This document shows, piece after piece, positions 1 to 34,890 of a stretch of 34,890 nt of DNA (its first letter is position 1; every line of letters starts with the position of its first letter). The DNA is from Candidatus Oscillibacter excrementavium (GTDB lineage: Bacteria > Bacillota > Clostridia > Oscillospirales > Oscillospiraceae), in contig DWYU01000077.1 of NCBI GenBank assembly GCA_019118505.1, positions 1-34,890 on the forward strand. The letters are read 5' to 3'. Made by a program: the position numbers and the translations under genes. Under the pieces are notes generated by a model. The model made no database searches. It saw nothing but the letters and a program-made list of their open reading frames with translations, and was not told the origin of the DNA.

Positions 1-34
1 GCCGGAACCTCCGGCGGCCGCCTGTTTCTGATTC

Positions 35-970
35 TTATCGGATGGCAAAGGTAGCAAACACCGTGGCCTCGGCGGACTCCCCGCCCAGCGTCCAGGCCTC
101 CTCTGTCAGCTCCCCGCTGACGGAGATGCCATAGGTGGCGGCGGGCAGGAGCCCGGCCCAGTCCAGATAGCCCCAGCTGCGGGTGAGCTGCTGGCTTTCA
201 CCGGGGCCCAGGTTGTGGGCAATGGCAGTGACGGCCATCTCTCCGTTCATCTCATACCAGCCGCCGTTCACCTGCCGGTACAGGCCATAGCTCTCGCCAT
301 AGCGGAACCACTGCTCCGTCTCGTTTTTCAGCTCCAGCGTGGCTCCGGTGGGAGAGCAGCTGACGATCTCCAGGGTCAGCCCCTCCGGCGCGGAGGTCAG
401 GCTGTCCGCCGCCGCGGGGGCCATGCCGCCGGCGTACAGCCGCTCCAGCAGGACCGTCAGCTCCTCCTGGGTGACGGGCTCCCCCGCCGCCAGGGTCTCG
501 GCGCCGCCGGAGAACCACAGGCCCCGGTCCGCGGCCCAGGCCACCGCCTCCCTGCTCCAGGCCGGCACGGCAGCCCCGTCCTGATGGGCCGACAGCTTCT
601 GGCCCTTGCCCTCTTCCACCGCAAGGTCCGTGACCCGGGCGTAGCGGTACAGCATCACCGCCGCCTGCTGCCGGCTCACCGGCTCGGCGGGGCGGAAGGT
701 CCCGCCGGAATAGCCGCTGGCGATGCCGCTGGCCTTGCCCCAGCACAGCGCCTCAAAATAGGGGGACCAGGAGCCCACATCCCGGAAGGGAGCGGTTCCG
801 TCACTGACCACCGGCGTCCCGCCGTGGGCCACGTGGGCGTCGTACAGCGCGTCCACAAAGGCGCCCCGGCTCACCAGGCCGGTGCCGCTGTCCGCCGCGC
901 CGGCAGTCCCTGCCAGCAGCAGGCAGGCACACAGGCACAGACACACGATCCAACCGCTGCGATGTCTCAT
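35..970 (-). CDS. S-layer-homology (SLH) domain exported protein
   Basis: A 311-residue protein. Residues 1-25 form a typical signal peptide: basic start, a Leu/Cys-rich core and an AGTAGAA-type cleavage region. Residues of about 30-115 and 125-185 carry two SLH-like segments (phrases such as FRDVGSWSPYFEALCWGKASGI and GGTFRPAEPVSRQQAAVMLYR), which in this family bind cell-wall secondary polymers and hold proteins at the surface. Residues of about 195-311 look like a beta-sandwich (bacterial Ig-like) domain. The ATG has GGAGGAG about 10 nt upstream. A palindrome, CTATAT-AAA-ATATAG (1007-1021), lies in the promoter region. Its neighbour on the same strand is an unrelated dehydrogenase, so context adds nothing about function. 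Surface location is well supported; the binding partner of the C-terminal domain is unknown. Confidence 0.85.
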   Translation of the reverse strand: MRHRSGWIVCLCLCACLLLAGTAGAADSGTGLVSRGAFVDALYDAHVAHGGTPVVSDGTAPFRDVGSWSPYFEALCWGKASGIASGYSGGTFRPAEPVSRQQAAVMLYRYARVTDLAVEEGKGQKLSAHQDGAAVPAWSREAVAWAADRGLWFSGGAETLAAGEPVTQEELTVLLERLYAGGMAPAAADSLTSAPEGLTLEIVSCSPTGATLELKNETEQWFRYGESYGLYRQVNGGWYEMNGEMAVTAIAHNLGPGESQQLTRSWGYLDWAGLLPAATYGISVSGELTEEAWTLGGESAEATVFATFAIR

Positions 971-1030
971 CAGGCGTCACACTCCTCCAGATTTCCAGAA
1001 TGGTTCCTATATAAAATATAGACGTTTTTT

Positions 1031-1065
1031 CCGCCGGTTTTGTTTCATCCCGGCGGGATTTTTTT
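1031..1065 (+). terminator. Rho-independent terminator, pointing rightward
   Basis: CCGCCGG (1031-1037) pairs with CCGGCGG (1050-1056) around a 12-nt loop and is followed by GA and seven T. The T-run is on the plus strand, yet both flanking genes are on the minus strand. It would therefore stop antisense transcription coming from the SLH gene side rather than end the dehydrogenase message. Confidence 0.5.
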
Positions 1066-1080
1066 GCGGTGCGCCGGGCC

Positions 1081-2070
1081 TCACAGGCCGTTGACCACGC
1101 AGTCCGGCCGCTCCCCCGCCGCCAGGCGCTCCGCGTTGCGCCACATATGGGCGTGGGCCCGGCGGAAGGCGGCCTCGGTGATGCCCCCCAGGTGGGGCGC
1201 CAGGGCCACCCGGTCCTGGACCTCCGGCGGCAGGACGGTCAGGGGATGGCCGGCGGGCACCGGCTCCGGGGCCAGGGTGTCCAGCCCGGCGCCGGCGATG
1301 CGGCCCTCCGTCAGGGCCCGCGCCAGGGCCTCGTTGTCCACCAGGTCCCCCCGGGCGGTGTTGATGAGGTACGCCGTGGGCTTCATCCGCGCCAGAAAAT
1401 CCTCGTCCACCATGTTCCGGGTCTCGTCGTTGACAGCGCAGTGAAGGCTGACGATGTCGCAGGCCGCCGCCAGCTCCTCCAGCGGCAGATAGGTGACGCC
1501 GTACTTCCGCTCCTCCTCCGGAGCGCGGCGGTGCCTGGTGTAGTAGTACAGCTCACAGCCGAAGGGAGCCAGCCGCTCCGCCGTGGCCCGGCCGATGTCG
1601 CCGAAGCCCACCAGCCCCGCCTTGCAGGCGGAGAGCTCCGTGATCCCCTCCACCATGTACCGCTCCTTCATCTCCATCTGCCGCCCCTCCCGGACCGCCC
1701 GGTCCCCGGGGAGGGCGTGGCGCAGGAGCATCAGCATCAGCAAAATGGCCTGCTCCGCCACGGCGCCGGCGTTGCAGCCCTTGTTGTTGCAGACGTAGAT
1801 GTTCCGCTGCCGGGCCGCGTCCAGGTCGATGCGGTCATAGGCCACCCCCTCGGAGTGGATCAGCCGCAGCTTCGGCAGCCGGTCCATCAATGACGCGGTC
1901 ACCGGCGTGATGGCGTCCACGAACAGCACCTCCGCCTCCGGGGACGCAGCGGCGATCTCCGCCTCTGTGCTGTCCTTGTCCAGAAAGGCCGGCGTCTGCT
2001 GGTCGAGAAACGGCATGGCGGGCCGGTAGGCCTGATAGCGGGCCTCCTGGCCCAGAACGACAATGTGCAT
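1081..2070 (-). CDS. D-2-hydroxyacid dehydrogenase (NAD-dependent, phosphoglycerate-dehydrogenase-like)
   Basis: A 329-residue cytosolic oxidoreductase that would interconvert a D-2-hydroxyacid and its 2-oxoacid with NAD(H). The Rossmann GxGxxG is GFGDIG at 155-160. The catalytic triad is visible as Arg240 (INTARGD), Glu269 (LAPEP) and His293 (APHLGG). I chose the ATG at 2070 because AAGGAGG lies 7 nt upstream of it. An upstream in-frame extension would overlap that ribosome binding site. A sigma-A promoter with an extended -10 lies about 35 nt upstream. The gene diverges from the GntR regulator gene, a common arrangement for a regulator and its target, but no operator-like repeat is seen next to this promoter. 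The substrate cannot be told from sequence; serA-type 3-phosphoglycerate activity is possible, but the protein lacks an ACT domain. Confidence 0.88.
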   Translation of the reverse strand: MHIVVLGQEARYQAYRPAMPFLDQQTPAFLDKDSTEAEIAAASPEAEVLFVDAITPVTASLMDRLPKLRLIHSEGVAYDRIDLDAARQRNIYVCNNKGCNAGAVAEQAILLMLMLLRHALPGDRAVREGRQMEMKERYMVEGITELSACKAGLVGFGDIGRATAERLAPFGCELYYYTRHRRAPEEERKYGVTYLPLEELAAACDIVSLHCAVNDETRNMVDEDFLARMKPTAYLINTARGDLVDNEALARALTEGRIAGAGLDTLAPEPVPAGHPLTVLPPEVQDRVALAPHLGGITEAAFRRAHAHMWRNAERLAAGERPDCVVNGL

Positions 2071-2109
2071 GGGGCAGCCTCCTTCTTCTCTTTGTCTCAT
2101 GACACCTCC

Positions 2110-2137
2110 ATTATAGCATCCCGCGGACGGTTGTCCA
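2110..2137 (-). promoter_or_regulatory. Promoter of the hydroxyacid dehydrogenase gene
   Basis: Read on the minus strand: -35 TGGACA (2137-2132), a 16-nt spacer, and an extended -10 TGCTATAAT (TATAAT at 2115-2110). The expected transcription start is near 2103, giving a leader of about 33 nt with AAGGAGG. Confidence 0.65.
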
Positions 2138-2254
2138 CGGTGAAAACCCACGAAAAACCGCCGCCCCGCCCGCTCGGTCCCCGTGCGCCCTGTCCGGCAG
2201 CAGACTGGATAGGCCTCCCGGCGGCGGAGCGGGGAATTCTGTCAAATCTGCCAG

Positions 2255-2283
2255 TTGCGGCGGGCGGACAAATTCGGTACAAT
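2255..2283 (+). promoter_or_regulatory. Promoter of the gntR-purE transcript
   Basis: TTGCGG (2255-2260), a 17-nt spacer, and TACAAT (2278-2283). The left arm of the inverted repeat AATAGGTA begins inside the -10 box, so a protein bound there would block RNA polymerase. Confidence 0.65.
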
Positions 2284-2313
2284 AGGTATGATCTCTTTGT
2301 GGTACTACCTATT
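2281..2313. promoter_or_regulatory. Candidate GntR operator (inverted repeat)
   Basis: AATAGGTA (2281-2288) and TACCTATT (2306-2313) are exact reverse complements separated by 17 nt. Inside the right half lies GGTA-C-TACC (2301-2309), a short palindrome of the GT...AC type that GntR/HutC proteins recognise. It covers the -10 box and the start of the leader, so negative autoregulation by the next gene is the simplest reading. This is inferred from position; no second copy was found in front of purC. Confidence 0.5.
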
Positions 2314-2332
2314 TGTGAAATGAGGTGTGAGA

Positions 2333-3058
2333 ATGAGCGGTCAGCCAATGCAGACAAAGACCATCCGCTCCCAGCTGCTTGCCGACATGAAGGACGGCGC
2401 ATATGCAGACTGTGAGCGCCTGCCCCGGGAGAGCGTCCTGGCGGAAAAGATGGGCATCAGCCGCACCCAGCTGCGGGACATTCTGGCCTCTCTGGAGCGG
2501 GAGGGCTTCATCACCCGCCGCCACGGAGTGGGCACCATCATCAACCGCCACGTGCTGAATGTCCAGACCCGCATGGACATCGAGGTGGAGTTTCTGGACA
2601 TGATCCGCCAGAGCGGCTGTGAGCCCGCAGTGGCCTTTGTCCGGGTGGCGGACGGAGAGGCGGACGCCAAGATCGCCGGCCAGCTCCAGATCCCGGAGGG
2701 CACGCCCATCATCCGCATCGCCCGGCTGTGCACCGCTGACGGCAAGCCCGCCATCTACTGCGAGGACGTGGTGGAGAAGGCCCTGGCCAAGGGGAACTAC
2801 ACCATCCAGGACTTCAAGCTGCCCATCTTCCACTTCCTCCAGCGGTTCTGCGGCATCTATCCCTACCTGGATCTGACGGATGTGCGGCCCGCGGTGGCGG
2901 ACGCCGCCCTGGCGGAGATCTTCCAGGTGCCCATGGGCACGCCGCTGCTGAATATGGATGAAGTGGACTACGACATCGACGGCCATCCGGTGTTCTGCTC
3001 CAATGAGTATTTTGTGGATGGCATCTTCCGCCACACGGTGATGCGGAAAAAGCTGTAA
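2333..3058 (+). CDS. GntR-family (HutC/UTRA) transcriptional regulator
   Basis: A 241-residue DNA-binding regulator. The N-terminal winged helix (residues about 7-70) contains the recognition pattern LPRESVLAEKMGISRTQLRDIL and ends in EGFITRRHGVGTII. Residues of about 80-240 form a UTRA ligand domain, with EFLDMIRQSG, a mid-domain RIARLCTADGKPAIY and a C-terminal PLLNMDEVDYDIDGHPVFCSNEYFVDG. UTRA domains bind small metabolites such as sugar phosphates or urocanate; the ligand here is unknown. I chose ATG 2333 because GAGGTG lies just upstream; a GTG at 2327 is also in frame. The gene ends 21 nt before purE on the same strand, so the two are very probably cotranscribed. This suggests a link between the regulator and purine synthesis. 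The divergent dehydrogenase is the alternative target. Confidence 0.9.
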   Translation: MSGQPMQTKTIRSQLLADMKDGAYADCERLPRESVLAEKMGISRTQLRDILASLEREGFITRRHGVGTIINRHVLNVQTRMDIEVEFLDMIRQSGCEPAVAFVRVADGEADAKIAGQLQIPEGTPIIRIARLCTADGKPAIYCEDVVEKALAKGNYTIQDFKLPIFHFLQRFCGIYPYLDLTDVRPAVADAALAEIFQVPMGTPLLNMDEVDYDIDGHPVFCSNEYFVDGIFRHTVMRKKL

Positions 3059-3079
3059 GCAGAGAGAGGAGTGCTGTAC

Positions 3080-3574
3080 ATGAAAAAAGTCGCCGTCATC
3101 ATGGGATCCGACTCAGACTGGCCTGTGGTTCAGGGGGCCTGCACCCAGCTGGGCGCCCTGAACATCCCCTATGAGGCCCATATTTTCAGCGCCCACCGGA
3201 CCCCGGCACAGGCGGCGGAGTTCGCCGCTTCCGCCCGGGCCAACGGCTTTGGGGTGCTGATCTGCGCCGCCGGCATGGCGGCCCATCTGGCGGGGGCCTT
3301 CGCCGCCAACACCACCCTGCCCGTCATCGGCATCCCCATGAAGGGAGGCGCCCTGGACGGGCTGGACGCCCTGCTGTCCACGGTCCAGATGCCCAGCGGC
3401 ATCCCGGTGGCCACGGTGGCCCTGAACGGTGCCAAGAACGCCGCCGTCCTGGCCGCCCAGATCCTGGCGGTGGAGGATGACGCCCTGGCATCCCGGCTGG
3501 AGGCGGAGCGCCGGAAGATGGCGGAGCAGATCGCCGCCAAGGACGCCAAGCTCCAGGGCGAGGCCTTCAAATAG
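3080..3574 (+). CDS. purE: N5-carboxyaminoimidazole ribonucleotide mutase PurE
   Basis: A 164-residue class I PurE, which moves the carboxyl group of N5-CAIR to C4 of the imidazole to give CAIR. Family signatures are GSDSDW (9-14), SAHRTP (37-42, with the catalytic His39) and IGIPMKGG further on. ATG 3080 is preferred because AGGAG sits 8 nt upstream; an earlier GTG at 3071 would overlap it. No purK (the enzyme making N5-CAIR) is in the window, so purK is elsewhere or the substrate is supplied another way. The gene follows gntR closely and is separated from purC by 220 nt with hairpins, so purE may form its own transcript with the regulator. Confidence 0.96.
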
Positions 3575-3581
3575 AAGTTCT

Positions 3582-3621
3582 CCGGAACGCGGAGCCGCAT
3601 CACTGCGGCCCCCGCTTCCGG
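3582..3621 (+). terminator. Hairpin after purE, possible attenuator or weak terminator
   Basis: Outer arms CCGGAA (3582-3587) and TTCCGG (3616-3621) enclose CCGCA-TCAC-TGCGG (3595-3608), followed by ATTTTCC. The T-run is short, so partial termination between purE and the rest of the cluster is more likely than a full stop. The rest of the 220-nt spacer holds another hairpin, GTCCGGC-TCC-GCCGGAC (3721-3737), and an AATTCC-type repeat (3743-3776). Confidence 0.4.
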
Positions 3622-3794
3622 ATTTTCCATCCCATTCCTTTCACTTTTTCTAATTACGCTGATAGCTGTGTTTATATCTTCTAATGGCATCTTCTGCTGC
3701 AGGCGGAATGCCTTCCATGGGTCCGGCTCCGCCGGACTCCGCAACTCCTGACTCCTAATTCCGAATTTCTAATTACAACAAGGGGGATTTACCA

Positions 3795-4514
3795 ATGCAG
3801 AAACTGGAACAAGTCTACGAGGGCAAAGCCAAGAAGGTCTTTAAAACCGACGATCCGGAGCTGTACATCGTGGACTACAAGGATGACGCCACCGCCTTCA
3901 ACGGCCTGAAAAAGGGCACCATCGCCGGCAAGGGCGTCATCAACAATCAGATGACCAATGCCCTGATGCGGCGGCTGGAAAAGGCCGGCATCCCCACCCA
4001 CTTCGTGAAGGAGCTGAGTGAGCGGGAGACCCTGGTGAAGAAGGTCTCCATCGTGCCTCTGGAGGTCATCATCCGCAACCTCTCCGCCGGGTCCTTCGCC
4101 AAGCGCTACGGCGTGGAGGAGGGCATCGTGTTTGACGCCCCCACCATCGAGTTCTCCTACAAGAATGACGAGCTGGGGGATCCCCTGCTGAACAGCTACC
4201 ACGCCCTGGCCCTGAAGCTGGCCACGGCGGAGGAGATCGATACCATCAAGAAGTACGCCTTCGCTGTCAACGACGTCCTCAAGGCCTTCTGGTCCGAGTG
4301 CGGCGTGATCCTGGTGGACTTCAAGCTGGAGTTCGGCCGGCTGTCTGACGGCACCATCGTCCTGGCGGACGAGATCAGCCCCGACACCTGCCGTCTGTGG
4401 GATGAAAAGACCCACGAAAAGCTGGACAAGGACCGCTTCCGCCGGGATCTGGGCGGCGTGGAGGACGCCTACGCCGAGATCATGAAGAGACTGCTGGCCC
4501 ATGACGCAGACTGA
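3795..4514 (+). CDS. purC: SAICAR synthase PurC
   Basis: A 239-residue phosphoribosylaminoimidazole-succinocarboxamide synthase, which joins CAIR and aspartate using ATP. The length is typical of the short bacterial form. Recognisable segments are YEGKAKKVF near the start, DDATAFNG, the signature around [15 protein letters not shown] (here [13 protein letters not shown]), and the late [11 protein letters not shown] and [12 protein letters not shown]. The ATG follows AAGGGGGA. The last 14 nt overlap the start of purF in another frame, which argues for translational coupling. The product goes to PurB, which is not in the window. Confidence 0.97.
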
Positions 4515-5967
4515 GCTGTCCGCCGTGCTCCCGGCCCGCCATATCCACGAGGAGTGCGGCGTGTTCGGCGTATATACGCCGGAGACGACGGATGTGGCCT
4601 CCCTGGCCTACTACGCCCTGTATGCCCTCCAGCACCGGGGTCAGGAGAGCGCAGGCATCGCGGTGAACGACGACGGGGTGTTCACCGCCTACCGGGACGT
4701 GGGGCTCGTCAGCGAGGTGTTCCCGGCGGAGCGGCTCCGCTCCCTGGGCACAGGCACCATCGCCGTGGGCCACGTGCGCTACGGCACCACCGGGTCCGAC
4801 AATAAGCGCAATGTCCAGCCCATCCTGGTGAACCACTACAAGGGCCGCATGGCCCTGGCCCACAACGGCAATCTCACCAACTCTCACGCATTGCGCCAGG
4901 AGCTGGAGAGCCAGGGCTCCATCTTCCAGACCACCACAGACTCCGAGGTCATCGCCTACATCATCGTCCAGGAGCGTTTGCGCGCCCCCTCCATCGAGGA
5001 GGCGGTGGCCGCCGCCATGGACCGGATCGAGGGGGCCTACTCCCTGGTGATCTCCTCCCCCACCAAGCTCATCGCCGTCCGGGACCCCCACGGCTTCCGG
5101 CCGCTGTGCATGGGCCGGCTGCGGGACGGGGGCGTGGTGTTCGCCTCCGAGTCCTGCGCCTTGGACGCCATCGGCGCCCAGTTCGAGCGGGACATCCTGC
5201 CCGGGGAGATCGTGGTGGCGGACAAGTCCGGCGTGAAGTCCGACACCCGCCACTGCGGCAAGGTCCCCAAGCGGCTGTGCGTGTTCGAGTTCATCTACTT
5301 CGCCCGGCCGGACTCCGTCATCGACGGGTCCAGCGTCCACGTGGCCCGGCAGCGGGCCGGGGCCTTCCTGGCCCTGGAGCACCCGGTCCAGGCGGACATC
5401 GTCATCGGCGTGCCGGACTCCGGCCTGGACGCCGCCCTGGGCTATGCCCGGCAGAGCGGCATCCCCTACGGCATGGGTTTCATCAAGAACAAGTATATCG
5501 GCCGCACCTTCATCTCCCCCACCCAGGCCATGCGGGAAAACGAGGTCAACATCAAGCTGAACCCCATCCGCTCCGTGGTGGAGGGGAAGCGGGTGGTGCT
5601 GATCGACGACTCCATCGTCCGGGGCACCACCTGCCGCCGGACCATCCAGCTGCTCCGCAAGGCCGGGGCCAGGGAGATCCATATGCGGGTCAGCGCGCCG
5701 CCCTTCGTGGCCGCCTGCTACTACGGCACGGACATCGACGACCCCACCAAGCTCATCGCCAACAACCACTCGGTGGAGGAGATCGCGGAAATCATCGGCG
5801 TGGACTCCCTGGGGTATTTGAGCTTGCAGGACGTGGTGAAGCTGGCGGACAATACGGAATGCGGCTTCTGCACCGCGTGCTTCGGCGGCGGTTATCCCAC
5901 CGCGGTGCCCCAGGACGGCGGCAAGGACCGCTTTGAGTGCAAGATCAGTGAGAGGGGGAAACTCTGA
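4501..5967 (+). CDS. purF: Amidophosphoribosyltransferase PurF (Fe-S type)
   Basis: A 488-residue enzyme for the first committed purine step: PRPP plus glutamine gives phosphoribosylamine. It has an 18-residue propeptide before Cys19 (CGVFGVY), the glutaminase nucleophile exposed by self-cleavage in this subclass. The PRPP loop [13 protein letters not shown] is at about 365-377. Candidate [4Fe-4S] ligands, matched to the Bacillus enzyme, are Cys260 ([12 protein letters not shown]), Cys406 (CYYGTD), Cys457 and Cys460 ([12 protein letters not shown]). The enzyme is therefore predicted to be oxygen-sensitive and iron-dependent. The start codon overlaps the purC end and has only a weak ribosome binding site, so coupling to purC is likely. 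The stop lies 1 nt before the purM ATG. Confidence 0.97.
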
Positions 5968-5968
5968 C

Positions 5969-7003
5969 ATGGAGAGCTATTCGGAGAGCTACCGGAAGGC
6001 GGGAGTGGACATCACCGCCGGATACAAAGGCGTAAAGCTCATGGGCCCCCATGTGGCCCGGACGATGATCCCCGGCGTGGTGTCCGGTATCGGCGGCTTT
6101 GGGGGGCTGTTCGCCCCGGATCTGACCGGCATGACGGAACCAGTGCTGGTATCCGGCACTGACGGGGTGGGCACCAAGATCCGCATCGCCCAGCTGCTGG
6201 ACCGGCACGACACCGTGGGCGTGGACTGCGTGGCCATGTGCGTCAACGACATCATCTGCTGCGGGGCGAAGCCCCTGTTCTTCCTGGACTACATCGCCAT
6301 CGGCAAAAACAAGCCGGAGAAGGTGGCCTCCATCGTCTCCGGCGTGGCGGAGGGCTGCGTCCAGGCGGGCTGTGCCCTCATCGGCGGGGAGACCGCCGAG
6401 CACCCCGGCATCATGGCTGCCGAGGACTATGACCTGGCGGGCTTCGCCGTGGGCATCGTGGACAAGCCCCAGATCATCGCCCCGGACCGGGTCCGGCCCG
6501 GGGATGTGGTCCTGGCCCTGCCCTCCTCCGGCCTCCACTCCAACGGCTTCTCCCTGGTGCGGAAGGTCTTTCACGTGGAGCACGCCAACCTGACGGTCCA
6601 CTGTGAGGACCTGGGGGAGAGTCTGGGGGACGCCCTGCTGACCCCCACCCGCATCTATGTGAAGCCGGTGCTGGCGGCCATCAGCGCGGCAGATGTCCAC
6701 GGCATCAGTCACATCACCGGCGGCGGCTTCTTCGAGAACATTCCCCGGTGCCTGCCGGAGGGGATGACGGCCAAAATCGAAAAGGCCGCCCTCCGGACGC
6801 CGCCCATCTTCAAGCTGCTCCAGGAGACGGGCCGCATCCCGGAGCGGGACATGTTCAACACCTTCAATATGGGGGTGGGCATGGCGGTGATCGTCTCCAG
6901 GGAGACGGTGGACCATGCTCTCTCCGCTCTGGCGGACCACGGCTGCCCCGGCTATGTGATGGGCGAGATCGTCCCCGGAGAGGAGCGGGTGGTGCTATGC
7001 TGA
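5969..7003 (+). CDS. purM: AIR synthetase (FGAM cyclo-ligase) PurM
   Basis: A 344-residue enzyme that closes the imidazole ring of FGAM using ATP. Family marks: SYRKAGVDITAG at the N-terminus, SGTDGVGTKIRIA, GLHSNGFSLVRK and HITGGGFFENIPRCLP. ATG 5969 has GAGGGGGAA at a good distance. An in-frame extension to 5933 would lie inside purF and was not used. The final codons overlap the purN start (ATG inside CTATGCTGA), so purN is probably coupled to it. Confidence 0.97.
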   Translation: MESYSESYRKAGVDITAGYKGVKLMGPHVARTMIPGVVSGIGGFGGLFAPDLTGMTEPVLVSGTDGVGTKIRIAQLLDRHDTVGVDCVAMCVNDIICCGAKPLFFLDYIAIGKNKPEKVASIVSGVAEGCVQAGCALIGGETAEHPGIMAAEDYDLAGFAVGIVDKPQIIAPDRVRPGDVVLALPSSGLHSNGFSLVRKVFHVEHANLTVHCEDLGESLGDALLTPTRIYVKPVLAAISAADVHGISHITGGGFFENIPRCLPEGMTAKIEKAALRTPPIFKLLQETGRIPERDMFNTFNMGVGMAVIVSRETVDHALSALADHGCPGYVMGEIVPGEERVVLC

Positions 7004-7617
7004 ACAAGGCCCGCATCGCCGTGTTGGTCTCCGGCGGCGGCACCAATCTGGAGGCGCTGTTCAACGCCCAGGCGGCAGGGTCCCTCCCCCGCGGGGAGAT
7101 TGTGCTGGTCCTCTCCAGCAATCCGGACGCCTTTGCCCTGGAGCGGGCCGGGCGCCGGGGCGTCCCCGCCTTTGCCGTGTCCCGGAAGGAGCTGGGCCCC
7201 GCCGGGTTCGAGGCGGCGCTGACGCGAAAGCTGACGGAGTATCAGGTGGACCTGATCGTTCTGGCCGGGTTCCTGTCCATTCTGTCCTCGGACTTCGTCC
7301 GGCGGTGGCCGGACCGGATCGTCAACGTCCACCCCTCCCTGATCCCCGCCTTCTGCGGGAAGGGATTCTATGGGCTGCGGGTCCATCAGGCGGCGCTGGA
7401 GCGGGGCGTGAAGGTCACCGGCGCCACCGTCCACCTGGTGAATGAGATCCCCGACGGGGGCCGCATCCTGCTGCAGAAGGCGGTGGAGGTGCAGCCGGGG
7501 GACACGCCGGAGACGCTGCAGCGGAGAGTCATGGAACAGGCGGAGTGGGTGCTGCTGCCCCGTGCCGTGGAGCAGCTGTCCGCCCACATCGCCGCGGAAA
7601 AGGAGGATCACCTGTGA
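6997..7617 (+). CDS. purN: Phosphoribosylglycinamide formyltransferase PurN
   Basis: A 206-residue folate-dependent GAR transformylase that passes a formyl group from 10-formyl-THF to GAR. The N-terminus shows the phosphate loop VSGGGTNLEAL. The catalytic residues of the family are present: Asn110 and His112 in VNVHPSL, and Asp153 in EIPDGGRIL. One oddity is the segment AFCGKGFYGLRVHQAAL, where most PurN read AF.G..A. The ATG overlaps the end of purM. The stop codon overlaps the GTG start of the next gene. Confidence 0.96.
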   Translation: MLNKARIAVLVSGGGTNLEALFNAQAAGSLPRGEIVLVLSSNPDAFALERAGRRGVPAFAVSRKELGPAGFEAALTRKLTEYQVDLIVLAGFLSILSSDFVRRWPDRIVNVHPSLIPAFCGKGFYGLRVHQAALERGVKVTGATVHLVNEIPDGGRILLQKAVEVQPGDTPETLQRRVMEQAEWVLLPRAVEQLSAHIAAEKEDHL

Positions 7618-8330
7618 AACAGGATCTGTGCGCGCTTTTGCGCTCCAACCCCTACCCCGGCCGGGGGATCGTGCTGGGCCAGACGGCGGACGGGAAAGCG
7701 TCCGTGGCCGTCTACTTCATCATGGGCCGCAGTGCCAACAGCCGCAACCGGATCTTCGCGGAGGAGCCGGACGGCATCCGCACGGAGGCGGCGGACCCCG
7801 CCAAGATGGAGGACCCCAGCCTCATCATCTACCATCCCGTGCGGCAGATGGGCCGGGGGCTCATCGTCACCAACGGGGACCAGACAGACACCATCCTGGA
7901 GTTTCTGAAGCAGGGCCTCCCCATGGAGCAGGCCCTCCGCACCCGGGAATTCGAGCCGGACGGCCCCAACTGGACGCCCCGGATCTCCGGCCTGCTGGGG
8001 CCCAACGGCAGCTACAAGCTGTCCATCCTGAAATCCGCAGACGAGACCGGCAGGCGCTGCCTGCGGCAGACCTTTGAGTACCCGGGCCAGCCGGGGACCG
8101 GCCACTTCCTCCACACCTACGCCGGAGACGGCACGCCCCTGCCCTCCTTTGCCGGAGAGCCGGAGCAGGTGGCCATCGAGGGGGATATCGACGCCCTCAC
8201 CGGCGCCGTGTGGAGCGCCCTGGACGAGGATAACAAGATCTCCCTCTTTGTCCGGTTCACAGACCTGGAGACCCAGGCCTTCCAGCAGCGGATCATCAAC
8301 AAGTATCACGGAAAGGAGCCCCAGGCATGA
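7614..8330 (+). CDS. IMP cyclohydrolase, PurO-like stand-alone enzyme
   Basis: A 238-residue protein of the archaeal-type IMP cyclohydrolase family (PurO-like), predicted to close the purine ring of FAICAR to IMP. Recognisable features are NPYPGRGIVLG near the N-terminus, VAVYFIMGRSANSRNR and LIIYHPVRQMG, then a C-terminal half with DIDALTGAVWSALDEDNKISLFVRF. The start is GTG 7614: AAAAGGAGG lies 7 nt upstream and the codon overlaps the purN stop. The stop overlaps the ATG of the transformylase gene (ATGA). In many bacteria this activity is the N-terminal half of PurH; here it is an unrelated separate fold beside a separate transformylase. The assignment rests on family likeness plus this context. 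Confidence 0.88.
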   Translation: MKQDLCALLRSNPYPGRGIVLGQTADGKASVAVYFIMGRSANSRNRIFAEEPDGIRTEAADPAKMEDPSLIIYHPVRQMGRGLIVTNGDQTDTILEFLKQGLPMEQALRTREFEPDGPNWTPRISGLLGPNGSYKLSILKSADETGRRCLRQTFEYPGQPGTGHFLHTYAGDGTPLPSFAGEPEQVAIEGDIDALTGAVWSALDEDNKISLFVRFTDLETQAFQQRIINKYHGKEPQA

Positions 8331-9505
8331 ACGAACTGGAACTGAAATACGGCTGCAACCCCAACCAGAAGCCCGCCCGCATCTTCATGCGGGACGGGTC
8401 CGACCTGCCCCTCACGGTGCTGAACGGCAAGCCGGGGTACATCAACTTTCTGGACGCTCTGAACTCCTGGCAGCTGGTGCGGGAGCTGAAGGCCGCCACG
8501 GGCCTGCCCGCCGCCGCGTCCTTCAAGCACGTGTCCCCCGCCGGCGCCGCCGTGGGCGAGCCCCTGACCGACGTGGAGCGGCAGATGTACTTTGTGGAGC
8601 CTGACGCGGACCTGTCCCCCATCGCCTGCGCCTACATCCGGGCCCGGGGGGCGGACCGGCTGTGCTCCTATGGGGACTGGGCGGCCCTCTCCGACGTGTG
8701 CGACGCCGCCACCGCCCGGTATCTGAAGCTGGAGGTGTCCGACGGCATCATCGCCCCCGGCTATACCGACGAGGCATTGGAGATCCTGAAAACCAAGAAG
8801 AAGGGCAATTACAACATCGTGCAGATCGACCCGGCCTACGTCCCCGCCCCCCAGGAGTACAAGGACGTGTTCGGCGTCACCTTCCAGCAGGGGCGGAACA
8901 ATTTCGCCATCAGCGAGGACCTGCTGAACAACATCGTCACAGAGAACAAAGACCTGCCGGCGGCGGCCAAGCGGGACATGATCGTGGCCCTCATCACCCT
9001 GAAGTACACCCAGTCCAACTCCGTCTGCTACGTGAAGGACGGCCAGGCCATCGGCGTGGGGGCGGGACAGCAGAGCCGCATCCACTGCACCCGGCTGGCG
9101 GGCAGCAAGGCGGACACCTGGTGGCTGCGGCATCACCCCAAGGTGCTGGGATTGCAGTTCGTGGAGAACATCCGCCGCCCGGACCGGGACAACGCCATCG
9201 ACGTGTACCTCTCCGACGAGTACGAGGACGTGCTGGCGGAGGGCGTCTGGCAGCAGACTTTTGCCGTGAAGCCCGAAGTGCTGACGGCGGAGGAGAAAAA
9301 GGCCTGGATCGCCACTCTCTCCGGCGTCACCTGCGGCTCCGACGCCTTCTTCCCCTTCGGCGACAACGTGGAGCGGGCCCGGAAATCCGGTGTCCAGTAC
9401 ATCGCCGAGCCCGGCGGCTCCATCCGGGACGACAACGTCATCGCCACGGCCAACAAGTACGGCATGACCATGTGCTTTACGGGGATGAGACTCTTTCATC
9501 ATTAA
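8327..9505 (+). CDS. AICAR formyltransferase, stand-alone (PurH C-terminal domain type)
   Basis: A 392-residue protein matching only the transformylase half of bifunctional PurH: it adds a formyl group from 10-formyl-THF to AICAR. The N-terminus has LKYGCNPNQKPARI, the equivalent of RYGENPHQ in PurH. The catalytic Lys67-His68 lies in FKHVSPAGAAVG. Later blocks include QSNSVCYVKDGQAIGVGAGQQSRIHCTR and a C-terminal SDAFFPFGDNVERA with AEPGGSIRDDNVI. There is no MGS-like cyclohydrolase domain, which agrees with the preceding PurO-like gene supplying that step. ATGA overlap with that gene shows tight coupling. Together the two replace one purH. Confidence 0.94.
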   Translation: MNELELKYGCNPNQKPARIFMRDGSDLPLTVLNGKPGYINFLDALNSWQLVRELKAATGLPAAASFKHVSPAGAAVGEPLTDVERQMYFVEPDADLSPIACAYIRARGADRLCSYGDWAALSDVCDAATARYLKLEVSDGIIAPGYTDEALEILKTKKKGNYNIVQIDPAYVPAPQEYKDVFGVTFQQGRNNFAISEDLLNNIVTENKDLPAAAKRDMIVALITLKYTQSNSVCYVKDGQAIGVGAGQQSRIHCTRLAGSKADTWWLRHHPKVLGLQFVENIRRPDRDNAIDVYLSDEYEDVLAEGVWQQTFAVKPEVLTAEEKKAWIATLSGVTCGSDAFFPFGDNVERARKSGVQYIAEPGGSIRDDNVIATANKYGMTMCFTGMRLFHH

Positions 9506-9521
9506 GAAAGGCTGTGACAAC

Positions 9522-10799
9522 ATGAATCTTCTCGTGGTTGGCGGCGGAGGCCGCGAACACGCCATCATTAAAAAGCTGAAGGAAAACCCGGCGGTGGAGA
9601 CCATCTACGCCCTGCCGGGCAACGGCGGCATCGCCGCCGACGCGGTGTGCGTACCGGAGATCGCCGCCACGGACATCGACGCCATCGTGGATTTCGCCGC
9701 CTCCCATGCCATCGGCTTCGCGGTGGTGGCGCCGGACGATCCACTGGCCCTGGGGTGTGTGGACCGGCTCCACGCCATCGGCATCCCCTGCTTCGGGCCT
9801 GACGCCAAGGCCGCCCGGATCGAGGCCAGCAAGGTCTTTGCCAAGGACCTGATGAAAAAATACCACATCCCCACCGCCCGGTATGAGGTGTTTGATGCGC
9901 CGGAAAAGGCGCTGAACTTTTTGAAAACCGCCTCCTTCCCCATCGTCATCAAGGCGGACGGCCTGGCGTTGGGCAAGGGGGTGCTGATCCCCCGGTCCTA
10001 TGAGGAGGCGGAGGCAGCCGTCAAGACCATCATGGAGGACCGGGCCTTCGGGGACTCCGGCAGCCGGGTGGTGATCGAGGAGTTTTTGACCGGGCCGGAG
10101 GTCAGTGTCCTGGCCTTTACCGACGGCACCGCCATCGCCCCCATGGTCAGCTCGATGGACCACAAGCGGGCAGGAGACGGCGACACTGGCCCCAACACCG
10201 GCGGCATGGGCACCGTGGCCCCCAACCCCTGCTACACGGAGGACATCGCCCAGGTGTGCATGGACACCATCTTCCTGCCCACCCTGGCCGCCATGCGGGC
10301 GGAGGGCTGCCCCTTTAAGGGCTGCCTGTACTTCGGCCTGATGCTGACCCCCGACGGGCCCAAGGTCATCGAGTACAACTGCCGCTTCGGGGACCCGGAG
10401 ACCCAGGTGGTGCTGCCCCTGCTGAAGACGGATCTGCTGACCGTCATGCAGGCGGTGGAGAACGAGACCCTGGGCCAGCTGACCGTGGAGTGGCGGCACG
10501 CTTCCGCCGCCTGCGTGATCCTGGCCTCCGGCGGGTATCCGGGGCACTATGAGAAGGGCAAAGCCATCTCCCTGCCCGCTTCCCTGCCGGGGAACGTGAC
10601 CATCTACCACGCCGGGGACAGGCTGGCGGACGGGAACCTGGTCACCAGCGGCGGCCGGGTGCTGGGCGTCACCGCCACCGGCCCCACTCTGCGGCAGGCC
10701 CTGGCCGACGCCTACGCTGCCGCGGAGACGGTGGACTTTGACGGCAAGTACCTGCGCCATGACATCGGCCGGCGGGCGCTGGCGGCCCTGGCGGACTGA
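9522..10799 (+). CDS. purD: Phosphoribosylamine-glycine ligase PurD
   Basis: A 425-residue ATP-grasp ligase making GAR from phosphoribosylamine, glycine and ATP. The N-terminus NLLVVGGGGREHAI is characteristic. The ATP-grasp region contains FPIVIKADGLALGKGV, and the metal-binding end of the core is VIEYNCRFGDPETQVVLPLL. The gene starts 16 nt after the transformylase, behind AAGAAAGG. Length and order of motifs are normal for the family. Confidence 0.97.
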   Translation: MNLLVVGGGGREHAIIKKLKENPAVETIYALPGNGGIAADAVCVPEIAATDIDAIVDFAASHAIGFAVVAPDDPLALGCVDRLHAIGIPCFGPDAKAARIEASKVFAKDLMKKYHIPTARYEVFDAPEKALNFLKTASFPIVIKADGLALGKGVLIPRSYEEAEAAVKTIMEDRAFGDSGSRVVIEEFLTGPEVSVLAFTDGTAIAPMVSSMDHKRAGDGDTGPNTGGMGTVAPNPCYTEDIAQVCMDTIFLPTLAAMRAEGCPFKGCLYFGLMLTPDGPKVIEYNCRFGDPETQVVLPLLKTDLLTVMQAVENETLGQLTVEWRHASAACVILASGGYPGHYEKGKAISLPASLPGNVTIYHAGDRLADGNLVTSGGRVLGVTATGPTLRQALADAYAAAETVDFDGKYLRHDIGRRALAALAD

Positions 10800-10843
10800 A
10801 TCTCATGTTATCAAGCGCCTGACCGGCGCCGGGAGGTCATACG

Positions 10844-13800
10844 ATGGTAAGACGGATCTATGTGGAAAAGAAGCCGGGGCTCCGGCAGGAGGCCCAGAGC
10901 CTGCTGCATGAGCTGCGGACCGTGGTGGGCGTCTCCGCTCTGGAGGACCTGCGCCTGCTGAACCGCTACGACGTGGAGGGGCTGGACGAGGCCGCCTTCC
11001 GCCGGGCGGTGGGGACGGTGTTCTCCGAGCCCCAGGTGGACGACGACGCCGCGGCCCTGCCCGCCGGGGACTGCATCGCCTTCGGCGTGGAGCCCCTGCC
11101 GGGGCAGTTCGACCAGCGGGCGGACTCCGCCGCCCAGTGCATCCAGCTGATGACCCAGGGGGAGCGGCCCACGGTCCGCACCGCCAAGGTCTACCTGCTG
11201 TTCGGCCCCCTGACGGCGGCGGACGCGGCGGCGGTGAAGCAATACGTCCTCAACCCGGTGGAGTGCCGGGAGGCCTCGTTGGACCTGCCGGAGAGCCTGG
11301 CGGCGGAGGCCGCCGTCCCGGTGGACGTGGAGACCATCTCCGGCTTCATCGCCCTGGACCGCCGCGGCCTTGCCGCCCTGCTGGAGAAGCTGGGGCTGGC
11401 CATGGACCTGGAGGATCTGGCGTTTTTACAGGCCTACTTCCGGGACACGGAGCACCGGGAGCCCACCCTGACGGAGATCCGGGTGGTGGATACCTACTGG
11501 TCCGACCACTGCCGCCACACCACCTTCTCCACCCATCTGGACAGCGTGGAGATCCACGACCCGGCGGTCCAGGCCGCCTATGACCGGTACCTGGCCGCCC
11601 GGGAGGAGGTCTACGGGACGGAGAAGGCGGCAAAGCGGCCCCAGACCTTGATGGACATCGCCACCATCGGCGCCAAGGTTCTGAAGCGGCGGGGCGCGCT
11701 GCCGGAGCTGGACGAGAGCGAGGAGATCAACGCCTGCTCCATCCACGTCACCGCCCAGGTGGACGGCAAATCCCAGGACTGGCTGTTACTGTTCAAGAAC
11801 GAGACCCACAACCACCCCACGGAGATCGAGCCCTTCGGCGGCGCAGCCACCTGCATCGGCGGCTGCATCCGGGACCCCCTGTCCGGCCGGGCCTACGTCC
11901 ACCAGGCCATGCGGTTCACCGGCTGCGGCGATCCCCGGACACCGGTGGCAGAGACCCTGCCCGGCAAGCTGCCCCAGCGGAAGATCGCCCAGACCGCCGC
12001 CGCGGGCTACTCCTCCTACGGCAACCAGATCGGCCTGGCCACGGGGCTGGTCAGCGAGGTGTACCACGAGGGCTATCTCGCCAAGCATCTGGAGTGCGGC
12101 GTGGTGGTGGCTGCCGCCCCGGCGGAGAACGTGGTCCGGGAACGGCCCGCGCCCGGGGACGTGGTGATCCTGCTGGGAGGCCGCACCGGCCGGGACGGCA
12201 TCGGCGGCGCCACCGGCTCCTCCAAGAGCCACAACAAGCAGTCCCTCACCACCATGGCCAGTGAGGTCCAGAAGGGCAATGCCCCGGAGGAGCGGAAGAT
12301 CCAGCGGCTGTTCCGGGACGGGGACGTCACCCGGCTCATCAAGCGGTGCAACGACTTCGGCGCCGGCGGCGTCAGCGTGGCCGTGGGCGAGCTGGCGGAC
12401 GGTCTGGACATCGACCTGGACGCGGTGCGGAAGAAGTATGACGGCCTGGACGGCACAGAGCTGGCCATCTCCGAGTCCCAGGAGCGGATGGCGGTGGTGG
12501 TGGCCCCCGGCGACGCAGACAGGTTCATCGCCGCCGCGGACGCGGAGAATCTGGAGGCGTATCCCGTAGCAGTGGTGACGGAATCCCCCCGGATGGTGAT
12601 GCGCTGGCGGGGAAAAACCATCGTGGATCTGAGCCGGGACTTTCTGAACACCAACGGCGCGGTGAAGCACGCCCAGGCATCGGTTGCTCCGGCGGACAGT
12701 CCTGCTTTGGGCCGAACAGACTTCACCTCCCTGCGGGAGATAGCGTCCAGCCTGCAATCCGCCTCCCGCCGGGGCCTTGCGGAGCGGTTCGACGCCACCA
12801 TCGGCTGCGGCAGTGTGCTGATGCCCTTCGGCGGCAAGTACCAGAGGACCCCCACCCAGGTGATGGCCGCCCTGCTGCCGGTGCTGCCGGGGCAGGAGAC
12901 GGATCAGGCCAGCGTCATGGCCTGGGGCTTTGACCCATACGAGATGTCCGCCGATCCCTACCGGGGGGCCTACCACGGCGTGGTCACGTCCCTTGCCAAG
13001 CTGGTGGCCGCCGGGGCGGACTACCGGAAGGCCTATCTCACCCTCCAGGAGTTCTTTGAAAAGCTCCGGGACGACCCCCGCCGTTGGGGCAAGCCCTTCG
13101 CTGCCCTGCTGGGGGCCCTGGACGCCCAGCTGGACTTCGGCGCGGCGGCCATCGGCGGCAAGGACTCCATGTCCGGCACCTTCAACGACCTGGATGTGCC
13201 CCCCACGTTGATCTCCTTTGCCATCGCCCCCATTCTGGCCGGCGAGGTGCTGTCCCCGGAGTTCAAGGAAGCGGGGCATCCGGTGTATCTGTTCCAGTCC
13301 GATGGCTCCGCCGCGGCCCAGCGGGCCGTCTGGGAGGACTTCCACCAGCTGTGCCGGGCGGGTAAAGTCAAGTCTGCCTGGGCGGTGGAGCACGGCATGG
13401 CGGAGGCGGTCATGGAGATGTCCTTCGGCAACCGCATCGGCTTTGCCGCGGACAAGGGGGAGCCTTCCCTCTGGTACATCCCCCGGCCCGGCGCCATCGT
13501 GGCAGAGCTGACCGAGGATGTGGATCTGTCCTGCGCCAAGCGCATCGGCATCACCACAGCGGAGCCGGTGATCGCCCTCGGCGGTGACTCCGCCCCCATC
13601 GACGAGCTGCTCTCCCTCAACGAGTCCGTGCTGGAGGACGTGTACCCCAGCCGCACCCCCGCCGATCCCGCGCCGGTGCCGGTGCTGGAGGCACCGGCCT
13701 TCTCCCGTGCCGCCCCCAGGGCGGGCGCGGCGAGGCCGAAGGTGCTCATTCCCGTGTTCCCCGGCACCAACTGCGAGTATGACAGCGCCCGGGCGGTGCT

Positions 13801-14533
13801 CCGGGCGGGCCTCACACCGGAGATTCTGGTGCTGAACAACCAGACCCCCGCCAAGGTGGCGGAATCCGCCGCCCGGTTTGCCCAGGCGGCCCGGGAGAGC
13901 CAGATCCTCTTCCTGCCCGGCGGCTTCTCCGGCGGCGACGAGCCGGACGGCTCCGGCAAGTTCATCACCGCCTTCCTCCGGTCCCCCCAGGCTTCCGACG
14001 CGGTGATGGACCTGCTGCAAAACCGGGACGGCCTGGCCTTGGGCATCTGCAACGGCTTCCAGGCCCTTATCAAGCTGGGGCTGGTGCCCTTCGGCGAGAT
14101 CCGGGACACGGACGATTCCTGCCCCACTCTGACCTACAACGTCATCGGCCGCCACCAGTCCCGGATCGTCCGGACCCGGGTGGCCTCCAACCGGTCCCCC
14201 TGGCTGGCAAACGTCCAGGTGGGCGACATCGTCAGCGTCCCCATCTCCCACGGGGAGGGGCGGTTCCTCTGCCCGCCGGAGCTCCTGGCCCAGCTGGCGG
14301 AAAACGGCCAGATCGCCACCCAGTACGTGGACCTGGAGGGCAATCCCACTCTGGACATCGACGGCAACCCCAACGGCTCCGTCTGGGCGGTGGAGGGCAT
14401 CACCTCCCCCGACGGCCGGGTCCTCGGCAAGATGGGCCACAGCGAGCGGGTGGGCCCCCATCTGTACCGCAACGTCCCCGGCAGCTACGATCTGGGCCTG
14501 TTCCAGGCGGCACGGGACTATTTCTCCCTGTGA
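10844..14533 (+). CDS. purL: FGAM synthase, single-chain PurL with fused glutaminase (clostridial type)
   Basis: A 1229-residue phosphoribosylformylglycinamidine synthase. The N-terminal and synthetase parts (about 1-950) show NETHNHPTEIEPFGGAATCIGG, a duplicated AIR-synthetase-like core with DFGAGGVSVAVGELADGL and GGKDSMSGTF. The C-terminal part (about 965-1229) is a class I glutamine amidotransferase, equivalent to PurQ. It has PVFPGTNCEYDSARA, GGFSGGDEPDG, the nucleophile Cys1069 in GICNGFQ, and the late His/Glu motif SHGEGRF. No separate purQ or purS is needed or seen. The start follows GGGAGG. It is the last enzyme gene of the tight cluster, and a new promoter lies just after its stop. 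Confidence 0.96.
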   Translation: MVRRIYVEKKPGLRQEAQSLLHELRTVVGVSALEDLRLLNRYDVEGLDEAAFRRAVGTVFSEPQVDDDAAALPAGDCIAFGVEPLPGQFDQRADSAAQCIQLMTQGERPTVRTAKVYLLFGPLTAADAAAVKQYVLNPVECREASLDLPESLAAEAAVPVDVETISGFIALDRRGLAALLEKLGLAMDLEDLAFLQAYFRDTEHREPTLTEIRVVDTYWSDHCRHTTFSTHLDSVEIHDPAVQAAYDRYLAAREEVYGTEKAAKRPQTLMDIATIGAKVLKRRGALPELDESEEINACSIHVTAQVDGKSQDWLLLFKNETHNHPTEIEPFGGAATCIGGCIRDPLSGRAYVHQAMRFTGCGDPRTPVAETLPGKLPQRKIAQTAAAGYSSYGNQIGLATGLVSEVYHEGYLAKHLECGVVVAAAPAENVVRERPAPGDVVILLGGRTGRDGIGGATGSSKSHNKQSLTTMASEVQKGNAPEERKIQRLFRDGDVTRLIKRCNDFGAGGVSVAVGELADGLDIDLDAVRKKYDGLDGTELAISESQERMAVVVAPGDADRFIAAADAENLEAYPVAVVTESPRMVMRWRGKTIVDLSRDFLNTNGAVKHAQASVAPADSPALGRTDFTSLREIASSLQSASRRGLAERFDATIGCGSVLMPFGGKYQRTPTQVMAALLPVLPGQETDQASVMAWGFDPYEMSADPYRGAYHGVVTSLAKLVAAGADYRKAYLTLQEFFEKLRDDPRRWGKPFAALLGALDAQLDFGAAAIGGKDSMSGTFNDLDVPPTLISFAIAPILAGEVLSPEFKEAGHPVYLFQSDGSAAAQRAVWEDFHQLCRAGKVKSAWAVEHGMAEAVMEMSFGNRIGFAADKGEPSLWYIPRPGAIVAELTEDVDLSCAKRIGITTAEPVIALGGDSAPIDELLSLNESVLEDVYPSRTPADPAPVPVLEAPAFSRAAPRAGAARPKVLIPVFPGTNCEYDSARAVLRAGLTPEILVLNNQTPAKVAESAARFAQAARESQILFLPGGFSGGDEPDGSGKFITAFLRSPQASDAVMDLLQNRDGLALGICNGFQALIKLGLVPFGEIRDTDDSCPTLTYNVIGRHQSRIVRTRVASNRSPWLANVQVGDIVSVPISHGEGRFLCPPELLAQLAENGQIATQYVDLEGNPTLDIDGNPNGSVWAVEGITSPDGRVLGKMGHSERVGPHLYRNVPGSYDLGLFQAARDYFSL

Positions 14534-14535
14534 CC

Positions 14536-14565
14536 TTGACAGGCCCGGCGGAAAGCGGGTATGCT
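14536..14565 (+). promoter_or_regulatory. Promoter of the GNAT-guaB segment
   Basis: Perfect TTGACA (14536-14541), an 18-nt spacer, and TATGCT (14560-14565), starting 3 nt after the purL stop. It would let the acetyltransferase and guaB be transcribed apart from the purine cluster. Confidence 0.6.
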
Positions 14566-14594
14566 AACGAAAACTCTGTTGGGAGGTGGCAGAC

Positions 14595-15086
14595 GTGGAC
14601 ACATCCGTGACCATCGAGCCGGCATACGGCGCCCTGGACGAGATCCGGGCCCTGTTCGCGGCCTACACCGCCATGCTGGTGGCCTGTGATCCCTCCTTCC
14701 AGCGCTATCTGGACATCCAGCACTATGACGACGAGGTCCGTGACCCCGCCGCCAAGTACGGCCCGCCGGACGGCCGGCTGTATCTGGCCCGGCTGCCAGA
14801 CGGCACCGCCGCCGGGTGCATCGCCCTGCGGCGGCTGGACGGAGCGCGGTGCGAGATGAAGCGCCTCTACGTCCGCCCGGAATACCGGGGCCGCGGCATT
14901 GCCCGGCGGCTGATCCGGAAACTCACCGACGACGCCCGGCAGCTGGGCTATCACCATCTGCTGCTGGACACCCTGCCCGCCCTGGAGGAGGCCGTCCGCC
15001 TCTACCGGCGGCTGGGCTTTTACGAGATCCCCTGCTACAACGACAGCCCCGTGGATTCCACGCTGTTCTTCCAGCTGGACCTGTAG
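14595..15086 (+). CDS. GNAT-family N-acetyltransferase
   Basis: A 163-residue acetyl-CoA-dependent acyltransferase. The acetyl-CoA loop is clear: KRLYVRPEYRGRGIARRLIRKL (R-x-x-G-x-G/A pattern), preceded by a beta strand with GCIALRRLDGARCEMK and followed by LLLDTLPALEEAVRLYRRLGFYEIPCY, the usual GNAT C-terminus. The start is GTG 14595, 8 nt after GGGAGG; the earlier in-frame GTG at 14586 lies inside that ribosome binding site. The substrate is unknown. It sits between purL and guaB and shares a promoter with guaB, but nothing in the sequence links it to purine chemistry. Confidence 0.85.
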   Translation: MDTSVTIEPAYGALDEIRALFAAYTAMLVACDPSFQRYLDIQHYDDEVRDPAAKYGPPDGRLYLARLPDGTAAGCIALRRLDGARCEMKRLYVRPEYRGRGIARRLIRKLTDDARQLGYHHLLLDTLPALEEAVRLYRRLGFYEIPCYNDSPVDSTLFFQLDL

Positions 15087-15122
15087 GCTGAGCGTTCAAA
15101 TCTGATGAATTGAGGTGGCCCC

Positions 15123-16637
15123 ATGGCATATTTTTTCTCTGAACCCTCCCGGACCTTCAGCGAGTACCTGCTGGTGCCCGGCTACTCCTCCTCGGAGTGC
15201 ATTCCTGCCAACGTCTCCCTCAAGACCCCGGTGGTGAAATACCGCCGGGGAGAGGAGCCGTCCCTTACCATGAACGTGCCCATGGTCTCCGCCGTCATGC
15301 AGGCGGTGTCCGGGGAGCAGATGGGCATCGCCCTGGCGAAGGAGGGCGGCATCGCCTTCATCTACGTCTCCCAGCCCATCGAGCAGCAGGCGGAGATGGT
15401 GCGGAAGGTGAAGAACTACAAGGCGGGCTTCGTCACCAGCGACTCCAACCTCCGCACCGGCGACACCCTGTCGGACGTGCTGGCCCTGAAGGAGCGGACC
15501 GGCCACTCCACCATGGCGGTCACCGACGACGGCACCGGCACCGGCAAGCTGCTGGGCCTGGTCACCAGCCGGGATTACCGGGTCAGCCGCATGGACCCGG
15601 CCACGCCGGTCCGGGACTTCATGACCCCGGCGGACCAGCTGATCACCGCGCCGGAGGGCACCAGCCTGAAGGCCGCCAACGACATCATCTGGGACCACAA
15701 GCTCAACGCCCTGCCCATCGTCTCCGCGGATGGACACCTGGTGAGCTTCGTGTTCCGCAAGGACTATGACGCCCACAAGGGCAATCCCCTGGAGCTGCTG
15801 GACAGCCAGAAGCGGTATGTGGTGGGCGCCGGCATCAACTCCCGGGACTACGAGGACCGGGTGCCCGCCCTGGTGGAAGCCGGCGCGGACGTGCTGGTCA
15901 TCGACTCCTCCGAGGGCTACTCCGAGTGGCAGAAGCGGACCCTGGCCTGGATCCGCAGCCGGTACGGGGACACCGTGAAGGTGGGCGCCGGCAACGTGGT
16001 GGACGGCGAGGGCTTCCGCTTCCTGGCGGACTGCGGCGCCGACTTCGTGAAGGTGGGCATCGGCGGCGGCTCCATCTGCATCACCCGGGAGACCAAGGGC
16101 ATCGGCCGGGGCCAGGCCACGGCGGTCATCGACGTGGCGGCGGAGCGTGACAAGTATTTTGAGGAGACCGGCGTCTACGTGCCTATCTGCGCCGACGGCG
16201 GCATCGTCCAGGACTACCACATCACCCTGGCCCTGGCCATGGGGGCGGATTTCTGCATGCTGGGCCGGTACTTCTCCCGGTTCGACGAGTCCCCCACCAG
16301 CAAGGTCCTCATCGGCGGCAGCTATATGAAGGAGTACTGGGGCGAGGGCAGCGCCCGGGCCCGGAACTGGCAGCGGTACGACCTGGGCGGGGCGGCCAAG
16401 CTTTCCTTTGAGGAGGGCGTGGACTCTTATGTGCCCTACGCCGGCAAGCTGTCCGACGGCATGGCCACCACCCTGGCCAAGGTGCGGTCCACCATGTGCA
16501 ACTGCGGGGCACTGACCATTCCGGAGCTGCGGCAGAAGGCCAAGCTGACCCTGGTGTCCTCCGTCTCCATCGTGGAGGGCGGCGCCCATGATGTGCTGCT
16601 GAAGGACACCACCAATTCTGGAAATCAGCGGAGCTGA
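15123..16637 (+). CDS. guaB: IMP dehydrogenase, parabasalid (Tritrichomonas)-like type
   Basis: A 504-residue enzyme oxidising IMP to XMP with NAD, the first step to GMP. Two CBS domains lie at about 105-220 inside the TIM barrel. The catalytic Cys319 is in [20 protein letters not shown], the flap dyad Arg418-Tyr419 is in NWQRYD, and the tail reads [10 protein letters not shown]. Common bacterial GuaB has GIGPGSICTTR...GVGVPQ instead. The pattern and numbering here match the Tritrichomonas foetus enzyme as I remember it. The ATG follows GAGGTGG. It is probably cotranscribed with the GNAT gene from the promoter at 14536. The last 60 nt are repeated 203 nt further on; either copy would give nearly the same C-terminus (Asp versus Asn at one position). 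Confidence 0.95.
16578..16637 (+). repeat. Direct repeat copy 1: 3' end of guaB
   Basis: The last 60 nt of guaB, coding for [19 protein letters not shown] and the stop. It matches copy 2 at 16781-16840 at 57 of 60 positions, with an offset of 203 nt. Confidence 0.9.
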
Positions 16638-16780
16638 CAGCGGGACTGCCGTTCCGCCGCCCGACCTCCCGCGGCAGCGGGTCCAAGCGTTTTGCGATGC
16701 AAAACCTTGCACCAGCCGGGCTCTGCCTGGCTGGTTACGATCAAATGCGGGGTCCCCGCGGGGCCTGCCCCGTGGGGTGC
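16638..16780. repeat. Hairpin-dense insert between the two guaB-end repeats
   Basis: 143 nt with five consecutive hairpins: CTGCCG/CGGCAG (16646-16677), GTTTTGC-GAT-GCAAAAC (16689-16705), ACCAGCC/GGCTGGT (16711-16735), GCGGGG-T-CCCCGC (16747-16759) and CGGGGC-CT-GCCCCG (16759-16772). No reading frame of note. It could be a repeat-family insertion or the core of a small element that targets the guaB end. I do not see sequence likeness to the six-hairpin repeats elsewhere in the window. Confidence 0.6.
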
Positions 16781-16840
16781 GGCGGCGCCCATGATGTGCT
16801 GCTGAAGAATACCACCAATTCTGGGAATCAGCGGAGCTGA
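16781..16840 (+). repeat. Direct repeat copy 2: duplicated guaB 3' end
   Basis: 60 nt that would encode [19 protein letters not shown] and a stop, differing from copy 1 at three positions. It has no start codon of its own and is not expected to be translated. It lies directly before the terminator, which suggests that this is the original gene end and that copy 1 came with an insertion, or that the region was duplicated. Confidence 0.88.
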
Positions 16841-16852
16841 TTCCAAAACGCC

Positions 16853-16882
16853 AAACCGGCCGGACAAAAGTCCGGCCGGTTT
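16853..16882 (+). terminator. Terminator of the guaB transcript
   Basis: AAACCGGCCGGAC (16853-16865) and GTCCGGCCGGTTT (16870-16882) form a 13-bp stem with an AAAA loop. The T-run is short, but the stem is very stable. It sits after the second copy of the guaB end. Confidence 0.7.
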
Positions 16883-16931
16883 CCATATGCGTACCGGGCG
16901 ATCTTTTTCGTTGCAGATGCCGCTCGGATCA

Positions 16932-16960
16932 TGGACAATGTGTCAAAATTACGATATACT
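16932..16960 (+). promoter_or_regulatory. Promoter of the PstS-like gene
   Basis: TGGACA (16932-16937), a 17-nt spacer, and TATACT (16955-16960), about 20 nt before AAAGGAGG and the ATG at 16982. Confidence 0.6.
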
Positions 16961-16981
16961 CATGGCAAAGGAGGGGGTGCC

Positions 16982-18208
16982 ATGAAGGTTCCGTGGAAAG
17001 ATCTGCTGTCATCTTTGATCCTGGCGGTGTTCGTTGTGGTCTTTTACGGCGGCGCGCTTTTGATTGCCATGCTGTTTGCCGGCCTCTCCGGCTGGCCGCC
17101 CTATGTCCAGTATTCCCTGACGGCCTGGGTAGTGGTGTCCCTGCCCCTGGCGGTGATCGTCCTGGCGGGGCGGCGGTGGCTGCCCCGGCGGGCCAAGCGG
17201 TGGATGGGGCTGGGGACTCTCTGCGTCCTCGCGCTGTGTCTCGCTTACTGCGGCTTCGGCGCCTGGCGGGCCAGCATCCCCACCGTAGAGGACGGTCGGG
17301 CCGATCTGCTGCGGGAGTATGCCCCCTTTGCGGAAGATACCAAGGCCGTATGGCTGGAGGAGCCCTCCACTCTGCGGCTGGATTTCCAGGAGGCCCGGAA
17401 CCTGACCCTGGACGGGGCTACGGCCTTGTATCCGGTCTATTCCGCCTTTGTCCAGGCAGTGTACCCGGAGCCGACCGGCGATGATGCCATCCTGTACAGC
17501 ACCCAGGGCATCATCCGGTGCGACGGCACCATCACCGCCTACGAGCGGCTGCTGGACGGCACCACAGACATCGTGTTTGCCGCCGCCCCCTCCCAGGCCC
17601 AGCTGGATGCGGCCGCGGAGGCAGGCATGGAATACCACCTGACCCCCATCGGCCGGGAGGCCTTCGTGTTCTTCGTCAACAGCCGCAACCCGGTGACGGA
17701 GCTGACGGTGGAGGAGATCCGGGGTATCTACACCGGCCAGATCACCAACTGGCGGGAGGTGGGCGGCGAGAACCAGACCATCCGTCCCTTCCAGCGGGCG
17801 GAGGACAGCGGCAGCCAGTCCGCCCTGGAGCGGCTGATGGAGGGCCTGCCCCTGCTGGAACCGGAGCTGGAGGACCGGGTGGGCACTATGGGCGGCATCA
17901 TCCAGGAGGTGGCCAGCTACCGGAACTACCGCAATGCCATCGGCTTCTCCTTCCGCTTCTACGCCACGGAGATGGTGGAGAGCGGGGACATCCGCCTGCT
18001 GGCTCTGGATGGGGTGGAGCCCACCCGGGAGACCATCCGGGACGGGACGTATCCCATCACGGAGACCTTCTACGCCGTCACCGCCTCCCCGATCGGGGAA
18101 CCGCCCTTGGAAGAACGGGACCGGACCGTTGCCGCCTTCCTGGACTGGATCCTGTCGGACCAGGGCCAGCGGCTCATCCAGCAGACCGGCTATGTGGCCC
18201 TGGAATGA
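16982..18208 (+). CDS. Membrane-anchored PstS-like substrate-binding protein
   Basis: A 408-residue protein. Residues 9-34, 41-62 and 75-94 are three hydrophobic segments. Residues of about 130-405 resemble a periplasmic phosphate-binding (PBP-like type 2) domain. DGATALYPVYSAFV (144-157) matches the ligand loop that reads DGSTA... in PstS. Later blocks are VFFVNSRNPVTELTVEEIRGIYTGQITNWREVGG, PFQRAEDSGSQSALERLM and a C-terminal DWILSDQGQRLIQQTGYV. The start is ATG 16982 with AAAGGAGG. No pstC, pstA or pstB genes lie nearby, and the gene has its own promoter. It therefore looks like a stand-alone ligand sensor or scavenger rather than part of a transporter. Phosphate is the family's usual ligand but is not proven here. 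Confidence 0.8.
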   Translation: MKVPWKDLLSSLILAVFVVVFYGGALLIAMLFAGLSGWPPYVQYSLTAWVVVSLPLAVIVLAGRRWLPRRAKRWMGLGTLCVLALCLAYCGFGAWRASIPTVEDGRADLLREYAPFAEDTKAVWLEEPSTLRLDFQEARNLTLDGATALYPVYSAFVQAVYPEPTGDDAILYSTQGIIRCDGTITAYERLLDGTTDIVFAAAPSQAQLDAAAEAGMEYHLTPIGREAFVFFVNSRNPVTELTVEEIRGIYTGQITNWREVGGENQTIRPFQRAEDSGSQSALERLMEGLPLLEPELEDRVGTMGGIIQEVASYRNYRNAIGFSFRFYATEMVESGDIRLLALDGVEPTRETIRDGTYPITETFYAVTASPIGEPPLEERDRTVAAFLDWILSDQGQRLIQQTGYVALE

Positions 18209-18212
18209 GGCC

Positions 18213-18241
18213 TTGCCAGCTCTTTTCCGCTGTGATATGCT
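18213..18241 (+). promoter_or_regulatory. Promoter of the yjdF leader
   Basis: TTGCCA (18213-18218), a 17-nt spacer, and TATGCT (18236-18241). The start is expected near 18248, giving a structured leader of about 110 nt before yjdF. Confidence 0.6.
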
Positions 18242-18254
18242 GATAGGGCAAAGA

Positions 18255-18352
18255 TAAAAACACGTCCCGGTTGGTAGTCCGGGAGCGGCTGCTGGCCGTC
18301 AGTAACCTGCCTCCTTGGTTGTCCGTTCTTTGTGAGAGTCATTCAAAGGAGG
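18255..18352 (+). promoter_or_regulatory. Probable yjdF riboswitch with anti-Shine-Dalgarno segment
   Basis: The leader in front of a yjdF gene folds into TCCCGG-loop-CCGGGA (18265-18284) and CGGC-TGCTG-GCCG (18286-18298), with unpaired purine-rich stretches typical of an aptamer. CCTCCTT (18310-18316) is an exact complement of the ribosome binding site AAGGAGG (18346-18352). CTTTG (18328-18332) can compete by pairing with CAAAG (18344-18348). Known yjdF RNAs bind aza-aromatic compounds and control yjdF; the placement and fold fit, though I could not test the aptamer consensus. Control of translation rather than transcription is inferred. Confidence 0.68.
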
Positions 18353-18359
18353 GCACCAT

Positions 18360-18773
18360 ATGGGCATCAGCAAGCTCACCATCCTGTTCGACGATCCCTT
18401 CTGGATCGGCCTGTACGAGCGGGAGGACGACGCGGGGTACTCTGTCTGCCGGATCGTCTTCGGCGGAGAGCCCCGGGACCAGGAGATCTACGCCTATCTC
18501 CTGGAACACTGGCGGACGCTGCGATTCAGCCCGCCCCGGCCGGGGACAGCCAGCCCGGACGCTCCCCAAAGCCCCAAGCGGCGCCAGCGGGAGGCCCGGC
18601 AGGCGACCCGGACCGGGGGCATCGGCACCAAGGCCCAGCAGGCCCTGAAGCTCCAGCAGGAGCAGGGGAAACAGGCCCGCCTCACCCGCACCCGTCAGCA
18701 GCGGGAGGCAGAGGAAGCCCGGAAGTTCCAGCTGCGGCAGATGCGCCGAAAGGAAAAGCACAGAGGTCACTGA
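18360..18773 (+). CDS. yjdF: YjdF family protein (DUF2992)
   Basis: A 137-residue protein of the YjdF family. The N-terminal globular part (1-60) has KLTILFDDPFWIGLYE, then YSVCRIVFGGEPRDQEIYAYLLEHW. The C-terminal half is a long charged helix rich in Arg, Lys and Gln (QSPKRRQREARQ through RRKEKHRGH), which looks nucleic-acid or ribosome directed. Function is unknown; the family is known chiefly through the riboswitch that controls it, thought to help cells cope with toxic aromatic heterocycles. The ATG is 7 nt from AAGGAGG. The stop codon lies within the terminator stem. Confidence 0.92.
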   Translation: MGISKLTILFDDPFWIGLYEREDDAGYSVCRIVFGGEPRDQEIYAYLLEHWRTLRFSPPRPGTASPDAPQSPKRRQREARQATRTGGIGTKAQQALKLQQEQGKQARLTRTRQQREAEEARKFQLRQMRRKEKHRGH

Positions 18774-18786
18774 CCTCTGTGCTTTT
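18754..18786 (+). terminator. Terminator of yjdF
   Basis: AAAAGCACAGAGGTCA (18754-18769) pairs perfectly with TGACCTCTGTGCTTTT (18771-18786), ending in six T. It overlaps the last codons and the stop of yjdF. Confidence 0.9.
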
Positions 18787-18814
18787 TTCATTGGCGGACT
18801 GGTGCGCTTGGGAC

Positions 18815-18842
18815 TTGCGCCGGCGGCGGAGTCTGCTATAAT
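18815..18842 (+). promoter_or_regulatory. Promoter of the amidohydrolase gene
   Basis: TTGCGC (18815-18820), a 16-nt spacer, and an extended -10 TGCTATAAT (TATAAT at 18837-18842). Confidence 0.65.
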
Positions 18843-18904
18843 AGCGGTGTTGAACACATCGCCGCCCCGCTGCGCCGGGGCGGTCTGGAAGGAGAACTGC
18901 GGGC

Positions 18905-19717
18905 ATGAAGATCATCGACGCCCATCTGCATCTGTTTACCGAGGACTCCGCCGAGGAGATGGCCCGCCAGGTGGGCCACCACGGCACCGTCCGCCACCTG
19001 CGGGAGGTCTACGGCCAGCTGGACATCGTCCACGGCGTGGTCATGGGCAACTACGGCCTGGACGTCCAGGGCCGCTGCCCCGCCGACCTGTTCCACTACT
19101 GCGTGGGGCTGGACAGCGGCGTCACCCAGGGCGGCCGGGCGGTGGCGGACCTGCCGGACCGGGTGGAGGAGCACCTGCGGCGGGAGAGCTGCTGCGGCGT
19201 GAAGCTGTACCCCGGCTACAACAAGGTCTCCCTGTCTGACCCCATGTACGAGCCCATCTACTGCCTGGCGGCCCGGTATGGCAAGCCGGTGGCCGTCCAC
19301 ATGGGGCTGACGTCCTTTCCCCAGGCCCACCTGAAATACTGCCATCCCCTGGCCCTGGATGAGGTTGCGGCAGGCCACCCGGACACCCGGTTCGTCATGT
19401 GCCACTTCGGCAACCCCTTTCTGGAGTCCGCGGCGGCGGTGGTGGAGAAGAACCCCAACGTGGCCGCGGACCTGTCCGGCCTGCTGGAGGGCCGGGTGGA
19501 CCTGGACGCGTACTTCCGGGAGCAGGCGGGCTACGTGTCCCTGCTGCGCACCTGGCTCACCGCCATCCAGTGCTGGGACAAAGTGATGTTTGGCACTGAC
19601 TGGCCTATTGTCAATTTAGGCGAATATATTGGCTTTGTTGCCCGGCTGGTGCCGGAGCCGTACCACGAGGCGGTGTTCTTTGACAACGCCAACCGGATCT
19701 ATGGACTGGGACTGTGA
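18905..19717 (+). CDS. Amidohydrolase-family metal-dependent hydrolase (Amidohydro_2 type)
   Basis: A 270-residue TIM-barrel hydrolase or decarboxylase. Metal-site residues are visible: His7 and His9 (DAHLHLF), Lys100 (GVKLYPGY), His132 (VHMGL), His167 (CHFGNP) and Asp232 (GTDWPIVN). This combination fits the Amidohydro_2 branch, whose members act on cyclic amides, lactones or aromatic acids. The true substrate cannot be inferred. It has its own promoter and is closed by a terminator on each side, so it is a single-gene unit. The start ATG has GGAAGGAG about 10 nt upstream. Confidence 0.85.
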   Translation: MKIIDAHLHLFTEDSAEEMARQVGHHGTVRHLREVYGQLDIVHGVVMGNYGLDVQGRCPADLFHYCVGLDSGVTQGGRAVADLPDRVEEHLRRESCCGVKLYPGYNKVSLSDPMYEPIYCLAARYGKPVAVHMGLTSFPQAHLKYCHPLALDEVAAGHPDTRFVMCHFGNPFLESAAAVVEKNPNVAADLSGLLEGRVDLDAYFREQAGYVSLLRTWLTAIQCWDKVMFGTDWPIVNLGEYIGFVARLVPEPYHEAVFFDNANRIYGLGL

Positions 19718-19723
19718 GACAGC

Positions 19724-19757
19724 AAAAGAGGAGGGGCCTTTCGGCTCCTCCTCTTTT
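19724..19757. terminator. Bidirectional terminator between the amidohydrolase gene and ftsH
   Basis: AAAAGAGGAGG-GGCC-TTTC-GGCT-CCTCCTCTTTT forms a long stem flanked by A and T runs. It serves the plus-strand amidohydrolase gene and the minus-strand ftsH, whose ends face each other. Confidence 0.8.
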
Positions 19758-19777
19758 CCGCTTCTCACGGGGAAAGT

Positions 19778-21592
19778 TCACTTGTTCAGGATCTCCATGA
19801 ACTCGTCGCCGGTAATGGTCTCCTTTTCATACAGGTACTTGGCAAGTTCATCCAGCTTCTCCCGGTTCTCGGAGAGGATCTTGTCCGCCTTCTCGTGCTG
19901 GCGCTTCACCAGCTCCACCACCTGCTGGTCGATCTTGGCCGCCGTCTCGGCGGAGCAGGCCAGGGAGGTGTCCCCGCCCAGGTACTGGTTCTGCACGGTC
20001 TCCAGGGCCACCATGTCGAAGTCATCGCTCATGCCGTACCGGGTGATCATGGCCCGGGCCAGCTTGGTGGCCTGCTCGATGTCGTTGGAGGCGCCGGTGG
20101 AGGCGGAGTGGAACACCAGCTCTTCGGCGGCCCGGCCGCCGGTGAGGGTGGCGATCTTGTTCTCCAGCTCCTCCTTGCTCATCAGATAGTGGTTGCCCTC
20201 GTCCACCTGCATGGTGTAGCCCAGGGCGCCGGAGGTCCGGGGCACAATGGTGATCTTCTGCACCGGAGCGGAGTTGGTCTGCTTGGCCGCCACCAGGGCG
20301 TGGCCGATCTCGTGGTAGGCCACCACCTTCTTCTCCTGGTCCGTCAGGATGGCGTTCTTCTTCTGGTAGCCGGCGATGACCACCTCGATGCTCTCCTCCA
20401 GGTCCGCCTGGGTGGCGAAGCGCCGGCCGTCCCGCACCGCCCGCAGGGCGGCCTCGTTGACGATGTTGGCCAGCTCTGCGCCGCTGGCGCCGGAGGCCAT
20501 CCGGGCCACCTTGCCCCAGTCCACGTCCTCCGCCACCTTGATCTTCTTGGCGTGGACCTTCAGGATGTCCTCCCGCCCCTTCAGGTCCGGCAGCTCCACA
20601 GGCACCCGCCGGTCAAACCGGCCGGGCCGGGTCAGGGCCGGGTCCAGGGACTCGGGCCGGTTGGTGGCCGCCAGGATGATGACGCCGGTGTTCTCCTCAA
20701 AGCCGTCCATCTCTGTCAGCAGCTGGTTCAGGGTCTGCTCCCGCTCGTCGTTGCCGCCGTAGGCGCCGGAGTTCCGCTTCTGGCCGATGGCGTCGATCTC
20801 GTCGATGAACACGATGCAGGGGGCCTTTTCCTTGGCCTGCTTGAACAGGTCCCGGACCTTGCTGGCGCCCATGCCCACGAACATCTCCACGAATTCCGAG
20901 CCGGACATGGAGAAGAAGGGCACGTTGGCCTCGCCGGCCACGGCCTTGGCCAGCATGGTCTTGCCGGTTCCGGGAGGGCCCACCAGCAGCACGCCCTTGG
21001 GCATGGTGGCACCGATCTCCCGGTATTTGCTGGGGTCATGGAGGTACTCCACGATCTCCTTCAGGTTGTCCTTGGCCTCATCCTCGCCGGCCACATCGGA
21101 GAACTTGATGCCCTCCGAGGACTTGACGTACATCTTGGCGTTGGACTTGCCGAAGGCCATGGCGTTAGGCCCGCCCATGCTCTTCATCATCCGTTTGGAG
21201 AGATACTGCCCCAGGACGATGAAGATGACAATGGGTAGCACCCAACTCAGCAGAAAGCTGAGAATGGGATCCGTCTGCTGGATGACCTCGCCGTTGAACT
21301 TTGCGCCGGAGTCCTTCAGCATCTGCGTCAGATTGGGATCCGGCATCATGCCGGTGGAGTAGACGGCGGTGTTGTCCTTGTTGGTAAAGACGATCTGGTT
21401 CTCCTCTTCCTGGACCTCCACCTGGCCCAGCTCGTGGTTTTCCGCCATATCCATGAAGGTGCTGTAGTCCACCTCCTGGACCTGCTGCTTCGCCATCCAG
21501 GGCATGGCCAGGAAGTTGAACAGCAGCAGGATCAGCATGACCACGCAGTAGTAAAAAATCAATGGCCGTTTCGGGGGTTTCACTTCTTTCAT
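19778..21592 (-). CDS. ftsH: ATP-dependent membrane zinc metalloprotease FtsH
   Basis: A 604-residue membrane protease that unfolds and degrades membrane and short-lived cytosolic proteins. Membrane helices are at about 11-30 and 110-129, with a small outward-facing domain between them. The AAA+ domain has Walker A GPPGTGKT (205-212), Walker [13 protein letters not shown], and the second-region-of-homology pattern [20 protein letters not shown]. The zinc site HEIGH is at 427-431. The start ATG overlaps the stop of the upstream gene (ATGA), so it is translated in tandem with that small protein. Length is near the lower end of normal. Confidence 0.97.
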
Positions 21593-22041
21593 CAGATGTC
21601 TTCCTTTCCTTGTTGTTCTTCCTCGCAGTTCATCTGCTGGTCCATGGCCATCAGGGCCGCCACCAGGGCGCTCCGCATGGCCTGGCTGGCAAAGTCAATG
21701 GCGTACTCCGCGTAGAGGGCCGCTGCCTCCGCCTGCTCCTCCCGGGGGTCTTCCTCCCCGTGCATCAGCCGGGGCAGTTTGTCCCGCAGGATCTCCTCCA
21801 TCCGGCGGGTGTAATCCCGCTGGGCGGAGGCCAGCTCCGCCACCGCCGGGGACCGGCATCCCTCCGCCCGTTTTTCCAGCATCAGGGCGTTCTCCCGGTA
21901 GTCGTTCATCGCATCCTGCAGGATCTGCCGGAGCCGGTCATGGTCCGCGCCCTGGCACAGCTCCAGGCGTGTCTGCAGCAGGCCGTACTGCCGCTCCAGC
22001 TCACAGAGCTTCACCGCGAAGATGCCCTCTCTCAGTTCCAT
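21592..22041 (-). CDS. Small helical hypothetical protein, coupled to ftsH
   Basis: 149 residues, unrecognised. The sequence is almost entirely predicted helix, rich in Glu, Arg, Leu and Ala (for example LCELERQYGLLQTRLELC and SAQRDYTRRMEEILRDKL). It has no signal peptide or membrane segment and ends in an acidic Gln/Glu tail. AAGGAG lies 7 nt before the ATG. Its stop overlaps the ftsH start by one base, so the two are made together. An adaptor or substrate-related role for FtsH is possible but rests only on this coupling. An extended -10 (TGGTATAAC on the minus strand at 22099-22092) lies upstream, without a clear -35. Confidence 0.75.
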   Translation of the reverse strand: MELREGIFAVKLCELERQYGLLQTRLELCQGADHDRLRQILQDAMNDYRENALMLEKRAEGCRSPAVAELASAQRDYTRRMEEILRDKLPRLMHGEEDPREEQAEAAALYAEYAIDFASQAMRSALVAALMAMDQQMNCEEEQQGKEDI

Positions 22042-22152
22042 TCCTGCGCTCCTTTCCGGCCCGCGGTATGGGCCGCCTCTCTGATGATTCTGTTATACCA
22101 CACCTCTCCCGCCGCCGCCACTGGCAATGGCGGGACTCTGTCCTGACAAAAA

Positions 22153-22185
22153 CGCCCCTGTGTCAAAAAACCTGACACAGGGGCG
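22153..22185 (-). terminator. Terminator of the tetR gene
   Basis: CGCCCCTGTGTCA and TGACACAGGGGCG form a 13-bp stem around AAAAACC; on the minus strand it is followed by five T. It closes the TetR gene before the ftsH pair. Confidence 0.85.
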
Positions 22186-22202
22186 CATCTGTCAATCGCC
22201 AT

Positions 22203-22745
22203 TCAGTTCTGGCCGGGGTGCAGCATCTCGCCGGACAGCAGCCGCGCCAGCTGGTTCGCCAGCCGCTCCCGGTCCTGGGGCGTGCGGCGGTCGCTGCCCA
22301 GCAGCAGGCCCGCCATGCCGCAGGCGTAGAAGTCCAGGGTCACCTGCCAGTCCGCCTGATTCAGCGGCGGCTCGATCCCCCACTCCCGGGCGCTGCCCTC
22401 CAGATAGGACCGCGCGGTCTCCACCATGATCCGCTCCATGGCCTCCCGCCGCTGGGAGTTCAGCAGCCGCCGGACCATGGGCTGGGACTCCGCCGCAAAG
22501 TTTACGAACAGCTTCAGCGCCTCCCGGGGGGAGGGCGCTTTCAGGCTCTGGGCCAGAAGCCGCTCCACGCCCTGGCGGGCCGTCCACTCCAGCACATCCA
22601 CAATATCCCGGAAATGGTAGTAGAAGGTCTGTCGGGAGATCCCGCAGGCCTCCACCAGATCCTTCACGGTGATCTTGTCCACATCCTTCCGGGCGGCCAT
22701 CTCCAAAAAGGCACTGGCCACGGCGCTCTTCACGTCCACCGGCAT
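22203..22745 (-). CDS. TetR/AcrR-family transcriptional regulator
   Basis: A 180-residue one-component regulator. The helix-turn-helix is at about 22-50 (KITVKDLVEACGISRQTFYYHFRDIVDVLEW), preceded by the usual first helix. The C-terminal 120 residues are helical and would hold the ligand pocket; they resemble the DhaS-like subgroup but are not diagnostic. I chose ATG 22745, with GGAGGG 6 nt upstream, over ATG 22751, which abuts that site. It diverges from degV, so degV and itself are the likely targets. Around the degV -10 lies an imperfect palindrome, CATAT...ATATG (22896-22919), that could be its site. Confidence 0.88.
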   Translation of the reverse strand: MPVDVKSAVASAFLEMAARKDVDKITVKDLVEACGISRQTFYYHFRDIVDVLEWTARQGVERLLAQSLKAPSPREALKLFVNFAAESQPMVRRLLNSQRREAMERIMVETARSYLEGSAREWGIEPPLNQADWQVTLDFYACGMAGLLLGSDRRTPQDRERLANQLARLLSGEMLHPGQN

Positions 22746-22874
22746 TCGCATCCCTCCCCTGTCCGTCCGTTCTATCATACCGGAAACCACGCCCTCATTG
22801 CAAGCCCCTGCCGGCAAAGTTTTCCCCGGCGCACAGAACGCGGGCCATCTGTTTTCCGAAAGCGGATTTTCCTC

Positions 22875-22903
22875 TTGATTTTTGCGGCGCTGTTCCATAT
22901 ACT
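22875..22903 (+). promoter_or_regulatory. Promoter of degV
   Basis: TTGATT (22875-22880), a 17-nt spacer, and TATACT (22898-22903). It leaves a leader of about 110 nt that contains the hairpin CCCCTG-CCCGG-CAGGGG (22977-22993) but no T-run. Confidence 0.6.
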
Positions 22904-23022
22904 AAGGAATATAGATATGATGTGACGGAATCCGGAGACCGTGTCATCCGGTCCGGCGGCCGGATGCGCCGGCGGTCCCCTGCCCGGCAGGGGAGACGAG
23001 AGAAAGGTTTGGAGAGACTGCT

Positions 23023-23886
23023 ATGACACCCCAAAAAATCGCCCTGCTGACGGACTCCTGCGCGGACCTCTCCCCTCAGCTGGCGGCGGAAAATCAAGTC
23101 TTTGTCGTGCCCCTGCGGATTTTGTGCGCTGACGGTGAGTATCGGGACGGCGTGGACATCCACGCCGCAGACATTTACGCCCGCCTCCGGGCCGGGGAAC
23201 TGCCCCAGACCTCCCTGCCCGCCGCCCAGGACATCACCGACGCCTTCGACGCCATCGCCGCGGCCGGGTACGACGGGGCCATCGCCCTGATGCTCTCCGG
23301 CGGCCTGTCCGGCACCTACAACATGGTGCGGCTGCTGGCGGAGGAGCGGAAGGACCTTCACATCCGGGTGTACGACTCCATCAGCGGGTCCCTGGGCACC
23401 GGCATGATGGTGCTGCAGCTGGCGGAGGACATCCGCCGGGGCATGGACTGGGAGACCCTGACGGAGCGCCGGGTGCCCTGGCTCATCCGGAACACCTTCC
23501 CCTTCTTCTCCGTGGACACCCTGGAGTATTTACAGAAGGGCGGCCGCATCGGCAAGGTGACGGCCATGGCGGGCACCATGCTGCAGATCAAGCCCCTCAT
23601 CACCTTTGCCGCCGACGGGCAGCTCCAGTCCATCGCCAAGGTCCGGGGCCGGAACCTGGTGATCCGCAAGCTCATCGAGCTGGTGGAGGACCGCCACGCC
23701 GGCGCGGCCCGGTACAACCTGGCGGTGGCCAACGGCGGCGCCCCGGCGGAGATGGAGGTCCTGCGGGACAAGCTCACCGCCGCCCTGCCGGACTACGACC
23801 ACATCTGGAGCGGCGAGCTGGACGGCACCCTCAGCGTCTACATCGGCGACGGCGTGCTGGGGGCCGCGGTGCAGAGGCTGGAGTAG
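23023..23886 (+). CDS. DegV family fatty-acid-binding protein
   Basis: 287 residues, normal for DegV. These two-domain proteins bind a fatty acid and, as FakB, present it to the kinase FakA. Family marks: IALLTDSCADLS at the N-terminus, LSGGLSGTYNMVRLLA, VYDSISGSLGTGMMVLQLA, and the central VDTLEYLQKGGRIGK followed by LQIKPLITF. The ATG is preceded by GGAGAG. No fakA is in the window. The divergent TetR gene suggests lipid-responsive control, which is inference. The stop lies 8 nt before a 154-bp inverted-repeat element. Confidence 0.93.
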   Translation: MTPQKIALLTDSCADLSPQLAAENQVFVVPLRILCADGEYRDGVDIHAADIYARLRAGELPQTSLPAAQDITDAFDAIAAAGYDGAIALMLSGGLSGTYNMVRLLAEERKDLHIRVYDSISGSLGTGMMVLQLAEDIRRGMDWETLTERRVPWLIRNTFPFFSVDTLEYLQKGGRIGKVTAMAGTMLQIKPLITFAADGQLQSIAKVRGRNLVIRKLIELVEDRHAGAARYNLAVANGGAPAEMEVLRDKLTAALPDYDHIWSGELDGTLSVYIGDGVLGAAVQRLE

Positions 23887-23894
23887 GAATTAGG

Positions 23895-24048
23895 AATGAG
23901 GAATGAGGAGTTAGGAATTAGGAATTGAAACGGCAGCAGAGGTTTTCCTCCATGATCGCCTGCCAGACAACAAGGACCCGGCGGCCTGATGGCCCCGGGT
24001 CCTTGCTTACGCGCAGAATTCCTAATTCCTAACTCCTCATTCCTCATT
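23895..24048. repeat. 154-bp element with perfect 32-bp inverted ends and an internal hairpin
   Basis: The left arm (23895-23926) and right arm (24017-24048) are exact 32-nt reverse complements built from AATTAGG/AATGAGG-type units. Between them lies AAGGACCCGG-C-GGCC-TGAT-GGCC-CCGGGTCCTT (23972-24004). It occupies the whole gap between the convergent degV and dtxR-like genes, and its right edge supplies part of the latter's stop codon. It could act as a two-way terminator. The long perfect arms, much less GC-rich than the neighbourhood, look like a miniature mobile repeat. A decayed single arm of the same unit type is near 3743-3776. Confidence 0.8.
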
Positions 24049-24442
24049 ATTCCGTTGGGGCGCTTCCCATTGCCTCGCCGGATCCAGTGGTGCAGAGCTT
24101 TCGGAGACAGTGCTCCGGCAGGGCGGCGGCCAGGGCGCCCGCCACGGCGGCGGTCTCCTCCCGGTCCAGCTCCAGCCCCAGGGCCGGCAGACGCCGCTCC
24201 AGGTCCCGGAGACCCGCCTGCAGCTGCCGGGCCAGGGCCGCGCCCGTCTCCGTCAGGGTGATCTTGCCGTACCGCTCCTTGGTCACCAGGTCCTTTTCCG
24301 CCAGGATGGTCAGCATCCGGGTGACGGAGGGCCGGGACACCTGGAGCGCCCGGGCCACCTGGGCGGAGCTGACCGCCGTCTGTTCCCGGGCCAACCGGCC
24401 GATGGCCAGCAGGTACCGCAGATGCGCTTGGCTCAATTCCAT
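24047..24442 (-). CDS. DtxR/MntR-like transcriptional regulator with diverged metal site
   Basis: 131 residues. The N-terminal winged helix follows the DtxR pattern: HLRYLLAIGRLA, then VSSAQVARALQVSRPSVTRMLTILAEKDLVTKERYGKITLTETG. The C-terminal helices (RDLERRLPALGLELDREETAAVAGALAAALPEHCLRKL) align with the dimerisation region but lack the usual acidic/His metal ligands (the DACxxEH block). MarR-type descent is the alternative. It is the last gene of the feo run, 46 nt after the Cys-rich gene. DtxR-type palindromes stand at the head of that run, which supports an iron-regulator role. The start is ATG 24442 with AAGGAGG about 11 nt upstream. Confidence 0.7.
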   Translation of the reverse strand: MELSQAHLRYLLAIGRLAREQTAVSSAQVARALQVSRPSVTRMLTILAEKDLVTKERYGKITLTETGAALARQLQAGLRDLERRLPALGLELDREETAAVAGALAAALPEHCLRKLCTTGSGEAMGSAPTE

Positions 24443-24488
24443 GGGGTGGAACGCCTCCTTCCGCCCGGCGGGCCCGGGCTGCCGTGGG

Positions 24489-24659
24489 TCAGGGATGGCG
24501 GGGCGTCTCGCCGCAGTGGCATCCGCCGCCGCAGGCCCCGCAGTTGCCGCCGCAGGAGCAGCCGCCCTTGCCGTGGCGCCGGTTGTAGATGCCCTTGCCC
24601 ACGATGGCCACAAAGACCGCCAGGACGATGAGGGCCGCCATGATGGTGGGTGCGTTCAT
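24489..24659 (-). CDS. FeoB-associated Cys-rich membrane protein
   Basis: A 56-residue protein. Residues 4-22 are a single membrane helix (PTIMAALIVLAVFVAIVGKG), followed by a basic turn (YNRRHGKGG) and a cytosolic tail with six Cys and one His (CSCGGNCGACGGGCHC). This is the layout of the small Cys-rich partner found after FeoB in Firmicutes; a role in passing or sensing Fe(II) is proposed for the family but not proven. AAAGGAAG lies 5 nt upstream of the ATG. It begins 14 nt after the feoB stop, so it is in the same message. Confidence 0.9.
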   Translation of the reverse strand: MNAPTIMAALIVLAVFVAIVGKGIYNRRHGKGGCSCGGNCGACGGGCHCGETPRHP

Positions 24660-24673
24660 GGGCGCTTCCTTTC

Positions 24674-26857
24674 TTACTTCAGGGCGGCGCGGCGGCCGGC
24701 GGCATCCACGGCGCGGATGGTCAGCCGCTCGTCCTCGTACTTATTCTTGCGGAACAGCAGGTACACCAGGCCCACGATCAGGACCACGGCCACCACGGTG
24801 CCGATGCCGAAGGAGACCTCGCCGGTGATGAGACCGCCGATCTGATAGACGATCAGGGAGGTCACGTAGGCGAACACGCACATATAGCCGATGGCGAAGG
24901 CGGTCCACTTGCCGTTGTTCATCTCCCGCTTGATGGCGCCCATGGCCGCGAAGCAGGGGGCGCACAGCAGGTTGAAGATCATGAAGGAGTAGGCGGAGAT
25001 GGCGGTGTAGTCCTGGGCCACCAGCGCCCAGATCTCGTCGCCGTTCTCACTGAGCTCCCCGGCGAAGTTGTACAGCACGCCGAAGGTGGCCACCACGTTC
25101 TCCTTGGCGATGAGGCCCGTGACCACGGCCACGGTGGCCCGCCAGTTGCCGAAGCCCAGGGGCGCGAAGATAAAGGCCACGGCGCTGCCGATGGCGGCCA
25201 GGACGGAGTTGTTCATGTCCTCCACCATGCCGAAGGCGCCGTTCTCCCAGCCGAAGCCCTGGAGGAACCACAGGATGATGGAGGAGGCCAGGATCACGGT
25301 TCCGGCCCGCTTGATGAAGGACCAGCCCCGCTCCCAGGTGGCCCGCAGCACGTTGCCCACGGAGGGGATGTGGTAGGCGGGCAGCTCCATGACGAAGGGC
25401 GCGGGATCGCCGGCGAACATCCTGGTCTTTTTCAGGATGATGCCGGAGATGACGATGGCCGCCACGCCGATGAAGTAGGCGGACGCGGCCACCAGGCCGG
25501 AGCCGCCGAACAGGGCGCCGGCGATCAGGCCGATGATGGGCATCTTGGCGCCGCAGGGGATGAAGCAGGTGGTCATGACCGTCATGCGGCGGTCCCGCTC
25601 GTTCTCGATGGTCCGGGAGGCCATGACGCCAGGGACGCCGCAGCCGGTGCCCACCAGCATGGGGATGAAGCTCTTGCCGGACAGGCCGAACTTCCGGAAG
25701 ATCCGGTCCATGATGAAGGCGATGCGGGCCATGTAGCCGATGTCCTCCAGGATGGCCAGCATCAGGAACAGCACCAGCATCTGAGGCACGAAGCCCAGCA
25801 CCGCGCCGACACCGGCCAGGGCGCCGTCGCAGATCAGGCCCACCACCACGCTGTTGACGCCCCAGCCCTCCAGGGCGGCCCGGGGGATCTCCACCAGCCA
25901 GGCGGTGCCCAGCACGTCGTTGGTCCAGTCGGTGAGGAAGGTGCCGAAGGGGCCCATGGCCACCCAGTACACCGCGAACATCACCACGGCGAAGATGGGC
26001 AGGGCCAGGATGCGGTTGGTGACGATCTGGTCGATCCTGTCGGAGGTGGAGAGCCGGTGCTTCTCCCCGTGCTTCTTGACGGCCTTGCTCACCAGGCCGT
26101 TGATGTACGCGTACCGCTGGTTGGTGATGATGCTCTCGGCGTCGTCGTCCAGCTCCTTCTCGCAGTCCACGATGTGGTCCTCCAGATGGGAGCGGAGGTC
26201 GGCGCTCAGGTCCAGGTCCGCCAGGACCTTCTCGTCCCGCTCAAAGACCTTCACCGCGTACCAGCGGAGGTAGCGGTCGTCCACCTTGCCCTGGATGGAC
26301 TCCTCGATGTGGGCGATGGCGTGCTCCACGCTGCCGGTGAACACGTGGGGCAGCTCGCCGGAGCGCTTCTGCTGGGCCAGCTTGGCGGCCAGCTCCGCGG
26401 CGGCCACGCCGCCCTCGCCCTTGAGGGCGCTGATCTCCACCACCTGGCAGCCCAGGGCGTCGCTCAATTTCTTAGCGTCGATCTGGTCGCCGTTCTTACG
26501 GACCAGGTCCATCATGTTGACGGCCACCACCACCGGCAGCCCCAGCTCGATCAGCTGGGTGGTCAGGTACAGGTTCCGTTCGATGTTGGTGCCGTCCACG
26601 ATGTTCAAAATGGCGTCGGGCTTCTCCTTCACCAGGTAATCCCGGGCCACCACCTCCTCCAGCGTGTAGGGGGACAGGGAGTAGATACCGGGCAGGTCCT
26701 GGATGATGACATCCTTATGGCCCTTCAGGCGGCCCTCCTTCTTTTCCACCGTGACGCCGGGCCAGTTGCCCACGTACTGGTTGGAGCCGGTCAAGTCGTT
26801 GAACAGCGTGGTCTTGCCGCAGTTCGGGTTGCCGGCCAGTGCGATCTTAATGTCCAT
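24674..26857 (-). CDS. feoB: Ferrous iron transport GTPase/permease FeoB
   Basis: A 727-residue Fe(II) importer. The N-terminal G domain has Walker A GNPNCGKT (9-16), DLPGIYSL and the NxxD motif NMMD. A helical spacer follows to about residue 270, then a membrane domain with the Gate motifs MLVGTGCGVPGVMASRTI and TTCFIPCGAKMPI, each bearing the conserved Cys. The ATG has AAGGAG 6 nt upstream. A DtxR-type palindrome stands only 19 nt from the start codon. feoB is separated from feoA by a six-hairpin repeat, so it may be transcribed partly on its own. Confidence 0.97.
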   Translation of the reverse strand: MDIKIALAGNPNCGKTTLFNDLTGSNQYVGNWPGVTVEKKEGRLKGHKDVIIQDLPGIYSLSPYTLEEVVARDYLVKEKPDAILNIVDGTNIERNLYLTTQLIELGLPVVVAVNMMDLVRKNGDQIDAKKLSDALGCQVVEISALKGEGGVAAAELAAKLAQQKRSGELPHVFTGSVEHAIAHIEESIQGKVDDRYLRWYAVKVFERDEKVLADLDLSADLRSHLEDHIVDCEKELDDDAESIITNQRYAYINGLVSKAVKKHGEKHRLSTSDRIDQIVTNRILALPIFAVVMFAVYWVAMGPFGTFLTDWTNDVLGTAWLVEIPRAALEGWGVNSVVVGLICDGALAGVGAVLGFVPQMLVLFLMLAILEDIGYMARIAFIMDRIFRKFGLSGKSFIPMLVGTGCGVPGVMASRTIENERDRRMTVMTTCFIPCGAKMPIIGLIAGALFGGSGLVAASAYFIGVAAIVISGIILKKTRMFAGDPAPFVMELPAYHIPSVGNVLRATWERGWSFIKRAGTVILASSIILWFLQGFGWENGAFGMVEDMNNSVLAAIGSAVAFIFAPLGFGNWRATVAVVTGLIAKENVVATFGVLYNFAGELSENGDEIWALVAQDYTAISAYSFMIFNLLCAPCFAAMGAIKREMNNGKWTAFAIGYMCVFAYVTSLIVYQIGGLITGEVSFGIGTVVAVVLIVGLVYLLFRKNKYEDERLTIRAVDAAGRRAALK

Positions 26858-26875
26858 CGTTCTCTCCTTCCAAAA

Positions 26876-26893
26876 TGTTAGTTTATGCTAACT
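26876..26893 (-). promoter_or_regulatory. DtxR-type operator in front of feoB
   Basis: TGTTAG-TTTATG-CTAACT, an 18-bp palindrome with the same GTTAG/CTAAC arms and spacing as the sites at 27661 and 28977. On the minus strand it also contains TAAACT, which might be the -10 of a feoB promoter, but no convincing -35 is seen. Confidence 0.6.
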
Positions 26894-26947
26894 CTTTTTC
26901 TGAAAAACAGCGGCCCCCGCCGCCATTGGTATCATGCTCCCTCCCCA

Positions 26948-27143
26948 CATCCTCTGGGAAAAAGGGCCAGGAAAAAACCTCCGGTTTTTTCCGTTTGATC
27001 TGCCGAAGGCAGATCAAGCAAATGAGATCATTTTCGCCGCGGCGTGTACGTGGCGAAAATTCCCCGACCCGTGCGCCTTGGGCGCACACACCAGTGACCG
27101 ACGTCACTGGTGGGGGGAATCTAAAAGGGGGACGCAGTCCCCT
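26948..27143. repeat. Six-hairpin structured repeat, copy A
   Basis: Six hairpins in order: GGAAAAAACC-TCC-GGTTTTTTCC (26970-26992), TTGATCTGCC-GAA-GGCAGATCAA (26995-27017), ATTTTCGCC/GGCGAAAAT (27030-27060), GTGCGCC-TTG-GGCGCAC (27071-27087), CACCAGTGAC/GTCACTGGTG (27089-27112) and GGGGAC-GCA-GTCCCC (27128-27142). Spacing and unpaired linkers (ATC before the third hairpin, CCCC-GACCC after it) match copy B at the right end of the window, while stem sequences differ with paired changes. It lies between the feoA stop and feoB. A functional RNA, an mRNA-processing or terminator element, or a mobile hairpin repeat are all possible. Confidence 0.85.
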
Positions 27144-27145
27144 CT

Positions 27146-27367
27146 TTAAGAGACCTCGATCATCTCCGCATCCGCCTTCCGCACGGACAGCTCATAGCCC
27201 CGCACGTTCAATTCCATGGGGTCGCCCAGGGGCGCCACCTTGCGGACGTGGACCTCCACGCCTTTTGTGATGCCCATATCCATGATCCGGCGCTTGGTGG
27301 CGCCCTCTCCGTGGAGCTTGACCACGGTTGCGGTCTCCCCCACTTTCACATCCTTCAGGGTTTTCAT
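27146..27367 (-). CDS. feoA: FeoA domain protein (second copy)
   Basis: A 73-residue SH3-like FeoA protein: MKTLKDVKVGETATVVKLHGEG, then TKRRIMDMGITKGVEVHVRKVAPLGDPMELNVRGYELSVRKADAEMIEV. The arrangement (R.R...MG...G..v.v...APLGDP....v.g..lslR...A..I.V) is the textbook FeoA pattern. FeoA is thought to contact the FeoB cytosolic domain and tune transport. I chose ATG 27367 because AGGAGG lies 7 nt upstream. It follows the other FeoA gene by 28 nt and ends next to the six-hairpin repeat. Confidence 0.93.
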   Translation of the reverse strand: MKTLKDVKVGETATVVKLHGEGATKRRIMDMGITKGVEVHVRKVAPLGDPMELNVRGYELSVRKADAEMIEVS

Positions 27368-27395
27368 ACATCTTCCTCCTAACTCCAGCAAATGT

Positions 27396-27608
27396 TCAAA
27401 TCATGATCCGATTCGCCATGGTCTTGTCCAAGGCCACCCGGCTGTCCTTCACCTGCAGGATCAGATTGCCGCCGATCTCGCTGACCACGGTGACATCACT
27501 GTCCACCACGAATCCCAGCTCCGCCAGGTGCTGGCGCACCTCGTCCTTGCCGGTGATCTTGCGGATGGTGACGGTCTCGCCCGGACGGGCCATCGTCAGA
27601 GGCATCAT
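27396..27608 (-). CDS. feoA: FeoA domain protein (first copy)
   Basis: A 70-residue FeoA-like protein: MMPLTMARPGETVTIRKITGKDEVRQHLAELGFVVDSDVTVVSEIGGNLILQVKDSRVALDKTMANRIMI. It differs from the second copy in having EIGGNLILQVKDSRVALD in place of APLGDP, the usual form of the first gene in tandem feoA pairs. The start at ATG 27608 has AGGAGGG at a good distance; ATG 27605 is equally readable. A canonical promoter and a DtxR-type palindrome stand directly upstream, so it heads an iron-repressed feo message. Confidence 0.9.
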   Translation of the reverse strand: MMPLTMARPGETVTIRKITGKDEVRQHLAELGFVVDSDVTVVSEIGGNLILQVKDSRVALDKTMANRIMI

Positions 27609-27660
27609 GGAACCTCCCTCCTCTTGCAAGACGCTTTCGCTTCTGTATGCTTCCGCAGGA

Positions 27661-27678
27661 GGTTAGCATTTGCTAACC
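27661..27678 (-). promoter_or_regulatory. DtxR-type operator of the feoA promoter
   Basis: GGTTAGC-ATTT-GCTAACC: 7-bp arms with a 4-bp centre (the palindrome reads through as 8+2+8). It begins about 8 nt after the predicted transcription start, the right place for a repressor. The half-site AGGTTAG matches the DtxR/IdeR consensus. A further half-site GGTTAG lies in the promoter spacer (27705-27710). Confidence 0.75.
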
Positions 27679-27692
27679 TTCTACGTTTTGGT

Positions 27693-27721
27693 AGTTTAAC
27701 ACCACTAACCATACCTGTCAA
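27693..27721 (-). promoter_or_regulatory. Promoter of the feoA-feoA-(feoB) operon
   Basis: On the minus strand: TTGACA (27721-27716), a 17-nt spacer, and TAAACT (27698-27693). Start expected near 27686. The spacer and -10 region carry GGTTAG and CTACC half-sites related to the operator. Confidence 0.7.
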
Positions 27722-27774
27722 CCCCTTTTCCGGAAAAAATTTGCAAGCCTCTCCGGCAAGTGGAAAAAGGAGTC

Positions 27775-27808
27775 GGCCCCCGCGCGGCAGGCACACCGCG
27801 CGAGGGCC
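27775..27808 (-). terminator. Terminator after the flavodoxin gene
   Basis: GGCCC-C-CGCGCGG and CCGCGCG-A-GGGCC form a 12-bp stem with one mismatch around CAGGCACA; on the minus strand a five-T run follows about 6 nt later. A second small hairpin, TATCAAAG-AAAGAT-CTTTGATA (27835-27856), lies nearer the stop codon. Confidence 0.5.
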
Positions 27809-27863
27809 ATGTTGAGGGGAAAAAAGGAGATAAGTATCAAAGAAAGATCTTTGATAAGCAAAG

Positions 27864-28295
27864 TTACCAGGCCGCCAGCTTGCGGCCCAACTCCCGGCAG
27901 GCCTCTCGGGCCTCTTCATTGGGAGATTCGTTGGCCATCAGGCCCTCTTCATCGTACAGGTTGGCGCCCGCCGCCTGACAGCGGCCGCACCACTCCCGCA
28001 TCCACTGGCCGTCGCCCCAGCCGTAGGAGCCGAACAGGGCGATCTTTTTGCCGCCCAGGGAGCCCTCCAGCCCGGCGAACAGGGGCTCCATCTCGTCCTC
28101 CTCCAGCTGTTCCGCGCCCATGGCGGGGCAGCCGAAGGCCACTACCTGATACTCGGAGAATTTGTCGGCGGAGAATTCGGCGGGGCCCATCAGGGTCACG
28201 TCCGCCCCGGCCTCCCGGGCGCCCTCCGCGATGCAGTTGGCCATGGTTTCCGTGTTGCCGGTGCCGCTCCAGTAGACGATGGCGATTTTGTTCAT
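27864..28295 (-). CDS. Flavodoxin (short-chain)
   Basis: A 143-residue FMN electron carrier. The FMN phosphate loop is YWSGTGNTETMA (residues 7-18). The isoalloxazine loops are FGCPAMGAEQLEEDEMEP and LFGSYGWGDGQWM. I prefer ATG 28295 because AAAGGAAG is 7 nt upstream of it but only 1 nt from ATG 28301. It follows the DUF3793 gene by 30 nt and sits under the iron-type operator at 28977. Production under iron shortage would let it replace ferredoxin, a well-known role of flavodoxins. Confidence 0.93.
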   Translation of the reverse strand: MNKIAIVYWSGTGNTETMANCIAEGAREAGADVTLMGPAEFSADKFSEYQVVAFGCPAMGAEQLEEDEMEPLFAGLEGSLGGKKIALFGSYGWGDGQWMREWCGRCQAAGANLYDEEGLMANESPNEEAREACRELGRKLAAW

Positions 28296-28325
28296 ATCCA
28301 TGCTTCCTTTCCAAGCGATTCTGCG

Positions 28326-28892
28326 CTACGCCGCGATCAGCTGCGTGATGGCCGCTCCCCGCCGGAAGCGTTCCTTCCAGACGGCGGTGCAGCGGCGGTA
28401 TCGATCAAAGCGTCTCCGGGCCGCCTCCGGGTCGCCGTAGGCCTTCCAGTACCCGCAGCAGGTGTAGTTCCTGCCGTGGTTCTCGATGAAGCCCACCACG
28501 TCCTCCAGGGGATAGCCCAGGAACACGCCGATCTCATGGGGGAATTCCCGCTCCAGGCACAGCCGCCTGGACAGCTGCCGCAGCAGGCCCTGGCAGTCCT
28601 GATCCGCCTCATACCCCTGCCGTGCCAGAAAGGCGCGGTTGGATGGCTCCGTGAGGATCGACCGGAGCCATCCGGCCCGGTACAGGTAGATCAGACAAGC
28701 ACCCGTCTGCGGACAGTATTTCAGGACCCGGACGGTGATGCCGTAAGGGGCCAGCTCCTTGGCCCAGCGGGCCGCGGCCTCCCGGGACTGCTGTTTGTCA
28801 GCGCCCTGGTACCGGAACAGACTGGCCGGCTTCATACCCGCCAGTGTGGTTGCGCACTGTTCCACCAGCACCGCTTCAAAGCTCCGTTCCAA
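28326..28892 (-). CDS. DUF3793 family protein
   Basis: 188 residues, family of unknown function. Typical features: an N-terminal VEQCATTLAGMKPASLFRY, Leu/Arg-rich middle helices, then the signature FPHEIGVFLGYPLEDVVGFIENHGRNYTCCGYWKAYGDPEAA and a C-terminal RRFDRYRRCTAVW. No signal peptide or membrane helix. The start is the rare codon TTG at 28892 with GGAGGG 6 nt upstream; starting there gives the N-terminus the family usually has. It is first in a two-gene unit with flavodoxin behind an iron-type promoter, and members are often found next to flavodoxin or Feo genes. This suggests a role in iron-limited redox metabolism. That role is inference. Confidence 0.87.
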   Translation of the reverse strand: MERSFEAVLVEQCATTLAGMKPASLFRYQGADKQQSREAAARWAKELAPYGITVRVLKYCPQTGACLIYLYRAGWLRSILTEPSNRAFLARQGYEADQDCQGLLRQLSRRLCLEREFPHEIGVFLGYPLEDVVGFIENHGRNYTCCGYWKAYGDPEAARRRFDRYRRCTAVWKERFRRGAAITQLIAA

Positions 28893-28918
28893 GGAAGTCC
28901 CTCCGTTCCTGCGGCAGA

Positions 28919-28936
28919 AGTTAGTCTTAGCAAACT
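28919..28936 (-). promoter_or_regulatory. Degenerate second DtxR-type site in the DUF3793 leader
   Basis: AGTTAG-TCTTAGC-AAACT keeps the GTTAG arm and has one mismatch in the opposite arm (CAAAC for CTAAC). It is placed between the main operator and the start codon. Confidence 0.35.
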
Positions 28937-28976
28937 CTGCCGTTGAAAGAATGGGCCGCTTCCGGCCCGCGCCATC

Positions 28977-28994
28977 GGTTAGTATTGACTAACC
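28977..28994 (-). promoter_or_regulatory. DtxR-type operator of the DUF3793-flavodoxin promoter
   Basis: GGTTAGT-ATTG-ACTAACC: perfect 7-bp arms, 18 bp in all, the same layout as the feoA site. It starts about 2 nt after the predicted transcription start. Confidence 0.75.
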
Positions 28995-29002
28995 ATGTAC
29001 AG

Positions 29003-29031
29003 AATATACCATGGAAGTCCGTTCCTGTCAA
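29003..29031 (-). promoter_or_regulatory. Promoter of the DUF3793-flavodoxin operon
   Basis: Minus strand: TTGACA (29031-29026), a 17-nt spacer, and TATATT (29008-29003). Both boxes are near consensus, so strong expression is expected when the adjacent operator is empty. Confidence 0.75.
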
Positions 29032-29160
29032 CCCCCTTTTCCAGATTTTTTTCCGCATGGTCTGGCGCTCCCGCCCTTTTCGCGGAACTCTGTCTCCCTG
29101 GCCGGGGAAAACCGGGAAAGCGCTCCCGATCAGGCGGGATTCCGGCACAAAATCCGGCGG

Positions 29161-29189
29161 TTGCAAAATCCGCCGTCCTGGGCTATACT
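29161..29189 (+). promoter_or_regulatory. Promoter of the phosphodiesterase gene
   Basis: TTGCAA (29161-29166), a 17-nt spacer, and TATACT (29184-29189), about 28 nt before the ATG. Confidence 0.65.
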
Positions 29190-29216
29190 GATACAAACAT
29201 GGAAAAGGAGGCGCCT

Positions 29217-29684
29217 ATGGACATTCTGGTACTCTCGGACTCCCACGGTGCCGTGGCGCCCATGGTCCGGGCGGTGGAACTGGCCAGACCGGATCTGATC
29301 CTGCACCTGGGGGACTGCTGGCGGGACGGAGAGCGGCTCCGGGACCGCTTTCCGGACATCCCTCTGGAACAGGTGCCGGGCAACTGTGACTTCCTCTCCG
29401 ACGCCCCCACGGAACAGCTGCTGGTATTGGGCGGCAAGCGAATCCTGATGTGCCACGGCCATACCTACCGGGTCAAAACGTCTCTCCTGCTGGCGGGCTT
29501 CGCCGCGGAGGAGCAGCAGCTGGACCTGTTCCTCTTCGGCCACACCCACCGGCCCCTAGTGGACCGGCGGGGGCGGACGCTGTTCCTGAATCCCGGCTCC
29601 ATCGGGGACGCCGTCCGGCCCTCCTACGCCACGGTGACCATCTGGGACGGACAACTGGATGGGCGCACGTGGTGGCTCACGTGA
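29217..29684 (+). CDS. YfcE/MJ0936-type metallophosphoesterase
   Basis: A 155-residue calcineurin-like phosphoesterase of the small YfcE type. Metal ligands are complete: Asp8 and His10 (SDSH), Asp33 (GDC), Asn56 (GNCD), His80 (CHGHT), and His109 and His111 (GHTH). Family members hydrolyse phosphodiesters in vitro; the cellular substrate is unknown. ATG 29217 is chosen because AAAAGGAGG stands just upstream; an earlier in-frame ATG at 29199 would begin before that site. Its stop lies just before the promoter of the next gene. Confidence 0.92.
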   Translation: MDILVLSDSHGAVAPMVRAVELARPDLILHLGDCWRDGERLRDRFPDIPLEQVPGNCDFLSDAPTEQLLVLGGKRILMCHGHTYRVKTSLLLAGFAAEEQQLDLFLFGHTHRPLVDRRGRTLFLNPGSIGDAVRPSYATVTIWDGQLDGRTWWLT

Positions 29685-29691
29685 ACACCCC

Positions 29692-29720
29692 TTGTCAAAC
29701 CGTCATCTTTCCTGTATAAT
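29692..29720 (+). promoter_or_regulatory. Promoter of the small membrane protein gene
   Basis: TTGTCA (29692-29697), a 17-nt spacer, and perfect TATAAT (29715-29720). Confidence 0.7.
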
Positions 29721-29755
29721 GAGGGGAGCAGACGGGTCATAAGAGGAGGGTCGGC

Positions 29756-30154
29756 ATGGACGTCTTTGCAATCGCCATCCGCTTTCTGTGCGCGGCGGCG
29801 CTGGGATTCTGCATGATGAGCCTCTTCGGTGTCCAGGCACTGGTGGCGGTCTGTTCCTCCATCCCCCTGGCCAACCGGCGGAAAAAGCAGGAGCCGGACT
29901 TTGATCTGTCCATGGCCCTGCGGCGCATCGCCCGCTATGCAGTGATCGGCTTTCTCTGTATGGCGGTGATCTCCTCTCTGGTGATCTGGCTCACCGCGGC
30001 CCCCGGCACCTTCGGGTATCTGCTGGGCGCCATCCTGTCCTTTCTGCGGAATCTGAATCGGATGACCCCCAACAACCGCCGGAACCAGCGGCGATTCGAG
30101 AAGCTGTTCGCCGACTGCTATCCCGCCTATGAGGACGAGGACGACGACTTTTGA
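29756..30154 (+). CDS. Small membrane protein of unknown function
   Basis: 132 residues, not recognised. Hydrophobic segments lie at about 5-37 and 62-83, with a weaker one near 86-96. A basic loop, NRRKKQEPDFDLSMALRRIARY, lies between the first two. The C-terminus is basic (NNRRNQRRFEKLF) and then strongly acidic (YEDEDDDF). The ATG follows AGAGGAGGG and a consensus promoter, and a strong terminator follows the stop, so it is a real single-gene unit. No catalytic motif is visible. Confidence 0.8.
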   Translation: MDVFAIAIRFLCAAALGFCMMSLFGVQALVAVCSSIPLANRRKKQEPDFDLSMALRRIARYAVIGFLCMAVISSLVIWLTAAPGTFGYLLGAILSFLRNLNRMTPNNRRNQRRFEKLFADCYPAYEDEDDDF

Positions 30155-30170
30155 ACAGAACAGACACAGC

Positions 30171-30205
30171 AAGGCCCCCGGAGACTGATCCGGGGGCCTT
30201 GTTTT
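30171..30205 (+). terminator. Terminator between the small membrane protein gene and iscU
   Basis: AAGGCCCCCGG (30171-30181) and CCGGGGGCCTT (30190-30200) form a perfect 11-bp stem, followed on the plus strand by GTTTT. The T-run touches the iscU stop codon, so both convergent genes end here. Confidence 0.85.
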
Positions 30206-30638
30206 AGTGTTCGTGGCCGTCTGGGTCCTCCCGGGGCGCCAGCTCCGGGCCGTAGGGGATGTGATTGCGGTCATAGTAATCCCGGATGGCGGCCCGCACC
30301 GCCTCCTCCGCCAGGACGGAGCAGTGGATTTTATGGGTGGGCAGGCCGTCCAGGGCCTCCACCACCGCCCGGTTGGTCAGCTTCAGCGCCTCGGAGATGG
30401 GCTTGCCCTTGATCATCTCCGTGGCCATGGAACTGGTGGCGATGGCGCTGCCGCAGCCGAAGGTGTTGAACTTCACGTCGGTGATCACCTGGGTCTCCGG
30501 GTCCACCTGGATGTACATCCGCATGATGTCCCCGCACTTGGCGTTGCCTACCTCCCCCACGCCGTCTGCGCCGGGGAGCTTTCCCACATTCCGGGGATGC
30601 CGGAAGTGGTCCATCACCTTTTCACTGTATAATGCCAT
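30204..30638 (-). CDS. iscU: Iron-sulfur cluster scaffold protein IscU/NifU-like
   Basis: A 144-residue scaffold on which [Fe-S] clusters are built from cysteine-derived sulfur. The cluster ligands are Cys35 with Asp37 (NAKCGD), Cys62 (FGCGSA) and Cys106 (HCSVLAEEA). The N-terminus LYSEKVMDHFRHPRNVG is typical of IscU. The C-terminus is a short acidic/His tail (REDPDGHEH). It follows the desulfurase gene by 15 nt in one message. This is the clostridial two-gene ISC unit; a regulator iscR and hscA/hscB are not beside it. Confidence 0.95.
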   Translation of the reverse strand: MALYSEKVMDHFRHPRNVGKLPGADGVGEVGNAKCGDIMRMYIQVDPETQVITDVKFNTFGCGSAIATSSMATEMIKGKPISEALKLTNRAVVEALDGLPTHKIHCSVLAEEAVRAAIRDYYDRNHIPYGPELAPREDPDGHEH

Positions 30639-30653
30639 GGTTTTTGTCTCCTT

Positions 30654-31841
30654 TCAGATCAGATGGGGCCGGCGGCCGGTCTCCAGTTCGTCCCACACCG
30701 GGGACATCTCCCGCAGGTAGGACACGATGCCCGGCAGGACCTCCAGGATGTAATCGATCTCCTCCGGACGGTTCTCCGGGCTCAGTGTCAGCCGCAGGGA
30801 GCCGTGGGCCACCTCGTGGGGCCGCCCCAGGGCCAGCAGCACGTGGCTGGGGTCCAGGGAGCCGGAGGTGCAGGCGCTGCCGGAGGATGCTGCGATGCCC
30901 TTTTCGTCCAGCAGCAACAGCAGGGACTCCCCCTCAATGCCCTCAAAGCACACATTCACGTTCCCCGGCAGACGCCGGACGGCATCCCCGTTGAGCACGG
31001 TGTGGGGAATGGCGGTGAGTCCGGCGATCAGCTTGTCCCGCAGAGGTGTGAGGTAGGCGGCATTCCGCTCCAAATCGGCGCAGGCCTCGTCAAAGGCCGC
31101 CGCGGCGCCGCAGATGCCGGGGAGGTCCTCCGTGCCGCCCCGCTTGCCCCGCTCCTGGGCGCCGCCGTGGATCAGGGGCGTCAGCGGCACGTTCCGCCGG
31201 GCGTACAGCGCCCCCACCCCCTTGGGGCCGTGGAACTTGTGGGCGGAGAGGGACAGCAGGTCCACCTGCAGGGCCTCCACATCGATGGGCACGTGGCCCG
31301 CCGCCTGGACCGCATCCGTGTGGAACAGGACCCCCGCCTGCCGGCAGACGGCGCCGATCTCGGCGATGGGCTGGATGGTGCCGATCTCGTTGTTGGCGAA
31401 CATGACGCTCACCAGGCAGGTGTCCGGCCGGATGGCCTCCCGCACCTGCTCCGCCGTTACCACGCCGCCCGGCGGGATGTCCAGCAGCGTTACCTCAAAC
31501 CCCTCCCGCTCCAGCGCCTGGAGGGTGTGGAGCACCGCGTGGTGCTCAAACTTGGTGGAGATGATGTGCCGCTTCCCCCGCCTGGCCCCCAGGGCCGCGG
31601 CGGAGCGGAGGGCCTGGTTATCCGCCTCGCTGCCGCCGGAGGTGAAGGTGAGTTCCCGGGGCGACGCATTCAGATTCCGGGCAAAGATCTCCCGGGCCGC
31701 CGCCAGCTTCTCCGCCGCCTGCTGGCCTGGCGTATGGAGACTGGAGGGGTTGCCGTAGACCTCCTGAAAGCAGGGGGTCATCGCCGCCAGAGCCGTGTCG
31801 CTGAGGCGGGTGGTCGCGGCGTTGTCCGCATAAATCTTCAT
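30654..31841 (-). CDS. iscS: Cysteine desulfurase IscS/NifS
   Basis: A 395-residue PLP enzyme that takes sulfur from cysteine and hands it to IscU. The PLP lysine is Lys202 in SLSAHKFHGPKG. The persulfide Cys324 lies in the mobile loop SSGSACTSGSLDPSHVL, typical of group I enzymes. The N-terminus YADNAATT and SGGSEADNQAL are further family marks. I prefer ATG 31841 over GTG 31850, because GGAG lies 8 nt upstream of the ATG and overlaps the GTG. The promoter region carries a 9-bp inverted repeat around the -35. Confidence 0.95.
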   Translation of the reverse strand: MKIYADNAATTRLSDTALAAMTPCFQEVYGNPSSLHTPGQQAAEKLAAAREIFARNLNASPRELTFTSGGSEADNQALRSAAALGARRGKRHIISTKFEHHAVLHTLQALEREGFEVTLLDIPPGGVVTAEQVREAIRPDTCLVSVMFANNEIGTIQPIAEIGAVCRQAGVLFHTDAVQAAGHVPIDVEALQVDLLSLSAHKFHGPKGVGALYARRNVPLTPLIHGGAQERGKRGGTEDLPGICGAAAAFDEACADLERNAAYLTPLRDKLIAGLTAIPHTVLNGDAVRRLPGNVNVCFEGIEGESLLLLLDEKGIAASSGSACTSGSLDPSHVLLALGRPHEVAHGSLRLTLSPENRPEEIDYILEVLPGIVSYLREMSPVWDELETGRRPHLI

Positions 31842-31879
31842 CTGGTTCACTCCATTTCCCAGTTAATTACTGTGGTATA

Positions 31880-31918
31880 GTTATCTCATACAAATTCCTA
31901 TTTGTCAAGTAGGAATTT
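31880..31918 (-). promoter_or_regulatory. iscS promoter with overlapping operator
   Basis: Minus strand: TTGACA (31908-31903), a 17-nt spacer, and GATAAC (31885-31880). Centred on the -35, AAATTCCTA (31892-31900) and TAGGAATTT (31910-31918) are perfect 9-bp inverted arms with a 9-nt gap. This suits a dimeric repressor, probably of the Rrf2 family (IscR or CymR), whose gene is not in the window. Confidence 0.55.
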
Positions 31919-31921
31919 TAG

Positions 31922-31955
31922 AAAAAACCAACGGCGGGTTTCCCCGCCGTTGGTT
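31922..31955 (-). terminator. Terminator of the VanY-type carboxypeptidase gene
   Basis: AACCAACGGCGGG (31926-31938) and CCCGCCGTTGGTT (31943-31955) form a perfect 13-bp stem with a TTTC loop; on the minus strand a run of six T follows. Confidence 0.92.
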
Positions 31956-31965
31956 CGCTCCATAG

Positions 31966-32784
31966 TCAGGCGTTCAGAGGGGATTCCGAAGATGCCGCCC
32001 CCTCCGGCGCTTCCGCATTCTGGGCCGGTGTCAGCTCCGCCGCCGGCAGGACTGCCCTGCCCAGGTACTCCTCCAGGCAGACGCCGGTGCGGTGGATCTC
32101 CGCGGCCGCCGCTCTGCCCACATATCGGTAGTGCCAGGGCTCGTAGCCAATGCCGGTGATGGCGCTCTTCTCCGAGGGATACCGGAGGATGAAGCCATAC
32201 TTCCAGCTGTTCTCCATCAGCCACTTCTGCTCCGCCGTGTCCTCCTGCCCCTCGTCCAGCAGCTGATAGCTGGCGGCCACGATGTCCAGGGCCAGACCGG
32301 TCTGATGCTCACTGGTGCCGGGCGGAGCCACCCATTTGGCGGCCTCCGCCTCCACCTGCTCCTCCGGTACGCCGGAGGCACGGACCCGGGCCACCTTATT
32401 CGTATAGAGCTGCCGCTGCTTGCCCTCTGTCCGATAGGCGGAGCAGACAATGGGCGAGAGCCCCTCCTCCCGGCAGGCGGTGAGCATGGCGCTCAAATCG
32501 TCATAGATCCGCGCGTCCACCTGGAGCCCATTGGCCAGGGTGGCCAGCTCCACTTCGTAGTCCTCCGGCAATTCGTTCCAGGGGTTCACCAGCAGGAGCC
32601 GCCAATCGGTCTCCGCCGCGGGCGTCAGTACCGCTGCCGGAATCTGCCGGGATACCGGGGCGTTCCAGACCGCCGGGAGGCCTTGGGAGATGTACGATGG
32701 CCCTGCCGCCAGAGCGGCGGGCGTCAGCGCCAGCGCCGCAGCCAGTGCCGCGCCGGTGCGGATCAGGTTCTTCCGGATGTTCAT
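31966..32784 (-). CDS. D-alanyl-D-alanine carboxypeptidase, VanY type
   Basis: A 272-residue exported zinc peptidase that trims peptidoglycan stem peptides. Residues 1-27 are a signal peptide (NIRKNLIRTG, hydrophobic Ala/Leu core, ALA-A). The VanY domain (about 65-230) has SAYRTEGKQ (115-123), the zinc ligands His160 and Asp167 in SEHQTGLALD, and the catalytic Glu215 and third ligand His218 in YEPWHYRYVG. The C-terminal 30 residues are Ala/Glu-rich and look disordered. ATG 32784 has AAAGGAAC upstream and gives a clean signal peptide. No van resistance genes are near, so routine wall maintenance is the likely role. Confidence 0.92.
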   Translation of the reverse strand: MNIRKNLIRTGAALAAALALTPAALAAGPSYISQGLPAVWNAPVSRQIPAAVLTPAAETDWRLLLVNPWNELPEDYEVELATLANGLQVDARIYDDLSAMLTACREEGLSPIVCSAYRTEGKQRQLYTNKVARVRASGVPEEQVEAEAAKWVAPPGTSEHQTGLALDIVAASYQLLDEGQEDTAEQKWLMENSWKYGFILRYPSEKSAITGIGYEPWHYRYVGRAAAAEIHRTGVCLEEYLGRAVLPAAELTPAQNAEAPEGAASSESPLNA

Positions 32785-32835
32785 TGCTCGTTCCTTTCCG
32801 GCCAGAGGCCGTTGCTTGTCCTGGATTCTGTCTCC

Positions 32836-32864
32836 ATGGTACCCCGCCCCCCGCGCGAAAACAA
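32836..32864 (-). promoter_or_regulatory. Possible promoter of the carboxypeptidase gene
   Basis: Minus strand: TTGTTT (32864-32859), a 17-nt spacer, and TACCAT (32841-32836). Both boxes are weak; it is the best candidate in the upstream region. The rest of 32865-32994 shows no gene. Confidence 0.35.
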
Positions 32865-32994
32865 GGGAGATTTTGTGAACGTTTGGAAACAAAAAGAAAC
32901 AAGACGGGCGGAGATAAAAGGGATGGATAAAGGATCAGAGATAAGCGTTCCTCACGGCCAAGATGCTCTTTTATCGCAGCGCTCTCCCCCTCCC

Positions 32995-33031
32995 GCGCAA
33001 AAAGGCCGCCCTCCGGGCGGCCTTTTTGCGC
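32995..33031. terminator. Strong terminator downstream of the Gfo/Idh/MocA gene
   Basis: GCGCAAAAAGGCCGCCC and GGGCGGCCTTTTTGCGC form a perfect 17-bp stem with a TCC loop. A and T runs inside the stem make it work in either direction; it lies 13 nt past the end of the dehydrogenase gene. Confidence 0.88.
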
Positions 33032-33044
33032 TTGAACCAGCTCT

Positions 33045-34082
33045 TTACTTGTACATCTCCGGCTTTTCCATGGTCTCCACCTTCAGGAACTGAGAGGTGC
33101 CGCGGGAGGCGTTCAAAGCGTCGCCAGCCACGCAGGCCACATAGCCGTCCCAGGCGGAGGGGCCGGTGAGCTTGCCGTTGTGGATGGACTCCACCCACTT
33201 GCAGAACTCGATGTCGTAGGCCTCGATGAAGCGCTCCTTCCAGTCGGTCATGATGGGCATGGACTCGGCGGGCTTCACGGTGTCCCAGCCGGCGGGGCGG
33301 GAGCGGCACACCACGGCGTAGGGGTCAGGCAGCTTGACAGTGCCGTTCTCGCAGACCACCTCGCACTGGATGTCATAGCCGTAGCCGTCGGCCACCTGGA
33401 CCTCCACGTCGATGAAGCAGCCCTTCTTGGTGCGCATCAGCATCACCTGGGGGTTGTCATAGCCCTTGTTGGAGTTGGCGCTCTGGCGGACCTTCACGCA
33501 CTGCACGTCCTCATACTCGTCGTCCAGCAGCCAGCGGCAGATGTCCAGCTCGTGGATGGCCACGTTGGTGACGCCGTTCTCGGTCTTGAAGCCCGGGCCC
33601 TGGGAGACGTTGCGGTGGCAGGCCTTGATCAGCAGGGGAGCGCCCAGCTCGCCGGAGGAGATGATGCGCTTCATCTCAGCGTAGCCCCGGTCATAGTGGC
33701 GCATGAAGCCCACCTGCACCAGCCGCTTGCCGATCTCCTGCTCCCGGTTGATGATCTCCTCGCAGTCCTTGGCATTCTGGCTCAGGGGCTTCTCGCAGAA
33801 GCACCACTTCTCCTCCGCCAGGGTCTTCATGACGTAGTCGTGGTGGGTGGGGTCGATGGAGGTGATGACCACAGCCTCCACCTCGGGGTCCTTGATCATG
33901 CCGTCGCAGTCGTTGCCGTAGGACTTGATGCCGTACTTGGCGGCAGTCTCGTCGGCGGCGGCAGCCACATAGTCGCTGACGGCCACGACAGTGGCGCCGG
34001 GGACCGTCTCGATGATGCGGCGGCAGTGATCCTTGCCGATGGCGCCGCAGCCAACAATGCCGATTTTCAGAACCTTATCCAT
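33045..34082 (-). CDS. Gfo/Idh/MocA-family oxidoreductase (inositol 2-dehydrogenase-like)
   Basis: A 345-residue NAD(P)-dependent sugar or polyol dehydrogenase. The N-terminal Rossmann fold has GxGxxG at 11-16 (GIVGCGAIG). The family Lys motif is CEKPL (96-100). HELDICRWLL (177-186) lies where the catalytic His/Asp of inositol dehydrogenase sits, and VGFMRHYD resembles the IolG pattern. The substrate is probably myo-inositol or a related cyclitol or sugar, but no iol genes are nearby. AAAGGAAGG lies about 10 nt before the ATG. Codon use is a little less GC-extreme than in the neighbours, as in well-expressed genes. Confidence 0.88.
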   Translation of the reverse strand: MDKVLKIGIVGCGAIGKDHCRRIIETVPGATVVAVSDYVAAAADETAAKYGIKSYGNDCDGMIKDPEVEAVVITSIDPTHHDYVMKTLAEEKWCFCEKPLSQNAKDCEEIINREQEIGKRLVQVGFMRHYDRGYAEMKRIISSGELGAPLLIKACHRNVSQGPGFKTENGVTNVAIHELDICRWLLDDEYEDVQCVKVRQSANSNKGYDNPQVMLMRTKKGCFIDVEVQVADGYGYDIQCEVVCENGTVKLPDPYAVVCRSRPAGWDTVKPAESMPIMTDWKERFIEAYDIEFCKWVESIHNGKLTGPSAWDGYVACVAGDALNASRGTSQFLKVETMEKPEMYK

Positions 34083-34478
34083 GATTGTTTACCTTCCTTT
34101 ATTTGAAAAATGAGGAAATGCAGTTGTAAGGCCGCCCGTTTGAGCGGGGAAAGGCAGCCATGATGATGGCTGGCAGATGCGCCCCCCATTTTCTTTTTGA
34201 GACATCAAAAAGAAAATGCGCCGCGCCCGGTGGAAAAGAAAAAATGTTTGAACGCGCTCCGGTGCAGTGGCCCTCCGCGCTGACGGGAGTCGGCGTACTG
34301 GTGCAGGCGCCGATTTGGCCCTGCCTTCGGGCACGCTATAATCTTCTGCCAGATCGATACTGCCGTCCCGTGGCGGATGGTGCCGACGGCGTCGGGGCGG
34401 TTATCGCATGGAATTGCGTCTCTTTTCGCTGCCGCTCTTCTGGCAGTTGTGGAAGCAATTACAGAACAGCCGGAAAAT
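34083..34478. other. Gene-free stretch with hairpins and an orphan promoter
   Basis: About 395 nt without a convincing gene. It holds CAGCCAT-GATG-ATGGCTG (34155-34172) and the perfect 14-bp stem CATTTTCTTTTTGA-GACA-TCAAAAAGAAAATG (34187-34218). It also has a plus-strand promoter-like pair TTGGCC-16-TATAAT (34315-34342) with no coding gene after it, and CTGCCAGA/TCTGGCAG (34346-34353, 34439-34446) enclosing CCGAC-GGC-GTCGG. On the minus strand it is the leader of the dehydrogenase gene; a clear promoter for that gene was not found. Confidence 0.5.
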
Positions 34479-34676
34479 TCAGTAGTCGAGAATGATCTTC
34501 CGGCACTTAGTGCAGCGGTGGGCGGGAACTGACGGGCGGAAAAAATCGCCGTCTGTGATGATCTCCTCCTTCAGCCGTGAAAAGGCGCGGGGCTTTTCAC
34601 GCCAGCAGATCGCATGACCGCCCCCGCCCTGGAGAACGCCGCTCTCCATTTCCGCGCCGCAGAAAGGGCAATTCAA
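34479..34676 (-). CDS. Small zinc-ribbon protein, DUF6487-like
   Basis: A 65-residue protein: MNCPFCGAEMESGVLQGGGG near the start and HRCTKCRKIILDY at the end. The two CxxC knuckles (Cys3/Cys6 and Cys55/Cys58) should bind one zinc, as in the DUF6487 family, which also ends in a KIIxDY-like motif. The start is TTG 34676: AGGAGG stands 8 nt upstream, and starting there gives the family's usual Cys-Pro N-terminus. A longer in-frame reading to 34838 would run through the hairpin repeat and is rejected. Function unknown. The six-hairpin repeat copy B lies directly upstream. Confidence 0.82.
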   Translation of the reverse strand: MNCPFCGAEMESGVLQGGGGHAICWREKPRAFSRLKEEIITDGDFFRPSVPAHRCTKCRKIILDY

Positions 34677-34702
34677 ACGACTCTCCTCCTCTTTCGATAC
34701 CT

Positions 34703-34890
34703 GCAGGAAAGGGGCCCGGGAAAACCAAGGGGTTTCCCAGTTCTTTCGCCAGCGGCGAAAGAAGATATTCCAATCATTTTCGGCAGGACATGCGCCTGCC
34801 GAAAATCCCCTGACCCAGGCGCCTTGGGCGCCGCTCACCAGTGACCGATGTCACTGGTGGTGGGGGAGGTCGAGGGGGAGCCTGCTCCCC
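34703..34890. repeat. Six-hairpin structured repeat, copy B (reaches the window end)
   Basis: Same order as copy A: GGGAAA...TTTCCC (34718-34738), TTCTTTCGCC-AGC-GGCGAAAGAA (34741-34763), ATTTTCGGCAGG/CCTGCCGAAAAT (34776-34806), GGCGCC-TTG-GGCGCC (34818-34832), CACCAGTGAC/GTCACTGGTG (34836-34859) and GGGGAGC-CT-GCTCCCC (34875-34890). The gap between hairpins 2 and 3 is 12 nt in both copies. It lies upstream of the zinc-ribbon gene, in the same orientation relative to its minus-strand neighbours as copy A. The sixth stem ends exactly at the window edge, so its right boundary is unknown. Confidence 0.85.

Follow-up and report, generated by a model that had tools for sequence, protein, structure and literature searches.

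A repeated chain of hairpins behind stop codons in Oscillospiraceae and further Clostridia

Interspersed intergenic palindromes that form modular mosaics, often behind genes, are represented in enterobacteria and pseudomonads by the REP, BIME and REPIN elements, of which REP is a short single palindrome of 20-40 nt with a GTAG-type tetranucleotide in front. The BOX elements of pneumococci are intergenic modular repeats of stem-forming units, for which we know of no anchoring to stop codons, and attC sites and other single-strand recombination hairpins conserve structure beyond sequence and show a strand preference. According to PMC12306157, E. coli REPs have an effect on translation when they lie within 15 nt of a stop codon, and attC sites are mentioned in PMC8632094. 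A further parallel is MRSC-65-2, which PMC11109978 presents as a single long covarying stem with UYCCGG repeats, occurring in many copies, sometimes near a transposase gene, and filed as a mobile/repeat candidate; inconsistent orientation to genes is taken by the same authors as a sign of such candidates.

Here we describe a chain of about six different hairpins, H1 to H6. It shares with REP, BIME and REPIN elements the traits named above, but its hairpins follow a fixed order, H3 combines a conserved loop with a variable stem, the chain is near-absolutely oriented to the upstream gene in its own genus, and the Y1 transposase is missing from 9 of 15 copy-rich genomes. Where REP is a single palindrome, the own-genus unit extends over ~190 nt and comprises about six hairpins, and inspection by eye showed no GTAG beside H3; in four loci of family f76 (L315, L316, L328, L329) GTAG stands just before the inner H4 stem. 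Like BOX elements, to which we liken it by description only, the chain is built of stem-forming modules; unlike attC sites, chains are dispersed rather than arranged in cassette arrays, and no RYYYAAC core was noticed by eye in the hairpins read. With MRSC-65-2, as described in PMC11109978, the chain has in common many copies per genome, a covarying stem and an ambiguity between RNA and DNA, whereas its orientation to genes is consistent. The kind of element is already known, as interspersed palindromic mosaics and mobile/repeat candidates (PMC11109978), while the family itself is new to us.

The window, by which we mean the whole stretch of DNA analyzed, spans 34,890 nt of Candidatus Oscillibacter excrementavium (assembly GCA_019118505.1, contig DWYU01000077.1, positions 1 to 34,890, forward strand; contig C139 in our labeling) and belongs to a 2.53 Mb draft assembly of 184 contigs. 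An earlier note on this DNA had reported the same chain of six hairpins twice in it, and both copies are present with paired stems, the second being incomplete at the contig end:

24674..26857, minus strand: feoB, the downstream gene (PF02421).
26962..27148, minus strand: copy 1 of the hairpin chain, in the spacer between feoA and feoB (sequence reading, fold, blastn, covariance model).
26970-26979/26983-26992: H1 of copy 1 (sequence reading and fold).
26995-27004/27008-27017: H2 of copy 1, loop GAA, allele TTGATCTGCC/GGCAGATCAA (sequence reading).
27018-27029: gap of 12 nt between H2 and H3 of copy 1 (sequence reading).
27030-27041/27049-27060: H3 of copy 1, the signature hairpin of the family, with a 12-bp stem and the 7-nt loop GCGTGTA (sequence reading).
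27061-27070: linker of copy 1, TCCCCGACCC, with GACCC at its end (sequence reading).
27071-27077/27081-27087: H4 of copy 1 (sequence reading, alignment).
27089-27098/27103-27112: H5 of copy 1, CACCAGTGAC/GTCACTGGTG, 4-nt loop (sequence reading, alignment).
27123-27133/27137-27147: H6 of copy 1, with one A.C mismatch and one G.U (sequence reading).
27146..27391, minus strand: feoA, the upstream gene (PF04023), whose stop codon overlaps H6.
34709..34890, minus strand: copy 2 of the hairpin chain; the contig end falls inside H6, and the H6-side gene is off this contig.
About 34718-34738: H1 of copy 2, imperfect (sequence reading).
34741-34750/34754-34763: H2 of copy 2 (sequence reading).
34776-34787/34795-34806: H3 of copy 2, stem allele CGGCAGG/CCTGCCG, loop ACATGCG (sequence reading).
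34818-34823/34827-34832: H4 of copy 2 (sequence reading).
34836-34845/34850-34859: H5 of copy 2 (sequence reading).
Up to 34890: H6 of copy 2, interrupted there by the contig end (sequence reading).

In gene sense, the general order on the mRNA is stop codon, H6, H5, H4, H3, H2, H1 and the ribosome-binding site of the next gene, which for copy 1 is feoB; the outer end of H6 reaches into the feoA stop codon (27146-27148; TAA, minus strand) and includes two of its three bases. The sequence of H2 is rewritten between the two copies, as had been claimed, with both arms changed and the stems paired on direct reading; as small corrections to the earlier description, the stems of H1 in copy 2 and of H6 in copy 1 are imperfect, the H5 loop has 4 nt, and copy 2 is incomplete. 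Both folds are far more stable than expected by chance: that of copy 1 has an energy of -103.7 kcal/mol, where shuffled sequences give -65.3 +/- 4.3 (z -9.0), and that of copy 2 has a z of -4.5 relative to shuffles.

Further copies, which the earlier note had proposed to look for, are numerous: blastn places 23 in the host genome at E <= 1.2e-4 (37 rows at E <= 10), and a covariance model spanning H3 to H5 (R1) places 25 at E <= 1.8e-5, the later of its 43 rows at E <= 1 being mostly the opposite strand of places already counted. Five of the 23 blastn copies (L002, L009, L014, L016, L020) sit at contig ends, as would be expected if the repeat breaks assembly. The element had not been recognized as a named family, and Rfam 15, searched at gathering threshold, has no match to the element, whether in the window or in 18 additional loci; at permissive E-values, copy 1 has four matches with scores far under gathering, while in 12 distant loci one sub-threshold match touches the margin of the element of L314 and an SRP RNA lies next to, but outside, that of L330. 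No prior description of the family was found in a mostly open-access literature, with longer result lists covered in part, and having met no earlier account of a loop-conserved, stem-rewritten H3 or of the anchoring to stop codons, we regard both as new.

We then asked how far pairing is maintained among the copies. Alignment A3 comprises 18 of the 23 host-genome blastn copies, in whose choice pairing played no part; 98.2% of its 489 cells are paired, which lies above all 500 shuffles and every slid structure, and its covariation score is 0.225, compared with 0.082 +/- 0.010 in shuffled alignments (0/500 reach the observed value) and at most 0.069 in slid structures. Two-sided changes occur at 9 of 28 pairs, and for the number of further pair types, a less clear measure, the observed value exceeds 478 of 500 shuffles and is reached by 22. 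In alignment A4, with 116 matches from related genomes, 99.0% of cells pair and two-sided changes occur at 21 of 28 pairs; because its loci were fetched with a pattern fixing ATTTT..AAAAT and parts of H3, the weight of covariation there is carried by H4, H5 and the free positions of H3. The paired percentages of alignment A5 and of the f7 and f13 sets, which were chosen by requiring pairing, are partly so by construction. Covariation thus goes beyond the shuffled and slid controls in A3 and A4, in tests whose null is not phylogeny-aware and with hairpin exchange as another possible source of the signal. The proposal that structure is conserved while sequence drifts is borne out by these figures, and the differences among the 18 host-genome copies leave the stems intact; with more copies in the genome and no Rfam match to the element, the refutation tests set by the earlier note did not overturn its claim. 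The four strongest pairs by corrected mutual information all fall within stems; a long-range pseudoknot was considered and rejected, since the off-stem pairs among the top 45 join loop ends or adjacent allele columns.

The host-genome copies are mosaics that draw on five recurring H2 stems, a few H3 stems and loops, several H4 stems and two main forms of H6; some copies have their outer parts exchanged for another module, and an extra hairpin is nested inside the H3 loop of L015, L022 and L023. A similar short hairpin module (with TTGCCCCTGCGGGGCAATT) occurs in the H3 loop of these three loci and, in another family, behind H4 of L278, and a second GC-rich module (GAAGCGCCGCC..GGCAGCGGCGC) takes the place of outer hairpins, in either orientation, in L009, L012, L021, L022, L023, L054 and L148. 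At feoA-feoB, the elements of L001 and L143 are largely identical; they differ at five stem positions of H3 with pairing kept, in the H4 loop, and by an additional hairpin between H6 and H5 in L143. Across 98 ortholog pairs, a pattern-selected set, the base pairs of H3 show 125 two-sided changes, 44 one-sided changes leaving G.T and none that is broken, while 66 of the 98 pairs have different H3 loops. Whole hairpins are exchanged between copies, and recombination contributes to the two-sided changes. The compensated changes taken earlier as pointing to selection are therefore real, but exchange of units by recombination yields them as well as selection does, and covariation between two paralogous copies is correspondingly weaker evidence of selection.

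The H3 loop follows the 7-nt consensus RCRTGYR, which is kept in other families of the class while the stem around it is rewritten. Its first and last bases form the fifth-strongest mutual-information pair, with only one of 99 distinct rows departing from A..G or G..A. The two loop types are not products of inversion, the reverse complement of ACATGCG being CGCATGT rather than GCGTGTA.

Placement relative to genes was assessed in 119 copies, 18 from the host genome and 101 from Oscillibacter, Dysosmobacter and unplaced Oscillospiraceae records; the 101 are the best of 116 model matches (rows below ~74 bits left out), from 100 of at least 115 pattern-fetched loci, and neighboring genes were called with a home-made codon score rather than a published gene finder. 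Among the 96 copies with a stop no more than 120 nt from the core, 86 have their first hairpin of at least 6 bp beginning within 10 nt of that stop codon, and the figure is 89 of 107 when 11 copies with a farther called stop (>120 nt) are included; from the 119, this larger set leaves out 11 copies for want of a called gene and one too close to the locus end. Among 182 control spacers (at least 60 nt, same loci, H3 loop motif absent), the same holds for 58 of the 169 that bear a hairpin. In 95/97 callable copies the gene to the right lies on the minus strand, as do both neighbors in 86 of the 91 copies with both sides called, the others being both plus (2) or convergent (3); one side is uncalled in 10 of the 101. 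Background gene pairs number 523 tandem, 55 convergent and 62 divergent.

The complete genome G053 was searched with R1 alone, using no sequence pattern, and contains 25 copies on both chromosome strands. Its upstream gene is in the expected sense in 24/24 called cases and its downstream gene in 22/22 (both sides called in 21 copies, one side in 4), with the stop within 73 nt of the core in 18/24 and 138 nt or more away in 6/24. Two of these copies, at 2462879 (+) and 2465595 (-), are 2.7 kb apart on opposite strands, which makes an orientation set by replication unlikely; we accordingly set aside lagging-strand orientation, and the data suggest that gene direction rather than replication sets the orientation of the chain. 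The bias is weaker in other families, with the upstream gene oriented as expected in 19/23 (f7), 16/22 (f13) and 13/17 called (f76) copies. In the own-genus locus L045 (G011) the chain is inverted relative to the operon in the groES-groEL spacer, and copies L260 and L261 of other families stand behind what appears by eye to be a proper terminator. Of the readings that the earlier note had offered, an mRNA end or processing element comes closest to this placement; it had missed the placement at stop codons and the orientation, the minus strand as gene sense, the reach beyond the family and the exchange of units.

By analogy with the described elements, we tentatively favor the interpretation that the chain constitutes a new REP/BIME-like modular repeat family, probably acting as a stop-proximal structure in mRNA. 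It would act in the mRNA of the upstream gene, on the minus strand of the window, where a hairpin starting at the stop codon would meet the terminating ribosome, as may E. coli REPs within 15 nt of a stop. A stable row of hairpins behind the stop could also bar 3'-to-5' exonucleases and so might uncouple the fate of the upstream from that of the downstream cistron (feoA/feoB, groES/groEL, pheS/pheT), and the conserved H3 loop may be the contact for a putative host factor.

The behavior of mismatched pairs raises a difficulty for this interpretation. In unique own-genus H3 hairpins, plus-strand G.T exceeds A.C by 23:1 under loose and 18:0 under strict counting, whereas the coding control gives 166:177; the other hairpins give 101:89 (loose) and 31:20 (strict) in the own genus, 7:4 in f76, and 20:4 and 36:13 in f13 and 24:8 (loose) and 7:9 (strict) in f7, the f7 and f13 sets of one of these counts having been picked by a scan that tolerated G.T and excluded A.C in H3. 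In 81 of 114 copies the plus strand, antisense to the genes, is also the one with the more stable fold. This G.T excess fits poorly with a function in mRNA and is the main open contradiction in our results. A distinctly unlikely alternative is accordingly that the plus strand is the one that folds, as an antisense RNA or as single-stranded DNA recognized via the H3 loop; G.T is favored over A.C on that strand, the ends of the H3 loop switch between A.G and G.A, and folding there is stronger. However, 53 of the 63 G.T cells of A4 come from one column pair (elsewhere G.T 10, A.C 8), and most H3 cases involve a single position with an invariant T paired to either A or G, so that few independent events are represented. 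In addition, no conserved promoter was seen by eye at the left end in an alignment of copies, and an orientation that follows genes, not chromosome strand, speaks against a lagging-strand intermediate.

Their position behind stop codons, and an f13 H3 whose A-tract and T-tract resemble by eye a bidirectional terminator, might suggest that the chains are ordinary intergenic terminators or attenuators of the upstream gene. We consider this very improbable: a terminator-like hairpin with a T-tract was found in gene sense in 1 of 96 copies and in antisense in none of 96, compared with 15 of 182 control spacers, by which intrinsic terminators are rejected for the own genus, and copies occur between genes that normally form one operon (groES-groEL, pheS-pheT).

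A more substantial alternative to a stop-proximal mRNA structure, and one that we regard as quite possible, is that the chain is a selfish hairpin element without host function, whose mobility system targets gene ends or which is tolerated only there, and whose palindromes are kept by hairpin-templated repair and exchange. High copy number, contigs that break inside copies, and empty sites in relatives are in keeping with such an element, as are module swapping at a single site (L001 and L143), a loop that differs in two-thirds of the ortholog pairs (66/98), nested modules, a degenerate copy (L077) and a remnant with H6 only (L114), both judged by eye; MRSC-65-2, a covarying stem in many copies, was classed as a mobile/repeat candidate in PMC11109978. 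Other observations argue against it: orientation in the own genus is almost exceptionless (95/97 and 24/24), the chain occupies pheS-pheT in two families, and the A..G or G..A rule at the H3 loop ends (98/99 rows) is not expected from templated repair.

Candidate mobility genes bear on the same alternative. The Y1 transposase PF01797 occurs in 17 of 61 genomes of the genus, namely 6/15 with at least 15 copies, 10/33 with 1-14 and 1/13 without copies, a trend that would suit a selfish element but is weak (Fisher p 0.08, extremes compared); it was not found in 9 of the 15 copy-rich genomes (G000, G013, G018, G040, G054, G061, G062, G064, G074), many of them drafts that may hide genes. Membership in the REP/RAYT system is rejected on this basis, the host being among the nine, with the weak trend left over, and the earlier suggestion of a single-strand-transposed mobile element gains little from these counts. 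Reverse transcriptases (PF00078) occur in 6/15, 14/33 and 4/13 genomes of the same three classes, which shows no trend with copy number and speaks against a reverse-transcriptase driver; neither domain is needed for high copy number in the assemblies examined. With one copy as query, phage and plasmid collections gave no blastn match, which counts against a selfish element and led us to reject phage or plasmid carriage; an exact pattern search found four stretches in viral contigs. As regards the marks of a MITE, terminal inverted repeats and a target-site duplication, the chain ends AAAGAGGGG and AAAAGGGG are weakly alike by eye, and empty sites are too diverged to delimit a duplication.

Beyond the host, the core was detected with R1 in 48 of 61 genomes of the genus, host included, and in 16 of 245 genomes of the order, among them members of other genera of the same family and of two other families; an H3-only model (R2) matches in 13 of 291 genomes of class Clostridia, host included, with 78 matches at E <= 1e-4 in G281, the highest number, 48 in G512 and 46 in G154. 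As searches across more than 40 genomes scored the best candidates per genome only (17 order-wide, 24 class-wide), copy numbers in them are lower bounds. In the two other families of the order, the parts are similarly arranged with other sequences (a hairpin, a short spacer, H3, linker, H4 and further hairpins), the end of the chain often meets the stop codon of an opposite-strand gene, and in the f76 and f55 loci read, by eye and by fold, H4 has a longer stem interrupted by an internal loop. Three f76 contigs of G512 (C125, C219, C11) stop just after H3, as if the assembly had collapsed identical copies, and L347 of the same genome has a tandem pair of H2-H3 units ahead of a single H4. The hairpin-chain family is old, chromosomal and modular, and reaches several families of class Clostridia.

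Individual sites differ in age. Host-genome neighbors identified with Pfam include feoA-feoB, groES-groEL, argG-argH, an ACT-domain gene with DUF711, rplA and rplJ, radC with a UvrB-domain gene, and grpE, which adjoins dnaK (dnaK, pheS and pheT were identified by eye from translations, not with Pfam). In 74 of the 119 copies, which form 23 groups, the upstream genes are orthologous, and mostly the downstream genes too. The pheS-pheT spacer holds the chain in six own-genus loci and also, in a different family of the order, in three genomes, where L269 and L279 keep the H3 loop and L274 has another. At grpE-dnaK (15 of 23 dnaK matches read), the chain is present in G000 and G053 (L250) and absent from 14 other loci read, one of which has a different upstream gene; in L183 (G006) the position behind the grpE stop codon is taken by two tandem copies of a different repeat. 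At feoA-feoB (11 of 32 feoB matches read), G000 and G013 carry the chain and G008 a diverged form of it; G004 has just an H6-like hairpin, seven further loci have nothing there, and the groES-groEL spacer is empty in L070. Some sites, such as pheS-pheT, are therefore old and others are gained and lost between species, and empty orthologous sites imply that species manage without single copies.

A bolder version of the mRNA interpretation, which we consider somewhat unlikely, is that a host factor reads the RCRTGYR loop of stop-planted chains class-wide in Clostridia and sets translation termination, 3'-end formation or decay, such that a domesticated repeat would serve as a shared 3'-end code; if true, that code would cover dozens of cistrons in each genome, including some with housekeeping roles. 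The chains would make up a large family of repeats or RNAs, so far uncatalogued, in Oscillospiraceae and other Clostridia, lying within widespread operons (groES-groEL, pheS-pheT), and they offer a natural test of two questions. One is whether gene output is controlled by structure that follows a stop codon; the other is whether selection on RNA or recombination between copies accounts for covariation among repeated palindromes. Copies in which hairpins have been swapped while their sites are otherwise alike provide ready-made experiments.

The window holds other features of note. A yjdF (azaaromatic) riboswitch (RF01764, 85.4 bits) lies at 18244-18342 (+), and a 60-nt direct repeat occupies 16578-16637 and 16781-16840, its copies 95% identical with starts 203 nt apart. 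A perfect 32-nt inverted repeat at 23895-23926 / 24017-24048 is made of TTAGGAATTAGGAATT-like units, and similar tracts in spacers of relatives (L127, L188) perhaps represent a second intergenic repeat family.
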